From Nostoc sp. NMS2 (lineage in GTDB: Bacteria > Cyanobacteriota > Cyanobacteriia > Cyanobacteriales > Nostocaceae), in contig NZ_JABXKH010000031.1 of NCBI RefSeq assembly GCF_017115105.1, positions 1 through 64,000 on the forward strand: a stretch of DNA of 64,000 nt, read 5' to 3'. The notes beneath the pieces are model-generated. The model ran no database searches. It was not told the origin of the DNA and was given only the letters and a program-made list of their open reading frames with translations. The translations under genes and the position numbers were made by a program. Below, one piece after another: positions 1-64,000 of this stretch (its first letter is position 1; every line of letters begins with the position of its first letter).

Positions 1-43
1 TCTATCTCATGATATTGACAAACTCCTTGCCCTTGTGGAATGA
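1..43 (+). CDS. Possible C-terminal tail of a gene entering from the left edge
   Basis: One + frame is open from the window edge for 13 codons and stops at TGA 41-43. The residues (L-S-H-D-I-D-K-L-L-A-L-V-E) look like an amphipathic C-terminal helix. This is too short to identify, and chance is a real alternative. Confidence 0.2.
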   Translation, partial: LSHDIDKLLALVE

Positions 44-72
44 ATCAGCCCTGCCATGCTGCGGGGTCTAAG

Positions 73-444
73 TTAGATGCACGAAGTTTTGCGGCTAGTA
101 TTTGCTCGCTTTGAATTAATCACTTTTCCAACTGTCAGCGCAAATATTGGGTCGTGACGTAGAGTTTCATGGTCATTTATATCTTCATAACCCATGATTA
201 AGCCATATATCCTTTGTGCAATTAAGCTGTGAACTGGATGTAAAACTTTATTTGGCTCTCGGTAATCTTTGAAACATGCTGCCAATTGTGATGTTATTTC
301 TCTTTTCCTGTCTAGTTCCGCAATTAGTATTAATCCTGCATCAGATGTTACAGGCTCACCCTTGAAATTAACTACAACTGGACGTGACTCTACTTGTCCA
401 AATACGAACTGTTCCGGTATACAATGATTTTTATTTGGGGTCAT
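73..444 (-). pseudogene. IS1380-family transposase, N-terminal fragment
   Basis: The 123 residues match the conserved N-terminal region of IS1380-type DDE transposases: a TSDAG motif near residue 34, the FKDYREP segment, and GYEDINDHETLRHDP followed by FALTVGK. Family members are about 400-450 residues long and carry the catalytic DDE residues further downstream. Here the frame ends soon after residue 110 of the homologous part, and no continuation is visible in any minus frame down to position 1. The copy therefore looks truncated or decayed and cannot be active as seen. The outer end of the insertion sequence may lie near 520-530, where the sequence TTCGTGAGAAATCCGGG occurs, but no partner end is visible in the window. 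Confidence 0.75.
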
Positions 445-556
445 ACTTTAAACTGCTGGAATTGTTTTGCAATATACATTTTGGCAGTTTTTGACCCCTA
501 TTTCTTCAAACTTCGTGAGAAATCCGGGTATTGTGGTGTACGTAAGAGCCAAAAGA

Positions 557-590
557 ATAAAAAATCCCATACCTTAAAGCATGGGAGTAT
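557..590 (-). terminator. Intrinsic terminator of the ferrochelatase-like gene
   Basis: On the minus strand TCCCAT, a short loop region and ATGGGA form a hairpin (positions 565-586) that is followed directly by a T-rich run (TTTTTTATT). It lies about 60 bases after the stop codon of the 646-1794 gene. Confidence 0.75.
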
Positions 591-645
591 CAAATTATTA
601 CACCATAAATGTAGGATGAGCAAAGCTTTACCCACCACACTCAAC

Positions 646-1794
646 TTAATGATGGTGGTGATGATGATGCCCAGCGAGTTGGGGATTAACTGCCAAAGCT
701 TGCTCTGACAACAACTCTGCAATATGATCGTTAGCCCATTGGGCCACCATTGCCAAAAATTCTGGGCGATCGTTAACGCAAGCCATTTGCACGTAGTTTG
801 TGCCAGGATGCTGTTTCTCTAAAGCATGGATGATATGGTGTACATCCAATAGAGTTTCGTGGTTTTCTGTGGCAAAGCCAATTGGCATAAAAATTACCAC
901 TTTTGCACCCAATTGAATCAGGTTATTTGCTGCTTGCTCGGCGTTTGGCTGTGTCCAATCAATTAAGGGCGTGTCATGATTGAGCCAACCCACCGAGATT
1001 AACGGATAGCGATTAATCAACTTATCCCGAACTAAATCGTACATTGCTTCACTTTCGGCAATCCCAGAAGTAAAGCCTTTAGCTTTATGGGGACAGCCGT
1101 GGTTCATTAGCACAATGCCGATTTGAGAAGGCAGATAAGCTGCGGCTAACTCAGCAATTTTCTCTTCAACCAGATGAGCCATCAAATCGATGTAAGCTGG
1201 TTCGTTGAAGAAAGAAGGAATGTAACGCTGTGCTTTAACCCAGTGTTCCTCACCATCAGTCAACTCAACGAGAGCATTGTTAACTTGCTCGATCGCAATG
1301 CCACTGGTAAAGATAGAATCAACAACTAGCAGTGGGTAAATCAGCAGCTTATCGAAGCCTTGGTTTTTGATTTCTGCCAAGACTTGGTTGGGTAGAAAAG
1401 GAGCGCAAAAGTTAAAAGCCTTGAAAACTTGAACCTTATCGCCCCATTTTTCTTGTAAATTCTTCTCAATCCCAGCCCGTTGCTGTTCAAAGATGGCATT
1501 GTGTGGGGAGATAAAATCGTGGTGTGTGTGTCCCCACTCATGGCGGTCAAATAGCGCCAAAAGCTTTGCTAGGGGCGGATAAATCCAGGTTGGTACTGGT
1601 GCAAATTTTGCTGTCAGTAGATTTAAAGCCTGTTCGTTATAGTTGGCGAAATCTTCGTAGCTTTCGACTTCGCCGTAGCCCATAAGCAGTACGGCTACAC
1701 GGTCTTTACCTGATATTTGCTCGTGACTATGTTGTACTTTTTCCGGCGTGGCAACCACAATTAGTTCCTCAATATAACCAGAGTGCAGAGACAT
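646..1794 (-). CDS. Ferrochelatase-family protein with a natural His7 C-terminus
   Basis: A 382-residue protein with the two-lobe chelatase fold of ferrochelatases. VAVLLMGYGEVESYEDF near residue 33 corresponds to the N-terminal strand and glycine loop. PIGFATENHETL near residue 310 corresponds to the family's conserved C-lobe region with the catalytic-site glutamate. It differs from the usual cyanobacterial HemH because it has no C-terminal chlorophyll-binding (CAB) helix and the N-terminal motif is divergent, so it is probably a second, paralogous chelatase of uncertain metal and tetrapyrrole specificity. Internal histidines are frequent (HEWGHTHHD), and the protein ends in seven consecutive histidines encoded by mixed CAT/CAC codons. 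It is a single gene with its own terminator. The start at 1794 gives a 30-residue leader before the conserved core; a later start is possible. Confidence 0.85.
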   Translation of the reverse strand: MSLHSGYIEELIVVATPEKVQHSHEQISGKDRVAVLLMGYGEVESYEDFANYNEQALNLLTAKFAPVPTWIYPPLAKLLALFDRHEWGHTHHDFISPHNAIFEQQRAGIEKNLQEKWGDKVQVFKAFNFCAPFLPNQVLAEIKNQGFDKLLIYPLLVVDSIFTSGIAIEQVNNALVELTDGEEHWVKAQRYIPSFFNEPAYIDLMAHLVEEKIAELAAAYLPSQIGIVLMNHGCPHKAKGFTSGIAESEAMYDLVRDKLINRYPLISVGWLNHDTPLIDWTQPNAEQAANNLIQLGAKVVIFMPIGFATENHETLLDVHHIIHALEKQHPGTNYVQMACVNDRPEFLAMVAQWANDHIAELLSEQALAVNPQLAGHHHHHHH

Positions 1795-2164
1795 TTGGAG
1801 TTAGAGAATAGTTTACACATTTTCCCTACTAGTAACTTATCCTATCCCATCCAGGGGGATAGGATGGGTGGGGAAATCAAGATAATACATCAAAAGACAT
1901 ACAAAACTTACGTGGGGCATTGGGCATCCCTTCCCTGCGGGACGCTACGCGAACGACTTTGCGGTTCCTGAGCATAGCCGAAGGGCAGGGCAAGTGGGCA
2001 TGGAAAATTGAACCAATGCTAATACGGTTCGGTTAAGCCAAGAGACGCGATAAATCGCCGTCAAGACGAAGGATTGATTATTGTAGAGATAATTTAACTA
2101 TTACGTTTAATCATTCTTGATTGTGTGTGGAAGTAAATTTTGACATATTTTTTCAAATTAAAAA
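1795..2164. repeat. Intergenic region with interspersed repeats
   Basis: There is no credible gene here. At about 1923-1980 lies a palindromic repeat (GGGACGCTACGCGAACG), a motif also found inside the recombinase gene at 9.2 kb. At about 2020-2090 is a degenerate copy of the element at 38795-38893: it shares AATACGGTTC at one end and GACGCGATAAATCGCCGTC in the middle. Confidence 0.6.
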
Positions 2165-2823
2165 TTACTTAGAATTTATTTCAATATTTACATTATTTTT
2201 GGCTTGTGGATTAGCTTTAAACTGTAACTTTAATTGATATTTCATCCACCAAGCTATAATGTTTGTCGGAAACATTTCTACAGCATTGTTGTATTCAGTT
2301 ACGGCAGAGTTATAAAATCTTCTAGCGGCGGAAAGTTGTTCTTCTACTTCATTCAAGGAATATTGTAATTTGATAAAATGGTCATTTGTTTTTAATTCAG
2401 GATATGCTTCCACTGCTACTAGAATTCTGCTTAACATTCTCGAAATTTGGTCTTCTACGGCAACTCGGCTATTACAGCGCTTCCGGCTATTATGCAATAC
2501 AGTTTTTTTCCTTGCCCTCTCCTATCAAAGCTTTCAGATTTGGGAATGTACCTCATAGCTGCCGTAAGTGCTGTATTACTTAAACTTTTTGAATTTACTG
2601 TAGTTATGAGCCTACTAATTTCTATCAATATTTTTTGCTCAAATTGCATATACATTTGAGCTAATGTGACAAGTCTAGGTATCAAATCACTTCTTTTTTG
2701 TAGAATTACATCAACAGTAGAAAACGCATTATCAAATTGATTCTTTTTATAAATTAAACTATTGTATAAAACGATAGAATATATTAACAATAAAATTATA
2801 AAAACAATTATGAAAACAAGCAT
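2165..2823 (-). pseudogene. lemA: LemA-family membrane protein, interrupted by a MITE
   Basis: The upstream part (from 2823) encodes an N-terminal transmembrane helix, then YNSLIYKKNQFDNAF and a VDVILQKRSDLIPRLV segment, typical of LemA. The downstream part, in another frame, encodes LSRILVAVEAYPELK, ARRFYNSAVTEYNNAV and MFPTNIIA, the usual LemA C-terminal helices. The two halves are separated by a 101-bp insertion (2475-2575) with inverted ends and TA duplications. The upstream frame runs through the insert and stops at a TAG near 2455. Removing the insert and one TA joins the frames exactly and gives 185 residues, the normal family length. LemA proteins are membrane-anchored helical bundles of unclear function. 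As it stands the gene makes at most a truncated product. Confidence 0.88.
2473..2575. mobile_element. MITE inserted in lemA (103 bp with both TA ends)
   Basis: The left end TACAGCGCTTCCGGC and the reverse complement of the right end, TACAGCACTTACGGC, form inverted repeats with two mismatches in 15 bases, continuing more weakly inward. TA flanks both sides, as expected for IS630/Tc1-type target duplication. It carries no ORF of its own. The ends resemble those of the elements at 10528-10633 and 13733-13882, and the right half shares GTACCTCA at the same distance from the end as the 10.5-kb copy. Confidence 0.8.
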
Positions 2824-2983
2824 CTGATTGATAGAATTAATCTAATGCTATTTATAACTTAAATTAATACTTTTTTGAAATAGTATTCTTTCGGAATAAT
2901 ATGTAAAGCAGGTATATTTGCTCAGTAGAAATAAGGTAATATATAGCCATGCTATCTGATTTGTGAAAATTCGCGTGTGCAGA

Positions 2984-3014
2984 TTCCCGACTTCTTTAAG
3001 AAGTAGGGGATCTA
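2984..3014. repeat. Short palindromic repeat
   Basis: CCCGACTTCTTTAAGAAGT and the following AGGGGATCTAA form a near-perfect hairpin. A related copy (CTAAGAAGTCGGGGATCTAA) lies at about 10469-10494. The stretch from 2824 to 3085 holds no convincing gene. Confidence 0.6.
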
Positions 3015-3085
3015 ACTTTTCATGATAACTAAAAGCTAGCTGGTACGATATATATCCGAGTGTAAGCACAAAGAATTATCTTCCA

Positions 3086-3727
3086 ATGCCCAATCCGAAT
3101 ATACAGATGAGTATAATTATTTGCCCTGGAATTCATGAACCAGAGTTAACTGAAAGCTTTAAAGTCGGATTATTAGATATGGTTTCTAATGGCGATATTG
3201 ACCAAAATTCAGCAAATATACTGATTTATCCGGGTAAAGATGTTTTAGTTTTATCAGCATTGCACATTTTGCAGTTTTTGCGCGTTAGCGTAGCTCACCA
3301 CAGGTATCGCTTGACCGGCTCTTTAAAATCACCAATTATATTTATTAGCTTTAGTGCTGGTGTAGTGGGGGCAATAGGGGCAGCGCATTTGTGGCAACTC
3401 TTGGGTGGTAGTGTGAAAGCTTTTATTGCTATAGATGGATGGGGAGTACCACTACAGGGTAATTTTCCGATTCATCGGATGAGTCATGATTATTTCACGC
3501 ATTGGAGTTCTTGTTTGCTAGGTTGTGGGCAAAATAACTTTTATGCACAACCAGCAGTCGATCATTTGTCTATGTGGCGATGTCTAACGAAAAGCCGCTC
3601 TCCATCTACCTCCCAGACTGTACAAGGCTGGTGGGTAGATTCATCCATTGAAATTTATCCACCCAAAGGTTATCTGACAGCAGATGAGTTTTTGCTTATG
3701 CTGTTAAAGCGCTATGAAGCAAATTAG
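3086..3727 (+). CDS. Conserved cyanobacterial protein, alpha/beta-hydrolase-like
   Basis: A 213-residue soluble protein. An N-terminal strand followed by ICPGIHEPELT and the segment IIFISFSAGVVGAIGAA near residue 90 resemble the core beta strand and nucleophile elbow of an alpha/beta-hydrolase. The elbow reads S-F-S-A-G rather than strict G-x-S-x-G, and the following VKAFIAIDGWGVP fits the next strand. A histidine in the C-terminal half (AVDHLSMW) could complete a triad. The function and substrate are unknown. Residues 72-78 (RVSVAHH) are encoded by a GCGTTAGCGTAGCTC palindromic repeat core, so part of the protein may come from a repeat insertion. It is a single gene, flanked by repeats. Confidence 0.6.
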   Translation: MPNPNIQMSIIICPGIHEPELTESFKVGLLDMVSNGDIDQNSANILIYPGKDVLVLSALHILQFLRVSVAHHRYRLTGSLKSPIIFISFSAGVVGAIGAAHLWQLLGGSVKAFIAIDGWGVPLQGNFPIHRMSHDYFTHWSSCLLGCGQNNFYAQPAVDHLSMWRCLTKSRSPSTSQTVQGWWVDSSIEIYPPKGYLTADEFLLMLLKRYEAN

Positions 3728-3973
3728 TCCGGACAATGGAATTACGAGTTAGGAGTTAGGAGTGGGGAAGGGAAAAGGTTACAGGTGACACGGTACAGGG
3801 GACAGTCAAGAAAAACTATGCCCCAATGCCCCATACCCAATGCCCAATACTTCGACTTACCTCGGCTTCGCCCTTCGGCTACGCTCAGGACAGGCTCGGC
3901 ACAAGTCGCTCAGTACAAGTGCCCAATGCCCCATCCCCCATGCCCCATCTACCCAAAGAAAGAAAGTATCTAA
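3728..3973. repeat. Low-complexity interspersed repeats
   Basis: The spacer is filled with Nostoc-type repeats: GAGTTAGGAGT units, CCCAATGCCC units, and a CTTCGGCTACGCTCAGGACA palindromic block at about 3875-3895. The small ORFs across it are repeat-derived. No promoter can be assigned with confidence. Confidence 0.6.
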
Positions 3974-5236
3974 ATGTTTCCAACTGAACCGGCTGCTGTT
4001 AATAACGGGTTTGGCGCACTGCTAAAAAACCGTGGTTTTATGCTCCTGTGGATTGGGCAACTGGTGTCCCAGTTAGCAGATAAGGTTTTCTTCGTTTTGA
4101 TGATTGCTCTCTTGGAGAATTACTCACCGCTTCCTGGGTTAGCACAAAACTCGATGTACTCAACTTTGATGCTGTCCTTTACAATACCAGCCATTTTGTT
4201 CGGTTCTGCTGGTGGTATCTTTGTTGACCGCTTGCCAAAAAAGCTAATTATGGTTGGCTCAGATGTCGTGCGGGGAATATTAACGCTGTGTCTTCCCTTG
4301 TTACCACGACAGTTTTTGATTCTATTAATCCTGACTTTTGCCATCTCCACGGTGACGCAGTTTTTTGCACCAGCTGAACAAGCAGCCATTCCCCTGTTGG
4401 TGAAGCGAGAGAATTTGTTAGCAGCTAATGCGCTGTTTACCAGCACGATGATGGGAGCTTTAATTGTTGGCTTTGCTATCGGAGAGCCGATTTTAAGTTT
4501 GGCGAAAAGCTGGATGGGAGAAGAATACGGTCAAGAGCTTGTGGTTGGTGGATTATACATATTATCGGCTGCAATCATGCAACCGATTAAGTTTAGAGAA
4601 CCCAAACGAACGAGGGAACATCGGGCATCAAATAACCCTTGGACTGAATTCACTGAGAGCCTGCGCTATCTCAAGAAAAACCCTTTGATTTTGAACGCCA
4701 TGCTGCAACTGACAACTTTATATTGTGTGTTTGCAGCGTTAACAGTGCTGACGATTCGATTAGCTGAAGAGTTTGGTTTAAAAGAAAAACAGTTTGGCTT
4801 TTTCTTGGCAGCAGCAGGGGTGGGTATGGTATCTGGTGCAGCGATTTTAGGTCACTGGGGTGATAAATTGCATCACAAGCCCCTACCCTTAATTGGATTT
4901 TTGATGATGGCACTAGTTTTAGGGGTGTTCACTTTTACGCACAACCTATTACTGGCGCTAGCACTCTGTGCATTTTTGGGTATAGGTGCTGCCCTAATTG
5001 GCGTACCCATGCAAACTTTAATTCAACAGCAAACACCACCTACCATGCATGGTAAAGTATTTGGCTTTCAAAATCATGCTGTTAACATCGCTCTGGCTTT
5101 ACCCTTGGCGATTACTGGGCCATTAACTGATGCTCTGGGCTTGCGAATTGTGCTTGTAGGAATGAGCGTTATTGTTGTAGTTGTCGGTGTTTGGGCTTGG
5201 AAAAATACCCGCAATGTCTTGCAAGACGTAATTTAA
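3974..5236 (+). CDS. MFS transporter
   Basis: A 420-residue polytopic membrane protein with about 12 hydrophobic segments, of typical major facilitator superfamily length. FVDRLPKKLIMVGSDVVRG after the second helix matches the cytoplasmic loop 2-3 signature (G-x-x-x-D-R-x-x-x-K). The second half repeats the pattern around GHWGDKLHHKPLP. It resembles MFS permeases annotated as efflux or lysophospholipid-transporter-like, but the substrate cannot be read from the sequence. It is a single gene between repeat-filled spacers. Confidence 0.85.
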   Translation: MFPTEPAAVNNGFGALLKNRGFMLLWIGQLVSQLADKVFFVLMIALLENYSPLPGLAQNSMYSTLMLSFTIPAILFGSAGGIFVDRLPKKLIMVGSDVVRGILTLCLPLLPRQFLILLILTFAISTVTQFFAPAEQAAIPLLVKRENLLAANALFTSTMMGALIVGFAIGEPILSLAKSWMGEEYGQELVVGGLYILSAAIMQPIKFREPKRTREHRASNNPWTEFTESLRYLKKNPLILNAMLQLTTLYCVFAALTVLTIRLAEEFGLKEKQFGFFLAAAGVGMVSGAAILGHWGDKLHHKPLPLIGFLMMALVLGVFTFTHNLLLALALCAFLGIGAALIGVPMQTLIQQQTPPTMHGKVFGFQNHAVNIALALPLAITGPLTDALGLRIVLVGMSVIVVVVGVWAWKNTRNVLQDVI

Positions 5237-5368
5237 TTAATGTAGGCTTATAATCTAGCTTTATATTTAATATATAAAATTATCAGATTTTGATTGAACT
5301 TTTCAATTAAAATGAAATCTTAAATACAGAATTCAGCATTAACTTTAGCTATAGTCTGAGGTTTGACC

Positions 5369-7282
5369 GTGCGTTCACTAAGTGTCTCCGCAGGAGAATC
5401 GCTCTCCCAAATTAGTCTCCCACAAACTGAGAATCACAAACAATCTCGTGCTTCTAGCCCGCCAGTCCTGCCCAAACGCGCATCTGGCGGTTTTGCTCTA
5501 CTTGACAGCCTTCATCGTCACGGCGTTGATTATATTTTTGGTTATCCTGGTGGAGCAATTCTACCAATTTACGACGACCTGTATAAAGTTGAAGCGACTG
5601 GTGCTATGAAGCACATTCTCGTGAGACACGAACAAGGCGCAGCCCACGCCGCAGACGGTTACGCCCGTGCAACGGGAAAAGTAGGAGTATGTTTTGGCAC
5701 TTCTGGCCCAGGGGCAACTAACTTGGTGACAGGGATTGCCACTGCCTACATGGATTCAATCCCGATGATTGTGGTTACGGGGCAGGTAGCACGTCCGTCC
5801 ATTGGTACAGATGCCTTTCAGGAAACCGATATTTACGGGATTACGCTACCGATTGTGAAGCACTCTTATGTAGTGCGCGATCCTAAAGATATGGCGCGAA
5901 TTGTCGCCGAAGCTTTCCACATCGCTAGCACTGGGCGACCGGGGCCAGTTTTGATTGATGTCCCCAAGGATGTAGCTTTAGAAGAATTTGACTATGTACC
6001 CGTAAAACCAGGTTCAGTGAAGTTACGCGGTTATCGTCCCACGGTGAAGGGTAATCCAAGGCAAATTCATGCTGCAATTCAGTTGATTACTGAAAGTCGC
6101 CGGCCGCTATTGTATGTCGGTGGTGGTGCGATCGCAGCTGGCGCCCATGAAGAAATCAAAGAACTAGCTGAATTATTCGACATCCCTGTCACCACAACCT
6201 TAATGGGGATCGGTGCATTTGACGAACATCATCCCCTCGCGTTGGGAATGTTGGGGATGCACGGCACTGCTTACGCTAACTTCGCCGTAAGTGATTGTGA
6301 CTTGCTGATTTGTGTCGGCGCTAGATTTGACGATCGCGTTACAGGTAAATTAGACGAATTCGCCTCCCGCGCCAAAGTCATTCATATCGACATCGATCCC
6401 GCAGAAGTCGGCAAAAACCGCGTTCCCGAAGTGCCCATCGTCGGCGATGTGCGGAACGTCTTAGTAGACTTGTTGCGTCGCTGCAAAGAAACAGGCGTTA
6501 AGGCTACCCCTAATCAAAACCAAGAATGGTTAAATTTAGTTAACCGTTGGCGCGAAGAGTATCCTCTAATAGTGCCGCACCATGCCGACAGCATTTCACC
6601 CCAAGAAGTGATTGTAGAAGTCAGTAGTCAAGCACCACACGCTTTCTACACCACAGATGTGGGACAACATCAAATGTGGGCAGCACAATTCCTCAAAAAC
6701 GGCCCAAGGCGCTGGATTTCTAGCGCGGGTTTGGGAACGATGGGTTTTGGCTTACCTGCTGCTATGGGCGCTAAAGTAGCGTTTCCTGATGAAGAAGTGA
6801 TTTGTATCAGTGGCGATGCTAGTTTCCAAATGTGTTTGCAGGAATTGGGAACATTAGCACAATATGAGATAAATGTCAAGACAATAATTATCAATAACGG
6901 CTGGCAAGGGATGGTGCGCCAGTGGCAGCAAGCCTTCCATGGTGAGCGTTATTCATGCTCCAATATGGAAGTAGGGATGCCAGACGTAGAGCTATTGGCA
7001 CAAGCATACGGGATTAAGGGTATGGTGATTAGCGATCGCAGTCAATTAAAAAATGCGATCGCCGAGATGCTGGCACACAAAGGCCCAGTGATCTTAAATG
7101 TCCACGTCACCAGAGACGAAAACTGCTATCCAATGGTAGTCCCTGGTAAGAGCAACGCTCAAATGGTCGGCTTGCAAAAGCGATCGCCCAAAGCAGCAGC
7201 AGAGCCAGTGTATTGTAGTAACTGCAATGCCAAAAATGCTCCTACCCACAACTTCTGCGCTGAGTGCGGGACGAAGTTGTAA
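5369..7282 (+). CDS. ilvB: Acetolactate synthase large subunit with an added zinc ribbon
   Basis: Condenses two pyruvates to 2-acetolactate, or pyruvate with 2-oxobutyrate, in branched-chain amino acid synthesis; it needs ThDP, Mg and FAD. Visible signatures are [12 protein letters not shown], the ThDP-activating glutamate in [29 protein letters not shown], and the ThDP-binding GDASFQM to [11 protein letters not shown] stretch. I chose GTG 5369 because TGAGG sits 7 bases upstream; an in-frame TTG at 5363 lacks this spacing. The product is 637 residues. The conserved enzyme ends near residue 600, and about 25 further residues form a Cys4 zinc ribbon (C-x2-C, 13 residues, C-x2-C). The small subunit gene is not in the window. 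Confidence 0.95.
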
Positions 7283-7657
7283 CGCTTTTTAGATAATTCT
7301 GACCAGAGAGCAGGGGGGAAATGCTAGAATTCCCCTGCAAAAAGGGTTTCAGAGCAAATAAATTTTGATAACCATAGTTTTCGCCCTCACCCTAAATCCC
7401 TCTCCCAGAGATGGGAGAGGGACTTTGTGAAATTCTAGCTCCCCGAATCCCAGATATGGGGGATAGGTTGGGGGATGAGGGTAAATCCTTATTCATTAGA
7501 GTTGAACTACAGGTTTCAAGATAGACGTGGTTTAGTTCCCAATATTTTCGCAATTAAGCTGAAAAGCATCTAAGTTGAATAATCAAATTAAATAAAAATC
7601 TTGTGGGGTGGGCAACATGAGCGCCCTAATTATACAAATTAAATGCGGAACAGCTGC
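7283..7657. repeat. Intergenic region with palindromic repeats
   Basis: At 7384-7485 is a cyanobacterial repeat with CCCTCTCCCA facing TGGGAGAGGG, followed by a second imperfect arm pair (CCCCGAATCCC and GGGGGATAGG). At about 7597-7612 is CTTGTGGGGTGGGCAA, which matches in reverse the CCCACCCCACAAG unit near 54022. No gene or RNA was recognised. Confidence 0.5.
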
Positions 7658-8122
7658 TTACCATTGTGAAAAAGGGTGTTTTACTAAATTGCTGTTGAAA
7701 TATCTGGAATCATCAGAAACTTCTTGTCCAATCCAACTTGGTAGTTCAATTTTTTGATTTTCATCATTCAGTTCAACTTCTGCTAAAATCAATCCTTTAT
7801 TAACACCATCAAACTCATCTATTTCCCAAATCAAACCACCCGATTGTATTTTATATCTGATTTTTTCTATAAAGGGACGTTCACATAATGCCTCAAGCAT
7901 TTCTTGAGCATCTTCAACAGGAATAGGATACTCAAACTCTAATCTCGAATATTTTATATTGGGGCCTTTAATAGTCAAATAACTTTTTTCCCCTACTATA
8001 CGTATACGCACAGTCGCTTTGTCTTGTGTGGCAATGTATCCTTGACGATATACACTACCTTCACATAATCCTCTCCAGCTATCTCCTCTCACTAAATATT
8101 TCCGCTCTATTTCTTTTGCCAT
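7658..8122 (-). CDS. CYTH-domain protein (inorganic triphosphatase / adenylate cyclase-like fold)
   Basis: A 154-residue protein, the standard length of a single bacterial CYTH domain. It starts with the E-x-E-x-K signature (EIERKYL) that coordinates metal and triphosphate in the tunnel fold. Further charged strands follow: TVRIRIVGEKSYLTIKGP, SRLEFEYPIP, IRYKI and WEIDEFDG. Bacterial single-domain members of this type are usually tripolyphosphatases; a cyclase or thiamine-triphosphatase role cannot be excluded from sequence. It is monocistronic on the minus strand, with the ATG at 8122. Confidence 0.88.
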   Translation of the reverse strand: MAKEIERKYLVRGDSWRGLCEGSVYRQGYIATQDKATVRIRIVGEKSYLTIKGPNIKYSRLEFEYPIPVEDAQEMLEALCERPFIEKIRYKIQSGGLIWEIDEFDGVNKGLILAEVELNDENQKIELPSWIGQEVSDDSRYFNSNLVKHPFSQW

Positions 8123-8422
8123 TTTACTTACCTGATTATTTGCTTTTGTTTAGAAACAAACTGAGTTATTTTCAAAAAGAAATCCATGCGATCGCTCTTT
8201 TGCACAATGACTATCCCCTAATTCAGCGTTTCCCCATTAGTCAACTGCTGTCAGGATTCAAGTCTGTCAAATTTTTCAACTGCATACTCTGACTCTAATA
8301 CACCCTTACCTGACTTTAAAATATGTTGGTAATAACAAGCCCTACTAGGGGTGAGGAATAAGCATTCCGTAAGGGTTCAAAGTACGTCAAAATTTAGATA
8401 AATGCGATCGCACTTACCGACA

Positions 8423-8782
8423 ATGCAGATTACCCAAAGTCTCCATACAGCAATTCTTGTGACTGACTTAGAACGCTCTGAACACTTTTATGGCAAAGTA
8501 TTAGGATTATCCAAAATAGATCGTTCTCTGAAATACGCTGGTGCATGGTATCAAGTCGGTAACTATCAAATTCACCTGATAGTTGCACCTACTGTCCCCA
8601 CCGAAAACCCTAACGAAAAATGGGGACGCAACCCCCACGTCGCTTTCTCAGTGACTAACTTGGACGCTGCAAAACAAGAGTTGCTCAATCATAATTATCC
8701 CATTCAACCCAGCGCTTCCGGTCGCCCTGCCCTATTTACTCAAGATCCTGATGGAAATATTATTGAGTTGAGTCAGGAGTGA
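8423..8782 (+). CDS. VOC-family (glyoxalase/bleomycin-resistance fold) protein
   Basis: A protein of about 119 residues with the paired beta-alpha-beta-beta-beta modules of the vicinal oxygen chelate fold. It opens with LHTAILVTDLERSEHFYGKVLG, and ends with the metal-site strand DPDGNIIELSQ. HTAILV, HLIV and ELS supply likely His and Glu metal ligands. I prefer ATG 8423 because translation from the upstream ATG at 8402 would run through a GCGATCGC site and add non-homologous residues. The substrate is unknown; family members include glyoxalase I, dioxygenases and fosfomycin-type resistance proteins. The stop is followed at once by a tandem repeat array. Confidence 0.85.
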   Translation: MQITQSLHTAILVTDLERSEHFYGKVLGLSKIDRSLKYAGAWYQVGNYQIHLIVAPTVPTENPNEKWGRNPHVAFSVTNLDAAKQELLNHNYPIQPSASGRPALFTQDPDGNIIELSQE

Positions 8783-9091
8783 GGGGGAGTGGGGAGTGGG
8801 GAGTGGGGAGGTAGGGGAGGCAGGGGAGCAGGGGAGGCAGGGGAGGCAGGGGAGCAGGGGAGCAGGGGAGCAGGGGAGGCAGGGGAGGCAGGGGAGGCAG
8901 GGGAGGCAGGGGAGGCAGGGGAGGCAGGGGAGCAGGGGAGGCAGGGGAGGCAGGGGAGCAGGGGAGGCAGGGGAGGCAGGGGAGGCAGGGAGGCAGGGGA
9001 GCAGGGGAGGCAGGGGAGCAGGGGAGCAGGGGAGGCAGGGGAAGAAGAACTATTTATTGATTATTGACCAATGACAAATGACAAATGACCA
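8783..9091. repeat. GGGGAGGCA / GGGGAGCA tandem array
   Basis: About 250 bases (roughly 8800-9045) consist of alternating 9-base GGGGAGGCA and 8-base GGGGAGCA units, strongly purine-rich on the + strand. It is followed by TGACAAATGA heptamer-type repeats up to the start of the recombinase gene. ORFs across it encode Gly-Glu-Ala or Arg-Gln-Gly runs and are products of the repeat. Confidence 0.9.
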
Positions 9092-10432
9092 ATGAAAATA
9101 ATTGCCTACTCTTACACCAATCCGCTATTAGAATCTGCTCCCGATCAAGCTGATTGGGGATGGGAGGTGGATTGGATTTATGAAGATTTGGGTAAGCCAG
9201 AGTCTTCTGGACAGACTACGCGAGAGTCCTTTGGACACGCTACGCGAACGCAATTACAACAATTATTTACCGATTGCGAAACTGAAGCAGCAGATTATCT
9301 TTTGATTCGTCGGTTGGAGGAATTGGGGGATACTGTAGAGGAAATTAGCGATCGCTTGCATAAACTCGAAGCGATGGGAGTAGCGATAATCGCCACAGAA
9401 CAGCCCTACACTTCCGAAAATTACCCTCTGGGTGCTGACTTGCTAAATTTGCTAAATGCAATCCAACGTCAACAACGTAGTCGTCGCATCCGTCAAGGAC
9501 ACGCCCGGAATCGTCTTGAGGTTGCACCGCCACCCGGTAAAGTTCCCTACGGCTATCGCAGAGGTAAGGGAAAATATACTATCGATCGCAGTACTTCACC
9601 AGTAGTCAAAGATTTTTTTGAACACTTTTTACTCTATGGTTCCCTGCGGGGTTCGGTTCGTTACCTGGCGAAAAAATACGGCAAAAAAATCTCTGTCACA
9701 ACTGGGCGACGCTGGTTGACTAATCCAGTTTATCGCGGCAATACAGCTTACCAAAATGGTGAAATTATTTCTAATACCCATATTCCGATAATTTCTAAAG
9801 AAGAAGCAGCCCAAGTTGACCGACTTTTACGCCGTAATAGCCGTTTACCATCCCGAACTGCTAGTGCTAGGCGTTCTTTAGCTGGGTTGGTTGTCTGTGC
9901 TGAGTGTCAGTCACATCTGACAGTTACTCGTGTCACCCAACGCAACCAAGATAAGGAGTATCTTTATTTACGTTCTACTAGCTGTCTTCAACGCCCTAAG
10001 TGTAAGGCTATTCCCTACCAAGAAGTGTTGGAACATACAATTGAAACCGTTTGCCGCGACTTACCCTTAGCTGTAGCGGGGATGAATTTTCCCCAATTGG
10101 ATGCAGTCAAGAATAGTTTAGGACAAGCGATCGCTCGTCAACAAGAAATACTTGCTCAGTTACCCGCTTTAATCGAAACTGGAATTTTAGATGTTGAAAC
10201 AGCAAAGCTAAGGGCTTACAAACTCCGCACAGAAATTTCTACACTCGAAGCAAAATTGGCGACTCTTCCCCCAGTTAATTTGCGTTCTGTTGCTCAAGCT
10301 GTTTCAATACCGCAATTTTGGTTAGATTTGTCGGAAACAGAGCGACGATTTTACTTTCGAGAATTTATCAGACAAATTGAGATTACTATTCAAAATAAAG
10401 AATTAAAACTCAAAGTTATCTTTATTTTTTAA
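9092..10432 (+). CDS. Serine recombinase-family protein (XisF/resolvase type), cyanobacterial core form
   Basis: A 446-residue protein. The N-terminal part is a divergent resolvase domain: YLLIRRLEELGDTVEEISDR and LEAMGVAIIATEQ correspond to the dimer-interface and core strands, and a serine near residue 7 (AYSYTNP) sits where the catalytic serine is expected. A recombinase domain follows (PPPGKVPYGYRRG, then GRRWLTNPVYRG). Next is a zinc ribbon (CAECQSHL, later CLQRPKC), and then a coiled-coil region. The catalytic arginines are not clear, so activity is uncertain. Residues about 33-47 (around ESSGQTTRESFGHAT) are encoded by two copies of a palindromic repeat and interrupt the usual join between DLG and RTQLQQL. 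No mobile-element boundaries were seen around it. Confidence 0.82.
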   Translation: MKIIAYSYTNPLLESAPDQADWGWEVDWIYEDLGKPESSGQTTRESFGHATRTQLQQLFTDCETEAADYLLIRRLEELGDTVEEISDRLHKLEAMGVAIIATEQPYTSENYPLGADLLNLLNAIQRQQRSRRIRQGHARNRLEVAPPPGKVPYGYRRGKGKYTIDRSTSPVVKDFFEHFLLYGSLRGSVRYLAKKYGKKISVTTGRRWLTNPVYRGNTAYQNGEIISNTHIPIISKEEAAQVDRLLRRNSRLPSRTASARRSLAGLVVCAECQSHLTVTRVTQRNQDKEYLYLRSTSCLQRPKCKAIPYQEVLEHTIETVCRDLPLAVAGMNFPQLDAVKNSLGQAIARQQEILAQLPALIETGILDVETAKLRAYKLRTEISTLEAKLATLPPVNLRSVAQAVSIPQFWLDLSETERRFYFREFIRQIEITIQNKELKLKVIFIF

Positions 10433-10468
10433 TATAAAAAATATTAAACTCAACAAGCACACCCATAG

Positions 10469-10494
10469 TCCTCTAAGAAGTCGGGGATCTAATT
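10469..10494. repeat. Palindromic repeat copy
   Basis: CTAAGAAGTCGGGGATCTAA is shared with the hairpin at 2984-3014. Together with the MITE at 10528-10633 it fills the convergent spacer between the recombinase and the glycosyltransferase. Confidence 0.5.
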
Positions 10495-10527
10495 TTTCAC
10501 CAATGACTTAGGATTGCTATATTCATA

Positions 10528-10633
10528 TATAGCTTTTCCTAATCAAATGAGATACATCATAGCCCCCTATCGAAGAGCGGGGAGGGGGTTGGGGGTGGGG
10601 TTTTTGTACCTCACTCAACTGGGAACCGCTATA
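10528..10633. mobile_element. MITE, 106 bp
   Basis: The ends TATAGCTTTTCCTA and, reverse complemented, TATAGCGGTTCCCA are inverted repeats. Similarity extends inward through GAGATACAT and GAGGTACAA, and TA lies at both borders. It has no coding capacity. It has the same size class and the same GTACCTCA block as the lemA insertion. Confidence 0.7.
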
Positions 10634-10658
10634 TTAATTTATACTATTTTGAATGACT

Positions 10659-11741
10659 TTATTTGGTCTGTAAATAATTGAGAACCGCTTTAGCGATCGC
10701 TTCATTACCATCCTTAGCAATTAGCTGGGATTGCTTTGGTCGTTGGGGTAACTGATGCAGAAAATCCCAAGTCCCTTGAAAAAACTCAGATGGGGTGATG
10801 ATTTGATGCTGGTTATAATTAGTTATGCCTTCTACTAGAAAAGTTGCTTCGGCAAAATCCTCACGGGGGATAGTAACAATAGGTACACCGAGTAGTGTAG
10901 CTTCAGCAAAAGTACTATAGCCAGGTTTAGAGACGACTCGCCCACAAATAGGCATAAAATCTACAGGTCGGTATTTACGGTCATTAATTTTCACTAAATT
11001 AGGCAAATCAGGCGCAGATTGATCGAAGACGATAAATTGCCAATCTGGGAATTGCCGCAGGTTATCGTAGGGGATTTGCTGCAAACCCAAGCCGCCAAAG
11101 GTCAACAAAATAGTTTTTTCGATAGGTGCAGTTATTCCCCAAAAAGAACGTAAATCATCAGCAGAGTAATGGGGGGAACCGCCTGTTAGTCCGACATCTG
11201 TGATATTGTTGAAAGCTTGCATCGGTTCGTGGAAAGGGAGACGGAATAGGCGATCGCACTTTGAGTACCAATCACTAATCCAATCTGCAACTGCTGTAAA
11301 TTCTCCTCCCCAATCCCGGTAGATCAAGTCCCAGCCAAAGTTACTCATCATCCAGCAAGGGATATTTGCACCTTTGGCAAACCCAGGAGCAAGGAAGGGA
11401 ATATCTGCCAAGATGAGATGAACGCGATTTTGGCGGATAAAATTCACTTCTGAGGCAATCAGCGAATTTTGATGTTTCTTAATATCCAGCAACTTTTCTA
11501 AAGTCGCTACTTTATCCATTGTCAAGCTATCGGTTTGCACCACACCCAAATCAAATGCACGGGGACGATAGATGAAATCGCCTTCTATATAGCACTCTAG
11601 CAACCAGCGCGGGGCAGTAGTAACAAGAATTAGCAGGACTTCTGGACATAATTTTTGAATTGTCGCAGCTACAGAAGCAATGCGGGTAGCATGACCAAAA
11701 CCGTGGTTAGTTATGGCTAAGTATAAGATTGGGCGTTCCAT
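10659..11741 (-). CDS. GT-B glycosyltransferase-like protein (MurG/arabinokinase-N type)
   Basis: A 360-residue protein. The N-terminus LYLAITNHGFGHATR is the G-x-G-H loop of GT-B enzymes such as MurG and the N-terminal domain of plant L-arabinokinase. The C-terminal lobe has ILLTFGGLGLQQIP (the GGxG strand-loop) and VVSKPGYSTFAEATLLGVPIVTIPR, a conserved nucleotide-sugar binding region. It probably transfers a sugar from a nucleotide donor; donor and acceptor are unknown. The stop of the upstream P-loop kinase gene (11763) is 21 bases from this start on the same strand, so the two are probably co-transcribed. Confidence 0.78.
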   Translation of the reverse strand: MERPILYLAITNHGFGHATRIASVAATIQKLCPEVLLILVTTAPRWLLECYIEGDFIYRPRAFDLGVVQTDSLTMDKVATLEKLLDIKKHQNSLIASEVNFIRQNRVHLILADIPFLAPGFAKGANIPCWMMSNFGWDLIYRDWGGEFTAVADWISDWYSKCDRLFRLPFHEPMQAFNNITDVGLTGGSPHYSADDLRSFWGITAPIEKTILLTFGGLGLQQIPYDNLRQFPDWQFIVFDQSAPDLPNLVKINDRKYRPVDFMPICGRVVSKPGYSTFAEATLLGVPIVTIPREDFAEATFLVEGITNYNQHQIITPSEFFQGTWDFLHQLPQRPKQSQLIAKDGNEAIAKAVLNYLQTK

Positions 11742-11762
11742 TTTAATTTTAAAAATTATGAA

Positions 11763-12275
11763 TTATTGGATAATACAATTGAGTTCTAGCCAATCTTTGA
11801 TAGTGCATTCATTCTGGAATAGCAAAATATTTTCATCTACTTCAGGAGGCTGAAAATTTTGCATTAGTTCGGCGAAAATTTCCTTTTTGATTCCTTGACG
11901 TTTTTTAGTCTGTTCATTCATTTGCATTCTTATGTAAATTTCCTCTAGCGGAACATCGAGGTAAATTACTTTGGTTTCATAATTATGTCGTTTGGCGACC
12001 TCTCTAAATCTGTCACGCAACCAACGAAAACAGTTTGTATCATCAAGAACGATGTCTTGTTCTAGCTGCATTAAATTATCCAAAATACCAATTGCGATCT
12101 GGTGAGTATTTTCCCACTCTTCAACGGAAATACCATCTCCACCAAAACCAAGTCCTCGCTCTTTATTGATATCATCCAGACTTACAGATGCACAGTTTAG
12201 GTAATTGACTATTGCTTTAGCCAAGGTACTTTTACCGGAAAACGCCAAGCCACAAAGTAAATAAAGGGTTTTCAT
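11763..12275 (-). CDS. P-loop kinase (zeta-toxin/AAA_33 type)
   Basis: A 170-residue single-domain protein. The Walker A motif GLAFSGKST lies at residues 9-17, SLDDINKERG follows, and DIVLDDTNCF fits Walker B. The lid-like region LEEIYIRMQMNEQTKKRQGI resembles small-molecule or nucleotide kinases of the COG0645/zeta-toxin group. The substrate is unknown. There is no antitoxin-like neighbour, so a toxin role is unlikely. It lies just upstream of the glycosyltransferase on the same strand and may act on the same pathway. Confidence 0.78.
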   Translation of the reverse strand: MKTLYLLCGLAFSGKSTLAKAIVNYLNCASVSLDDINKERGLGFGGDGISVEEWENTHQIAIGILDNLMQLEQDIVLDDTNCFRWLRDRFREVAKRHNYETKVIYLDVPLEEIYIRMQMNEQTKKRQGIKKEIFAELMQNFQPPEVDENILLFQNECTIKDWLELNCIIQ

Positions 12276-12316
12276 TTAGTTCAGCAGAGTTAAGTACAGC
12301 CTCTTAACTGGAGATA

Positions 12317-12346
12317 GCATAACGCACTAGTAAAAGTGCGTTACAG
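12317..12346. repeat. Short palindrome between two minus-strand genes
   Basis: TAACGCACTAGTAAAAGTGCGTTA forms a strong hairpin between the aminotransferase and P-loop kinase genes. It may act as a terminator or processing site for the upstream aminotransferase, although no T-run follows. Confidence 0.5.
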
Positions 12347-12361
12347 CACACCCTACTTATC

Positions 12362-13552
12362 CTACATTTTGCAAAAGCTTTGAATCGCCTCAAGCAATTG
12401 GTCGATTTCCGATTCTAAAGTCAGGTAATGGGTGGTGACACGTATACAGCTAGGATCGGCAATTGTCCGAGTTAATATGTTTTGTGAGTCTAAAAATTGT
12501 ACTAATTTGAGATTAGCTTGGGGCTGATTATTTGCAAGTTGGAACGATACTATACCGCATTCGGGTGGGGATGTTCGCAAACATTTAACATCGGGTAACG
12601 ATACTAAGCGCTGCCAAAGATACCCACTATTTTGACAAATTTGCTCGTAACGTTCCTGTGAAGTTCCCCATTGCTGATGAATTGCGATCGCTTCCTTTAA
12701 CCCAACATACAACGGATAAGCTAAGGTAGACACTTCATACCGTCGCCCATCTGGAAGCCAGTCAACAGGCTGAGATTGACTATCCACAACAATACCATTC
12801 AAGCCAATAAACGTAGGTTTCAGGCTTTCTCGTGCTTCTGGTCGGACATACAAACCACCAGCACCCGTAGGGCCACATAGCCATTTGTGACCAGTGAAAG
12901 CATAAAAATCTACACCCAATTCTGTCAAGTTTAAAGGCAATAAACCAACAGATTGGGCAGCATCTATCAATAAAAAAGAATGATTATTTCTGCATACTTC
13001 GGCAATTTTGTCAAGAGGTAAAACTTGACCAGTATTCCAGAAAACATGACTTAATATTACAAGACGGGTATTAGGACGTAAGTGGTGGGCAATAACTTTT
13101 ACAGGATCGCCCTCATTTAAAGTCGCCTTCAGAGGACAGGTAGTAACTTCTACCGCAAATCTCCGCGCGATTTCCTGTGTGGTGGCAATCACGCCTGGAT
13201 GTTCGCAGTCTGAGAGCAGTATATGGTCGCCAGAATGCCAGTCGATACCCCACATAGCGATATTACAGCCAACTGTGACATTCTGGGTAAGGGTAATTGT
13301 CTCACTTGGTGCATTTAACTCCGAAGCGATCGCAACTCTTGCGGCTTGAGTCTGCGGTGCTATCCAGCGATACGCCTCATTACCAAAGGGGCCTATTTGC
13401 TGAACATAAGCCTGAGTTTCGGTCATAGCATCCATTGCCCTTTGGGGCATTGGCCCTTGTCCCCCATAATTGAAATAAGTCTTATTGGCTAAAGCGGGAA
13501 ATTGCTCTCGATGGCTATGCAGCCTGGTTTGGGCGACAGAAAGACTAGTCAT
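12362..13552 (-). CDS. Class V PLP-dependent aminotransferase (cysteine lyase/desulfurase-like)
   Basis: A 396-residue fold-type I PLP enzyme. The PLP-binding lysine lies in FTGHKWLCGPTGAGGLYV near residue 225, and LLIDAAQSVGLLPL near 197 contains the pyridine-binding aspartate. NYGGQGPMPQRAMDAM at the N-terminus is typical of the group that contains isopenicillin-N epimerase-like proteins and cyanobacterial L-cysteine/cystine C-S lyase (C-DES). The HKW-x-CGP surroundings favour the C-DES side over IscS/SufS, and the mobile loop cysteine of SufS is not evident. The reaction is therefore inferred as a cysteine/cystine lyase or a related aminotransferase. Confidence 0.82.
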   Translation of the reverse strand: MTSLSVAQTRLHSHREQFPALANKTYFNYGGQGPMPQRAMDAMTETQAYVQQIGPFGNEAYRWIAPQTQAARVAIASELNAPSETITLTQNVTVGCNIAMWGIDWHSGDHILLSDCEHPGVIATTQEIARRFAVEVTTCPLKATLNEGDPVKVIAHHLRPNTRLVILSHVFWNTGQVLPLDKIAEVCRNNHSFLLIDAAQSVGLLPLNLTELGVDFYAFTGHKWLCGPTGAGGLYVRPEARESLKPTFIGLNGIVVDSQSQPVDWLPDGRRYEVSTLAYPLYVGLKEAIAIHQQWGTSQERYEQICQNSGYLWQRLVSLPDVKCLRTSPPECGIVSFQLANNQPQANLKLVQFLDSQNILTRTIADPSCIRVTTHYLTLESEIDQLLEAIQSFCKM

Positions 13553-13732
13553 AATTTCTAAGGGATATCTTTTGTTTACAGGCTATTGATACCTAGTAGC
13601 AATGGTAAAAATAGGCATGAGATTAATTTTAGCGATCGCAGCCAAATCTTATCTCGTAATCAGTAACGTTGCAGGAGGCAGAAGGAGTAAATCAGTAGTG
13701 ACAGTATAGAATAAACGGCAAATCATGTGTAA

Positions 13733-13882
13733 TATAGCGCTTCTCGAATGGATACAATACAGTTTGACCTCTCTCCAAACCTCTCTCCTAAGAGGAGAGA
13801 GGCTTTGAATCTTGCTCCCCTTCCCTACAAGGGAAGGGGCTGGGGGTTATGTCTGTATTGCACTCAACTGAGAACCGCTATA
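13733..13882. mobile_element. MITE, 150 bp
   Basis: The left end TATAGCGCTTCTCGAATG and the inverted right end TATAGCGGTTCTCAGTTG share TATAGCG-TTCTC. Both then lead to ATACAG or AATACAG about 15 bases further in. TA flanks both sides. The interior holds two nested palindromes (CTCTCTCCTAAGAGGAGAG and CCCTTCCCTACAAGGGAAGGG). The rest of the 13553-14082 spacer contains a CTTCGCGTCTTTGCGGTTCG repeat near 13950 and no gene. Confidence 0.75.
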
Positions 13883-14082
13883 GTCTGTGAATTCAACTTT
13901 GACGAGTAGATAAATTCTTCAATTTCTCTTCTTTCCTTCTTCCTTGGCGGACTTCGCGTCTTTGCGGTTCGTTCTTTCCCCTTCAAACTTCGCTTGACAG
14001 ACCAGTAGAGGCGATCGCCACTTGCAAACTTTAGTTGTCTAAGTTACCCCCACATAATACTAATTCTTGTTAACTTAAAAGA

Positions 14083-15543
14083 ATGCTAATTAATGCTGAA
14101 CTCCTACTGCAATATCAACGCTGTAAACGCCGAACTTTTCTAGATATCCACGGTGACAAAAGTCAGCGCGATGCACCCAATGAGTTGCTGCGGAAACTGC
14201 AACAGGACAAAATCGCTCATCAGCTAGGTGCTTTGGCACAGATGACTTACCACCAACCAGATTATTCTTATGGAAACTGGGAAATAGCAGAGAAGGCAAC
14301 TTTAGAATTGATGGAGCGTGGGGTTGAGTATATCTATAAAGGAGTACTCCTAGCAAATTATTCTGAAGCATACACTTTACTGAGTCGTCCAAATTTACTC
14401 GTCAAACAGCCAGGAAAGTCTCGTTTTGGAGATTGGATGTATGTCCCGGCTAGTATTGAACTGGGTAAGCGCCCTAAGCAAGAATATCAAGTTGTCGCTG
14501 CATTTCATACCCAAGTTTTGGCAACAGTGCAGGGAGTTGTACCAGAAACAGCTTTGCTGATATTGCGAACCAAAAACACCAACTATACGGTGGATTTGTT
14601 TAAATGGATGCCACGGATGCAGCAAATTCTGGAGGAGTTTATTGAAGTTTTAGAGTTACCGAATTCGCCAGAGGTGTTTATTTCTCGGCAAAAGTGCAAT
14701 TTTTGCCACTGGTATAGTCAATGTTATGCGATCGCTCAATCTGAAAAACATCTCTCACTATTACCAGGCGTAACACCTCTTCGCTACACTCAACTCCAAG
14801 ACGTAGCCATAACCACACTAGAATCTCTTGCTAATACCAGTCCCAGCACCTTAGAAAATCTAGTTGGTTTTGACCCTAAAATAGCACCCAAGCTAGTAGT
14901 GCAAGCTCAATCTGCATTGCAAAAACGACCCCTAATTTTACCCTACCCGCTACCAATAGAAGATATTACATTCACAGCACCCATAGAGCTTTACTTTGAT
15001 ATTGAGGCACAGCCAGACTTAGATTTAAATTATCTTTTGGGGGTTTTGGTAGTTGATAGACTTGCCAACACAGAACAGTTTTATTCGTTTTTAGCAGATA
15101 AACCAGAAGACGAAGAATTAGTTTGGCAGCAATTTTTGGATTTAGTTTGGCAATATCCCGCAGCGCCAATTTATCATTTTTGTGTCTACGAGTATGATAC
15201 AGTCAAACGGCTAGCAAAGCTTTACAACACTCCCAACGCCTCAGTGCATCCTGTACTGAACCGATTTGTGGATGTGTATGAACAATTAACCCAGAGTGTA
15301 GCATTACCTGTAGAAAGTTATGCCCTCAAAGCGATCGCCCGTTGGTTAGGATTTGAGTGGCGGGAAAAAGAAGCTAGTGGTGCCAAATGTATTTACTGGT
15401 ACGATCAGTGGTTAGAAACAGGCGATCGCACCTTACTAGAAATTATCCAAAGCTACAACGAAGATGACTGCCGCGCTACCCACAGAGTAAAAGACTGGCT
15501 TGTAAACTTTTTTCAGGACGAATATGGTTTGCGACTAGCTTAA
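14083..15543 (+). CDS. TM0106-family RecB-like nuclease with RNase H-like domain
   Basis: A 486-residue protein. The N-terminal half has a RecB-type PD-(D/E)XK layout with cysteines that suit a 4Fe-4S cluster: C near residue 14 (YQRCKRR) and C-x2-C-x5-C (CNFCHWYSQC) near 206, as in AddB and Cas4. The C-terminal half has ELYFDIEAQPDLD near residue 303 and YNEDDCRATHRVKDWL near 465, the acidic motifs of the RNase_H_2/DnaQ-like exonuclease domain common in this family. It probably acts on DNA; its biological role is undefined. It is a single gene, not near any cas genes. Confidence 0.85.
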   Translation: MLINAELLLQYQRCKRRTFLDIHGDKSQRDAPNELLRKLQQDKIAHQLGALAQMTYHQPDYSYGNWEIAEKATLELMERGVEYIYKGVLLANYSEAYTLLSRPNLLVKQPGKSRFGDWMYVPASIELGKRPKQEYQVVAAFHTQVLATVQGVVPETALLILRTKNTNYTVDLFKWMPRMQQILEEFIEVLELPNSPEVFISRQKCNFCHWYSQCYAIAQSEKHLSLLPGVTPLRYTQLQDVAITTLESLANTSPSTLENLVGFDPKIAPKLVVQAQSALQKRPLILPYPLPIEDITFTAPIELYFDIEAQPDLDLNYLLGVLVVDRLANTEQFYSFLADKPEDEELVWQQFLDLVWQYPAAPIYHFCVYEYDTVKRLAKLYNTPNASVHPVLNRFVDVYEQLTQSVALPVESYALKAIARWLGFEWREKEASGAKCIYWYDQWLETGDRTLLEIIQSYNEDDCRATHRVKDWLVNFFQDEYGLRLA

Positions 15544-15675
15544 GTGATTTCGTATTTTATAAAAGTTTTCAATTTGTTGGAATATACATTATTTTTAGCA
15601 GCGCACAGATGTGTAGTGCTATATTCTTCAGCGTGATATCTTATTTGTTAATTTTACACTCTCACAAAAAACTCT

Positions 15676-16860
15676 ATGCGGCTAATTAAAAAAACCTTCG
15701 CAATCCCACGAATTATCTACTTCTTTATCCCGATTATAGTTATCAGTTTTTTCTTCACAAACTTACCATCAAGCGCCGTTGAAGTTAGTAACATAGAGTT
15801 TATCGGTGAAGCTACTTTACCGAAAGGTTTAATCTTTAAGAAAACCGAGGTTGGAGGTTTATCTGGAATTACATATAATGCAAAAGACAACCTTTATTAT
15901 GCTATTTCTGATGACCGTGGACAAAAAGCGGCTGCCCGCTTCTACACCCTGAAAATAGATTTAAGCAAGGGTTATCTAAAAAAGAGCGGAGTTATTCCCG
16001 TAGATGTCACCACATTATTAAATGAAACCGAGCAAACATTTCGTCCTGGTGAAACTGATACAGAAGGTATTGCATTAACTAATAAATCAACTGTATTTAT
16101 TTCTTCTGAAGGCGATGCTGCAAAACTAATTAATCCTTTTATTAAAGAATTTTCACTATCTTCTGGCAAAGAAATTACAACACTTCCCATCCCAAACAAA
16201 TTTTTGCCAGATAAAACTGCTAAACAAGGCATCCGCAACAATTTGGCTTTTGAAAGTCTCACCATCACACCCGATAAAAAGAATCTATTTACAGCCACCG
16301 AAAATGCTCTTATTCAAGATGGTGTTGCAGCTAAACCTAACATCGGTAGTCCTTGCCGGATTTTGCAATACAACTTGCTCAACAGCCAGCCAGAAAAGGA
16401 GTTTCTTTACCAGACAGAACCAGTTTCACCCTTTTTAAATCTGACTGGCAAATTTGCTAGTGGATTACCTGATTTACTTGCTCTCGATGATCAAGGGCAC
16501 TTCCTAAGTTTAGAACGGTCTTTTACCGGTTTAGGATTTGCTATTTCCCTGTTTCAGGTTTCTTTAGAACAAGCTGATGATATTCATCACATAGATAGTC
16601 TTTTAGCAGTTGACTCCAAAAATATTAAACCAGTTCAGAAAAAACTACTGTTAGATTTGAGAACCCTAGATGTACTGCTAGACAACATCGAAGGCTTAAC
16701 TCTTGGTCCTAAACTACCCGATGGTCAACAATCATTAATTCTTGTGAGCGATAACAATTTTAACTCACTGCAACGTACCCAGATACTAGCCTTTAAAATT
16801 AAAATTGAAACACCACTGATCAGATTACTACGCCGTTTACTGCCGAATCTCAATCGTTAA
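15676..16860 (+). CDS. Esterase-like phytase-family protein (secreted or anchored)
   Basis: A 394-residue protein with an N-terminal hydrophobic segment (about residues 12-30) that is a signal peptide or anchor. The mature part matches the phytase-like esterase domain of extracellular cyanobacterial and proteobacterial proteins: GGLSGITYNAKDNLYYAISDD near residue 62, DTEGIALT near 123, NLAFESLTITPDKKNLF near 193, and LDNIEGLTLGPKLPDGQQSL near 335. A beta-propeller fold is likely. Proposed activities are phosphodiester or phytate-like hydrolysis, but this is not certain from sequence. It is monocistronic. Confidence 0.8.
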   Translation: MRLIKKTFAIPRIIYFFIPIIVISFFFTNLPSSAVEVSNIEFIGEATLPKGLIFKKTEVGGLSGITYNAKDNLYYAISDDRGQKAAARFYTLKIDLSKGYLKKSGVIPVDVTTLLNETEQTFRPGETDTEGIALTNKSTVFISSEGDAAKLINPFIKEFSLSSGKEITTLPIPNKFLPDKTAKQGIRNNLAFESLTITPDKKNLFTATENALIQDGVAAKPNIGSPCRILQYNLLNSQPEKEFLYQTEPVSPFLNLTGKFASGLPDLLALDDQGHFLSLERSFTGLGFAISLFQVSLEQADDIHHIDSLLAVDSKNIKPVQKKLLLDLRTLDVLLDNIEGLTLGPKLPDGQQSLILVSDNNFNSLQRTQILAFKIKIETPLIRLLRRLLPNLNR

Positions 16861-17147
16861 CTGTACAGATTTATCGCGCCTTTACTGCTATTTACTTGTT
16901 TAAAGCTTATTCCTGTGTATTCACGGAATTTACTAGGTAGCTTTATCTAGTCTATTCGTAGTTTCCGTGTAATTTCTCAACCGTATTCATTAATAAATAT
17001 GTTACATAATATTTAGGAAATTTTACAGACAGATTAACCTTAATAGCAGGATATGATTAATTTCCTACAAATTCTGATATTTTTTAGATTTAAATGTAGT
17101 ACTTAACTAGACTTATTAAAATAATTTGCCAACAATATTTTTCATAA

Positions 17148-18779
17148 ATGATTTTTATGCCACAAAAAGAAATTGAGAATATGGTAGGGCAAAAAGCACA
17201 ATTAGACAATTACATTGGACAATTTTTAGATAATCGCTACTTAATCAAGCATTTGATTGGCAAAGGGGGAATGAGTAGAGTTTATTTAGCAGAAGATACT
17301 GCTAAAGGTGGTATGCCGATCGCAATCAAAATCTTATCATTTAGTTTGGCGAACCAGCACATGTCCCAACGCTTTGCCAGAGAGATTTTTATTGGCGCTC
17401 AATTGGGCCGCAAAAGTAAACATATTGTTCGTATTTTAAATTATGGGTTTACTGAGGATAAAACCCCTTTTTATGTCATGGAATACCTCAAAGGAAAAAA
17501 TCTCAAGCAAATTCTTAAAATTCAGCCCTTAACAATATCGAAATTTTTGAAGATTTGTAATCAAATTTGTTTAGGCTTACAATGTGCCCATCAAGGTATC
17601 AGCCTTAAAGGAGAAATTTATCCCATTGTTCACAGGGATATAAAACCCGAAAATATATTCCTTAGTGAAGATAGTAAAGAAGGGGAAATTGTTAAAATAC
17701 TTGATTTTGGCATCGCCAAATTTTTAACAGAACGAAGTGGAATGACTCTGACAGATTCTTTTATTGGCAGTTTACCTTACTGTTCTCCAGAACACATGGA
17801 AGGTCGCAAATTGCTAGATGTGCGCTCTGATATTTACAGTTTGGGAGTACTAATGTTTGAGATGCTAACAGGAAAACATCCATTTCAGACCAAAAGTAAC
17901 TCCTTTGGTACTTGGTATCAAGCGCATCGCTTTCAAATGCCACCTACAGTTGAAGAAGTGAATCCGCAAGTCAAAATACCGCAGGTATTAGAAAAACTAT
18001 TGATGAGTTGTTTAGCGAAAGAAGTAAGCGATCGCCCGCAAAATGTCAACCGAATATTAGAATATTTAGAAAAGGTTAATAGTCAGATTAATGATGTTAT
18101 TCCTAACAATAGTAGCGACATTATTAAAGTCTCACTTCCAGTTCAATTAGTACCTGCAACTTTCTTATCAGAACAAGAGTGTTTACAGAAAAATTGGCCT
18201 AAGAACAAACCAATTGGCGCAATTGGTTTTCCCCATTTATTACAAACTCCTCAAAGACCTATACCAACTTTTTGGGCAATGTTGCCCAAACAAGAGATTA
18301 CAAAATTTTTGAATAAAGTACACAGCACTGAATTTATTAGTCAAATTAATGTATATCCGATGCTATTGTGGGTAACAGTGCTATACGATGCCCAGCCTTC
18401 TATGACTAAGTGGCTACCTTATTTTCTAGATTTGAAAGATAATAAAGGGCAAAATATAGCACGTAGTTTAGCAGAGGTAGGCTACTATCATCTACTATTT
18501 TTTCCCCTAGAAGATCCAAACCGTTGCTCTCATGTAACAACCTTAAGTCTCACAGCTAATCAGCGCCAGCAACTTATAGATTGGTTAGATATGAGTCAAC
18601 AGTCAAATGAATTAATTTTGTCTAATCAAGCTAAAAATCTTCTAAAAACAGAGTACGAAAAACTGAAATTAGACATTTTACAAAAGTTAGCCGCAGAGCA
18701 TAAAGCTGACAAAGAAGGGTTAAAAAATTGGATGAATAAATTATTGGGGATTTTTTTTAAACTTTTATCGCGTTCTTAA
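17148..18779 (+). CDS. Serine/threonine protein kinase with cyanobacterial C-terminal domain (copy 1)
   Basis: A 543-residue protein. The Hanks-type kinase domain covers about residues 30-300: the glycine loop GKGGMSRVYLAED at 38-50, ATP lysine K61, catalytic H162-R-D-I-K-P-E-N, DFG in KILDFGIAKF, and SDIYSLGVLMFEMLTGKHPF. No transmembrane helix follows. The C-terminal 240 residues form a domain shared with the next gene, with landmarks WAMLPKQEI, YPMLLWVTVLYD and LPYFLDL. I do not recognise this domain. An alternative start ATG lies at 17157. The next gene is a paralogue in tandem, with a 95-base gap. Confidence 0.88.
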   Translation: MIFMPQKEIENMVGQKAQLDNYIGQFLDNRYLIKHLIGKGGMSRVYLAEDTAKGGMPIAIKILSFSLANQHMSQRFAREIFIGAQLGRKSKHIVRILNYGFTEDKTPFYVMEYLKGKNLKQILKIQPLTISKFLKICNQICLGLQCAHQGISLKGEIYPIVHRDIKPENIFLSEDSKEGEIVKILDFGIAKFLTERSGMTLTDSFIGSLPYCSPEHMEGRKLLDVRSDIYSLGVLMFEMLTGKHPFQTKSNSFGTWYQAHRFQMPPTVEEVNPQVKIPQVLEKLLMSCLAKEVSDRPQNVNRILEYLEKVNSQINDVIPNNSSDIIKVSLPVQLVPATFLSEQECLQKNWPKNKPIGAIGFPHLLQTPQRPIPTFWAMLPKQEITKFLNKVHSTEFISQINVYPMLLWVTVLYDAQPSMTKWLPYFLDLKDNKGQNIARSLAEVGYYHLLFFPLEDPNRCSHVTTLSLTANQRQQLIDWLDMSQQSNELILSNQAKNLLKTEYEKLKLDILQKLAAEHKADKEGLKNWMNKLLGIFFKLLSRS

Positions 18780-18874
18780 AAGTGCGTGATTAAAATGCTA
18801 GCCACCATTACCTAATTATATTCTTATGTGTGTATTACTAACTTTAAATAGACTCAGTAGCAGAGGTAAATAAA

Positions 18875-20401
18875 GTGAATCAAAGCCCATTTACATCTCC
18901 AAGTAGTACGGGCTTACTTGCCAATCGTTATCAACTCAAGCAATTAATTGGTAGCGGTGGTATGGGTGAAGTTTTCTTAGCAAATGATATTTTGTTAGGA
19001 GGTATACCAGTTGCTATCAAGTTTTTGACTCAGACTGTTGTTGATAGCAAGATGCAACAAGACTTTGCTCGTGAAGCTTTAATGAGTGCAGCTTTGAGTC
19101 AAAAGAGCTTACACATAGTCCGGGCGTATGATTATGGTGTGAATGAGAAAGGAAAACCATACTACGTTATGGAATATCTATGCGGTAAGAGTTTAAAGGA
19201 TTTAATTCCGCTACCATTGTCGATGTTTTTGACTCTTTCCCGCCAAATTTGTTTGGGCTTACAGTGTGCCCATCAAGGCATTAATATTGACGGCAAAATT
19301 TGTCCGTTGGTTCATAGAGATATTAAGCCTGCTAATATATTAGTTATTCCCGATCCGATATTAGGTCAGTTAGTTAAAATTCTCGATTTTGGGATTGCTA
19401 GATTTTTAAATTATGCATCAACAGCTAGTACAAGCAGAGGATTTAATGGCACTTTACCCTACTGTTCTCCAGAACAGCTAGATGGAGAAAAATTAGATAG
19501 TCGCTCTGATATTTATAGCTTGGGTGTAATGATGTTTGAAATGCTCACAGGTAAAAAGCCTTGGGAACCCGAAACTGATTACTTTGGTGCTTGGTATAAA
19601 GCACATCACTTTGAACAACCCAAAACGATCGCAGATGTTAAACCCACTCTTAAAATACCTCAGAAGCTAAATAATTTAATCATGTCTTGTCTTGCAAAAA
19701 AATCTTGCGATCGCCCCCAAAATATCGCTCAAATTTTGCAAGTATTAAATAGCTTAGAACAATCTAATTCTACCACTTTACCAACAACTTTATCCTCTAA
19801 TCCCATCCTTAGCCGTCCCCTAGATTCTGGATTACCAATTGCAGTAGAACAAAGCTGTCGGCAACTTTTGTGGCCTCCAAATAAACCAATTCAAGAAATT
19901 GTTTTTCCCCAGCTTCTAGATACCACACAAGGAACTATGACAGCACTATGGTTGATGTTGCCTAAACAAGAAATCAAAAACTATGCTCTTTCTACCCGTT
20001 ACAACCAGTTTATCTTCATAACATCCCCTCACCCAATGCTGTTATGGGTAACTGTACTCTACAATCGGGAATTGGCTCCTAAGTGGCTACCCTGCTATTT
20101 AGATATGCAAAATCCCCAAAATCTTAGGATGGTAACTTTCCTGGCTGAAAATGAACACTATCCTTTGATTTTATTTTCTTTGGAAGCACCACATTCCTGC
20201 ATGAACGTTCTCAGCTGTCGCATCGAGCCAACTCAGCGACAAATGTTGAAAACCTGGGTGCAACAGAGTTATAGTCTACCACCAGCTTCTAAGCCCCAGT
20301 TGGGCAAACAGCTATTAAAGCAGCAGTATAAACAAATGCAATCCCGGATATTGCAGCATCTGGAATCCAAGCCCCAGGTTGTATTATCAAGGTCTATTTA
20401 A
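18875..20401 (+). CDS. Serine/threonine protein kinase with cyanobacterial C-terminal domain (copy 2)
   Basis: A 508-residue paralogue of the preceding kinase. The GTG start at 18875 is supported by AGAGG 8 bases upstream. The kinase domain has GSGGMGEVFLAND at 26-38, K49 in VAIKF, HRDIKPANI, and KILDFGIARF. The C-terminal region carries the same landmarks as copy 1: LWPPNKPI, LWLMLPKQEI, HPMLLWVTVLYN and LPCYLDM. Because this domain is conserved in two tandem copies it is likely a functional sensor or targeting module. The protein is soluble by sequence. Upstream signals and substrates are unknown. Confidence 0.88.
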   Translation: MNQSPFTSPSSTGLLANRYQLKQLIGSGGMGEVFLANDILLGGIPVAIKFLTQTVVDSKMQQDFAREALMSAALSQKSLHIVRAYDYGVNEKGKPYYVMEYLCGKSLKDLIPLPLSMFLTLSRQICLGLQCAHQGINIDGKICPLVHRDIKPANILVIPDPILGQLVKILDFGIARFLNYASTASTSRGFNGTLPYCSPEQLDGEKLDSRSDIYSLGVMMFEMLTGKKPWEPETDYFGAWYKAHHFEQPKTIADVKPTLKIPQKLNNLIMSCLAKKSCDRPQNIAQILQVLNSLEQSNSTTLPTTLSSNPILSRPLDSGLPIAVEQSCRQLLWPPNKPIQEIVFPQLLDTTQGTMTALWLMLPKQEIKNYALSTRYNQFIFITSPHPMLLWVTVLYNRELAPKWLPCYLDMQNPQNLRMVTFLAENEHYPLILFSLEAPHSCMNVLSCRIEPTQRQMLKTWVQQSYSLPPASKPQLGKQLLKQQYKQMQSRILQHLESKPQVVLSRSI

Positions 20402-20463
20402 TGAAAATTCGTAATTTGGAGAGACGGGGCGAAAATAATTTATAGTTTCCCACTCCAAAATAC

Positions 20464-20492
20464 TTGACAAGCAGAAAAAAAATAGTGATAAT
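20464..20492 (+). promoter_or_regulatory. Sigma-70-type promoter of tRNA-Asp
   Basis: TTGACA at 20464-20469 and GATAAT at 20487-20492 are separated by 17 bases, 19 bases ahead of the tRNA 5' end. This is a consensus-like group 1 sigma promoter. Confidence 0.75.
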
Positions 20493-20511
20493 AGCAAAGT
20501 TGACCAAACAA

Positions 20512-20585
20512 GGGACTGTAGTTCAATTGGTTAGAGCACCGCCCTGTCACGGCGGAAGTTGCGGGTTCGAGCCCCGTCAGTCCCG
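20512..20585 (+). tRNA. tRNA-Asp (anticodon GTC)
   Basis: A 74-nt cloverleaf. The acceptor stem is GGGACTG pairing with CAGTCCC, with discriminator G. The D-arm is GTTC with GAGC, and the anticodon stem CCGCC/GGCGG encloses the loop CTGTCAC. The T-arm is GCGGG-TTCGAGC-CCCGT. CCA is not encoded. The tRNA has its own promoter and terminator. Confidence 0.97.
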
Positions 20586-20608
20586 TTCTAAATTTATGAG
20601 TAGTGAAT

Positions 20609-20635
20609 CACCGAACTGAACTTCGGTGCTTTTGG
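20609..20635 (+). terminator. Terminator after tRNA-Asp
   Basis: CACCGAA and TTCGGTG (20609-20615 and 20622-20628) form a perfect 7-bp stem with a 6-base loop, followed by CTTTT. It lies 24 bases after the tRNA. Confidence 0.7.
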
Positions 20636-20723
20636 GTTTCGAGTTCCCCAAAAGGATTGACCCAGAATTTGGGGTTTGAATATAAGCTACATTTATCATG
20701 CTTTGCGAAAGAGAGAATTAACT

Positions 20724-22169
20724 GTGACTGTTAGAGTCCGTATTGCACCGAGTCCAACCGGAAATTTACACATTGGTACAGCTAGAACGGCTGTATTTAA
20801 CTGGTTATTTGCCCGTCACCACGGCGGAAAATTTATATTACGAATAGAAGATACAGACCTAGAGCGATCGCGTCCCGAATACACCGACAATATTCTTGAA
20901 GGACTGCGCTGGTTAGGACTGAACTGGGATGAAGGGCCATTTTTCCAATCCCAACGCCTGGATCTTTATAAAGAAGCAGTACAAAAACTGCTAGAAAAAG
21001 GATTAGCCTATCGCTGCTACACCACCAGCGAAGAACTAGAAGCACTAAGAGAAGCCCAAAAAGCTAGAGGCGAAGCTCCTCGTTATGACAACCGTCACCG
21101 CAACCTCACCCCAGAACAACGCGCCGCATTTGAAGCAGAAGGTCGTTCTTCTGTGATTCGCTTCAAAATTGAAGATGGGCGGGAAATTGTCTGGAATGAC
21201 CTAGTAAGGGGAAAAATGTCTTGGCGAGGTAGCGATTTAGGTGGTGATATGGTCATCGCCCGCGCCTCAGAAGAGGGTAGCGGTCAACCTCTATACAATT
21301 TTGTCGTTGTAGTGGATGACATCGATATGCAAATCACCCATGTCATCCGGGGAGAAGACCACATCGCCAACACCGCCAAGCAAATTCTGCTATATGAAGC
21401 AATGGGTGCAAAAATTCCAGAGTTCTCCCACACGCCGTTAATTTTGAACATGGAAGGGCGCAAGCTTTCTAAGCGGGATGGTGTTACTTCCATTTCTGAC
21501 TTTCAGAAAATGGGCTTTACCTCTGAAGGTTTGGTGAATTACATGACATTGTTGGGTTGGTCGCCACCAGACTCGACGCAAGAAATATTTACTTTAGAAA
21601 CAGCAGCCAAAGAGTTTGGCTTTGAGCGTGTAAATAAAGCAGGCGCAAAGTTTGACTGGGACAAGCTGGATTGGTTGAACAGTCAGTATATCCACAATAC
21701 GCCAGTAGATAAACTCACAGATTTACTCATACCCTTTTGGGAAGCGGCTGGCTATAAATTTGATGGTGGAAGAGAACGCCCCTGGTTAGAACAGTTAGTA
21801 ACTTTAATTAGCCAGAGTTTGACTCGTTTGGTAGATGCAGTAGCTCAAAGCCAACTGTTTTTTAGCGATACAGTTGAATTTAGCGAAGAAGGCAGTACGC
21901 AACTAAAGCAAGAAGGTTCTACTGCTGTCCTTGAGGCGATTGTCACAGCTTTAGAAAATCAGCCGCAACTGTCGGAAGCCGCCGCCCAGGATATTATTAA
22001 ACAAGTGGTGAAAGAGCAAAAAGTCAAAAAAGGCTTATTAATGCGATCGCTCCGAGCAGCCTTAACTGGAGATGTTCATGGCCCCGACCTCATTCAATCT
22101 TGGTTATTACTAAATCAGATTGGTTTGGATAAGTCGCGTTTGAGTAGGGCAATAACAGAAGCTAATTAG
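20724..22169 (+). CDS. gltX: Glutamyl-tRNA synthetase
   Basis: Charges tRNA-Glu, and in cyanobacteria probably tRNA-Gln as well, for later amidation; Glu-tRNA also feeds tetrapyrrole synthesis. The class I signature [18 protein letters not shown] holds the HIGH-type motif near residue 15, and KLSKRDG is the KMSKS-type motif near residue 242. GTG 20724 is preferred because the conserved protein begins T-V-R-V-R-I-A-P, and the longer reading from 20676 adds 16 unrelated residues. The product is 481 residues, normal for the family. The C-terminal helical domain for anticodon recognition is intact. It lies just after tRNA-Asp but is separated from it by a terminator. Confidence 0.96.
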
Positions 22170-22206
22170 CAACTACTTCCAGATTTTAGAAATATTTTAG
22201 ATTTTA

Positions 22207-22228
22207 GGGGCGCACAAACGTGTGCCCC
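22207..22228. repeat. Palindrome after gltX
   Basis: GGGGCGCAC, AAAC and GTGTGCCCC form a 9-bp hairpin with one G-T pair. There is no T-run, so it may be an interspersed palindrome rather than a strict intrinsic terminator. Confidence 0.55.
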
Positions 22229-22392
22229 TATCCATAAGGTAGAGCAACTATAAAAACAAGAAATCATTGACTAATTACTAATGAATCATCCCAAATTTCA
22301 AATCTAAAATAGGTAGTCAATTCTCCCCACATTGGGAACTTGGTGTGTAAAATTCATGTCTTCAAAAACACTTAGAAGCGAACGTAATTACA

Positions 22393-22887
22393 ATGCCGAC
22401 AAAAGCGCTCAATAGAGGGATGAGATTATCGTTGATGATACTTACGCTCTTCATCACATCGACAGTTAACTCTGTGACTGATGCTCAAGAAGCGCCAACG
22501 ATATTTGGAGATGTCACCATTAGTCCCCAGTTTTCGCCAGACCCCCTGACAGTTCGCGGGATGAGTGGTGGTTCAATATCTGGGAGTCAAGTAGGTGCCA
22601 GAAGTGAAACAGCCACTGGCCCTTGTACCGGATTTGTTGATGAAACACCAGACCACACATTAGCCCTAACAAGTAAATTCGACTACCTAAAGTTGCAAGT
22701 CCAAAGTCCTGAAGACACCACCATAATTATCAAGGGGCCAGGCGGTACTTGGTGCAATGACGATTTTGATGGCAAAAATGCCGGCATTGTTGGTGAATGG
22801 CTGCCTGGAAGTTACCAAGTTTGGGTTGGTTCCTACGAAAAAGGTAAGTATCTTCCTTACACTCTCAAAATTACCGAAGTTAAGTAG
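22393..22887 (+). CDS. Secreted beta-sandwich protein, conserved hypothetical
   Basis: A 164-residue protein with an N-terminal signal peptide (hydrophobic core at about residues 11-28, cleavage likely near T-D-A-Q). The mature part is beta-rich, with two conserved cysteines (GPCTGFVDETPDHTL and GTWCNDDFDGK). DHTLALTSKFDYLKLQVQS followed by PGSYQVWVGSYEKGKYLPYTLKI resembles the PPC-like pre-peptidase C-terminal beta-sandwich. The acidic CNDDFDG loop could bind calcium. No catalytic motif is visible. It is probably periplasmic or extracellular, with unknown function. Confidence 0.7.
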   Translation: MPTKALNRGMRLSLMILTLFITSTVNSVTDAQEAPTIFGDVTISPQFSPDPLTVRGMSGGSISGSQVGARSETATGPCTGFVDETPDHTLALTSKFDYLKLQVQSPEDTTIIIKGPGGTWCNDDFDGKNAGIVGEWLPGSYQVWVGSYEKGKYLPYTLKITEVK

Positions 22888-23334
22888 GGAATGGGGCATT
22901 GGGCATGGGGCATGGGGCACGAAGAAGAGACAAGGGAGACAAGGGAGACAAGGAAGAGGGGGGAGACAAAGAAGAGACTATTCAATAATTCCCCCTTGTC
23001 CCCCTTGTCCCCATCATCTTCCTCACTCCCCCTAAATAGATGATTGTCAGGGGCTGGAACGACATGAAAAGCATTGTGGAGAAATTATCCGTGGCTTTGC
23101 ATCCCGTTGCGCTCTCTTTTCTCGTGCGATTTTGTATTAAAATTAAGTTAACTTTGATTAAGATTCTTGTTGGCATTGCCATAATGCTTTAATCAGCTTA
23201 TGGCAGTGGATGTAAGAGATCAAATTAAACAAAATGGATTTATAGACATCCGTTTAACAGCTTAAAGTGACAGAGTGATTAACATTCGGTTGCTAATGCT
23301 AACGAATTGTATAGGCATCTAGAGGCAAATTAAG
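22888..23334. repeat. Intergenic hairpin repeat and ftsH leader
   Basis: At 22888-23034, GGGCATGGGGCATGGGGC is followed by an AGGGAGACAAGGGAGACA arm that faces CCCTTGTCCCCCTTGTCCCC, forming a long imperfect hairpin. The same composite occurs at 32876-33040. The remaining 300 bases before ftsH hold no gene; they are the likely ftsH promoter and leader region, but no clear -10/-35 pair stands out. Confidence 0.6.
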
Positions 23335-25221
23335 ATGAAATTCTCTTGGAAAGTCGTAGTACTCTGGACATTGCCGGCTTTGGTAATTGGTTTTTTCTTC
23401 TGGCAAGGGGCCTTTGCAGGCGCTCCTACTGACATGAATAAGAATACAGCCAATACCCGCATGACTTATGGTCGCTTTCTAGAATACTTGGATGGCGATC
23501 GCGTCAGCAGTGTTGATCTCTACGAAGGCGGTAGGACAGCTATTATCGAAGCCCGCGATCCAGACATCGAAAATCGCGTCCAAAGGTGGCGGGTAGATTT
23601 GCCTGTTAACGCTCCTGAGTTAATTAGTAAGCTCAAAGAAAAAGATATTAGTTTTGATGCTCATCCCATGCGGAATGATGGCGCAATCTGGGGATTGTTG
23701 GGCAATCTCGTGTTTCCAGTTTTATTGATTACCGGATTGTTCTTTTTGTTCCGGCGTTCTAGCAACCTCCCCGGCGGGCCAGGTCAAGCGATGAACTTCG
23801 GCAAATCCAAGGCGCGTTTCCAAATGGAGGCGAAAACCGGGGTCAAATTTGATGATGTAGCGGGTATTGAAGAAGCTAAGGAAGAACTACAAGAAGTTGT
23901 CACCTTCCTGAAGCAGCCAGAAAGATTTACTGCTGTAGGCGCACGGATTCCCAAGGGAGTGCTGTTAGTTGGGCCTCCTGGAACTGGTAAAACTTTACTA
24001 GCAAAAGCGATCGCTGGCGAAGCAGGCGTACCTTTCTTCAGTATTTCCGGTTCGGAATTTGTGGAAATGTTCGTTGGTGTGGGTGCATCCCGCGTCCGCG
24101 ATTTGTTCAAGAAAGCTAAAGACAACGCTCCTTGTATCATCTTCATCGATGAAATCGACGCAGTAGGACGGCAACGGGGCGCTGGTATCGGTGGCGGTAA
24201 CGACGAGAGAGAGCAAACTCTCAACCAGTTGCTCACTGAAATGGACGGGTTTGAAGGTAACACAGGCATCATTATTATTGCTGCTACCAACCGTCCCGAC
24301 GTACTAGACTCAGCCTTGTTGCGTCCCGGTCGCTTTGACCGCCAAGTAACAGTTGATGCACCCGATATCAAAGGGCGTTTGGAAATCTTGCAAGTCCATT
24401 CACGCAACAAGAAACTAGACCCTAGCGTATCTTTAGATGCGATCGCTCGCCGCACTCCTGGATTCACTGGGGCTGATTTAGCCAACTTACTCAACGAAGC
24501 GGCAATTTTGACTGCTAGAAGACGCAAAGAAGCGATCACCCTCCGCGAAATTGATGATGCTGTAGATCGGGTAGTCGCTGGGATGGAAGGCACTCCTTTG
24601 GTGGATAGCAAGAGCAAGCGCTTAATTGCATACCACGAAATTGGACACGCCTTAGTGGGAACTTTGTTAAAAGACCACGACCCAGTGCAGAAAGTTACCT
24701 TAATTCCACGGGGACAAGCACAGGGTTTAACTTGGTTTACTCCCAACGAAGAACAAGGGTTAATTTCTCGTTCTCAGTTGAAAGCTAGAATCACTGGTGC
24801 TTTGGGCGGTCGCGCTGCTGAAGAGGTGATTTTTGGGGCTGCCGAAGTCACAACTGGCGCTGGTGGAGACTTGCAGCAGTTGTCGGGAATGGCCCGGCAG
24901 ATGGTGACTCGGTTCGGGATGTCCGACTTAGGGCCACTTTCATTGGAAAGCCAGCAGGGTGAAGTGTTCTTGGGTCGTGACTGGACAACTCGATCTGAGT
25001 ATTCCGAATCAATCGCTTCTCGCATTGATGGACAAGTCCGAGCGATCGTGGAAGAATGCTACGAAAACTCGAAGAAGATTATCCGTGAGCATCGCACTGT
25101 CACCGATCGCTTAGTCGATTTGCTGATCGAAAAAGAAACCATTGACGGCGAAGAATTCCGCCAGATTGTGGCTGAGTACGCTGAAGTTCCTGAGAAGCAG
25201 CAGTACGTACCGCAACTGTAA
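23335..25221 (+). CDS. ftsH: ATP-dependent zinc metalloprotease FtsH
   Basis: A membrane-anchored AAA+ protease that degrades unassembled or damaged membrane proteins; in cyanobacteria FtsH hexamers serve photosystem II repair and other quality control. It has 628 residues. An N-terminal TM (about 7-25) and a second TM (about 122-140) flank the periplasmic/lumenal domain. Walker A GPPGTGKT is at 213-220, Walker B is in [16 protein letters not shown], the second region of homology is [21 protein letters not shown], and the zinc site HEIGH is at 434-438. It is complete and standard. It is monocistronic with its own terminator. Which of the cyanobacterial FtsH paralogues it is cannot be settled here. 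Confidence 0.96.
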
Positions 25222-25241
25222 CCACTGTTCTAAAATCACTG

Positions 25242-25280
25242 AAATGGGTATGGTCAAAAGGCTATACCCATTTTTATTTT
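25242..25280 (+). terminator. Intrinsic terminator of ftsH
   Basis: AAATGGGTAT (25242-25251) pairs with ATACCCATTT (25264-25273), followed by a T-rich tail. It begins 20 bases after the ftsH stop. Confidence 0.85.
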
Positions 25281-25350
25281 AGGTATTAATACTAAGTCAT
25301 TTTATTTAGTGTCAGGGAATACTAAGCATAGTTAAAAATTTGATATTGCT

Positions 25351-27651
25351 ATGCAATACCTAATCTACCCGATCGCAATTTACGTTCTACTGATTGTTAT
25401 TCGCTATTTCATTCTCTTTTTACTACTTTGCAAATCTCAGATTCAATATCCCAAGTACCAGATTACAAAGGCTGATACAGTTCCTATCTATTTAAAAGAT
25501 TTATTTCAAATTCCCATTAAAGAACTAGAGCAATTCGGTTTTCTTCCATGCAGCTATTTGCAATATCAACCAATCAGCAAAGCCTATCAGCAAATAAATT
25601 GGGAACTTCTTTTATATAACAAAGCACTCAAAAGCTATGCCACAGTAGTTATTCGTCGTTTAGTCGAATCTGTCAATTTATTTGATATAGAGTTTTATAC
25701 CTTTTTTAAGGATAAAACTTTATTGCTGACTGTCAACGGCAAACAGCATGGACTTATCGGTGAGTTTCCCAACACTATTGTTCAGGATGTTTATACCAGC
25801 GAAGTATCAGTACAATGGCAGACTCATCAAGATCATCTCAAACAATTAACTACCAGCAAAACACCTTGTGGTTTATCACCAGAGTCTTTTGCTCAAGCAC
25901 TACAGATACAGATGAGTGGCTATGTTAGTAACTTAGCCAAGACGGGGAAAATATCACCAATCAAGGGAACAGAGTTATTTCAGATACATTGGTTAACAGT
26001 CCTGAGATCGCTTAACCCGATGACGCAGGGTAACAAGAAAGCAGCAAATATCATCAAGCAACGCAGACAACAAGCCAAAACTGATTCCAGCATTTTACAA
26101 GAAATCCCTATAGAACTGGAAGTAGAGGGATTTAAACAAATGCAGTATACCCAAACCGGTCTGGTGGGTAAAAAATTTCGTACTTGGCTTTTTTTGGGTA
26201 GTCTAGGGTTGTTTATCGCCAGTTATACAAGCTTTCTTACTCCACAAAGTGTGGTGATTTTCATCGCTGTATTGTTTTTCCATGAAGGCGGACATTTATT
26301 GGCGATGAAACTGTTTGGTTATCGTGATACCTCTGTTTTATTCGTACCGTTTTTAGGCGCTTTAGCAACAGCCCATAAAGATGACGCCACACTCACCCAA
26401 AAGTTTTGGATATCTTTAGCAGGGCCATTACCAGGGTTAATTTTGGGGATTGGGTTGGCGGTTCTTGCACCTTTGGGTAGTGATTATCCTGATTGGGTAC
26501 AAAAAACAAGTTGGACGCTGATATTTCTAAACTTGTTCAATCTACTCCCGATTTATCCTCTAGATGGAGGACAAATTGCTGATTTACTGGTGTTTTCTCG
26601 TTTCCCTTACATTGGTGTTTTATTTAAAGTCTTTGGTGTGATTATCTTAGGATTTATAGGAAAAGATAGACCAATGTTGTTGTTATTTGCGATGTTGATA
26701 GCTATGGGTATCCCTAATAGCTTTCGCAGCGCTAAAATTAATCATAAACTTCAAAAAGAACTACGACGAAATCCACCCATAGATCGGGATAATCTTCTGC
26801 ATTTCATATTCAAGTATCTGAAGCAACTCGGATATGGAAACTTGCCTTTCAGTAAAAGATACGCCTTAGTAAAGGGATTGATTCAACAGCAGCACGAATA
26901 CCATAGTAAATGGAAAACTAGAGTTTTTCTATTAGTTATATACTGTGTAACCTTGTTAGGTGGAATGGTAGGCACTCTGCAAGCTATTACTCCTAGTTGG
27001 GTAAGTTTATTAACTAACTATTCTAAAAGTTCTCAGCAAAGACTTGAGCAGATCAGAAAAAATAGACAACAACAAATTGAGCTTACAACTACTGCTTTAC
27101 GTACAAATCCCAATGATGTTAATCTTTATGTAAAGCGATCGCGGGCGCGTTTGGGACTGCATGACTATAAAGGCGCACTAGCAGATTATGACCAAATTGT
27201 GCGCTTAAAACCTGACGATATTGAATCTCGGATGACTCGTGCCAACTTTCGTAATAGATTAAAAGATTATAAAGGCGCGATTCAAGATTATAACGAGATT
27301 TTGCGGCTTAACCCCAAAAATGTCAGTAGTGTCTATTACCAGCGAGCGCAAGTTCTTAATCATCTGGAAGACTATAAAGGAGCGATCGCTGATTACAACG
27401 AAATTATTAAATTGAATCCCAAAGATAACTACGCTTATATCTCTCGTGGATATACTCGTCAAAAACTCCAAGATTACAAAGGTGCGATCGCAGATGCTAA
27501 CTATGTAATTCAGCTAAATCCTAAAGAAGCAGAAGCATATATGCTACGTAGTGAAGTTCGTCGTCATTTGGGAGATAATCAGGGAGCGATCGCAGATGAA
27601 CAAACTGGAAATACTCTTTTTAAAGCTATGGATGAGGAAGATCCTAGTTGA
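25351..27651 (+). CDS. M50-family (site-2-type) membrane metalloprotease with TPR domain
   Basis: A 766-residue protein. After an N-terminal TM and a cytoplasmic domain of about 270 residues that I do not recognise, a polytopic core carries HEGGH at 311-315 (the H-E-x-x-H zinc motif) and the second zinc/aspartate motif YPLDGGQI with D405. The spacing is typical of intramembrane M50 proteases. A further TM lies near residue 530. From about residue 585 there are at least four TPR-like repeats built on D-Y-K-G-A (I/L)-x-D-Y-(D/N)-x-(I/V)-(V/I)-(R/K)-L-(K/N)-P. It could cleave membrane-bound regulators with TPR-recruited partners. The substrate is unknown. Confidence 0.85.
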   Translation: MQYLIYPIAIYVLLIVIRYFILFLLLCKSQIQYPKYQITKADTVPIYLKDLFQIPIKELEQFGFLPCSYLQYQPISKAYQQINWELLLYNKALKSYATVVIRRLVESVNLFDIEFYTFFKDKTLLLTVNGKQHGLIGEFPNTIVQDVYTSEVSVQWQTHQDHLKQLTTSKTPCGLSPESFAQALQIQMSGYVSNLAKTGKISPIKGTELFQIHWLTVLRSLNPMTQGNKKAANIIKQRRQQAKTDSSILQEIPIELEVEGFKQMQYTQTGLVGKKFRTWLFLGSLGLFIASYTSFLTPQSVVIFIAVLFFHEGGHLLAMKLFGYRDTSVLFVPFLGALATAHKDDATLTQKFWISLAGPLPGLILGIGLAVLAPLGSDYPDWVQKTSWTLIFLNLFNLLPIYPLDGGQIADLLVFSRFPYIGVLFKVFGVIILGFIGKDRPMLLLFAMLIAMGIPNSFRSAKINHKLQKELRRNPPIDRDNLLHFIFKYLKQLGYGNLPFSKRYALVKGLIQQQHEYHSKWKTRVFLLVIYCVTLLGGMVGTLQAITPSWVSLLTNYSKSSQQRLEQIRKNRQQQIELTTTALRTNPNDVNLYVKRSRARLGLHDYKGALADYDQIVRLKPDDIESRMTRANFRNRLKDYKGAIQDYNEILRLNPKNVSSVYYQRAQVLNHLEDYKGAIADYNEIIKLNPKDNYAYISRGYTRQKLQDYKGAIADANYVIQLNPKEAEAYMLRSEVRRHLGDNQGAIADEQTGNTLFKAMDEEDPS

Positions 27652-27674
27652 TAAAAACCAATTATTAATGATTT

Positions 27675-28636
27675 ATGTCAACAAATAACGATCTTCGCCT
27701 AATTCGCGCTCAATCCTCCCTTGAAGGTTTATCAGTGGGTGATGCTTTTGGAGAGCGATTTTTTCTGCATCCAGATGTGGCAAAAAGTCTGATTGTCGCC
27801 CGTGCTATCCCTCCATCACCTTGGTACTACACTGACGATACCCAGATGGCGCTCTCAATTGTGTCTATTCTCCAAGAATACGGGGAAATTAACCAAGACG
27901 GTTTGGCACAAAGCTTTGCCAACCAATACGATAGCCAGAGGGGTTATGGTGCAGCAATGCACGGGCTGTTAACGCAAATACACAATGGCGAATCTGTGCT
28001 TGTGATTTATCGGAGAGAACGCCAGTGGAATTAGCAGCTACTCTGCTGGGAAATGGCGCTCATGTCTCAGCACAAGATACAGTCCCTTTTGCACTATGGT
28101 GTGCTGCCCAACACCTTTACAACTACGAAGAAGCACTGTGGTTAACTGTAAGTGGCTTGGGAGATAGAGATACTACTTGTGCGATCGCAGGTGGTATTGT
28201 GGCGATATCTACAGGTGTAGAAGGTATTCCCACGGCATGGGTGCAAGCGCGAGAACCTTTGCCTAACCATAAGCAAGAAACAATCACACTCTTCCGTCCC
28301 ACTGGGCCAAAAGAACTGGCTTTGATTAGGGAAAGTGGCGATCGCAAATTTCCTCCTCGAATACCTGAACAGCCTATTTTCTACCCGGTACTTAACGAAG
28401 AATACGCCGCACAAATTGCCCGGAACTGGAATGCGGCAAGTACTGACACAGGATACATCGGCTATGTAACACGTTTTCAGGTGCGTGCAGAGTTTTTAAG
28501 CCGCTACTCCGTAAAAACTGTAGGCGGTTCTATACATCAGGAATATTGGATACCTGCGGAAGATTTACCTGAATTCAACCGTAATATCGTTGGTTTGATT
28601 GAAGTAATATCAGAATTTCGCCAATCAACAACTTGA
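27675..28636 (+). pseudogene. ADP-ribosylglycohydrolase (DraG-like) with internal deletion, fused C-terminal domain
   Basis: The first part (27675-28034) has SLEGLSVGDAFGERFF and WYYTDDTQMALSIV, the N-terminal metal-site region of ADP-ribosylglycohydrolases. It then runs out of frame near 28000. The second part, in another frame, resumes at SERTPVELAATLLGNG and contains GLGDRDTTCAIAGGIVAI, the C-terminal metal site. Roughly 90-100 residues expected between them are missing, and the frames do not join, so the gene is broken by an internal deletion. Downstream of the hydrolase, from about 28280, lies a second domain (LFRPTGPKELALI to QEYWIPAEDLPEFNRNIVG) that is known elsewhere as a small stand-alone protein named 'ADP-ribosylation/crystallin J1'. 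The 28025-28636 part could still be expressed. Confidence 0.82.
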
Positions 28637-28697
28637 AAATCTGAAACTGTTAGCATAGGTACTGTGTGCAAAAATCTACCTACTTTTATTCCCACAA

Positions 28698-29246
28698 TTG
28701 ATGAATAATAAAGTTAAATTATTGACTCTTGCTTCCTTAACGTTGGCAGTTTCTTCTCTAACTGTCAGCACAGTTGTTGCACAGATAAAACTGACAAATC
28801 AATCGAAATTGTTCATCAATGGAATCGGCACAGTACGAGTTGGGATGACTGTTTCCCAAGCGGCAAAGGCTTCTGGTACTAAGCTAGTGGGCGATTCACC
28901 GAATAACAGTTGCTACTACGTTAAGCCACAAAACGAACCCCAAAATATTTTGTTTATGGTTACAAAAGGTCGTATTTCTAGAGTCGATGTGCGGCAGAAT
29001 ACCCAAATTACTAGCCTCAAAGGTGCAAAAATTGGAGACACCGAAGCGCAAATCAAGTCCCTCTACCCAGGACGAATTAAAGTCACACCTCATAAATACG
29101 TCAAAGGTGGACACTACTTGACACTTATCCCGAAAGACCGTGCTTACCAGAACTATCGTGTGATATTCGAGACTGATGGTAAGGTTGTTACTCAGTTTCG
29201 CTCAGGTAAACTACCAGAAGTTGAATTTGTTGAGGGCTGTTCATGA
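28698..29246 (+). CDS. Secreted hypothetical protein
   Basis: A 182-residue protein with a signal peptide (hydrophobic core at about residues 7-28, ending at V-V-A-Q). The mature part contains GIGTVRVGMTVSQAAKASG, reminiscent of the G-x-V-x-x-G-M-T segment in small periplasmic proteins of the BamE/SmpA-like type. A second half follows with KGAKIGDTEAQIKSLYPG, a similar repeat of the same motif. Two cysteines (NNSCYY and the C-terminal EGCS) may pair. It is probably periplasmic. No enzymatic motif is visible. Confidence 0.65.
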   Translation: MMNNKVKLLTLASLTLAVSSLTVSTVVAQIKLTNQSKLFINGIGTVRVGMTVSQAAKASGTKLVGDSPNNSCYYVKPQNEPQNILFMVTKGRISRVDVRQNTQITSLKGAKIGDTEAQIKSLYPGRIKVTPHKYVKGGHYLTLIPKDRAYQNYRVIFETDGKVVTQFRSGKLPEVEFVEGCS

Positions 29247-29406
29247 TCTGAGATACGATCAAAGTCAGTTTCTTAGATTCAGCAACTTGCGTAGCTTGCC
29301 GCCATAGGCATCAATTTTAGGAATTCTGACAATGACTCTGATGGCTTGTCCGCAATTTTAGCTTGGGGATAGTTAGTACAATGTCTAAGCTAGTAATGAA
29401 AAGTTT

Positions 29407-29455
29407 GTAGTAAGCACTTTAGTGCTTAGAAAATAAGGACTAAAGTCCTTACTAC
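29407..29455. repeat. Palindromic repeat between convergent genes
   Basis: GTAGTAAGCACTTTAGTGCTTA and AAGGACTAAAGTCCTTACTAC are inverted ends that each contain an inner palindrome (GCACTTTAGTGC, GGACTAAAGTCC). This type of unit recurs in cyanobacterial spacers. It sits between two convergent genes and could form a bidirectional hairpin. Confidence 0.65.
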
Positions 29456-29510
29456 GAACTTGCTTACCCATCAATTGAAACTTGACATACTAGTACACAC
29501 CATCCCTTTT

Positions 29511-30821
29511 TTATCTTTCCAATTCATCGATTGCTTTGGGAACCCCCGCAGTTAATACCTCATGTCCATCAGATGTAACTAACACATCATCCTCAATCCG
29601 AATACCAATGCCAATCCATCGGGGATTAGTCTCTGGTTGGTCTTCTGCTAGTTTGGTGTCAGGCACAATATATAGTCCCGGTTCCACTGTCAAAATTTGG
29701 CCTGGTTGTAAAATCTGCGGTTTGTCTTCACCGTGCTGGTAAACTCCCACATCATGAACATCTAACCCTAACCAATGACTGGTGCGGTGCATATAATATG
29801 GCTTATATTTCTCTTCTTCAATTAACTTATCAATTTCACCTTTGAGGATGCCAAGTTCAACTAAACCTTCCGTGATAACACGCACTGCTGTGTCGTGAAC
29901 TAATCTGAAGGGATTACCTGGTTTCACTTGAGCGATCGCTTGTTTTTGCGCCTCCAATACAATCTCATACAGCGTCTTTTGTTCTGGCGTAAATTTACTC
30001 CCGACAGGAAATGTCCGCGTAATATCCGAGTTGTAATAACCGTAAGCACAACCGGCATCAATTAGCAGTAATTCTCCATCCTGCATTTGACGATTATTTT
30101 CAATGTAGTGGAGTACGCAAGCATTCACACCAGAAGCCACAATCGAAGGATAAGCTGGCCCCATTCCACCCCGCACTCGAAAGATGCGTTCCATCTCCGC
30201 CTGAATTTCATACTCATAACGTCCAGGTGCGGCGATTTCTTGGGCGTAATTGTGTGCAACAGTAGCGATCACTACTGCTTGACGCATTAACCCCAACTCA
30301 GCTTCACTTTTAATTAGTCTCATACTGTTGAGAACAGGGCCAGTATCTTCAATAGCGATCGGCCCAGTACCGCGTTTAGGATAAGTCCGCAGTAAACTTT
30401 GGTAATGTTGCAGGATTTGGTCATTAAAAGTGCGATCGCGTCCTAAGTGATAATAAATACGGCTGGCTTTTTCCAAATACTGCGGCAACTTTTCATCTAA
30501 CTCGCTAATGGGGTAGGCTTCATCAGCACCATAAATTTCCTTGGCTGCATCTACCCCAGAAAGATAACCAGTCCATACTTCCTTTTCGCGATCCTTCGGT
30601 TGGACAAACAGCACAAACCGATGTTCTGAATGATGTGGCGCTAACACTGCTACTGCCTGTGGTTCGTTAAAACCAGTCAGGTAGAAGAAATCACTGTCTT
30701 GGCGATAAACATACTCGACATCGTTGTGCATCACTGCCATTGGCGCACTGCGAAAAATGGCTGTGCCATCACCAATTTTTGCCATTAACTGCTCACGACG
30801 CTGCCGATATTCTGCTTGCAT
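29511..30821 (-). CDS. pepP: Xaa-Pro aminopeptidase (M24B)
   Basis: Removes an N-terminal residue that precedes proline. It has 436 residues, the usual length of PepP-type aminopeptidase P. The N-terminal non-catalytic domain starts RRRQL-like (YRQRREQLMAKI). The C-terminal pita-bread domain carries the five metal ligands: two aspartates in LLIDAGCAYGYYNSDITRTF, a histidine in HRTSHWLGLDVHD, and glutamates in LTVEPGLY and GIRIEDDVLV. It is complete and monocistronic, and probably cytoplasmic because no signal peptide is seen. Confidence 0.93.
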   Translation of the reverse strand: MQAEYRQRREQLMAKIGDGTAIFRSAPMAVMHNDVEYVYRQDSDFFYLTGFNEPQAVAVLAPHHSEHRFVLFVQPKDREKEVWTGYLSGVDAAKEIYGADEAYPISELDEKLPQYLEKASRIYYHLGRDRTFNDQILQHYQSLLRTYPKRGTGPIAIEDTGPVLNSMRLIKSEAELGLMRQAVVIATVAHNYAQEIAAPGRYEYEIQAEMERIFRVRGGMGPAYPSIVASGVNACVLHYIENNRQMQDGELLLIDAGCAYGYYNSDITRTFPVGSKFTPEQKTLYEIVLEAQKQAIAQVKPGNPFRLVHDTAVRVITEGLVELGILKGEIDKLIEEEKYKPYYMHRTSHWLGLDVHDVGVYQHGEDKPQILQPGQILTVEPGLYIVPDTKLAEDQPETNPRWIGIGIRIEDDVLVTSDGHEVLTAGVPKAIDELER

Positions 30822-31633
30822 AGCTGATGTATATATTAAAGTATTGTGTTATTTTACACTTGTGGCAACCAGCAGATGCACAGATTATGCTTCTTGGTAG
30901 TTGCTAATCTAAGTTATTCTAACCAATATTTGTTTGAACTCAAGTCATAAATAATTGCTGAATAATCAATTATCTTCAGGACTTACGCAAACAATAGATA
31001 GCCGAAACCTTGATTTCTAGGTAGGGGCAATTCATGTAGAGGCAAAGCGGTGAGCCAGTCCGGTGGGCGGGTTCCCCCGCATAAAGGAACTGGCGTTAGC
31101 GTAGCGGTAGCGAGGTACAAGTAAGTGTCACCCGCAGGGTATTTCCCCTACTGCGTGTAGTTTTGCGTAAGTTCTAATATAAATTTTGGGAGTTCAGAAA
31201 TTCAACAATATACCGTAAAAAATATAGCTGGTGTAGATATTTTTAATGACTACTTAACTATATTTAAATGTCACAAAATATAGATAATCATAGGGCTGAA
31301 CTATCTACAAATCATCATATATGATTTGGTTTATTTAAGGTATTTTTTTTTAATAAAATCTTTAATATTGTAGTCTCAATCTGCTTATCATAATTCAAAT
31401 TAAATTTATGTGTACATATAACACAGCAAAATATTTTGTAATTGCTTATCTAAGACTTGAAATTTTAGTAGCGATCGTTTAAAACAAACATATATTTATC
31501 TTAAAAGACTGACATTTATCAAAAATAAATGCTTATAAAGAAATATTTAAAAACTAGTAAATGTTATTTTGTTACAGAAAAGTATTTCAAAAAAAAGTTA
31601 AAAAAATATGACAGCCAATAATAAAAATTCACC
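30822..31633. other. Long intergenic region
   Basis: There is no gene here. It contains the MITE at 30978-31175 and, from 31180 to 31633, an AT-rich stretch that is the probable upstream region of the FG-GAP protein. No clear promoter or RNA was recognised. Confidence 0.5.
30978..31175. mobile_element. MITE-like element, about 198 bp
   Basis: AGGACTTACGCAAA at the left and TTTTGCGTAAGTTCT at the right are inverted repeats (13 of 14 bases match). The interior carries GGCGTTAGCGTAGCGGTAGCG, the palindromic repeat core that is also seen inside genes in this window. It has no coding capacity. The ends resemble those of small insertion sequences common in Nostoc. Confidence 0.7.
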
Positions 31634-32875
31634 ATGCCTGAAAATCCAAATTCCTCACCCTTAGCTTTGAATACATCTCGATTAGCATCAGATTCTTTTG
31701 CAAAATCAGAAATCTTGACAACTTCTCTTAAAAGTTTAAATTATGATTTGGGATTTGGGAGTAAGAGTTCCTCGTATGCCCTACAAAATGAACCAGCGAC
31801 CCTGCCTGTCAAAACGTCAGCAAATCCCAATCCTAATCCTTACCTAACCAGTGCAGCGATTACTCCTGACTTCAACGGTGATGGCAAAACAGATAAAGTT
31901 TGGGTTGATTCTACAACCGGTGAGATTATCATTCGGTTGATGGATGGCACAAAGGTTCTTGAACAGGGTTCTTTGGGTCAATTTGACCTATCCGCCTATG
32001 ATTACAAAATTGCCGATTTCAATGCTGATAGTAAAACCGACTTCTTATTACGCAATAAGACAACCGGCGAGAACAGCATTGTGCTGATGGATGGAACTAA
32101 AGTTGCTTCTGCAGCTGCTCTATCTAGCGTTGATGCAGCCTGGAGTCCTCAGATAGGGGATTTCAACGGCGATCGCAAAACCGATATCTTCTGGCACAAT
32201 ACTACAACCGGTGAAAACGCTATTTGGGAGATGGATGGCACCACAGTTGTCAATGCAACTGTTCTAGACACTACAGATACCGCTCTAACTCCTACCATTG
32301 TTGATTTTGACGGCAATGGCAAGAGCGATATTTTCTGGCGCAATGCGACAACTGGCGATAACAGCGCTTGGTTTATGGATGGTGCCCAAAAGACTGAATT
32401 TGCGCTGCAATCCCAAGACGCAGCCTGGACTGCTAGCCTTGGTGATTTCAACGGCGACTATAAGACTGACATTCTGTGGAGAAACGCTCAAACAGGTGAA
32501 AACAAAGTTTGGACGATGAATGGTATCTTAGTCACAGAAGGCGCTTTGGGAACACTTGACTCATCCTGGACTTCCAAAATTGGTGATTTCAATGGTGATG
32601 GTAAGACCGATATCTTCTGGCACAATGGAACCACAGGTGCGAACACCGCTTGGTTAATGGATGGCACAACAGTTGCGACTGAAGCTTTCTTACCAACTAA
32701 TAACGCGGCTTTGACACCATCCCTTGGCGACTTCAACGGCGATGGTAAGACCGATATCTACTGGCGCGATCAGACAGCAGGTTCAGACAACATTTGGACT
32801 CTAGATGGGACAACAGCCGTTGAGAATCCCATCAGCGATGCAGATAAGCTTGGTTCAGGGTGGTATACGTTCTAA
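31634..32875 (+). CDS. FG-GAP/VCBS repeat protein (predicted seven-bladed propeller)
   Basis: A 413-residue protein. After about 75 unstructured residues come seven repeats of about 47 residues, each beginning with D-F-N-G-D-x-K-T-D (calcium-binding FG-GAP type loop) and containing T-T-G-E-N and M-D-G-T. Seven such repeats suit one closed beta-propeller. There is no Sec signal peptide; many cyanobacterial proteins of this kind carry uncleaved N-termini and are exported by type I systems, but that is an inference. Likely roles are surface adhesion or matrix binding. The third to sixth repeats are highly similar in DNA, which suggests recent tandem duplication. Confidence 0.8.
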   Translation: MPENPNSSPLALNTSRLASDSFAKSEILTTSLKSLNYDLGFGSKSSSYALQNEPATLPVKTSANPNPNPYLTSAAITPDFNGDGKTDKVWVDSTTGEIIIRLMDGTKVLEQGSLGQFDLSAYDYKIADFNADSKTDFLLRNKTTGENSIVLMDGTKVASAAALSSVDAAWSPQIGDFNGDRKTDIFWHNTTTGENAIWEMDGTTVVNATVLDTTDTALTPTIVDFDGNGKSDIFWRNATTGDNSAWFMDGAQKTEFALQSQDAAWTASLGDFNGDYKTDILWRNAQTGENKVWTMNGILVTEGALGTLDSSWTSKIGDFNGDGKTDIFWHNGTTGANTAWLMDGTTVATEAFLPTNNAALTPSLGDFNGDGKTDIYWRDQTAGSDNIWTLDGTTAVENPISDADKLGSGWYTF

Positions 32876-33048
32876 AAATTAAGGGCATGGGGCATGAAGA
32901 AGAGACAAGGAAGAGGGGGGAGACAAGGGAGAGACTTGTTCAATAATTCCCCCTTGTCCCCCTTGTCCCCCTGCTCCCCTGCTCCCTCATCCCCCGGTTG
33001 GTGAGCGAAGTCGAACCACATCTCCCTCATCCCCATTTCCCCTACTGC
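32876..33048. repeat. Hairpin repeat, second copy
   Basis: GGGCATGGGGCATGAAGAAG, AGGGGGGAGACAAGGG and then CCCCCTTGTCCCCCTTGTCC repeat the composite at 22888-23034. It sits between two convergent genes and can fold as a long hairpin. Confidence 0.6.
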
Positions 33049-33816
33049 TCAAAACTTGTAAGTCAAAACCTGAATTTCCCCCTTTTCTGGCAATTTACCA
33101 GGGCTAATGGAAATACTATCTCCATTGCTACGCCGCACTGTCGTACCTTGCATTAAGGTCAAAAAATCATCAAGTGGTGAAATATCGCACTTAGTAGCAT
33201 CAGCCGCCTGTGTCCGGTAATGAGTCGGAATCACCAGCTTGGGATTTAACACTTGAATAGCCTGCTTTGCTTCTTGAGCATTGTAGGCTTTTGCGCTGCC
33301 TCCCACTGGAATAAATACTACATCGGGTCGTCCCATCAAGATTTTTTGCTCAATGGAAATGGGTGCAGCAGCTCCCCCTAAGTGTAAGATATTAATCCCG
33401 GCTTGCTTCCAACTCCAAGCAGTATTTGAGCCAAATTGCTTACCACTTTTGCGATCGTGGTCTATGGCGATTCCTTGGAATTTAATACCTTTAAACTCAT
33501 AAACTCCTGGTTCATAGATGAGTTTTGCATTTCCCGGTAGTACGTCCACAGCACCTTCATCCAGCAATTGACTACTAATCAGTACCAAATCTGCTGCAAC
33601 TTTCGGTGGACGATATTTAGCAGTACAGCCAACTGTCCGAAATGGATTGACGAGAACTTTCGCACCACCACCAGTAAAAAGAAAGCAAGTATGACCCAAC
33701 CACTGAACTGATAAACCGCTAGATTGTGCGTCAGCTTGAGATTTAGAACCCAAGGTAGTAACTAAAGCTGTGGCCAACCCCGCCCCAGCATAGCCCATCA
33801 ACTGTCGTCGTTTCAT
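33049..33816 (-). CDS. MBL-fold protein with Tat-like signal and lost metal motif
   Basis: A 255-residue protein. The N-terminus KRRQLMGYAGAGLATALVTT is a twin-arginine-type signal ending near A-D-A-Q, so export is likely. The mature protein follows the UPF0173-like metallo-beta-lactamase layout: VQWLGHTCFLFTGGGAKVLVNPF, later ILHLGG, IPVGG and VIPTHYR. The position where the family has H-x-H-x-D-H reads ISSQLLDEGA, so four of the usual metal ligands are missing. It may be a non-catalytic or differently metallated relative. It starts three bases after the stop of the pabA-type gene on the same strand, so the two form an operon. Confidence 0.78.
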   Translation of the reverse strand: MKRRQLMGYAGAGLATALVTTLGSKSQADAQSSGLSVQWLGHTCFLFTGGGAKVLVNPFRTVGCTAKYRPPKVAADLVLISSQLLDEGAVDVLPGNAKLIYEPGVYEFKGIKFQGIAIDHDRKSGKQFGSNTAWSWKQAGINILHLGGAAAPISIEQKILMGRPDVVFIPVGGSAKAYNAQEAKQAIQVLNPKLVIPTHYRTQAADATKCDISPLDDFLTLMQGTTVRRSNGDSISISPGKLPEKGEIQVLTYKF

Positions 33817-33819
33817 TAA

Positions 33820-34419
33820 TTATGCTCTTGACTGTAACTGTTCCAGAAAATTTCGCAATAACTGTTTTCCTGAAGATGTCAGGACACTCTCTGGGTGAAA
33901 TTGGACGCCCTGAATGTGAGGATAGTTCCGGTGTCGCACTCCCATGATGGTGTTATCTTCAACCCAAGCGGTGATTTCTAACACATCTGGGCAAGTCTCA
34001 CGTTCGATTACCAAACTATGATACCTAGTGGCGATGAGAGGATTTTCTAATCCCCGAAAAACCCCCACCCCAGTGTGAGATACCTGAGAGGTTTTGCCAT
34101 GCATCAACTCTGGAGCAGGAATTATTTTACCACCGAATACCTGACCGATGCTTTGATGTCCCAAACAGACACCCAAAATTGGCAACTCTTGTCCTAGCTG
34201 TTCAATCAATTCTAAGGATATACCCGCATCTTCTGGGCGACCAGGCCCAGGAGAAATAACTACGGCTTCCGGCTTTAATGCCCGAATCTCATCTATGGAT
34301 ATCTTGTCGTTACGAAAAACTTTAATATCATCTGCTACTGAGAATTCTGCTGCCAATTCTCCCAGATATTGCACTAAATTATATGTAAAACTGTCGTAAT
34401 TGTCGATAACTATAATCAA
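33820..34419 (-). CDS. pabA: Glutamine amidotransferase of anthranilate/aminodeoxychorismate synthase
   Basis: Supplies ammonia from glutamine to TrpE or PabB for tryptophan or folate synthesis. It is a 199-residue class I amidotransferase with the nucleophile in GVCLGHQSIGQVFGG, the catalytic His-Glu in VQFHPESVLT, and an N-terminal IDNYDSFTYNLVQYL. The start is an unusual TTG at 34419, supported by AGGAG 8 bases upstream and by the conserved protein start I-I-V-I-D-N-Y-D-S-F. The partner subunit is not nearby, so TrpG and PabA cannot be told apart; cyanobacteria may use one for both. The next gene follows after three bases. Confidence 0.9.
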   Translation of the reverse strand: MIIVIDNYDSFTYNLVQYLGELAAEFSVADDIKVFRNDKISIDEIRALKPEAVVISPGPGRPEDAGISLELIEQLGQELPILGVCLGHQSIGQVFGGKIIPAPELMHGKTSQVSHTGVGVFRGLENPLIATRYHSLVIERETCPDVLEITAWVEDNTIMGVRHRNYPHIQGVQFHPESVLTSSGKQLLRNFLEQLQSRA

Positions 34420-34656
34420 AGGTCATCACTCCTGGTTTTTAGCTCTCATCAGATTACTCATACTATTTGTTCGCTAGATATAAAAATAACGCTAACGTAG
34501 ATACATAAATATGAAGCGACTACTCTCCGACAAGCCACTTCTCAAATTTTGAATTTATTATAATATCTTCTCCACAGTGGATTGGGTAGAGTGCGATTCT
34601 CTTACCAAGTCGCTTGGCGATGCCTGGGTTGGGCTATTCGGTCTCGCAAATTATAT

Positions 34657-35112
34657 TTACAAAGCCGATATAATTAACCTTACCAGAGGAGGGAGCAATA
34701 GCGTACCAGCTACCAGAACCGCTACCAAAGCAGAGACAAGGACTGCACCAGCCGCACAATCTTTAGCAATTTTTGCCAATTCATGGTATGTCTGCTTAAC
34801 GGTTAAGTCTACAAGAGACTCGATCGCTGTATTTAGTAACTCTAATGCCAAAACTAAACCACTAGTTATACCAATTACCGCTATTTCCACGGCTTGCAGT
34901 TGCAAAAATACGCTTAAACCGATCGCCATTGCACAAACACTTACGTGGATGCGAAAATTACGTTGAGTTTGAAAACTATAGCTGATTCCAGCCCAGGCAT
35001 ATTTAAAGCTAACAAATAAATTAGAGGCTACTTTCCAGGAAAATTCCCGTTCGTTAGACACCAGTGTTTGTAACGAGGTAGGCGTTGGTGATGGAGAAAT
35101 TTTTGGGGACAT
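34657..35112 (-). CDS. dgkA: Diacylglycerol kinase-family membrane protein
   Basis: A 151-residue protein from ATG 35112 (M-S-P-K-I-S). Three transmembrane helices follow an N-terminal amphipathic part, and ALELLNTAIESLVDL holds the E-x-x-N-T-A-I-E catalytic signature of the DgkA family. AKIAKDCAAGAVLV is the conserved K-D-x-A-A-G-A segment. It phosphorylates diacylglycerol or undecaprenol in the membrane. The longer frame upstream of 35112 has no family similarity. It follows ybeY on the same strand, a common cyanobacterial gene order, and is probably co-transcribed with it. Confidence 0.9.
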   Translation of the reverse strand: MSPKISPSPTPTSLQTLVSNEREFSWKVASNLFVSFKYAWAGISYSFQTQRNFRIHVSVCAMAIGLSVFLQLQAVEIAVIGITSGLVLALELLNTAIESLVDLTVKQTYHELAKIAKDCAAGAVLVSALVAVLVAGTLLLPPLVRLIISAL

Positions 35113-35264
35113 AGACTTAAAAAATACAAAAATAGAGTTGCTACAGTGGGAATATTCGCCGATCTTAATGGCAGAATTAACTTTGAGGCAATCTTTAAGC
35201 AATTTTCCACAGAAGTATTATAAAAGTATTACCCAAAATTAACATTAAGGACACATAACTACTG

Positions 35265-35798
35265 CTATTCCATGTCAATAGCAATACCTATTGCCTTCAG
35301 CAATCTTACTTGCTGTTTTAACATTCGCCCCAAACTTTCCTCATCAGGATGATCCCAGCCCAACAGGTGTAATAAACCGTGAGATGCTAACCAAGCTAGC
35401 TCAGTTGGTAAGCTATGTTCCTGCTGTTTAGCTTGACGCTGTGCTGTATCTACAGACACGATAATATCACCTAAGTATAATGGTACAGACGCAAGCATTT
35501 CTTTGCTTTGCGGAAAATCCACTTCTAAAGCAGCAAAAGCTAAAACGTCTGTGGGCTTATTTTGTTGACGATACTGAGCATTCAGTTCTTGAATTTGCGA
35601 GTCATCTGTCAAACGCAGCCCAATTTCATAACTTGGCGCTGGCGGAATTTGAGGGTGAAGTATTTCCAGCCAGCGATTAAACCAATTTTCCCAAGTTTCA
35701 GGAGGAATTCGAGTATCAGTGTCCGCAATTTTTACAGATGTTGTCGGGGACAAATCGTAAAAAGAATCTTCTACATATAGTTCAACGCTCAGGGGCAC
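35265..35798 (-). CDS. ybeY: Endoribonuclease YbeY (16S rRNA maturation)
   Basis: A 177-residue zinc-dependent RNase used in 16S rRNA 3'-end maturation and ribosome quality control. The metal motif H-G-x-L-H-L-x-G-x-D-H appears as HGLLHLLGWDH near residue 128, preceded by the usual LGDIIVSVDTA strand. The N-terminal 35 residues are an extension common in cyanobacteria. The start is GTG 35798, with AAGGAG 6 bases upstream. It lies in a minus-strand block with dgkA. Confidence 0.94.
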   Translation of the reverse strand: MPLSVELYVEDSFYDLSPTTSVKIADTDTRIPPETWENWFNRWLEILHPQIPPAPSYEIGLRLTDDSQIQELNAQYRQQNKPTDVLAFAALEVDFPQSKEMLASVPLYLGDIIVSVDTAQRQAKQQEHSLPTELAWLASHGLLHLLGWDHPDEESLGRMLKQQVRLLKAIGIAIDME

Positions 35799-35936
35799 AT
35801 AGTCTCCTTGTCTCCTTGTCTGAGGTTTACGGTTTGTCGTTAAGACTGTCCTTTGTCATTCGTCATCTGTCCTTTGAAATATAAATGACAAATACTTCGG
35901 CTTACCTCGGCACGAGTTGCTCAGTACAAATGACAA

Positions 35937-35990
35937 ATGACTAATGACTAATGACTAATGACTAATGACTAATGACTAATGACTAATGAC
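35937..35990. repeat. ATGACTA heptanucleotide tandem repeat (STRR type)
   Basis: Seven perfect copies of ATGACTA followed by ATGAC. Such short tandem heptamers are a hallmark of heterocystous cyanobacterial genomes. The surrounding 35799-36014 spacer also has a GCACGAGTTGCTCAGTAC block and TGACAAATGA units, and no gene. Confidence 0.95.
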
Positions 35991-36014
35991 AACCCTCACC
36001 AGTTGCGTAATAGC

Positions 36015-36170
36015 TTAGTGAGTTAAGTAAGCAAGACCAACAAGGAGAGCTAAAAGCCCTACAGCAGTCAACGCAAAATGCTTCAGGGAAGTTGCACCTT
36101 TCCGCACCATGTTTCGCATGGCGAGTTTTACGTAGCTAGGTTGAGGTTCTGTTGAAGGAGAGTTGCTCAT
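36015..36170 (-). CDS. DUF3285 small membrane protein
   Basis: A 51-residue protein from ATG 36170 (M-S-N-S-P-S). A conserved basic segment (YVKLAMRNMVRKG) is followed by one transmembrane helix (about residues 30-49). It matches the cyanobacterial DUF3285 family in length and layout. The function is unknown; it is probably a thylakoid or plasma membrane protein. The longer frame from 36239 has no similarity upstream. Confidence 0.85.
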   Translation of the reverse strand: MSNSPSTEPQPSYVKLAMRNMVRKGATSLKHFALTAVGLLALLVGLAYLTH

Positions 36171-36292
36171 AGTTATTTGCCTACAGACTCTTTTATAACT
36201 GTAACAGTTGGTCTGGGACAGAATGGCGATCGCTTGCATATTACTCAGAAATTTCTCTGAAAACGCCCCAATCTGAAATCCTCAAAAATCAA

Positions 36293-36335
36293 AAGTGCTA
36301 AGTAATGTTAAAAATCATTACTTAGCACTTGTAAA
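36293..36335 (-). terminator. Terminator of prfB
   Basis: A perfect 15-bp stem (AAGTGCTAAGTAATG with its complement, 36293-36307 and 36316-36330) and, on the minus strand, TTTTGATTTTT after it. It lies just after the prfB stop. Confidence 0.88.
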
Positions 36336-36345
36336 TAATCCCAAA

Positions 36346-37468
36346 TTATGATTCAGGATTTTCTACTAATTTGTTTTCTTGTCGTAAATAAGCCTGGATG
36401 AATGTATCAAGTTCGCCATTCATTACATCGCCAATCCCCGTTGTTTCTGTATTTGTACGTAAATCTTTCACCATTTGATAAGGGTGAAATACATAGTTAC
36501 GGATTTGGTTTCCCCACGAGGCCTCGACCATATCGCCACGAATTTCGGCAATTTCTTGGGCGCGTTGCTCTTTGGCGATAACCAAAAGCTTTGCTTTGAG
36601 GCGATTTAGGGCTTTCTCTTTATTTTGCAGCTGCGATCGCTCTTCTGTACAGCGCACGGCAAGACCCGTGGGAAGGTGAACAATCCGCACCGCAGTTTCT
36701 ACTTTGTTGACATTCTGCCCACCTTTACCACCAGACCGGGTTGTGGTGATATCCAAATCTTTATCTGGAATATCCAATTGCACAGAGTTATCAATCTGTG
36801 GCATTACTTCCACCCCTGCAAAACTAGTTTGTCGTTTACCGTTGGCATTAAAAGGGGAAATCCGCACTAAGCGATGTGTACCCATTTCTGAACGCAAGTA
36901 ACCATAAGCATAGCGACCAGTAATTTCTAGGGTTGCCGATTTAATTCCGGCTTCATCACCTTTCGACTCTTCAGCTAAAGTTACCTTATAGCCATGAGCT
37001 TCGCCCCAACGGATATACATCCGCATGAGCATAAATGCCCAGTCTTGGGAATCTGTGCCACCGGCACCAGCACTAATCGTCAGTACAGCACCTTCTGCAT
37101 CATAAGGGCCAGAAAGTAACTGTTGTAACTCCCACTGATCCAGGTCACGATTCAGTTTAGTGATGGTAGATTCCGCTTCTTGGAGTAATGCCTCATCGGT
37201 TTCTAACTCCAACAACTCAACAACTGCCCTAGTATCTTCTAAATTAGCGTGCCAGCGATCGTATTGCTGGAGGTGGGCTTTTAGGTCGTTAAGTTCTTGT
37301 AGCGTTTGTTGGGCCTGGGTTTGGTCATCCCAAAATTCTGGCTGTGCTGATATTTTTTCGAGGTCTTGAATTTTGGCTGTCAGTGCAGGTACGTCAAAGA
37401 TAGTCCTGGGTTTTACCCAGGCGGCTAGACAACGTTTCGATTTCGCGTTTTAGTTCTAGGACATCCAT
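36346..37468 (-). CDS. prfB: Peptide chain release factor 2, with programmed +1 frameshift
   Basis: Terminates translation at UGA and UAA. The zero frame starts at ATG 37468 and reads 24 codons to CTT followed by TGA (37396-37394). Reading resumes in +1 as D-V-P-A-L-T and continues to 36346, giving 373 residues, the normal RF2 length. The frameshift site is C-T-T-T-G-A-C with CCCAGGAC as the internal Shine-Dalgarno-like element just upstream, as in classic RF2 autoregulation. Visible domains are the codon-reading SPF tripeptide in RISPFNANG and the catalytic GGQ in [12 protein letters not shown] paralogue lies just upstream on the same strand. Confidence 0.96.
37394..37402 (-). promoter_or_regulatory. 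RF2 frameshift site (CTTTGAC) in prfB
   Basis: The minus strand reads C-C-C-A-G-G-A-C-T-A-T-C-T-T-T-G-A-C. The AGGA element is followed by TAT CTT TGA. The in-frame TGA at 37396-37394 is bypassed by a +1 shift when RF2 is scarce. Confidence 0.93.
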
Positions 37469-37584
37469 AATGCTTGCTGAATGATAAATAGAGCGCTTTG
37501 GATTAAAAAATTGCTCTTTATTCTACTTATGTTTCTTGATTTTAGCTGTAGTTGGACAAATTTTTTCTGCACTAGTTACAAAAG

Positions 37585-38755
37585 TTACTTGAAATTATCA
37601 AGTGCTTCTTTACCCACTGAAGTAGTGTGATTTAGCTGTTGCAGATAGGCTTTGATAAACAAATCAATTTTACCGTCTAATACCTCTGTCGCAGCAGGTG
37701 TTTCTACATTGGTACGTAAATCTTTCACCTTGGTGTAAGGATGCAAGATATATTCCCGGATGAGCTTGTTGGATAGAGATTGGATGAGCCGAGGTTGAAT
37801 TGCTTCAACTTGCTGGACATTTTGGGCTAGTGCGTAGGCGTAGCCAGCCGTAGGCATCGCAAACAGTTTACTCTTGAGAATAGCTAAGGCTTTCTCTTTG
37901 TTTTGCATCTGACTGCGCTCGTTATTAGAAATCACAGAAATTCCGGTAGGAATATGAACTACCCGCATTCCTGTTTCGGTTTTGTTTGCGTTTTGACCAC
38001 CACGGCCAGAATATTTTAATGAGGTAATTTCCAAATCCTTCTCTGGAATCTCAAAATCAATAGACTCATCTAAAATCGGGCTGACTTCTACACTGGCAAA
38101 GCACGTGTGCCGCTTGCTGTTGCTGCTAAAGGGAGAAATTCTTATTACGCGATGCGTTCCTTGTTCTGATTTAAGCAGACCATAGGCGTAGCGCCCTGTA
38201 ATTTCTAGGGTTGCATATTTGAACCCTCCTAAATCACCTGCGGACTCTTCCACTATATCTAGATATACTTTCTGATTATGATTTACTGCCCAACGATGAT
38301 ATAGCTGCAATAACATCGCTGCCCAGTCTTGGGCATCTATACTTCCAACCTCTGCTGTAATTGTCAAGAATGCCCCCTTTTGGTCGCAGGGGTCAGACAT
38401 TAATTGTTGTATTTCTACTGTTTCGAGTTCTTGCTGGAGTTGGGTAAGGTTGGTTTGCGCCTCTTGCAGCAATTCCTCATCAACAGATAATTCTAGTAGT
38501 TCTAGTGCAGCCTTGATATCTTCTAGAATAAAGTGCGATCGCTGATATTGTTTCTTTGTAGCGTTGAGGGATTCAATTTCTTGAAGTGTCTGATAGAAAG
38601 TGACATAATTATCCCCAAAAGTAGCTTGAGAAATTAATTGATTCAACTTTTCAATTCTTGAACACAGTTCTGGGAGGTCAAAGACAGCCTTCAGCCTTGG
38701 CCAAGATATTAGACAACCTTTCTACTTCGCGTTTGATATTTAAGAGTTCTAGCAT
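37585..38755 (-). CDS. Divergent RF2 paralogue with its own programmed frameshift
   Basis: ATG 38755 reads 25 codons to CTT-TGA (TGA at 38680-38678). The +1 frame then gives D-L-P-E-L-C-S-R and continues to 37585, for a total of 389 residues. The body aligns with RF2 along its length, with [25 protein letters not shown] including SPF, and YSGRGGQNANKTETG including GGQ. It is much more divergent than its neighbour and lacks the [10 protein letters not shown] motif (EVGSIDAQDW instead). A 29-base palindromic repeat (GCGATGCCTACGGC core, near 37832-37861) is inserted in frame after L-F. A specialised termination or rescue role is possible. It may also be a decaying duplicate, but the open frame argues against that. 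Confidence 0.9.
38678..38686 (-). promoter_or_regulatory. RF2-type frameshift site (CTTTGAC) in the paralogue
   Basis: The minus strand reads G-A-A-G-G-C-T-G-T-C-T-T-T-G-A-C. AAGG precedes TGT CTT TGA with spacing like that in prfB. The TGA at 38680-38678 must be bypassed to make the full protein. Confidence 0.9.
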
Positions 38756-38794
38756 GGTTTTGCTCACTTGAGGCTGAACTTATCTACATATTCT

Positions 38795-38893
38795 AATACG
38801 GTTCAGTTAAGGGTTACTGGCAACAATTTTGGGTTTTCAAGACGCGATAAATCGCCGTCTCTACAAGTGTTTTGGGCTTATCTGAACTGTATT
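38795..38893. mobile_element. MITE-like element upstream of the RF2 paralogue
   Basis: AATACGGTTCAGTTAAG at the left and, inverted, AATACAGTTCAGATAAG at the right form 17-base inverted repeats with two mismatches. The interior has AAGACGCGATAAATCGCCGTCT, an inner palindrome. It ends 40 bases before the start codon of the 38755 gene, so it lies in its leader or promoter. A degenerate relative is near 2020-2090. Confidence 0.75.
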
Positions 38894-38920
38894 GCTACAT
38901 ATTCTACTATTAAAACGATA

Positions 38921-38957
38921 AAAAACCGTGGTTGCTAAAAATTTAACCACGGTTTTT
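38921..38957. terminator. Terminator of the Bax-inhibitor-1 gene
   Basis: AAAAACCGTGGTT (38921-38933) and AACCACGGTTTTT (38945-38957) form a 13-bp stem with A- and T-runs on both strands. It follows the minus-strand gene that ends at 38997. Confidence 0.88.
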
Positions 38958-38996
38958 AATTTATAAAACTTTACTTTTGTGATTGCCTACAGACAA

Positions 38997-39725
38997 TTAA
39001 TCGCGGCCATTGATGGCAATTAGCAACCGCAAGATGAAGACGAACAAGTTGATGTAGGTGAGGTACATCGACAAAGCAGCAGGCAGATATTGGTCATCGC
39101 TGTAAGTGCGGGGCAAAATATAGAAATCGACAACAGAAACCCCAACAAACAGAAATACTCCTAAACCGGAGATGGCAATTTCTAACCAATTTGGCGTGTA
39201 AACACCAAACATAGCAAAGCCGAATTGCGCTAAACACACAACCACCAAGGCGATAACACCAAGATTGATGGTTTTCGTCAAAGCCATCCCATCTTGTTCA
39301 GAGAGATTTGAACCTATTTGACGGGCGAAAATAAAAGTAACGCCACAACCAAGGGCTGCTAAACCAATGCCTTGAATGCCAACACCCTGGGATCTCAAAG
39401 CGACAAATACCAAGCCACTGAGAGTATATCCAGACAACAAGCTGTAGGTTGCCAACAGGGGTAGCGCAAGACCCTTGTTACCTTTTTGAGCAACATTTTG
39501 GGCAACAAAAAACAAAATTAACTCTAAAATCACCGCACCAATGAAGGTGGGAAAGAATATTCCGGGGTTAGTACGGATAACTCCCAAACCACCGTAGGTT
39601 CCTAATGCCGTTAGCACCAATCCACCACCGACGTAGGGGAGGGCGTTGGCAATCACGTTTGGGCCAACGAGGGCGTGAGATTTAGCCTCACGGATAGCTT
39701 CACGAAAATTACTGGTATTGCTCAT
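38997..39725 (-). CDS. Bax inhibitor-1/YccA-family membrane protein
   Basis: A 242-residue protein with seven hydrophobic segments after a 20-residue polar N-terminus, the layout of the BI-1/TMBIM family. The C-terminal part ends in YLTYINLFVFILRLL followed by charged residues, as in the family, where acidic residues gate proton-sensitive calcium leak in bacterial homologues. The Y-I-L-P-R-T-Y-S-D-D-Q segment is the usual loop before the last helices. The physiological role in cyanobacteria is unknown. It is monocistronic with its own terminator. Confidence 0.88.
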   Translation of the reverse strand: MSNTSNFREAIREAKSHALVGPNVIANALPYVGGGLVLTALGTYGGLGVIRTNPGIFFPTFIGAVILELILFFVAQNVAQKGNKGLALPLLATYSLLSGYTLSGLVFVALRSQGVGIQGIGLAALGCGVTFIFARQIGSNLSEQDGMALTKTINLGVIALVVVCLAQFGFAMFGVYTPNWLEIAISGLGVFLFVGVSVVDFYILPRTYSDDQYLPAALSMYLTYINLFVFILRLLIAINGRD

Positions 39726-39903
39726 ATTGAAAAACTGTTTTTTAGGAAAACGTTCTGCCTATTCCTATTCTTACCAAGATTTTGGGCGATAAACCAACAA
39801 GGGGTTACGCAAGTTGGGAGACAACTAAACAAAAAAGATTATGCAAAGTTGAAATTTTATCTATAAAACAAACATAAACTGCAACAGTTATGGAAATAAA
39901 ATC

Positions 39904-40848
39904 ATGCGTACAAATACTGAATTGTGGAGTGCGACCCCTCACAAGTTCAGTGAAACGACGATGGCTTATTCAGCCCTAACTAAGGAAAATAATGACAGCT
40001 TAGAAGAAAATATACGCAACTCTATTTTCTCAGAAATTAGGAGTTACAACAAAGGAATGTATATGGCAACAAGTGAGTCCTCTTTACGAACTGATGGTAT
40101 AGAATTATTACACTTGTACCACCAGAATCCTTCTATTAAACTTCGTAATAAACTTGTACAATTACATACTGGCTTAGTACGGAAGATGGCTCATAAATTC
40201 AGCCATCAATGTAATGAACCTTATGAAGATTTAGAACAAATTGGTTATTTTGGTTTGATTAGAGCTATTGAGCGTTTTGATCCTAGCCAAGGATATGCTT
40301 TTAGTTCTTTTGCAGTGCCATATATTCGCGGTGAGATGCTGCACTTTTTGCGCGATCGCAGTACTTTATTAAAAATCCCCCGTCGTTGGCAAGAATTATA
40401 TAATGAAGGGCAAAAAATTCGCAAGGACTTAGCAATGTCTTTAGGTCGCCAGCCCAAGGATGCTGAAATTGCCAGCCAACTCCGAGTATCTGTGCAAGAA
40501 TGGCAAGAAACAAAGTTAGCTGCTCAAAATCGGATGCCTTTGAGTTTAGATGCAACCGCAGTGAACTATATTGATTGCCAAATAACCTTAGGTGAAGCAC
40601 TTCCTTGTCCTCGTTCTCATGTTCTTTTACAACAAGAAGAAGAACGCCAACAACTGCAAGGTGCAATCAATATGTTGGAAGAAAAGCCCCGCATGGCAGT
40701 TGAAATGGTATTTTTAAAGGAACTTTCTCGCAAGGATGCTGCTAAAAATATCGGCACTAGTCCGATGACAGTAACGCGGTATCTGCAAAAAGGAATTCAA
40801 GATTTGATTTGTTATTTGCAACCACAGGTAATGCCCACAGGTTCGTAG
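39904..40848 (+). CDS. RNA polymerase group 3 sigma factor (SigF/SigJ-like)
   Basis: A sigma-70-family protein of up to 314 residues. Region 2 contains HTGLVRKMAHKFSHQC, EDLEQIGYFGLIRAIERFDPSQGYAFSSFAVPYIRGEMLHFLRDR (regions 2.1-2.4). Region 3 follows (IPRRWQELYNEGQKIRKDL), then region 4 with the helix-turn-helix KELSRKDAAKNIGTSPMTVTRYLQKGI. Region 1 and the group 1/2 linker are absent, which places it in group 3. Cyanobacterial SigF and SigJ control pili, envelope or stress genes; which one this is remains open. The start is uncertain: ATGs at 39961 and 40060 lie closer to the conserved part. Confidence 0.88.
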   Translation: MRTNTELWSATPHKFSETTMAYSALTKENNDSLEENIRNSIFSEIRSYNKGMYMATSESSLRTDGIELLHLYHQNPSIKLRNKLVQLHTGLVRKMAHKFSHQCNEPYEDLEQIGYFGLIRAIERFDPSQGYAFSSFAVPYIRGEMLHFLRDRSTLLKIPRRWQELYNEGQKIRKDLAMSLGRQPKDAEIASQLRVSVQEWQETKLAAQNRMPLSLDATAVNYIDCQITLGEALPCPRSHVLLQQEEERQQLQGAINMLEEKPRMAVEMVFLKELSRKDAAKNIGTSPMTVTRYLQKGIQDLICYLQPQVMPTGS

Positions 40849-40879
40849 TAATTTCAGGGAGATGAGAAAGTAGGGGGAG

Positions 40880-41059
40880 ATGAGGGAGAAGAGTACAATA
40901 GTTATTAAAGATCACAAGGATTTAGAAGTTTATAAAATGGCTTTTGATTCAGCCACGATCATTTTTAAACTATCAAAAATTGCAACTATCCGGTATATCC
41001 ACCTGCTTGAAAAATCTGTTCGGCGGTTAAATTTAACTCTGGGAAAGCAGATGAGATGA
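40880..41059 (+). pseudogene. Remnant of a four-helix-bundle (23S rRNA IVP-type) protein
   Basis: From ATG 40880 the frame reads K-D-H-K-D-L-E-V-Y-K-M-A-F-D, the start of the 'four helix bundle protein' family (23S rRNA intervening-sequence proteins, about 115-120 residues). Similarity stops near 40975, where the sequence runs antisense into the 3' end of the Uma2 gene. Only about 30 family-like residues remain, so this is a truncated remnant. Confidence 0.6.
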
Positions 41060-41612
41060 TGCAATCACTGCCTCGAAACTGCTTGATTTGGTATTCTCCT
41101 TCAACTAACGAGTAAACCCAGATAGTTGGTTGTTTGGGATTGCCTATAAACCGCTTACCACCTAAAGCTGCATAATCTACAATCCAGTATTCGGAAATGC
41201 CTACTGCCTCATAGTCAGCTACTTTTTTTAAATAATCATCTCTCCAGTTAGTACTTACCACTTCAATTACTAAGGGAATTGATGCTGCTTGGCTTACAGT
41301 CGATTCTTTTTTCCACAGAGGTTCATTTACTAAATTAGTCCGATTTAATATCAGCACGTCTGGAGAATAAGCTGATTGACCTGACAATGGTTTAATGAAC
41401 GCCGTTTTGGGAAGGAGATAGGGAAGTTTTAGCCTCTTAATTTCGGCAGATATTTCTAGTGCCAAAAATCCAACGACCTCTTCATGGTCGCCTGTTGGTG
41501 GTGCCATCTCAACAATTACTCCATCATGCAGTTCATAGCGTTGTTGTGGGTTTTCTGGATACCAAGCGATAAATTCATCGAATGTTACTAGTTTACGTAA
41601 GGCTTGAATCAT
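40986..41612 (-). CDS. Uma2-family (DUF820) putative endonuclease
   Basis: A 208-residue protein with the PD-(D/E)XK-like core of Uma2 proteins: HDGVIVEMAPPTGDHEEVV, YSPDVLIL with the catalytic aspartate, and LVIEVVSTNWRDDYLKKVADYEAVGISEYWIVD with the E-x-V motif. The Uma2 family is strongly expanded in cyanobacteria, and its function is unclear. Its 3' end abuts the four-helix-bundle remnant. It lies 35 bases downstream of chlD on the same strand and may be co-transcribed with it. Confidence 0.88.
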   Translation of the reverse strand: MIQALRKLVTFDEFIAWYPENPQQRYELHDGVIVEMAPPTGDHEEVVGFLALEISAEIKRLKLPYLLPKTAFIKPLSGQSAYSPDVLILNRTNLVNEPLWKKESTVSQAASIPLVIEVVSTNWRDDYLKKVADYEAVGISEYWIVDYAALGGKRFIGNPKQPTIWVYSLVEGEYQIKQFRGSDCIISSAFPELNLTAEQIFQAGGYTG

Positions 41613-41646
41613 AATTTATTCTCCCCCTGATACTGAATTATATCGG

Positions 41647-43680
41647 CTAACGAGATTTTAAATCAGCGATCGCACCTTTAGTCATAGCAGCAATAGCTTG
41701 GTCTGTCGCTTTTGGCAAATGATAATATTTACCGCCTGCTGTTTGCGATAATTCTTTAGCAAAGCCAGTAGACACAAATTTACTTTCCGTATCAATTACT
41801 AATAGTTGCATCCCCAAAGCCCGGATTCTGGCAGCAATTTCTAATAATTCTCCTTTGATATCTGGCTTTTCTCCTGGTTCTAGCTGTTCACCCAAAGAAC
41901 GCGCTAAGGGAATATTACCCCGCCCATCGGTGATTGCTACAAGGACAACTTGCCCTATATCTCCACTCATCTGGGCATTTAAGCCAACGCGCACAGCTTG
42001 AGTTAAACCATGTGCCAAGGGCGAACCCCCACCACAGGGCAACCTTTCCAAGCGGTTACGCGCTAAGGCAATAGAACGTGTTGGAGGTAATAATACCTCT
42101 GCCTGTTCTCCCCGAAAGGGAATTAATGCTATTTGATCGCGGTTTTGATAAGCTTCTGTTAACAGTTGCATCACTGCACCTTTAGCCGATTGCATTCGAT
42201 TCAGGGCCATTGAGCCAGAAGCATCTACCACAAATACTACCAACGCCCCGGCTTTGCGTACCAGGCGTTTCGAGCGAATATCAGCTTGTTCGACAATAAC
42301 TTTTCTATCTGGTTGTCTTTCTCTGCGTGCTTTTTGATAAGGAGCAGCTGCTCTGAGGGTAGCATCTACTGCAATGCGTCGTGCTTTCCCTTTGGGCAAC
42401 ATCGGCTTAATGTAGCGTCCCCTGTCATCGGAAAATATGACGCTGCGACTACCAGATTTACCTTGCCGCTTCGCCATTTGAGTAAAGTACAGCACGTTGT
42501 CATCCAGGATTACCCCTTCTGGATCAAAGATAAACTCTTCCGGGATGCTGGGGGGTTCTTGCTCTTGATTTTCTTCCTGTTCCTGTTCGTCTTGTTCTTC
42601 GTCTTCAGATTCGTCCTGGGGTTCTTCTTGATTCTGTTGTGGCGGTGGTGGTGGCGGTGGTGGTGCTTGGTCGGGTGGCGGTGTCTGCACAACTGTGGCG
42701 CGTGGTACAATTACCAGTTCTACAGCACGACGCAAATCTTCGGCATTGACTGTTGTCCGTCCCTCCAAAGCCGCAGCAGCTTTGGCAACCCGCGTGGCGA
42801 ATAACTCGGCGCGATGTCCCTGAACTCCTCCACGAATGGATTCATCCACTAAATAGGCAATTTGTTCATGGGTGATGATGACTTCTTTCAACCATTCCCG
42901 TGCCAAGATGATTTGGGTTTTGAGGGAATCTAAATCTTCGTTGTATTGCTTGAGGAAATCTTGAGGAGATTTAGAATAAGCGATCGCAACTTCAACTGCT
43001 GCTACTCTTTGATCTAAGCCGAGTACACCGTCAGCAGAGAGGGCGATCGCAATTCTATCTAACAAATGCTCCCGTAATCCGCCTTCTTCTGGATTGTATG
43101 TGGCAATAAATAAGGATTTGCACGGATGCTGAAAACTAATCCCTTCCCGTTCAATCTGGTTGCGTCCCTCAGATAATACTGTTAAAAGCTGATTTGATAT
43201 TTGGTCATCTAATAAATTAATTTCATCTACGTACAGTACACCCCGGTTTGCTGTAGCGAGTAATCCAGGCTGAAAAATGGTATCACCTTGTTTTACAGAC
43301 TTTTCAACATCTACTGAACCTAATAGTCGGTCTTCTGTAATACCTAGAGGGATTTGTAAAAAAGGCGCGGGAATGATTTCGACGGGTACATCTTGAATAT
43401 CTTTGTCTGCGTACTCCGCCAAAAGTTGATCGTCCCATTCTTCTGGGTGATTGGGGTCACAATTACTGATTGAGCCTTTGACAACTTCAATCGGCGGTAG
43501 TAGAGCGTGGATAGCACGAGCCATTACAGATTTTGCCGTACCGCGACGACCTGCGATCGCTACTCCTCCCAAACCAGGATCAACTGCGGCTAACAGCAAG
43601 GCTAATTTAATTGCTTCTTGACCGACTACGGCACTCAAGGGAAAGGCAGTGATGGTGGGGTTGATAGTAGGCGCAGGCAT
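41647..43680 (-). CDS. chlD: Magnesium chelatase subunit D
   Basis: Part of the ChlI-ChlD motor that drives insertion of Mg into protoporphyrin IX by ChlH, the first step committed to chlorophyll. It has 677 residues. An AAA+ domain has Walker [20 protein letters not shown] near residue 42 and Walker [14 protein letters not shown] near 148. A linker of about 60 residues begins with a proline run (eight Pro in series) and continues with an acidic Glu/Gln stretch. A C-terminal von Willebrand A domain has the MIDAS motif DASGSMA near 490. This is the standard architecture. The tetrapyrrole link to the ferrochelatase-like gene at 0.6 kb is by pathway only. Confidence 0.96.
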
Positions 43681-43743
43681 TGTTTGCTTTTATAGCGAGT
43701 CTCGGCCTTTAGCATACCAATTTCTGGCACATTTAGAATATAA

Positions 43744-44172
43744 GTGCGATCGCCTCCAATTTTATTAGAAATTAGACGCAAATTTAATTATGAGATAAGT
43801 TTGTTTTCTGGAGTTGATTTCACTGTCGATATTCAACGAGGATTAAACGGATTTTGTGATTTTATTTTGAGTCTTTCTTCGGAGCAGTTACTTATACGCA
43901 GTCCGGTGATTGTCTTAGTAGAAAGTAAAAATGAGAATTTGAGGTCTGGTTTGGCGCAATGTATCGCTGAAATGGTAGCTGCTCAGTTATTTAACGAGAG
44001 AGGCGGAAATCAAATCAAAGCTATATATGGTGCTGTTACTATCGGTACGCTTTGGCAATTTCTCAAGCTTGAAGGTAATATAGTTTCGATTGATTTGAGT
44101 GAATATTATATTAAGGATATTAAGAAAATTTTGGGCATTTTGTATGGTGCGATCGCTCAAAGCAAACCGTAA
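43744..44172 (+). CDS. Nuclease-fold conserved protein, possibly 5'-truncated
   Basis: A 142-residue protein similar in style to cyanobacterial restriction-endonuclease-like proteins. RGLNGFCDFILSLS supplies the catalytic aspartate, and PVIVLVESKNENLRSGLAQCIAEMVAAQ supplies E-x-K; together they form a PD-(D/E)XK active site. YGAVTIGTLWQFLKLEGNIVSIDLSEYYI is the conserved end. Relatives usually have several tens of additional N-terminal residues, while here the frame opens just before the core at a GTG inside a GCGATCGC site. It may be a truncated copy or start at an unrecognised codon. The target is unknown. Confidence 0.6.
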   Translation: MRSPPILLEIRRKFNYEISLFSGVDFTVDIQRGLNGFCDFILSLSSEQLLIRSPVIVLVESKNENLRSGLAQCIAEMVAAQLFNERGGNQIKAIYGAVTIGTLWQFLKLEGNIVSIDLSEYYIKDIKKILGILYGAIAQSKP

Positions 44173-44355
44173 ATTATTTATTAGGTAAAATATTATTTAA
44201 ATAATACTATAGAGCATTTTTAAAGTTTATGGATATGGGTGAGCGCTTTTACGAAATCTTCATAAATAATTATATTGACATCCAGGAGCCGCTATGCAAT
44301 TCTTTATTTAAGACAGCAAAGTAACCGCACTCTAAAGCGCAGGTTTTTGGTGGTT

Positions 44356-44542
44356 GTCTCAGCAGCAGAATTCCTAGTTTCCTGCCGAGCTTCGTGTCAT
44401 CCCTTCGGCTGAGTATTCAGTCCAATGTAAGGTCACACTGATTGACTAGACTTTCAATGGGAAGACGAGATGTTTGGATAAATATTCAGGGGAGGGGATG
44501 ACGCGAAACTTGCTAGGAAACTGGGAGTTCTACTGCTGAGAC
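44356..44542. repeat. Large imperfect palindrome
   Basis: Two 47-base arms (44356-44402 and 44496-44542) are inverted with about 80 percent identity; both begin GTCTCAGCAG when read outward-in and include CTAGTTTCCT or CCAGTTTCCT blocks. The flanks also match loosely (TTTGGTGGTT with TTTGGTTTAA). The 93-base centre has no clear further symmetry. It occupies the spacer 44173-44687, which has no gene. It could be a decayed MITE or a structured RNA. Confidence 0.7.
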
Positions 44543-44687
44543 TTAAACCAAACGAAAGCGACGGTAGATATTTTTATTGCAGGGTAGTACTTTTTGAGTA
44601 CACATTCCTTGTATAAAGCCCTGCTACTGCTAGATGTGTAATTTGTTGAAGCTGTCCGGTTTACAAACGAATTCTGGATATATTACA

Positions 44688-45452
44688 ATGCCACACGCTA
44701 ATCAATTTTCCAATAGACAAACAAGCCAGCAGCAACTAAAGGTTGGCATCTATTGCGATTTTCAAAATGTTTATTTAAGCGAAGAACAAGCAAGTTTATT
44801 GTTTGCTTTTGCCATCACAAAAGGAAGTTTGATTAGTAGAAAAGTATACTATAATTCACTATTTGAAAACCAGGCTTCTGCAAAAACTAATCTCCAACGC
44901 ATTGGTTTTAAATGTGAAGATGTTACTTGCTCTTTAAAGAACAGTGCAGATAATCAACTTAAATCTGATTTAATTGACGATGTGTATAACAATCAGTCCC
45001 CAGATATAGTTATCCTTGCGTCAGGAGATGGCGACTTTGTAAACGCAGTTCAATTTCTGCAAGAAAAGGGTGTAAATGTCATAATTTTTGCACAAAGAGG
45101 TAATGTAAAACAAAAGCTGAAAGAGCGTGCTGATGAATTTCACTTTGTAGATGAATTGTCTCAATTAGTTAGCTACAAGACTCAGCCTCTTAATTACAAT
45201 GAGGCTGTAGAGTGCCTAATTGAATGTACTAAAACTTCCTTAAGCCAAGGCAAGCCTACCGGATTTGGATACATTGATAAATTGATGCGTCAGCGTTGCC
45301 ATAGATATCAGGGTTTTTCCTCTATCTCTATGTTTGACGGCAAGAAGTTTAAAAACTTTAGTCAGTTTATTGCTGCTGCCGTAAGGGATGGTAAAGTTCA
45401 AAAGCAAAGTCAGGAATTGTTTTTAATCGAGTTAGACAAACTGGCTGCTTAA
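44688..45452 (+). CDS. NYN-domain (LabA/DUF88) protein with C-terminal OST-HTH-like domain
   Basis: A protein of about 254 residues from ATG 44688; the frame from 44634 adds 18 residues. The NYN/PIN-like ribonuclease domain opens with VGIYCDFQNVYL (catalytic aspartate), continues with KSDLIDDVYNNQSPDIVILASGDGDFVNAVQFLQEKGVNVIIFA (acidic triad D-x-D), and ends in the LabA-type FHFVDEL. The C-terminal 85 residues (FGYIDKLMRQRCHRYQGFSSI, ending before LIELDKL) resemble an OST-HTH/LOTUS RNA-binding fold. It is likely an RNA endonuclease or regulator. A double terminator and the RNase III gene follow. Confidence 0.83.
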   Translation: MPHANQFSNRQTSQQQLKVGIYCDFQNVYLSEEQASLLFAFAITKGSLISRKVYYNSLFENQASAKTNLQRIGFKCEDVTCSLKNSADNQLKSDLIDDVYNNQSPDIVILASGDGDFVNAVQFLQEKGVNVIIFAQRGNVKQKLKERADEFHFVDELSQLVSYKTQPLNYNEAVECLIECTKTSLSQGKPTGFGYIDKLMRQRCHRYQGFSSISMFDGKKFKNFSQFIAAAVRDGKVQKQSQELFLIELDKLAA

Positions 45453-45462
45453 AATAGCTTTT

Positions 45463-45517
45463 AAAAACCCAGTTTTTCTAAACTGGGTTTTACCAAAACC
45501 GCGATTTGCGGTTTTTT
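45463..45517 (+). terminator. Two tandem intrinsic terminators after the NYN gene
   Basis: Hairpin 1: AAAACCCAGTTT with AAACTGGGTTTT (45463-45492). Hairpin 2: AAAACCGC with GCGGTTTTTT (45495-45517). Both end in T-runs, so read-through into the RNase III gene should be low. Confidence 0.85.
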
Positions 45518-45586
45518 CATGTCTAAACAAAAGAACACTTGTCAAGTTTCCCAACAGTCAATTTCTGCAACAAGACACGAGATAAA

Positions 45587-46273
45587 ATGCACAAAATTCT
45601 GATATTCCATGATGAAAAACTTCTACGCCGTGCGCTTACCCACCGTTCTTATGTCCATGAAAACCCCACAGAAGGCGAACATAATGAACGCCTAGAATTC
45701 CTCGGTGATGCTTTGCTGAATTTCTTAAGTGGTGAGTATCTATATAGTTGTCACCCAGAAATGGGAGAAGATGAATTAACCCGGCGACGTTCGGCGCTGG
45801 TAGATGAGAAACAATTAGCAAAGTTCGCCGAGGAGGTAGGTTTAGACTTTAGAATGCGGTTAGGAAAAGGCGCAATTCGAGATGGAGGCTACCAAAATCC
45901 TAATTTGCTCAGTAGCACCTTTGAAGCAGTCCTTGGTGCTTACTATTTGGATAATGATTCTAATATTGAAGCAGTTCGCGCAATTATAGAACCACTATTT
46001 GATTCTGTAGATCCTAAACATATAATTGTGTCTCGTTCTAATGTAGACTCAAAAAATCGCTTTCAAGAATGGGTGCAACGCAACGTTACCCCCACTCCTC
46101 CTAAATATTTCACAGAACAAATAGGAGGCCCTTCTCACGCGCCAGAATTCATCGCCAAAGTATTGGTAGATGCAAAAATTTACGGTGAAGGTAAGGGACG
46201 CAATAAGAAAGATGCAGAGAAAGCTGCTGCTGAAGATGCACTAGCTAAGTTAAAAAAACAAGGGTTGTTGTAA
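45587..46273 (+). CDS. rnc: Ribonuclease III
   Basis: Cleaves double-stranded RNA in rRNA processing and regulation. From ATG 45587 (M-H-K-I-L) it has 228 residues. The catalytic signature NERLEFLGDALLNF is near residue 30, with a second acidic cluster in LLSSTFEAVLGAYYLD. A C-terminal double-stranded-RNA-binding domain follows, from SKNRFQEWVQ to KKDAEKAAAEDALAKL. The extension to TTG 45539 is not conserved. Nostoc-type genomes often have more than one RNase III-type gene; this is a full two-domain form. Confidence 0.94.
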   Translation: MHKILIFHDEKLLRRALTHRSYVHENPTEGEHNERLEFLGDALLNFLSGEYLYSCHPEMGEDELTRRRSALVDEKQLAKFAEEVGLDFRMRLGKGAIRDGGYQNPNLLSSTFEAVLGAYYLDNDSNIEAVRAIIEPLFDSVDPKHIIVSRSNVDSKNRFQEWVQRNVTPTPPKYFTEQIGGPSHAPEFIAKVLVDAKIYGEGKGRNKKDAEKAAAEDALAKLKKQGLL

Positions 46274-46355
46274 AAATATTTTTCTCTCACGTAGAGGCGC
46301 ATAAATCAAATCAGAACCAGTCGAAGAATAGTTGTTTAAATTAATATACTTTGAT

Positions 46356-46772
46356 ATGCCTGCAAGAGATATTTATCATGATGCTGTTAAGAATGCCTTA
46401 ATTCAAGAAGGCTGGATAATTACAGATGACCCTCTACATTTAAAGTGGGGTCAAAAAGATATGTATGTAGATTTAGGAGCTAAACAACTTTTAGCCGCAG
46501 AACAAGGAACTAAAAAAATAGCCGTAGAAATTAAAAGTTTTGTGAGTCCTTCAGAAATGGCAGACCTCAAAGATGCCATTGGGGGATTTATCATGTATCG
46601 TGCTGTTATCCATCGCTTGGAACCAAACAGAACATTGTATTTGGCGGTGCGCGACAGCGTATTTACAGCTTTGTTTGAGGAACCAATTGGTACACTTTTA
46701 ATAGAGACCGAGAATCTAAAGTTAGTCGTTTTTAATCCAGAAACTGAGAGGATTATCCAATGGATACCTTAG
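46356..46772 (+). CDS. xisH: XisH-family protein (fdxN-element excision controlling factor type)
   Basis: A 138-residue protein from ATG 46356 (M-P-A-R-D-I-Y-H). KWGQKDMYVDLGAK and KKIAVEIKSFVSPSEM supply the D and E-x-K of a PD-(D/E)XK-like nuclease fold known for XisH proteins. In Anabaena, XisH and XisI are needed with XisF for heterocyst-specific excision of the fdxN element, but xisH-xisI pairs are numerous in cyanobacteria without such elements. It overlaps xisI by 13 bases, indicating translational coupling. Confidence 0.9.
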   Translation: MPARDIYHDAVKNALIQEGWIITDDPLHLKWGQKDMYVDLGAKQLLAAEQGTKKIAVEIKSFVSPSEMADLKDAIGGFIMYRAVIHRLEPNRTLYLAVRDSVFTALFEEPIGTLLIETENLKLVVFNPETERIIQWIP

Positions 46773-47095
46773 ATAATTATCGACGCATCATCAAACAAGT
46801 ATTAGTACCCTACACACAAATTCCTTATTCCCACGCAGCTATTGAATGTAAAGCAGTCTTTGATAGCGAAAATGACAGCTATTTACTGATAACTCTAGGA
46901 TGGGATGGTATAAAGCGAATTCATGGCTGCTTAGTTGATATTGACATTATTGATGGCAAAATCTGGATACAACGAGATGACACAGAAGATGGCGTAACCT
47001 ACGAATTAGTAGCAGCAGGAATTCCTAAAGATAAAATTGTCTTAGGATTTCACCCGCAAAATGTCAGGCAACATACAGGATATGGTATTTTATAA
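46760..47095 (+). CDS. xisI: XisI-family protein
   Basis: A 111-residue protein and partner of XisH. It starts inside the end of xisH (ATG 46760). Family signatures are LDNYRRIIKQVL at the N-terminus, HGCLVDIDIIDGKIWIQRDDTEDG in the centre, and the C-terminal IVLGFHPQNVRQHTGYG. The function is unknown at the biochemical level; it may act with the XisH nuclease-fold protein as a pair. No prophage or excision-element boundaries are seen nearby. Confidence 0.92.
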   Translation: MDTLDNYRRIIKQVLVPYTQIPYSHAAIECKAVFDSENDSYLLITLGWDGIKRIHGCLVDIDIIDGKIWIQRDDTEDGVTYELVAAGIPKDKIVLGFHPQNVRQHTGYGIL

Positions 47096-47120
47096 GTTTA
47101 AAAATATACTTTAAACTTTC

Positions 47121-48311
47121 TCACATCTTCACTTCTAAAGGCAAAATTACACTGAAGGTAGAACCAACTCCTACCTCGGATGCTAGGTTAATTGTACCTT
47201 GGAGTAGTTTTACTAACCGCGAAACGATCGCTAACCCCAATCCTGTACTATCAGGGAGATAGGGACGATCGCTAAAACTCACCCGAAAGTAGGGTTCAAA
47301 TATCTGGGTTTGGTTTTCTGGTGCAATGCCAATTCCAGTGTCAGAAACTGCGATCGCACATCTCTGGTTCTCCAACACCTGACACATTATAATAATAGTC
47401 CCCGACTCTGTATAGCGAATTGCATTACTAATAAGATTTGTCACAATTTGTTGGCATTGAAAAGGATCTGTGATTAATTCATTAGGAGCGCGATCGCAAT
47501 CCACCACCACTTTTAAATTTTTCTCAGCAGCTAAAGGTTCCAACATTTCACAGACATTATCAATTAATTCACGCACATCTGTGGGTGCTAGTTGGAGTTT
47601 TATCTGTCCTGCTTCATAGCGCGAAAGTTCTAATACATCGTTAATCAGGTGGAGTAATTGTCTACCGTTACGCAGTACCCGCTCAATATGTTCTAAATTA
47701 GCTGAGGTGTCTTTTAGCTGTGTCTTGCGTCGTTGTTGGCGTAAAAACAGATCAGAGTAACCAATAATGGAAGTTAGAGGATGTTTCAATTCGTGGGCTA
47801 GTTGCGAAAGATACTCTTGATTGGCGCTCATTAAGCGCGTAAGTTCTTCATTATGGAGCGTTAGTGATAATTGCAACTGCTGTAATTCTCGCAAACGTTC
47901 GTCAACATAACTCTTAAAACATCGAGCGATCGCTTCGTCTATGATAGCGTCAATCAGACGCATAGAACGAATTATATCTCCAGGTGTTCCCCCCAATAAA
48001 TCTGCTTGTAGAGCATCAAATATTACTGTTCGCAGCAGATGATATTCTCTGGCAATTTCTGCTGGGTCAAAACCTTGTTCTGCTCGAATAGCTCCATGCT
48101 GAAAACTAGCAGTAACTATCGACTGAATATCATTATCCTGAGATTTTGAAAGCACTGTTACCATTGCTTGTAAAACATCAGGGATATGATCTTTTACTGC
48201 TGTATAAGATAGGTCATCAGCACTTTCAATCCGTCTATCCTTGCGAACTGCTGTAATCCATTTATCGAGAATGGTATCCGTTTTTTCAGCCAGTATTTGA
48301 CTAAAATCCAT
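47121..48311 (-). CDS. Histidine kinase with N-terminal RsbR-like helical domain
   Basis: A 396-residue protein from ATG 48311 (M-D-F-S-Q-I-L). The N-terminal 150 residues form an all-helical RsbRD_N-like sensor (ILDKWITAVRKD, then FDPAEIAREYHLLRTVIF). A short coiled coil and the HisKA H-box LAHELKHPLTSIIGY follow, then the HATPase_c boxes LLHLINDVLELSRYEAG, ITNLISNAIRYT (N), AVSDTGIGIAPE (G1) and STGLGLAIVSRLV (G2). No transmembrane segment is present, so it is cytoplasmic. No response regulator is adjacent. It is convergent with xisHI. Confidence 0.9.
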   Translation of the reverse strand: MDFSQILAEKTDTILDKWITAVRKDRRIESADDLSYTAVKDHIPDVLQAMVTVLSKSQDNDIQSIVTASFQHGAIRAEQGFDPAEIAREYHLLRTVIFDALQADLLGGTPGDIIRSMRLIDAIIDEAIARCFKSYVDERLRELQQLQLSLTLHNEELTRLMSANQEYLSQLAHELKHPLTSIIGYSDLFLRQQRRKTQLKDTSANLEHIERVLRNGRQLLHLINDVLELSRYEAGQIKLQLAPTDVRELIDNVCEMLEPLAAEKNLKVVVDCDRAPNELITDPFQCQQIVTNLISNAIRYTESGTIIIMCQVLENQRCAIAVSDTGIGIAPENQTQIFEPYFRVSFSDRPYLPDSTGLGLAIVSRLVKLLQGTINLASEVGVGSTFSVILPLEVKM

Positions 48312-48730
48312 TATGTTAAATTCAGCTAGGAGATAGATGAGCAAACTGCCATATCCAATTAGTTTAACGATTGCGGTGGCTTTTTACCAAATTTGGGAAT
48401 TTTATTCACCTACCAAAAGAAATAGATTCTACATATTCATTTTTTTGCTGATTAACTCTCCGTGTCTAAAATTCTTCCAGTATAATCTATATTCTCTTAA
48501 GAAATATTAAACAAGCAGATAACAATATTGATGCTTGACTAAGCTATATTGTTTAGTTTTCTGTGCAAGAAGTTGACTCACAACACCATTAAAAGTATAA
48601 ATTGTACTTATTACCCAGAAGCAAGTAGAGCCGCTGAATTCTGGTATTTAAATAAACAACATTTCTTCTCAGATAGATGGCTTTTACTGAGCATCAATGT
48701 TATATTGTCCATAATTTAGTATCCATTAGA

Positions 48731-48940
48731 GTAAGTCAGCCTAATTCAGCGTGTCACAGTGCATAACGCTGGAGCGGAGGAACCAAATTGTGGGGCGTAT
48801 CTCATAGAAAGTGAGGAGTTAAAGTGAGAAGTGAAGAGTTAACTCAGCACTCAGCACTAGGTACTCAGCACTCTAAAAAGAAGGGCATCTCTCAGCCCTA
48901 GCCCGTCAGCTAACTTCGTAGGCATTGGGAGGAGACTGAA
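48731..48940 (+). ncRNA. c-di-AMP riboswitch (ydaO-yuaA class) upstream of the ABC importer
   Basis: Conserved class features are visible in order: GCCTAATTCAGCG with a closing CGCTG hairpin; GCGGAGGAACCAA (48774-48786) then GTGGGGC; and CCCGTCAGC-TAAC-TTCGTAGGC (48902-48923), enclosed by CTCTCA pairing with TGGGAG. The class binds cyclic di-AMP and usually turns expression off when ligand is high. Between the two conserved halves is a loop of about 95 bases filled with AGTGAGAAGTGAAGAG / CAGCACTCAGCAC repeats, whereas the second riboswitch in this window has about 20 bases there. It ends about 97 bases before the permease start. No clear terminator could be assigned. The stretch 48312-48730 holds no gene. 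Confidence 0.88.
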
Positions 48941-49036
48941 GAGACGGCATTTTTATAATGTTCCGATCTCATCGGTGTCCAAGGCTGGTACTGCTCGAAT
49001 TTTTTGTACCTGCACTTAAATCTTTTGAGGTCGTAA

Positions 49037-49888
49037 ATGATATTTCAACTAAATTTGGCTGCGATCGCAGCGATCGCAACACAAGCTGCGTGGAAAAAGA
49101 CAAAACCTGTCATCCTCAGAGATGTATTCATTTTACCAGTATTGGGCTTCTTGGGAATAATTGTGCTGTGGTGGATTATTGCACTTGCCAACCATGAATT
49201 AATGCCCACCCCACCAGAAGCCCTCATCGCTAATCTAGACTATATCTTAAATCCCTTCTACCAAAGAGGCCCAGGTAACTTGGGAATTGGTTGGTTATTG
49301 ATCGCAAGTCTGCGCCGGGTATTACTGGGTTTTTTGTTAGGTGCGGTAGTAGCGATTCCTGTGGGGTTTTTAATTGGCATGTCCAGACCGGCAATGCTAG
49401 CTCTCAATCCTATCATTCAAATTTTTAAACCCGTATCGCCCTTAGCTTGGCTGCCCATCGCCTTAGCAATTTTCAATTTAGCAGATCCTTCCGCCATTTT
49501 TGTAATTTTTATTACCTCCTTATGGCCGACAATTATTAATACCGCATTAGGAGTTTCTAGCGTTCCCAAAGATTATTTAGATGTGGCACAAGTGCTAGAA
49601 ATGCCCCGTTGGAGGCGGATTACCAAAATAATTTGGCCTGCAAGTTTACCGTATATTTTTACAGGTTTACGAATTAGTTTAGGCATAGCTTGGCTAGTAA
49701 TCGTCGCCGTGGAAATGCTTACAGGTGGTATTGGTATCGGCTTTTTTGTCTGGGATGAATGGAGTCGTTTAAACCTGAGTTCAGTCTTTTTAGCTGTGTT
49801 CATAATTGGCTTAACTGGGTTAATTTTGGATTACGCCGTGGGCAAAATCGAAGAATTAGTCACCCATCGCCCGAAAGCTTCCAACTAA
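49037..49888 (+). CDS. ABC importer permease (NrtB/CmpB/SsuC type)
   Basis: A 283-residue inner-membrane protein with six predicted helices. A GAGG box lies 6-7 bases before ATG 49037. The EAA-type cytoplasmic loop reads VPKDYLDVAQVLEMPRWRRITKIIWPASLPYIFTGLRI, which is the ATPase-contact motif, and IFKPVSPLAWLPIALAIF is typical of NitT/TauT-family permeases such as NrtB. It forms a channel with the two genes downstream. It is the first gene after the riboswitch and therefore its direct target. Confidence 0.9.
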   Translation: MIFQLNLAAIAAIATQAAWKKTKPVILRDVFILPVLGFLGIIVLWWIIALANHELMPTPPEALIANLDYILNPFYQRGPGNLGIGWLLIASLRRVLLGFLLGAVVAIPVGFLIGMSRPAMLALNPIIQIFKPVSPLAWLPIALAIFNLADPSAIFVIFITSLWPTIINTALGVSSVPKDYLDVAQVLEMPRWRRITKIIWPASLPYIFTGLRISLGIAWLVIVAVEMLTGGIGIGFFVWDEWSRLNLSSVFLAVFIIGLTGLILDYAVGKIEELVTHRPKASN

Positions 49889-50191
49889 CAAAATTCGACT
49901 GCTATCAAAACAGCAAGATGTAACCAGACTCTGCGCTTGGAGCGTGAGCAATTCATCATCGAATTTTAGATTTTAAATTTTGGATTTTGGAATTGAATCA
50001 AAATCCAAAATATAAAAAGGTCTGAGAGCAAGCGAATTTAAACGCGAGAATACATCTAAAATCCAAAATCGTTCGACTGAGCGTAGGTAGTCGAAGTCTA
50101 AAATTAATTGACAAGCTCCTAACTTGATTGCTGGGGTCAATCTAAAATCCAAAATCCAAAATCCAAAATTGTGTGACATGGAGCTACAAAA
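49889..50191. repeat. Spacer inside the importer operon filled with AT-rich repeats
   Basis: TTTTGGATTTT and its complement AAAATCCAAAA occur many times (about 49966-50170), together with a GTTCGACTGAGCGTAG block. The units can pair into hairpins. No internal promoter was recognised. Confidence 0.6.
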
Positions 50192-51634
50192 ATGGGTGAT
50201 ATAAACTGGACTCGACGAGATTTTATTAAGGGAATAGGAGCAACCACAACTGGAATAGCGCTGTCCTCCTGTGGAATTTCAGGAGATAGATCCGCCAAAG
50301 GGCTAACAGAAGAAGCTTTAGCTGTACAACCATTAATTAGATCCCAAGACCTAGAAAAATCCGATCTGACAATTGGTTACGTTCCCGTTAATGATTGTGC
50401 GCCATTTGCGATCGCCTGGAAAAAAGGCTTCTTCCGCAAATATGGTTTGAACGTTACACTTAACCGCGAGGCCAGTTGGGCCACCTCCCGCGACGGTTTA
50501 ATATTTGGTCGCCTAGATGCTTCACCCGTAGTATCTGGTGCCGTTACCAACGCCAGAATTGGTGCTGAAGGCGCACGCCACGCCCCCTTGTGTGCAGCCA
50601 TGACCATCCACCGCCACGGTAACGGCATGACCATGAACAAAGCCATGTGGGATTTTGGGCTGCGTCCGTGGTATGAATATCAAGAAAAATATGGCGATGG
50701 TGCTTTAGAAGCCTTTGGGCGTGATTTCCGAGGCTACTTTGACAAGCAACCGCCAGAAAACAGAGTTTGGGCGGTAGTATTAAGTTCCGCCATTTACGAA
50801 TACTTTGTCCGCTACATATCCGCCGCCGCAGGAGTTGATCCGCTTAAAGAGTTTCGCGTCATCATCGTTCCGCCTCCCCAAATGGTGACAAACGTGCGGA
50901 TTGGTGCAATGCAAGCTTACATGGTTGCAGAACCCTGGAATACAAGGGCAATAACAGGTAACGAAAACATCGGCTTTACCTTTGCACAAGGTAAAGAAGT
51001 CTGGTTAGGACACCCAGATCGACTTTTGGGAGTGATGGAACCTTTCATCGACAAATATCCCAAAACTTATCGTTCCTTAGTCAAGGCAATGATTGAAGCT
51101 TGCCAGTATTGCAGCAAAGTAGAAAACCACCAAGAAGTAGCCGAACTGCTTACAGAGCGCTCTTTTACAGGTGCAAAACCAAAAAACAAAAATGCTCCAA
51201 TTACGAAATTTACTGGTCCGGGAATTCTCGGCAACTATAACTATGGCGGCTTTGATGGCAAAGACCGCATCATCAAAGCTGCTGACACCACAATTTTCTT
51301 CGATATTCCTGACAACCTTCCCAAACAGCCAGGAGAACACTCAACATTCTTATGGAGATCGAGAAGTCTCTGGTTAATGACACAAGCAGCGCGGTGGGGA
51401 CAAATTAAGAAATTCCCCAAAAATGCTGAGAAACTAGCCGGACAAGGCTGGAGAACAGATTTATATCGCGAGATAGCATCTGAAATGGGCATCAAATGTC
51501 CAAAGGATGATTACAAGGTCGAACCACCAGAAGTATTTATAGATAAGAAAGGCTTCGACCCCAGCGATCCTGTAGGTTATCTAAATAGTTTTGCTATCAG
51601 GGCTAACGCTCCCACTAACTTTTTCATGTCTTAA
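50192..51634 (+). CDS. ABC importer substrate-binding lipoprotein (NrtA/CmpA family)
   Basis: A 480-residue protein. The N-terminus has a twin-arginine motif (WTRRDFIKGIG) and a lipobox-like LSSC with the cysteine at residue 27, so it is probably a Tat-exported lipoprotein. The body follows the NrtA/CmpA fold: LTIGYVPVNDCAPFAIAWKKGFFRKYGLNV, ASWATSRDGLIFGRLDASPV, and VAEPWNTRAI. NrtA binds nitrate and CmpA bicarbonate, but the ligand-contact segment around SGAVTNARIGAEG and HRHGNGMTMNKAMWD cannot be matched to either with certainty. The ligand is unknown. Confidence 0.88.
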   Translation: MGDINWTRRDFIKGIGATTTGIALSSCGISGDRSAKGLTEEALAVQPLIRSQDLEKSDLTIGYVPVNDCAPFAIAWKKGFFRKYGLNVTLNREASWATSRDGLIFGRLDASPVVSGAVTNARIGAEGARHAPLCAAMTIHRHGNGMTMNKAMWDFGLRPWYEYQEKYGDGALEAFGRDFRGYFDKQPPENRVWAVVLSSAIYEYFVRYISAAAGVDPLKEFRVIIVPPPQMVTNVRIGAMQAYMVAEPWNTRAITGNENIGFTFAQGKEVWLGHPDRLLGVMEPFIDKYPKTYRSLVKAMIEACQYCSKVENHQEVAELLTERSFTGAKPKNKNAPITKFTGPGILGNYNYGGFDGKDRIIKAADTTIFFDIPDNLPKQPGEHSTFLWRSRSLWLMTQAARWGQIKKFPKNAEKLAGQGWRTDLYREIASEMGIKCPKDDYKVEPPEVFIDKKGFDPSDPVGYLNSFAIRANAPTNFFMS

Positions 51635-51738
51635 ATTCCAAAATTAAATATTGACCCTGGCAATTTGAGATTTTAGATTTTCGGTACAAGTCGCGGTTAA
51701 TCCAAAATTGATTGACTAAATTATTTCGGGAGCCTTTG

Positions 51739-52602
51739 ATGATGGAATATACCTCATTACCTATTAATACCCAGACCGGAGTTCTTCCCCGCCCTGGATT
51801 TTTAGAAATTGAAAATTTAGTCAAGTCTTATCCGACACCTGATAAAGATAACTTTGTCGTTTTAGATGGAGTTAATCTAACGATTGGTGAAGATGAATAT
51901 ATTTCTGTAATTGGTCACTCTGGTTGTGGAAAATCAACCCTATTAAAGATAGTAGCTGGTTTAGAAAAAGCCACTTCCGGCTCAGTCCGGCTCGATGGAA
52001 AAGAAATCTGTCAGCCAGGAGCCGAAAGGATGATGGTATTTCAGAACTATTCGCTGTTACCTTGGTTAACAGTCCGAGAAAATATCCGTTTAGCTGTGGA
52101 TGAAGTGCTAAAAAATGCTAATCGGGCTGAAAAAATTAGCATTGTAAATGAACACTTGGCAATGGTAAACTTGACGGCGGCAGCTGACAAATATCCTGAT
52201 GAAATCTCTGGAGGGATGAAACAACGAGTAGGCATTGCCAGAGCCTTAGCAATTCGTCCTAAAATGTTGCTGATGGATGAACCTTTTGGGGCACTAGATG
52301 CGCTAACTCGTGGCAAATTGCAACGGCAGGTATTGGATATTTGGGAAAACCATCGGCAAGCAGTGATGATGATTACACACGATGTAGACGAAGCAATTTA
52401 TATGTCCGATCGCATCGTCTTGATGACTAATGGCCCATCTGCTACTATAGGGGAGATTTTAGAAGTTCCTTTTGAGCGTCCACGCGTTAGCGAAGCTCCT
52501 CTGAAAGAGGCTCGCGCCGCCATGCGAAACTCAAAAGAATATTTTGAACTCCGCAACCACGCCTTAAATTTCCTCGATCGATATTTTACCCAAGACGAGT
52601 AA
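51739..52602 (+). CDS. ABC importer ATPase (NrtD/SsuB type)
   Basis: A 287-residue protein from ATG 51739, with GGGAG 6 bases upstream; the frame opens at TTG 51712. Walker A is GHSGCGKST, the signature motif is ISGGMKQRVGIARAL, Walker B is LLMDEPFGALD, and the H-loop is ITHDVDEAI. The C-terminal part of NrtD-like proteins normally reads R-P-R then runs to the Y-F-E-L-R-N-H segment; here about 13-15 residues (VSEAPLKEARAAM) encoded by a palindromic repeat (GCGTTAGCGAAGCTCCTCTG core) are inserted between them. It powers the permease at 49037. Confidence 0.93.
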   Translation: MMEYTSLPINTQTGVLPRPGFLEIENLVKSYPTPDKDNFVVLDGVNLTIGEDEYISVIGHSGCGKSTLLKIVAGLEKATSGSVRLDGKEICQPGAERMMVFQNYSLLPWLTVRENIRLAVDEVLKNANRAEKISIVNEHLAMVNLTAAADKYPDEISGGMKQRVGIARALAIRPKMLLMDEPFGALDALTRGKLQRQVLDIWENHRQAVMMITHDVDEAIYMSDRIVLMTNGPSATIGEILEVPFERPRVSEAPLKEARAAMRNSKEYFELRNHALNFLDRYFTQDE

Positions 52603-52620
52603 ATTAGATTATCATTTTTT

Positions 52621-52750
52621 TTAGTGGGTAGCCTAATTCAAATTCATGAAAGCTGGATTTGGAACGGAGGAACCAATGTTTGGGGCTAATCTTACGAGAG
52701 ACACCTTCCAGTCTTAGCCCGTCAGCTAACTCCGTAGGCAATGGAAGGAA
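52621..52750 (+). ncRNA. c-di-AMP riboswitch (ydaO-yuaA class) upstream of the universal stress protein gene
   Basis: Same class as 48731-48940: GCCTAATTC, then TCAAATT-type helix closing with GATTTGG, ACGGAGGAACCAA (52664-52676) then TTGGGGC, and CCCGTCAGC-TAAC-TCCGTAGGC (52718-52739). The last part is held by CCTTCCA (52704-52710) and TGGAAGG (52742-52748). It is compact, with a short variable loop. A terminator hairpin starts at 52747 and shares two bases with this closing helix, suggesting a switch. Confidence 0.9.
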
Positions 52751-52795
52751 CCCCCAAGATTTTGGCTGTAATCCAGTTATTATTGGGGTTTCCTT
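52747..52795 (+). terminator. Expression-platform terminator of the second riboswitch
   Basis: GGAACCCCCAA (52747-52757) pairs with TTGGGGTTTCC (52783-52793). Its left arm overlaps the 3' strand of the aptamer closing helix by two bases, which fits a transcriptional on/off switch. The T-run after it is short (CCTT), so termination strength is uncertain. Confidence 0.65.
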
Positions 52796-52943
52796 GACTG
52801 ATTTCAGATTTTAAATTTTGGTTATCGTTACTCAATCTAAAATCCAAAATTGTTCGACTGAGCGTAGCCGAAGTCCAAAATCCAAAATTTGTCCCCCTGC
52901 TTCTTTCTCATTACTAATTCATTTCATTGGGAGAAGTAAAGCT

Positions 52944-53576
52944 GTGCAAATCAAGCCAATGTTAGCACGTCTGCAAAGTGCCACAGGTAGAGATGACTTA
53001 ATTGACCAAATGGTACTAGTGCCAGAACCAAAAAAACCTTTTTCTAAAGAACCTCAAAAAGCAAAAGCAGTTAATTTAATTGTTGCTTATGACGCATCTC
53101 CTAACAGTCATACGGCGCTAGATATTGCTTTCTGGATTGCACATCAAACTCGTTTAGCTACTAATGCACAAGTTACAGTCCAAGCCGTTTATGTGGTAGA
53201 AGACAATCAAAGCAGTCAATATCCAAATATATTGAATTTTCCACAACAGCCTTCATTTGAATGTCAAGTTAGTGAAGTATCAAAGTCTGTCACACAGGTA
53301 TTAACTCAACCCAAATTGCAGACAGTTGTAACTCCCCTGCAACAAGCAGATATAATTCTCTGGCAAGCCCGAAGTTTAGCTGAAGAATGGCAAGGTTCCT
53401 TCAAATCTCATTTGCGGTTTGGTAGCATTTCTATAGAACTTCACAAAGTTGTTGAATCAGAAGCTGCCGATATTCTATTTCTCGGTTGCCAATCTGTTAA
53501 TCATCCGATGATTGAGGCATTAGGTTATAATTTTCCCTGCGCGGTTTTGGGTATTCCCAGTTGTATTGATCAATAA
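52944..53576 (+). CDS. Universal stress protein (UspA family)
   Basis: A 210-residue protein from GTG 52944, supported by GGGAGAAG 7 bases upstream. The frame from 52818 runs through repeats and is not homologous. The fold is one Usp domain: NLIVAYDASPNSHTALDIAFWIAHQT at the start, a central VTVQAVYVVED strand, then ADILFLGCQS near the end. The usual ATP-binding G-x2-G-x9-G-S/T is not evident. Usp proteins respond to stress, and some bind c-di-AMP. Its gene has its own c-di-AMP riboswitch and terminator. Confidence 0.85.
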   Translation: MQIKPMLARLQSATGRDDLIDQMVLVPEPKKPFSKEPQKAKAVNLIVAYDASPNSHTALDIAFWIAHQTRLATNAQVTVQAVYVVEDNQSSQYPNILNFPQQPSFECQVSEVSKSVTQVLTQPKLQTVVTPLQQADIILWQARSLAEEWQGSFKSHLRFGSISIELHKVVESEAADILFLGCQSVNHPMIEALGYNFPCAVLGIPSCIDQ

Positions 53577-53625
53577 TCGCTGTTTAAAATTACGGTAATT
53601 TTAATCCAATTGTAATCATACATAA

Positions 53626-53651
53626 GTCACCTAGAACTAGGTGGCTTTTTT
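53626..53651 (+). terminator. Intrinsic terminator of the Usp gene
   Basis: GTCACCTAG and CTAGGTGGC form a tight hairpin (53626-53645) with a T-run after it. It lies 50 bases after the stop. Confidence 0.85.
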
Positions 53652-54206
53652 GGTTAATATACAACAAATTAGATAAGTCGGAATGGGCTACGCCCCGCTA
53701 CGCTAACGGAAGTACAGTTTTATAATCGGGTATCTTTGTATAAAACCAAAATCGTTTAAGATCCCCCTAAATCCCCCTTCTTAAGGGGGACTAGAGGAGA
53801 GAGGAATGGAAGTGAGGTTAAACTGTATTGTATCCATTCGAGAACCGCTATATTTACGGGATGATTTTATCTATTTTTGTGGGATGGGCCGAAAAGCCAT
53901 TGGTGTCAAGTTAAGAAAAATAAAATCTTGTCAAGTGGTTAAAGCTCAATAGTTAAACTCAACACAAGGATGTTGATTTGAGCTATGAGTAAGCCACGAA
54001 AAAAACAAGGCGGGCAAGATGCCCACCCCACAAGATTGGATAATTTATTTGTTGGAAGTCCCTAACCCTAATATTGGCAGCTTAAATATGAGTTGATTCT
54101 AGAATTCCATGCTTTTGTGAATTAATCAGGGATAGCAATTTTTATTTAACTAGGGAAGTGTCAATATAGGCTTATGTCGGAGTGAAAAGTCAAGTGCAAT
54201 AAATTA
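53652..54206. repeat. Intergenic repeats
   Basis: 53685-53710 has a GGGCTACGCCCCGCTACGC palindrome. 53760-53852 ends in a MITE-type terminus (inverted: TATAGCGGTTCTCGAATG) preceded by palindromic CCCCCTTCTTAAGGGGG. No clear left partner end is seen, so this may be a half element. Near 54011-54036 is a GCGGGCAAGATGCCCACCC palindrome. No gene was found. Confidence 0.55.
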
Positions 54207-54581
54207 ATGATGATAGAAGCTAAAAACGTAATCGGTGGAAATCTAGAAGCCTGCTGCACTTCTCCTATGACTGGGTTTTACCGCGATGGTTTTTGTCGCA
54301 CAGGTGGTCAGGATTTCGGATCGCACGTCGTATGCGCCGAAGTGACTGTAGAATTCCTGGAGTTTACCAAATCGCGGGGGAACGACCTAAGCACACCTGT
54401 TCCTGATTTTAATTTTCCTGGATTGAAGCCTGGCGATCGCTGGTGTTTGTGTGCTTCTCGCTGGCAAGAAGCTCTCGAAGCTGGCGTTGCTCCACCCGTC
54501 ATTCTCTCTGCAACCCATGCTAGAGCTTTGGAAGTGGTTTCTTTAGAAGAATTGAAAAAACATACCGTAACTTCGTCTTGA
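54207..54581 (+). CDS. DUF2237-family protein
   Basis: A 124-residue protein, the usual length of DUF2237. Conserved features are the N-terminal NVIGGNLEACCTSPMTGFYRDGFCRTGGQD, the central CAEVTVEFLEFTKSRGNDL, and PGLKPGDRWCLCASRWQEAL. Several conserved cysteines (C-C, then C-R-T-G, C-L-C) could bind metal or form a redox site. The function is unknown. It is single, flanked by repeats. Confidence 0.9.
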   Translation: MMIEAKNVIGGNLEACCTSPMTGFYRDGFCRTGGQDFGSHVVCAEVTVEFLEFTKSRGNDLSTPVPDFNFPGLKPGDRWCLCASRWQEALEAGVAPPVILSATHARALEVVSLEELKKHTVTSS

Positions 54582-54702
54582 TTGGGCATGGGGGGGAGAT
54601 GAGGGAGATGAGGGAGCAGGGAGCAGGGAGCAAGGGAGAAGAGTTTTCACCCTGCCCCCCTGCCCCCTGCCCCTCTGCCTCTTTTCCATGCCCAATCACC
54701 CA
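54582..54702. repeat. Hairpin-forming repeat between convergent genes
   Basis: GATTGGGCATGG (from 54578) at the left and CCATGCCCAATC at the right (near 54686) are inverted ends. The interior is GGGAGATGAGGGAG and AGCAGGGAGCAGGG units facing CCCTGCCCCCCTGCC. The shape could terminate both flanking genes. Confidence 0.6.
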
Positions 54703-56748
54703 CTAACTTACTGGAACTTGAACAGGTAGTTTTAATACATTGGCAACCATCGCAATCAATTTAGTGGGGTCTATTGGCTTAGATAAATGCTGCTGAAACC
54801 CTGCTGAAAGCGCTTCTAAGCGGTCTTCTTCCCGCGTATATGCTGTTAAAGCGATCGCTGGGATACATCCACCTTTTTCTGGTTCTAAAGAGCGCAGTTT
54901 CCGAATTAGGGTATAACCATCTTGCTCTGACATGCCGATGTCGCTAATCAGGATATCTGCTTTTGCTTGCTCAAGTACTGCTAATGCTTCATCAACTGAT
55001 GCTACCGCAGTGGCGATCGCTCCATACTCCTCAAACATAAAACGGAGAAAGTTACGGGTATCTGCTTCGTCATCTACAACTAAAACTTTTAATCCAGCAA
55101 GCGGTGTCGATGCCACAGGGGAAGAAATTTCTCCTGTGGCTTCTCTATTTCCCCTGTTCCCCCGATTGTCTTGTAGCAGTGGTAGTTTCACCGTAAAGGT
55201 TGCTCCCTGTCCACTGCCTGGACTTTGGGCAGATATTGTACCCTTGTGCAGTTCCACTAAATGACGGACGATCGCTAGTCCTAATCCTAGTCCATTGTGC
55301 GATCGCGTTGTGGTGCTGTCTGCTTGCCGGAAACGCTCAAATACTTTCGGTAAGAACTCGGAACTGATGCCAATACCCGTATCGATAACTTTAATTTGGG
55401 CGTATTTTTGAGTTGTTTGTTGTTCTTCACCACAAACTATTGACAGATTCACTTCTACCCTGCCGCCCTTGGGGGTAAACTTAATGGCATTAGTTAGTAA
55501 ATTCCATACTATTTGCTGTAACCGCGCTGGATCGCCATAAACTGAACCGACTGAAGTATCTAATATAGTATTTAATTGAATCTCTTTTGGCTCTGCTAAG
55601 GGACGCACTGCTTCTAAAGCTGCCTCCATCACTGAGATGAGATTTACCGCAGAGACATTTAATCGCAACTGTCCACGGATAATTCGGGATACATCTAAGA
55701 TATCCTCAATTAGTTGCATCTGAGATATGGCATTGCGTTCAATGGCCTCTAGGGCGCGGGAAGTGGCTTTGTCATCAAGTTTTTTAGAGCGGAGAATTTT
55801 TGACCAACCCAGCATCGAGGTGAGGGGTGTACGGAGTTCGTGGGAGAGAACGGCAAGAAACTCATCTTTCATCCGATTTGCTGCTTCTGCTTCTTGTCTT
55901 GCGGTCTGTTCTCTAATTACTTGAGCGCGGACTTCTTCTGCTTGCTTGCGTTCAGTAATATCTTCGAGAGTGCCTACATATCCCAGCAATTCCCCTTGAC
56001 CGGAAAGCATTGGTGATGAGCGAACCTGAACCCAACGAATGATGCCTTGAGCAGTTTGAAAGCGAAATTCTTCAGAGTAGTCACGACCTTCACAAATGTA
56101 GGTAGACCAACTAACAACTGCTCGTTCTCTATCTTCTGGATGTACAGATTCCAGCCAGATTTTTTCTAAACTCTCTGCCGCCTTCAAGCCACAAATTATT
56201 TGATAGCGAGGATTAGTATATCTACATCCTCCTTCAGTATCAATTTCAAAAATGCCGACGGGTGAACAGGTACTTAGCGATCGCAATCGTTCTTCACTTT
56301 GCCTGAGTTCCGCATTCACAGCTACCAGTTGTGCTGCTTGTTGCTTGATGGCTTCTGTTTTCTTAAATAGTTCTACGAATACTGTGACTTTGGAAGTCAA
56401 AATATTGGGGTCTAATGGTTTGAGCAAATAATCAACTGCACCCAAGGCATAGCCTTTAAACAGCATTTGGTCGCTGGTACTAAAGGCAGTGAGAAAGATA
56501 ATAGGAGTGTGACGCGATCGCCCCCGATTGCGAATCAAGGTAGCAGTTTCAAAGCCATCCATTCCAGGCATTTGCACATCTAGCAAAATCACTGCAAAGT
56601 CTTGATGTAGCAGACACCTCAAAGCTTCTTCCCCAGAAGTGGCTCTCACCAAATTCTCTCCCAGTTTTTCCAGGATTGCTTCTAGTGCTAGCAAATTTTC
56701 TAGTTTATCATCCACTAGGAGGATGTTTACTTTGGGTTCCATCTGCAT
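54703..56748 (-). CDS. Hybrid histidine kinase: REC-PAS/PAC-HisKA-HATPase-REC
   Basis: A protein of about 681 residues from ATG 56748 (M-Q-M-E-P-K). A receiver at about residues 8-125 has DVQMPGMDGFETA with the phospho-aspartate. A PAS-PAC sensor lies at about 155-280, ending in GTLEDITERKQAEE. The HisKA H-box is LSHELRTPLTSMLGW near 305, and the ATPase domain has WNLLTNAIKFTPKGG, DTGIGIS and GLGLGLAIVRHL. A second receiver (ILISDIGMSEQDGYTL) is near the C-terminus. No transmembrane segment was seen. It starts five bases after the CheB-type gene, so the two are an operon. Confidence 0.93.
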   Translation of the reverse strand: MQMEPKVNILLVDDKLENLLALEAILEKLGENLVRATSGEEALRCLLHQDFAVILLDVQMPGMDGFETATLIRNRGRSRHTPIIFLTAFSTSDQMLFKGYALGAVDYLLKPLDPNILTSKVTVFVELFKKTEAIKQQAAQLVAVNAELRQSEERLRSLSTCSPVGIFEIDTEGGCRYTNPRYQIICGLKAAESLEKIWLESVHPEDRERAVVSWSTYICEGRDYSEEFRFQTAQGIIRWVQVRSSPMLSGQGELLGYVGTLEDITERKQAEEVRAQVIREQTARQEAEAANRMKDEFLAVLSHELRTPLTSMLGWSKILRSKKLDDKATSRALEAIERNAISQMQLIEDILDVSRIIRGQLRLNVSAVNLISVMEAALEAVRPLAEPKEIQLNTILDTSVGSVYGDPARLQQIVWNLLTNAIKFTPKGGRVEVNLSIVCGEEQQTTQKYAQIKVIDTGIGISSEFLPKVFERFRQADSTTTRSHNGLGLGLAIVRHLVELHKGTISAQSPGSGQGATFTVKLPLLQDNRGNRGNREATGEISSPVASTPLAGLKVLVVDDEADTRNFLRFMFEEYGAIATAVASVDEALAVLEQAKADILISDIGMSEQDGYTLIRKLRSLEPEKGGCIPAIALTAYTREEDRLEALSAGFQQHLSKPIDPTKLIAMVANVLKLPVQVPVS

Positions 56749-56752
56749 GGGT

Positions 56753-57340
56753 TTATTTCCGTGATGAGTGACAAAGCTTGACCACTTGGGAAGCAATGTT
56801 TGAGAGTGTCAAAATCCAGTCTACTGTAACAGCAGAAATTGCGGCTTCTGGCATAATATCGCTCTGGGCTGTAGTGGGTTCCTGTACGATAGTTATTCCT
56901 CCCCGCGCTTTTATTTTCTTAAGACCTTGCTTACCATCTTGATTGGCCCCTGTCAATATTATACCAATCACTTGCTCAGTGTAGACATCGGCTGCTGACT
57001 CAAACAGCACATCAATAGATGGTCTGGCATAAGAAACCGGCTCATCAGTTGAAAGCGCAAAGTGACCTGGTTCAACCAGTAAGTGATAATCTGCTGGAGC
57101 TAGATAGATATGTCCTGATAGTATTTCTTCTTTGTCTTCCACTTCTCGAATCGGTAGTGAAGTAGATTCTTGCAATAATTCCTGGAGTGTGTTGTTAGAT
57201 TCCTTGTGACGGTGTTGCACGATCGCGATCGGCACTATGAAGTCTGCTGGTAACTTCTCCAAGATAATTTTTAATGCTGATAATCCACCTAAAGAAGTAC
57301 CAATCACCACAATTTTAAACGACACTTGTTTAGTCCTCAC
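56753..57340 (-). CDS. Stand-alone CheB-type protein-glutamate methylesterase
   Basis: A 195-residue protein consisting of the CheB catalytic domain without a receiver. The catalytic serine lies in GTSLGGLSALKIIL (residues about 13-26), the histidine in AIVQHRHKESNN, and the aspartate in IGIILTGANQDGKQGLKKI. The conserved IYLAPADYHLLVEPGHFALS is also present. It removes methyl groups from glutamates of chemoreceptor-type proteins; without a receiver it may be controlled by the kinase encoded five bases downstream. The start is at 57340. No cheR or cheA is present in this window. Confidence 0.92.
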   Translation of the reverse strand: MRTKQVSFKIVVIGTSLGGLSALKIILEKLPADFIVPIAIVQHRHKESNNTLQELLQESTSLPIREVEDKEEILSGHIYLAPADYHLLVEPGHFALSTDEPVSYARPSIDVLFESAADVYTEQVIGIILTGANQDGKQGLKKIKARGGITIVQEPTTAQSDIMPEAAISAVTVDWILTLSNIASQVVKLCHSSRK

Positions 57341-58119
57341 ACTTGTAGAATGTGGGCTTTAATCTTAGTGTGACTAATCTTAGTGTGACTTGATGGCTCA
57401 TAAAATCCTTTTAGCATTCTCCTGCAACACACAGCTACTAACCTATCTTGATTAGCATTTACACCAACTAGTCAAAATTATATATTTTTGTCATAACCAT
57501 TACAATTAGAAATTTTATCATTGTGAACTAATTGACAGAAAAGTATGATTTTTAGGCTTTTTAAAATCTTCATTAATGCCAGAATCGCTACATTATATAA
57601 ATATTTTTTTGTAAACAATTAACTTTTAAAAATTTAATTATTATTGTTTTGACAATTCATAAAAATTTACTTAAGCTAAAAGATAGGTTAAGCAAATCAA
57701 AAAACAACAGCAATTTAGTTTAGCTCCATGAAAAGTTGCTGTTGCAGACTATTGGCATGAGGAAATTAATCGCCATTAAAAATATTCTCTGTAGGTAAGC
57801 TGACGAGATTTAGCTGCAAAAAGCTAAGACATGATTAAGCGTATTGCACCGCGCACATATTGAACATATTCCGGTCAATTATAGATGGATACTTGTGGTG
57901 ATATTAGTATCTATCAATCATGGAAGTTTGACTAGCGATTTTAGATTTTGGATTTTAAATTTTGGATTAGGGTCTTCTGGTGTATACCCAATCAGGGGCG
58001 GAATAAATCTAAAAGACGCTCCATTATTCGTTAACACTGCGCTGTCGAAATCCAAAATTGGCAATCCAAAATCCAAAGTTGTTTAACCACAGTGCGGTAG
58101 ATATGTCCAGGAGAATCCA
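57341..58119. other. Long intergenic region
   Basis: 57341-57930 is AT-rich and shows no gene or clear regulatory motif. From about 57936 to 58080 there are TTTTGGATTTT and AATCCAAAATT repeat units. Promoters of both flanking divergent genes must lie here. A small + strand ORF at 57844-58086 runs through the repeats and is not credible. Confidence 0.5.
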
Positions 58120-58620
58120 ATGTTTGAGTATTTTACATCATTGAACGACCACAATTTACCCTATCCAGATACGGTTCATCCCATCGTTGTCCACTTCGTA
58201 ATTGCGATGGTATTGTTTTCCTTTTTCTGCGATGTAATTGGCTATTTTACTGGTAAATCCAGTCTTTTTGAGGTGAGTTGGTGGAATATGGTAGTTGCCA
58301 CGATCGCCATCTTCGTTGCGATCATTTTTGGTCAGTTTGAAGCGGGTTTAGCACAACCTTACAGCCTAGCTAAATCGGTACTGAATTTGCATACGCTGAT
58401 TGGTTGGTCGCTTTCGGGAATCATCACAGCAATTACAGCTTGGCGCTATGTAATTCGTTCCCGCAACCCGCAAAAATTACCAATTTATTATTTGGGAGCC
58501 GGACTAGTTTTAACTTTGATAGTTGGCTTGCAAGTATATCTCGGAGATGAACTTGTTTGGGTGTATGGATTGCATACAGTGCCAGTTGTGGAAGCAGTAA
58601 AGGATGGTCTGTTGCGATGA
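58120..58620 (+). CDS. DUF2231 membrane protein (first of pair)
   Basis: A 166-residue protein with four hydrophobic segments. HPIVVHFVIAMVLFSFF near residue 21 is the characteristic histidine-bearing start of DUF2231 proteins, and a second histidine lies at NLHTLIGWSL. The function is unknown; histidines at the membrane face may bind haem or metal. It overlaps the next gene by four bases (ATGA), so the two are translationally coupled. It sits upstream of the ctaC-D-E oxidase operon and is probably part of it. Confidence 0.85.
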   Translation: MFEYFTSLNDHNLPYPDTVHPIVVHFVIAMVLFSFFCDVIGYFTGKSSLFEVSWWNMVVATIAIFVAIIFGQFEAGLAQPYSLAKSVLNLHTLIGWSLSGIITAITAWRYVIRSRNPQKLPIYYLGAGLVLTLIVGLQVYLGDELVWVYGLHTVPVVEAVKDGLLR

Positions 58621-59213
58621 ACTCAGAATTAATTGATCAATTGAGCGGCTCTTTAGGCGCAAACGGATTACCTTACACAATTCCCATTCATCCCAACTTA
58701 GTCCATCTGACAATAGGTTTGTTCATCATTGGGATGACCTTTGATATTGTGGGTGTTCTGTTCCCCTTTGAAAAATGGGTCTTCAAATTTTTAGCAATTA
58801 CTGTGGAACGTAACAACTTATTTGATGTTGGCTGGTACAACATGCTAGCTGCCAGCATCATCACATTTTTCACAGTGGCAGCAGGCTTTTACGAAATGCT
58901 GTTGGCAACACCAGCAGCTGATATGAAAAGTGCCTGGGGATTGCAGGCAATGGAAACTATGCTTTGGCATGGTGTAGGTGGTGTGTTTTTATTAGCGCTG
59001 ATTGTTGTCCTGACCATCTGGAGAGCATGGCAGCGCTTCGTTTGGGCCAAACAAGAATATAAACAGACAGATAGAGAAGTGCAATGGATCTATCTGTTGG
59101 CAGGCATAGCAATCATGTTCATTCTGTACGTCCACGGGACACTAGGGGCGCAAATGGCTGCCGAGTTTGGCGTACACAATACAGCAGATAATTTGCTGCG
59201 GATTAGTCATTAG
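58617..59213 (+). CDS. DUF2231 membrane protein (second of pair)
   Basis: A 198-residue protein starting at ATG 58617 inside the stop of the previous gene. The DUF2231 start IPIHPNLVHLTIGLFIIGMTFDIVG is near residue 23; four hydrophobic segments are present, with a histidine in MLWHGVGGVFL. It is a paralogue of its neighbour. A frame starting at 58557 would overlap the upstream gene by 64 bases and is rejected. It likely works with the oxidase encoded downstream. Confidence 0.87.
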   Translation: MNSELIDQLSGSLGANGLPYTIPIHPNLVHLTIGLFIIGMTFDIVGVLFPFEKWVFKFLAITVERNNLFDVGWYNMLAASIITFFTVAAGFYEMLLATPAADMKSAWGLQAMETMLWHGVGGVFLLALIVVLTIWRAWQRFVWAKQEYKQTDREVQWIYLLAGIAIMFILYVHGTLGAQMAAEFGVHNTADNLLRISH

Positions 59214-59345
59214 TCATTGGTCATTTGTCATTTGTCATTTGCCCAATGCCCAATTCCCCATGCCCAATTCCCAATGCCCCATGCCCAATGCCCAATTCCC
59301 AATACTTCGACTTCGCTCAGTACAAGTGCCCAATAACCAAAGACA
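59214..59345. repeat. CCCAATGCCC-type repeats before ctaC
   Basis: TTGTCATTTG units followed by CCCAATGCCCAATTCCC units fill the gap, ending with CTTCGCTCAGTACAAG. Small ORFs across it are artefacts. Confidence 0.65.
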
Positions 59346-60272
59346 ATGAAAATCCAGAAGATTTTAAATATTTTGACGCTGCTTACAGGCGCGATCGCAG
59401 TGACTGTTACCAGTCTCTGGATCGGTCAGCAGGCTTACTCCTGGCTTCCCCCGCAAGCAGCAGCCGAATCCCTACTAATTGATGATTTGATTAGCTTCTT
59501 AGTAACCCTCGGTGCCTTCATTTTCTTGGGAGTAACAAGTACTCTGATGTATTCTGTGATCTTCCATCGGGCAGTCAAAGATGACTTCACTGATGGCCCT
59601 CCAATTGAAGGTAATATCACCCTAGAAGTTGTCTGGACAGCAATTCCCATTCTGTTAGTGTTGTGGATTGCGGGCTATAGCTACCAAGTCTACGAACAAA
59701 TGGGAATTCAAGGCCCATCGGAAATAGTCCACCTGCATAATCCATTGGGAATGGAATCGGCTTATGCAGAACCAAAAGATGCCCCAGCTAACGCTTTAGC
59801 AGAACCCGTTGAGAAAATCGACGTACTCGCTAAACAGTGGGCGTGGGTGTTTCATTACCCAGAAAGAGATATTACGAGTACCGAATTGCATTTACCTAGC
59901 GATCGCCGGATACGTTTAGCATTAAAATCGCAGGATGTTCTCCACGGCTTTTATATACCTGCATTTCGCCTCAAGCAGGATATTATTCCCAACCACGCGA
60001 TCGACTTTGAATTTACTCCCATCCGCCCTGGCAAATACCGATTGACCGATTCCCAATATAGCGGTACATACTTTGCCACGATGCAAGCGAATGTAGTCGT
60101 CGAATCTCCTGAAGATTATCAGCAATGGCTAGCAAAAGCTGCAACCCAAAAGCCATCTCCAGCAAAAAATCAGGCAGCTTCTGAGTATGCCCAAACATCC
60201 CATCAATCAGTTCAAACTGGTTGGGTTACAGTTCCACCTGCTGCACCTCCTCTAGTTAATTCACCTGGTTGA
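59346..60272 (+). CDS. ctaC: Alternative respiratory terminal oxidase subunit II (no CuA)
   Basis: A 308-residue protein. The N-terminal TM (about 10-28) and second TM (about 48-70) are followed by LEVVWTAIPILLVLWIAGYSY and a periplasmic/lumenal cupredoxin domain starting VLAKQWAWVFHYPE. The usual CuA motif with two cysteines is replaced by TDSQYSGTYFATMQ, while the first His position is kept in SQDVLHGFYIP. Subunits II without CuA are typical of the cyanobacterial ARTO/Cox3-type oxidase, thought to take electrons from quinol rather than cytochrome c. In Anabaena, cox2 and cox3 are induced in heterocysts. Confidence 0.92.
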   Translation: MKIQKILNILTLLTGAIAVTVTSLWIGQQAYSWLPPQAAAESLLIDDLISFLVTLGAFIFLGVTSTLMYSVIFHRAVKDDFTDGPPIEGNITLEVVWTAIPILLVLWIAGYSYQVYEQMGIQGPSEIVHLHNPLGMESAYAEPKDAPANALAEPVEKIDVLAKQWAWVFHYPERDITSTELHLPSDRRIRLALKSQDVLHGFYIPAFRLKQDIIPNHAIDFEFTPIRPGKYRLTDSQYSGTYFATMQANVVVESPEDYQQWLAKAATQKPSPAKNQAASEYAQTSHQSVQTGWVTVPPAAPPLVNSPG

Positions 60273-60285
60273 AAGGAAAGTAACC

Positions 60286-61947
60286 ATGACTAATGTTCCT
60301 ATTGAAGGTATTCTTCTCCCTGATGAGAAGCCTAACCACGAATCTCCCAATAACTGGAAAGAATACTTCAGTTTTAGTACCGACCATAAGGTAATTGGTA
60401 TCCAGTATCTCGTTACCTCCTTCTTCTTCTTTCTCGTCGGCGGCATCTTTGCAATGGTGATTCGGGGAGAACTGATGACACCCGAATCAGATTTAGTCGA
60501 TCGCACCGTCTACAACGGTATGTTCACCATGCACGGCACTGTGATGCTGTTCTTGTGGACATTTCCCTCACTAGTTGGTTTTGCCAACTATCTAGTACCC
60601 CTGATGATTGGGGCGCGAGATATGGCATTTCCCCGCCTCAACGCCGTCGCCTTTTGGATGGTGCCAGTAGTCGGAATTATCATGATGGGTAGCTTCTTTG
60701 TCCCTGGTGGCCCAGCCCAAGCCGGTTGGTGGTCTTACCCGCCAGTCAGTCTCCAGAATCCCACAGGTAACTTAATCAATGGTCAAGTTCTCTGGCTGCT
60801 AGCCGTGGCAATATCCGGCGTATCCTCAATTATGGGGGCAGTGAACTTTGTCACCACCATCGTCAAGATGCGGGCCCCAGGCATGGGCTTTTTCAAAATG
60901 CCCTTGTTTGTCTGGGCAGTATTTAGCGCCCAAATCATCCAACTATTCGGACTACCTGCATTGACAGCAGGTGCGGTGATGCTACTACTCGACCTCACAG
61001 CAGGCACCGCCTTTTTCGACCCCGCCAAGGGTGGTAATCCAGTAATGTTTGAGCATTACTTCTGGTTCTACTCCCACCCTGCCGTTTACGTGATTATTTT
61101 GCCCATCTTCGGGATTTTCTCAGAAATCTTCCCAGTTTATTCACGTAAACCCTTATTTGGTTACAAAGTAGTTGCCGTTTCATCGATCTTGATTGCAATA
61201 GTTAGCGGTATTGTTTGGGTACACCACATGTACGTCAGTGGTACACCAGGCTGGATGCGGTTGATTTTCATGCTGACGACGATGTTTGTATCTGTCCCCA
61301 CAGGAATTAAAGTATTTGCTTGGGTAGCAACTATTTGGGGCGGTAAACTGCGGCTAAATACCCCCATGCTATTTGCCTTGGGCGGATTAATCATGTTTGT
61401 CTTCGCCGGAATCACAGGCATCATGCTTTCCTCCGTGCCCGTTGATGTCCACGTTAACAATACCTACTTTGTAGTGGGACACTTCCACTACGTCCTCTAC
61501 GGCACCGTGACGATGGGCTTGTATGCTGCCATCTATCACTGGTTCCCCAAAATGACCGGGCGGATGTACTCCGAAAGCTGGGGTAAAATCCATTTCTGGT
61601 TAGCCTTCATCGGCACTAACCTCAACTTTTTGCCCATGCACCCCTTGGGATTGCAAGGGATGTTACGCCGAGTTGCTTCCTACGCCCCAGAGTATCAATT
61701 CTGGAACATCATCGCCAGCCTCGGCGGATTTCTCTTAGGAATGTCCACTTTGCCCTTCATATTCAACATGATAATTTCTTGGATGCAAGGCGAGAAAGCA
61801 CCCGCTAACCCTTGGCGAGCAATTGGACTAGAGTGGTTAGTCTCTTCACCCCCTCCAGTAGAAAACTTTGAAGAAATCCCCATCATCATCTCCGAACCCT
61901 ACGGCTACGGCAAATCAGAACCCTTAACATCCAACCTCCCAGAATAA
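60286..61947 (+). CDS. ctaD: Alternative respiratory terminal oxidase subunit I
   Basis: A 553-residue protein with about 12 TMs. Haem and copper ligands are visible: MFTMHGTVMLFLWTF (low-spin haem His), WFYSHPAVYVIILP with the CuB His and cross-linked Tyr, HHMYVSG (two His), and VVGHFHYVLYGT. YSHPAVY, in place of the D-channel HPEVY, places it in the A2-type haem-copper oxidases. It reduces O2 to water and pumps protons. It starts 13 bases after ctaC and is in the same operon. Confidence 0.95.
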   Translation: MTNVPIEGILLPDEKPNHESPNNWKEYFSFSTDHKVIGIQYLVTSFFFFLVGGIFAMVIRGELMTPESDLVDRTVYNGMFTMHGTVMLFLWTFPSLVGFANYLVPLMIGARDMAFPRLNAVAFWMVPVVGIIMMGSFFVPGGPAQAGWWSYPPVSLQNPTGNLINGQVLWLLAVAISGVSSIMGAVNFVTTIVKMRAPGMGFFKMPLFVWAVFSAQIIQLFGLPALTAGAVMLLLDLTAGTAFFDPAKGGNPVMFEHYFWFYSHPAVYVIILPIFGIFSEIFPVYSRKPLFGYKVVAVSSILIAIVSGIVWVHHMYVSGTPGWMRLIFMLTTMFVSVPTGIKVFAWVATIWGGKLRLNTPMLFALGGLIMFVFAGITGIMLSSVPVDVHVNNTYFVVGHFHYVLYGTVTMGLYAAIYHWFPKMTGRMYSESWGKIHFWLAFIGTNLNFLPMHPLGLQGMLRRVASYAPEYQFWNIIASLGGFLLGMSTLPFIFNMIISWMQGEKAPANPWRAIGLEWLVSSPPPVENFEEIPIIISEPYGYGKSEPLTSNLPE

Positions 61948-62042
61948 ACGCAAACTATCGGGAAGACGCAAAAACCCTCCGCGTACCTCTGCGCTTCCCT
62001 CCGCGAACCTTTGCGTTTCAAACTCCCCCCTCTAAAACCAAA

Positions 62043-62645
62043 ATGGACACTTATATAAATACCCCTGAATCGCACCACACAGCCGCAGAACATACCCACG
62101 ATGAAGAAGGCAACAAAATGTTTGGCTTCATCGTCTTCCTCCTGTCAGAAAGCGTCATTTTCTTGAGTTTTTTCGCCGGATATGCAATCTACAAAACAAC
62201 AACTCCTAACTGGCTACCAGCTGGTGTTTCTGGGCTAGAAGTAAAAGAACCGACAATCAATACAATAATTCTTGTCGCCAGTAGCTTCGTAATTTACTTA
62301 GCAGAACGCGCCCTACAACGCCATGACTTAGTAAAATTTCGCCTATTTCTCTTGACAACAATGGCGATGGGAACTTACTTTTTGGTTGGGCAAGGGATTG
62401 AATGGAACGGCCTCGATTTTGGCTTCACCACAGGGGTATTTGGCGGAACGTTTTACCTGCTAACAGGTTTCCACGGTTTGCACGTTTTTACTGGCATTCT
62501 GTTGCAGTCAATTATTTTGGTACGTTCTTTCATCCCTGGCAACTACGACACAGGCCACTTCGGTGTGAATGCAACCTCACTGTTCTGGCACTTCGTCGAT
62601 GTCATCTGGATTATTTTGTTTATCCTCATCTACGTCTGGCAGTAG
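62043..62645 (+). CDS. ctaE: Alternative respiratory terminal oxidase subunit III
   Basis: A 200-residue protein with five TM helices, as usual for short subunit III. HTHDEEGNKMFGFIVFLLSESVIF holds the conserved acidic residue near the start, and FHGLHVFTGILLQS and FWHFVDVIWIILF are signature segments. It stabilises the subunit I/II core. The gap from ctaD (95 bases) holds a CTCTGCGCTTCCCTCCGCG repeat but no terminator, so co-transcription is likely. Confidence 0.93.
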   Translation: MDTYINTPESHHTAAEHTHDEEGNKMFGFIVFLLSESVIFLSFFAGYAIYKTTTPNWLPAGVSGLEVKEPTINTIILVASSFVIYLAERALQRHDLVKFRLFLLTTMAMGTYFLVGQGIEWNGLDFGFTTGVFGGTFYLLTGFHGLHVFTGILLQSIILVRSFIPGNYDTGHFGVNATSLFWHFVDVIWIILFILIYVWQ

Positions 62646-62796
62646 AAAATAAGAAATCCCCAGCAGACTGTTTGAGCGATCGCTGGGGATGATTAATGTT
62701 ATTGTAAGACCATTAAGATTTCACTAAATCAAAACGATTTTCTTTCCCTTGCTCCCTACCGTAAAAGCAATGGGATATTTTTTTATGTGAAAGTCC

Positions 62797-63558
62797 CTAA
62801 ATCCTCTGTAAAATTTCTCTCATCCAAGCTTCTTCCTCTGGTGAGCGCAATATTTTTAAAGGTTGTGTATAATCAATTGCCAAGTCAAATCTAGCACGTT
62901 CGTAAACTTGATTTAGTAACCTTTGCAAGTCAACTATTGGCTCAGATTCTCCCTCACGCAAAGGCACAGGAAAAACAGGAATTGGATTTTTTAAGTTGAA
63001 AGTATATAAATCTGCATCAGGTCTGTTGTAACTGCGACTGACCAAAATACTATAATCTGCGGCTGTAGCTCCAAAAATAGGCATTGACTCTCCTTGCCTC
63101 AAGAGGTCGATTTCTACCAAGTTGGTTGCAGAAGCCAAAATTTTCTGTCTTTTGCTCTCGTAAGCGGCTCTACCTTCTTTGGAGCGTTTATTTTTGGGTG
63201 AAAGTATTTCAATTACAGCAACAACTTCTTTACTTTGAGTTGCTCTTACCTCTAAAAATCGCTCAGTTAGCTGTTCAGGTATGGGAACTCTTACTTTACT
63301 GGGTTCGGTAAGTTTTGCAGCTGTCAAAGTTGTGCCAGTATCTGTAGTGTTCCGATTAGCAACTGCTACATCAGCAATTCCCACCAGTAAGATATCATCT
63401 ACACTTTTAAAAACTCGCTCTTCGATGGAAACTCGGTATTTAGGCGCGATTTGAGGAGTCAAATCATCAGCTATAGCTACAATCAAACGATTGTGAACTT
63501 GATGCCAAAGTTCTGGCTGTTCTAAATAGGGGTTCATTCCCGGAAATGGATTTCCCAT
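62797..63558 (-). CDS. DUF4058-family protein
   Basis: A 253-residue protein. GNPFPGMNPYLEQPELWHQVHNRLI at the N-terminus is the DUF4058 hallmark. VVAVIEILSPKNKRSKEGRAAYESKRQKIL resembles the Uma2/PD-(D/E)XK-type E-x-L core, and LVEIDLLRQGESMP follows. The family is abundant in cyanobacteria, and its function is not established. It is monocistronic, convergent with the oxidase operon. Confidence 0.92.
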   Translation of the reverse strand: MGNPFPGMNPYLEQPELWHQVHNRLIVAIADDLTPQIAPKYRVSIEERVFKSVDDILLVGIADVAVANRNTTDTGTTLTAAKLTEPSKVRVPIPEQLTERFLEVRATQSKEVVAVIEILSPKNKRSKEGRAAYESKRQKILASATNLVEIDLLRQGESMPIFGATAADYSILVSRSYNRPDADLYTFNLKNPIPVFPVPLREGESEPIVDLQRLLNQVYERARFDLAIDYTQPLKILRSPEEEAWMREILQRI

Positions 63559-63671
63559 TACGTTTTTCTTTAGTTAGTTCTCCTCAATTGAGACTATTCT
63601 ATCTTTTCTCATCTTCTGTACCTGATTTCAATGAGAATCGCTGGCGTTGCTGAATTGAGGTATGAACTTGA

Positions 63672-63701
63672 TATAGAGACGTAAAATTCTACGTCTCTAT
63701 A
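63672..63701. repeat. Palindrome (TATAGAGACGT type)
   Basis: TATAGAGACGTA and TACGTCTCTATA form a perfect 12-bp stem. It lies just after the partial minus-strand gene that ends at 63714 and may act as its terminator; such units recur in Nostoc spacers. Confidence 0.7.
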
Positions 63702-63713
63702 AGGATTTTCAAA

Positions 63714-64000
63714 TCAAACCAAATAACTCGTATTTGGTATGATCGCAAATAAGGCATACTCATACCAAGCAGTCCAAATGAAACTGCGAATCCATCGCTG
63801 ACGCTTTTCGGGACTCAATTCATATTCAAAGGCCCCACGAGATACATCAATGGAAGATAGGTGAGAGTTGCAACCACAGCCGTGTTGATAAGTAAAACCG
63901 TACTTTGAGGCAATACTTTGCACCTTCATCTGAATCGCAAACACCTTACCTGCATGGAGTATGGCATCCCAAGAACGTTTGTGTTCGATATCGCGGGGGT
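63714..64000 (-). CDS. Unidentified protein, C-terminal part, continues past the right edge
   Basis: The frame is open from 64000 to the stop at 63714 (about 94 residues seen). A start codon at 63944 exists, but the upstream codons to the edge are also open and read P-R-D-I-E-H-K-R-S-W-D-A-I-L-H-A-G-K-V, so this is probably the tail of a longer protein. HGCGCNSHLSSIDVSRGAF and a tryptophan-rich stretch (RQRWIRSFIWTAWYEYALF) are the recognisable features. I do not know the family. Confidence 0.5.
   Translation of the reverse strand, partial: PRDIEHKRSWDAILHAGKVFAIQMKVQSIASKYGFTYQHGCGCNSHLSSIDVSRGAFEYELSPEKRQRWIRSFIWTAWYEYALFAIIPNTSYLV

Follow-up and report, generated by a model that had tools for sequence, protein, structure and literature searches.

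We know of no role assigned to the programmed frameshift in prfB, the gene for release factor 2 (RF2), other than autoregulation of RF2 itself. In the accessible text of one compilation of 8,164 prfB motifs, the stop codon at the shift site is TGA in 98.6% and TAA in 1.4%, and TAG does not occur (PMC12421855). In land plants, PrfB3 is an RF2 paralogue that has lost the release motifs and stabilizes petB mRNA, according to the available part of its report (PMC5897788). Bacterial genes with conserved in-frame stops have been described, and in the portion of that source at hand dN/dS is below 1 behind the stop (PMC7918605); gene conversion between RF1 and RF2 over domain 3 is likewise on record, as far as the accessible part of the account extends (PMC4530459). 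Release factors with a mutated GGQ motif have been solved on ribosomes (RF1(GAQ), 6gwt, 6gxn). Among titles and the openings of abstracts in the open-licence literature, we found no description of a GGQ-less or tandem RF2 from cyanobacteria.

Here, we describe a second RF2-like gene, RF2b, which lies between a membrane-protein gene and prfB on the minus strand of the window, that is, the whole stretch of 64,000 nucleotides of Nostoc sp. NMS2 DNA that was analysed. RF2b is similar to prfB/RF2 in its fold, its domains and the length of its leader, in having a CTT-TGA-C site with an SD-like stretch, and in its neighbouring locus. Nevertheless, there are clear differences between the two. The RF2b product is 50% identical to RF2, GGQ is lost in 59 of the 60 copies with a readable loop, and the gene itself has often been lost; in addition, the shift stop is TAG or TAA in some copies, and an in-frame TGA stands at codon 193 in 16 Nostoc genomes. 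Judged from sequence, the main finding appears to be a conserved RF2 that is disarmed and sits behind one or two putative recoding gates. We assign a probability of about one half to the reading that RF2b is an RF2-like regulator without hydrolytic activity, produced when stop-codon reading is poor. Like PrfB3, RF2b is an RF2 paralogue that has been kept without the release motifs, the other role being putative for RF2b; PrfB3 differs in being a plant nuclear gene for plastids, and the available part of its report does not mention a frameshift or UGA gate (PMC5897788). Separate origins are assumed for the two. The features of the locus are as follows.

38681..38755, minus strand: RF2b leader, ATG at 38755 and 25 zero-frame codons, MLELLNIKREVERLSNILAKAEGCL
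38688..38692, minus strand: SD-like GAAGG just 5' of the RF2b shift site, read from the sequence
38677..38683, minus strand: RF2b frameshift site CTTTGAC (CTT 38683-38681, TGA 38680-38678, then C)
37585..38679, minus strand: RF2b main frame (+1), 364 codons and TAA at 37587-37585
38176..38178, minus strand: RF2b codon 193, CTG (Leu) in the window, TGA in RF2b of 16 same-genus genomes
38128..38136, minus strand: RF2b SPF motif, residues 207-209, from sequence and alignment
37993..38001, minus strand: RF2b GGQ motif, residues 252-254, absent from the other 59 copies with a readable loop
37933..38028, minus strand: 96-nt segment around the RF2b GGQ, without close relative, its flanks matching other RF2b alleles
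36346..37468, minus strand: prfB (RF2), ATG at 37468, 24 codons before the shift, open to 36346
37393..37399, minus strand: prfB frameshift site CTTTGAC, read from the sequence
38997..39725, minus strand: membrane-protein gene on the other flank of RF2b, which we take to be TMBIM/Bax-inhibitor-like

The RF2b stop and the prfB start are 116 nt apart, and a GTG 12 nt upstream of the RF2b ATG is an alternative possible start. GAAGG and GAGGA are the commonest SD-like forms at the shift sites of the RF2b copies compared. The layout given in a preliminary description of this DNA (a same-strand paralogue upstream of prfB, 25 codons ending in CTT-TGA-C with continuation in +1, GGQ and SPF present, and a divergent body) was borne out in the window in all of these respects.

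The RF2b and prfB products align over 374 columns (E 4e-134). The Pfam families PCRF and RF-1 match both of them far above the gathering score, and the RF2 fold is seen in the structure model of a GGQ-less relative (a first structure prediction, with a mean pLDDT of 44, was set aside). RF2b scores below the cut-off of three NCBIfam models, with 352.4 bits for TIGR00020 (prfB; cut-off 370 bits, window prfB 488), 90.2 bits for TIGR03072 (PrfH; cut-off 166.65 bits) and 29.6 bits for PRK09256 (ArfB/YaeJ; cut-off 100 bits). SPF occurs in the window copy and in many others, and SPV in most TGA-type alleles. At window positions 37838-37860, RF2b contains GCGTAGCCAGCCGTAGGCATCGC, an in-frame insert giving MPTAGYAY that is variably present among orthologues and presumably resembles the short dispersed repeats of Nostoc genomes.

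RF2b was surveyed in 53 genomes of the window's genus, 52 of which have a prfB locus (G321 gave no prfB match). Sixteen of these carry RF2b with TGA-193, 18 carry it with a sense codon, ten retain remnants and eight have none; the tally would be 15/18/11/8 if the RF2b of G329, on a second contig (L193), were missed, and L166 was scored as absent despite a weak C-terminal match. The wider survey comprised 217 genomes of the family and 291 of the order, the latter drawn evenly, and a repeat search covered those with additional matches (20 + 20), the regions of many of which were retrieved. The preliminary description had pointed to the order as the place to look for the pair, which proved to be present in several genera and families: RF2b adjoins prfB in further genera of the same family as well as in f2 and f33, remnants occur in family f12, and in f21 a member of the RF2b clade (L235) is on a different contig from prfB. 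In a 48-row protein tree built by a quick method, 23 of 23 RF2b sequences, spanning several families, group on a single branch, apart from prfB and the other RF2 (SH-aLRT 100); thus, one old duplication followed by many losses is the simplest account. Two RF2-like genes away from the locus (L264 and L265, in G365 and G411; L265 has GGQ) were omitted as likely another RF2 or contamination.

Codon 193 lies within YAYG-x-LKSE. Where it is not TGA, it is TGG (L183), TAC (the second allele type), TGC (L174), CTC (L186) or, in the window, CTG; the E. coli RF2 residue at this position is, we presume, Trp. The base after TGA-193 is C in 13 of the 14 copies compared, the exception being L150, which bears another stop. 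Downstream of codon 193, 14 TGA carriers hold no further stop versus 20.7 expected (P about 1e-9; recombination is not taken into account in the stop-count P values, and the broken carriers L173 and L177 are omitted), and upstream they hold two versus 29.7. The 15 sense copies hold one stop downstream versus 20.3 expected and none upstream versus 30.8. This conserved frame behind TGA-193 suggests readthrough, and we lean slightly towards true readthrough as its explanation. RF2b resembles the bacterial in-frame-stop genes, as described in the accessible part of their report, in having such a stop with dN/dS below 1 downstream (PMC7918605); it differs from them in being a paralogue of a UGA-reading factor and in having its stop stacked on a frameshift stop. 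A second in-frame UGA in a relative of a UGA-reading factor would be a natural instance of stacked recoding that is easy to test.

It is possible, if doubtful, that RF2b is functional and that TGA-193 is a null or truncating allele, spread by recombination and never read through. Mean dS is 0.08-0.13 in the 27 codons around TGA versus 0.28-0.35 downstream; recombination may therefore have spread this segment recently, and some of the downstream constraint may predate the TGA. The mosaic look of RF2b alleles in general points the same way, as does the interleaving of TGA and sense alleles, for which the flanking-gene tree demands six or more changes. However, a null allele does not readily account for the complete lack of further downstream stops in 14 carriers, for a dN/dS of 0.28 downstream of the TGA in the sister pair L153-L188, or for carriers on deep branches (L153+L188, L165, L176+L189) as well as shallow ones. 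The invariance of TGA-193 goes weakly beyond that of fourfold sites (P 0.02-0.08).

Three other candidates were rejected. For reinitiation after TGA-193, no in-frame ATG, GTG or TTG is common to the carriers close downstream; the first start-codon column with four or more carriers is about 49 codons past the TGA and is not conserved. A cis signal marked by synonymous constraint near the TGA was dropped: synonymous variation is low there, but equally so in alleles without TGA. A dedicated UGA suppressor tRNA was sought in 53 genomes with GGTCTYCAAAACC, sites being confined to the stem letters of the query, and TTCAAA sites were among the matches; in the 17 loci, of 30 matched, to which ARAGORN was applied, it recognized tRNA-Trp(CCA) at 5/5 CTCCAAA sites and no tRNA at the 12 TTCAAA sites, and the TGA carriers G168, G240 and G316 have a CTCCAAA match only. 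Separately, GGTCTTCAAAACC recurs near contig ends in several same-genus genomes (L271-L294, selected); it is not a tRNA and is perhaps the end of a mobile element.

Over the RF2b frame dN/dS is about 0.3-0.4, and over prfB it is 0.05; L173 (deletion) and L177 (frameshift) were excluded from dN/dS and stop counts, L150 and L189 (one extra stop each) were kept, and L193 runs off its contig. The TGA carriers are no more relaxed than the sense copies by this measure, the set without TGA comprising 17 copies, including L025 from another genus. All 31 near-intact copies (30 same-genus and L025; chosen as near-intact) have a leader that begins with ATG and stays open up to the shift site; the leader dN/dS is 0.20, and the shared leader and frame indicate that the layout is not due to chance. 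The final stop is TAA in 27 of 29 copies, TAG in two and TGA in none. These comparisons support the view that RF2b is maintained as protein-coding sequence under purifying selection, and that its frameshift requirement is old and conserved.

A slowly decaying pseudogene family, with TGA-193 and the TAG shift sites as ordinary lesions, is an unlikely alternative reading of the same record. It would explain the ten genomes with remnants and the eight without the gene, the further stops or frameshifts in the bodies of several full-length copies, and the weak constraint in family f2 (dN/dS 0.42-0.79). Lesions other than the TGA affect four of the 16 TGA copies (L150, L173, L177 and L189) and about as many of the 18 sense copies (L144, L174 and L184 clearly, with L160 short at its end). 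Decay sits poorly, however, with the marked deficit of stops relative to expectation in both TGA and sense copies, with the dN/dS level, which is no more relaxed in TGA carriers, and with the leader and frame of the 31 copies, a set that was itself selected for being near-intact. Degradation of the second copy by stops in relatives, which the preliminary description had named as counting against its proposal, is found in part, in the remnants, the absences and the body lesions of several copies. Annotation pipelines would be expected to label many RF2b genes as pseudogenes.

Among 60 readable domain-3 loops of RF2b, 55 are without GGQ or a near form, four have HGQ, DGQ or NGQ, and the sole GGQ is that of the window (L265, off locus, left out). 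The common same-genus form is without four residues at the loop (RHRG----NVNRPETW and the like). The family would accordingly be described as a disarmed RF2. In the protein tree, window RF2b is nested in the GGQ-less clade beside L163 (support 98), and on either side of the loop its DNA agrees at 91-100% with that of other RF2b alleles. The best DNA match of the 96-nt loop segment is prfB, at 78% over 69 nt, and no close copy of the segment was present among 208 family genomes; on these two grounds we rejected the idea that prfB had lately converted the GGQ of window RF2b. The segment is read from a single assembly. The simplest reading is that the segment was acquired by recombination from an unsampled prfB-like source, and window RF2b looks recombinant; retention of an ancestral GGQ in the window lineage alone would be a less simple one. 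RF1-RF2 conversion is comparable as an exchange around GGQ between release-factor genes, to the extent covered by the available text (PMC4530459), but for the window segment the donor was not found and the recipient is a GGQ-less paralogue. Since its GGQ was apparently acquired later, the window copy is unrepresentative of the RF2b family; it may have regained release activity, which is possible only for this copy itself.

We consider it improbable that RF2b works as a second factor for release or rescue. The preliminary description had proposed a functioning, separately tuned factor of this kind, and two elements of the proposal stand, namely a protein under purifying selection and an old frameshift. 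The window copy, with GGQ, SPF and an open frame, would suit such a role, as would the RF2 fold of the modelled relative. Nevertheless, GGQ is absent from all the other readable copies, and the same genome already has RF2, an RF1-like gene and a separate short RF-1-domain frame of 139 aa, which is taken for ArfB-like. Action of the RF2b frame as a cis leader of prfB, and not via its protein, would fit its place just upstream of prfB (102-165 nt in 29/29 copies measured) and the survival of C-terminal ends in some remnants, but is very improbable in the face of amino-acid constraint along the frame, eight genomes without RF2b, L235 on another contig than prfB, and no Rfam match within window positions 36000-40000.

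Of 67 readable RF2b sites (L265 left out), 57 are CTTTGAC, five CTTTAAC and five CTTTAGC. The five CTTTAGC copies have open frames of 334-361 codons; the CTTTAAC copies comprise two with open frames (L233 and L235), two with stops in the body (L231 and L243) and one remnant (L152). For prfB, 90 of 90 readable loci (95 examined) show CTTTGAC, a lone odd match in L153 being incidental. UAG is read by RF1; therefore, RF2b cannot report RF2 in lineages with a TAG shift site. The earlier description of the feedback as exactly that of RF2 holds in part: ten of 67 copies have TAG or TAA at the site, and many relatives have lost RF2b or carry it in a broken state. RF2b, mostly without release chemistry, keeps the frameshift even so, and where its stop is TAG or TAA the frameshift must serve something else or nothing.

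As a non-hydrolysing regulator, RF2b would be an old RF2 paralogue in which peptide-release chemistry was lost and the RF2 fold was kept as protein. When UGA decoding is slow, ribosomes would slip into +1 at the first stop and, where the allele has TGA-193, read through the second, so that output would rise; full-length RF2b from TGA-193 alleles would require both the +1 frameshift and the readthrough, with near-cognate tRNA-Trp probably inserting Trp at UGA-193. The protein could then report or modulate termination: it would compete with RF2 for terminating ribosomes, and prfB frameshifting would thereby increase as well. Since GGQ-mutant factors have been seen on ribosomes, an RF2 lacking GGQ could be such a competitor, provided that it still binds. 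A disarmed factor that always blocked termination would be costly, a cost that the altered recognition loop may limit. Alternatively, RF2b might bind RNA as plant PrfB3 does. The window copy would be a recombinant, with a prfB-like GGQ segment in an otherwise GGQ-less gene and Leu at codon 193.

In its most elaborate form, the regulator would be a termination gauge: two successive RF2-read stops (the frameshift UGA and the readthrough UGA-CUR) would give a steep rise as RF2 falls, followed by ribosome competition or RNA protection, with UAG re-setting the gate to RF1 elsewhere and the window gene re-armed by its GGQ segment. That all of these parts hold together is rather doubtful and, on balance, on the unlikely side. 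Against the regulator count the remnants in 10/52 genomes and the absence from 8/52, the low dS around TGA-193 and the weak invariance of that codon, the TAG shift sites in five open copies, the weak constraint in f2, and the extra lesions in 4/16 TGA copies.

Several loci showed further peculiarities. At L260 (G451:C1:1844200-1849700) prfB and two RF2b genes form a tandem of three RF2-like genes; each of the three has a frameshift leader of its own, and the two RF2b shift sites are CTTTAGC and CTTTGAC. At L159 (G308:C137:89100-94100) an internal deletion leaves the first 25 codons of RF2b almost fused to the last quarter-hundred. In L190 (G338:C3:966000-971000) prfB seemingly carries a one-base shift near residue 71 that breaks the gene in two; this would be either a sequencing error or true damage to an essential gene. 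Elsewhere in the window, positions 8789-9074 form a low-complexity repeat of GEAGE/RQG type that is open in two frames (ORFs of 92 aa).
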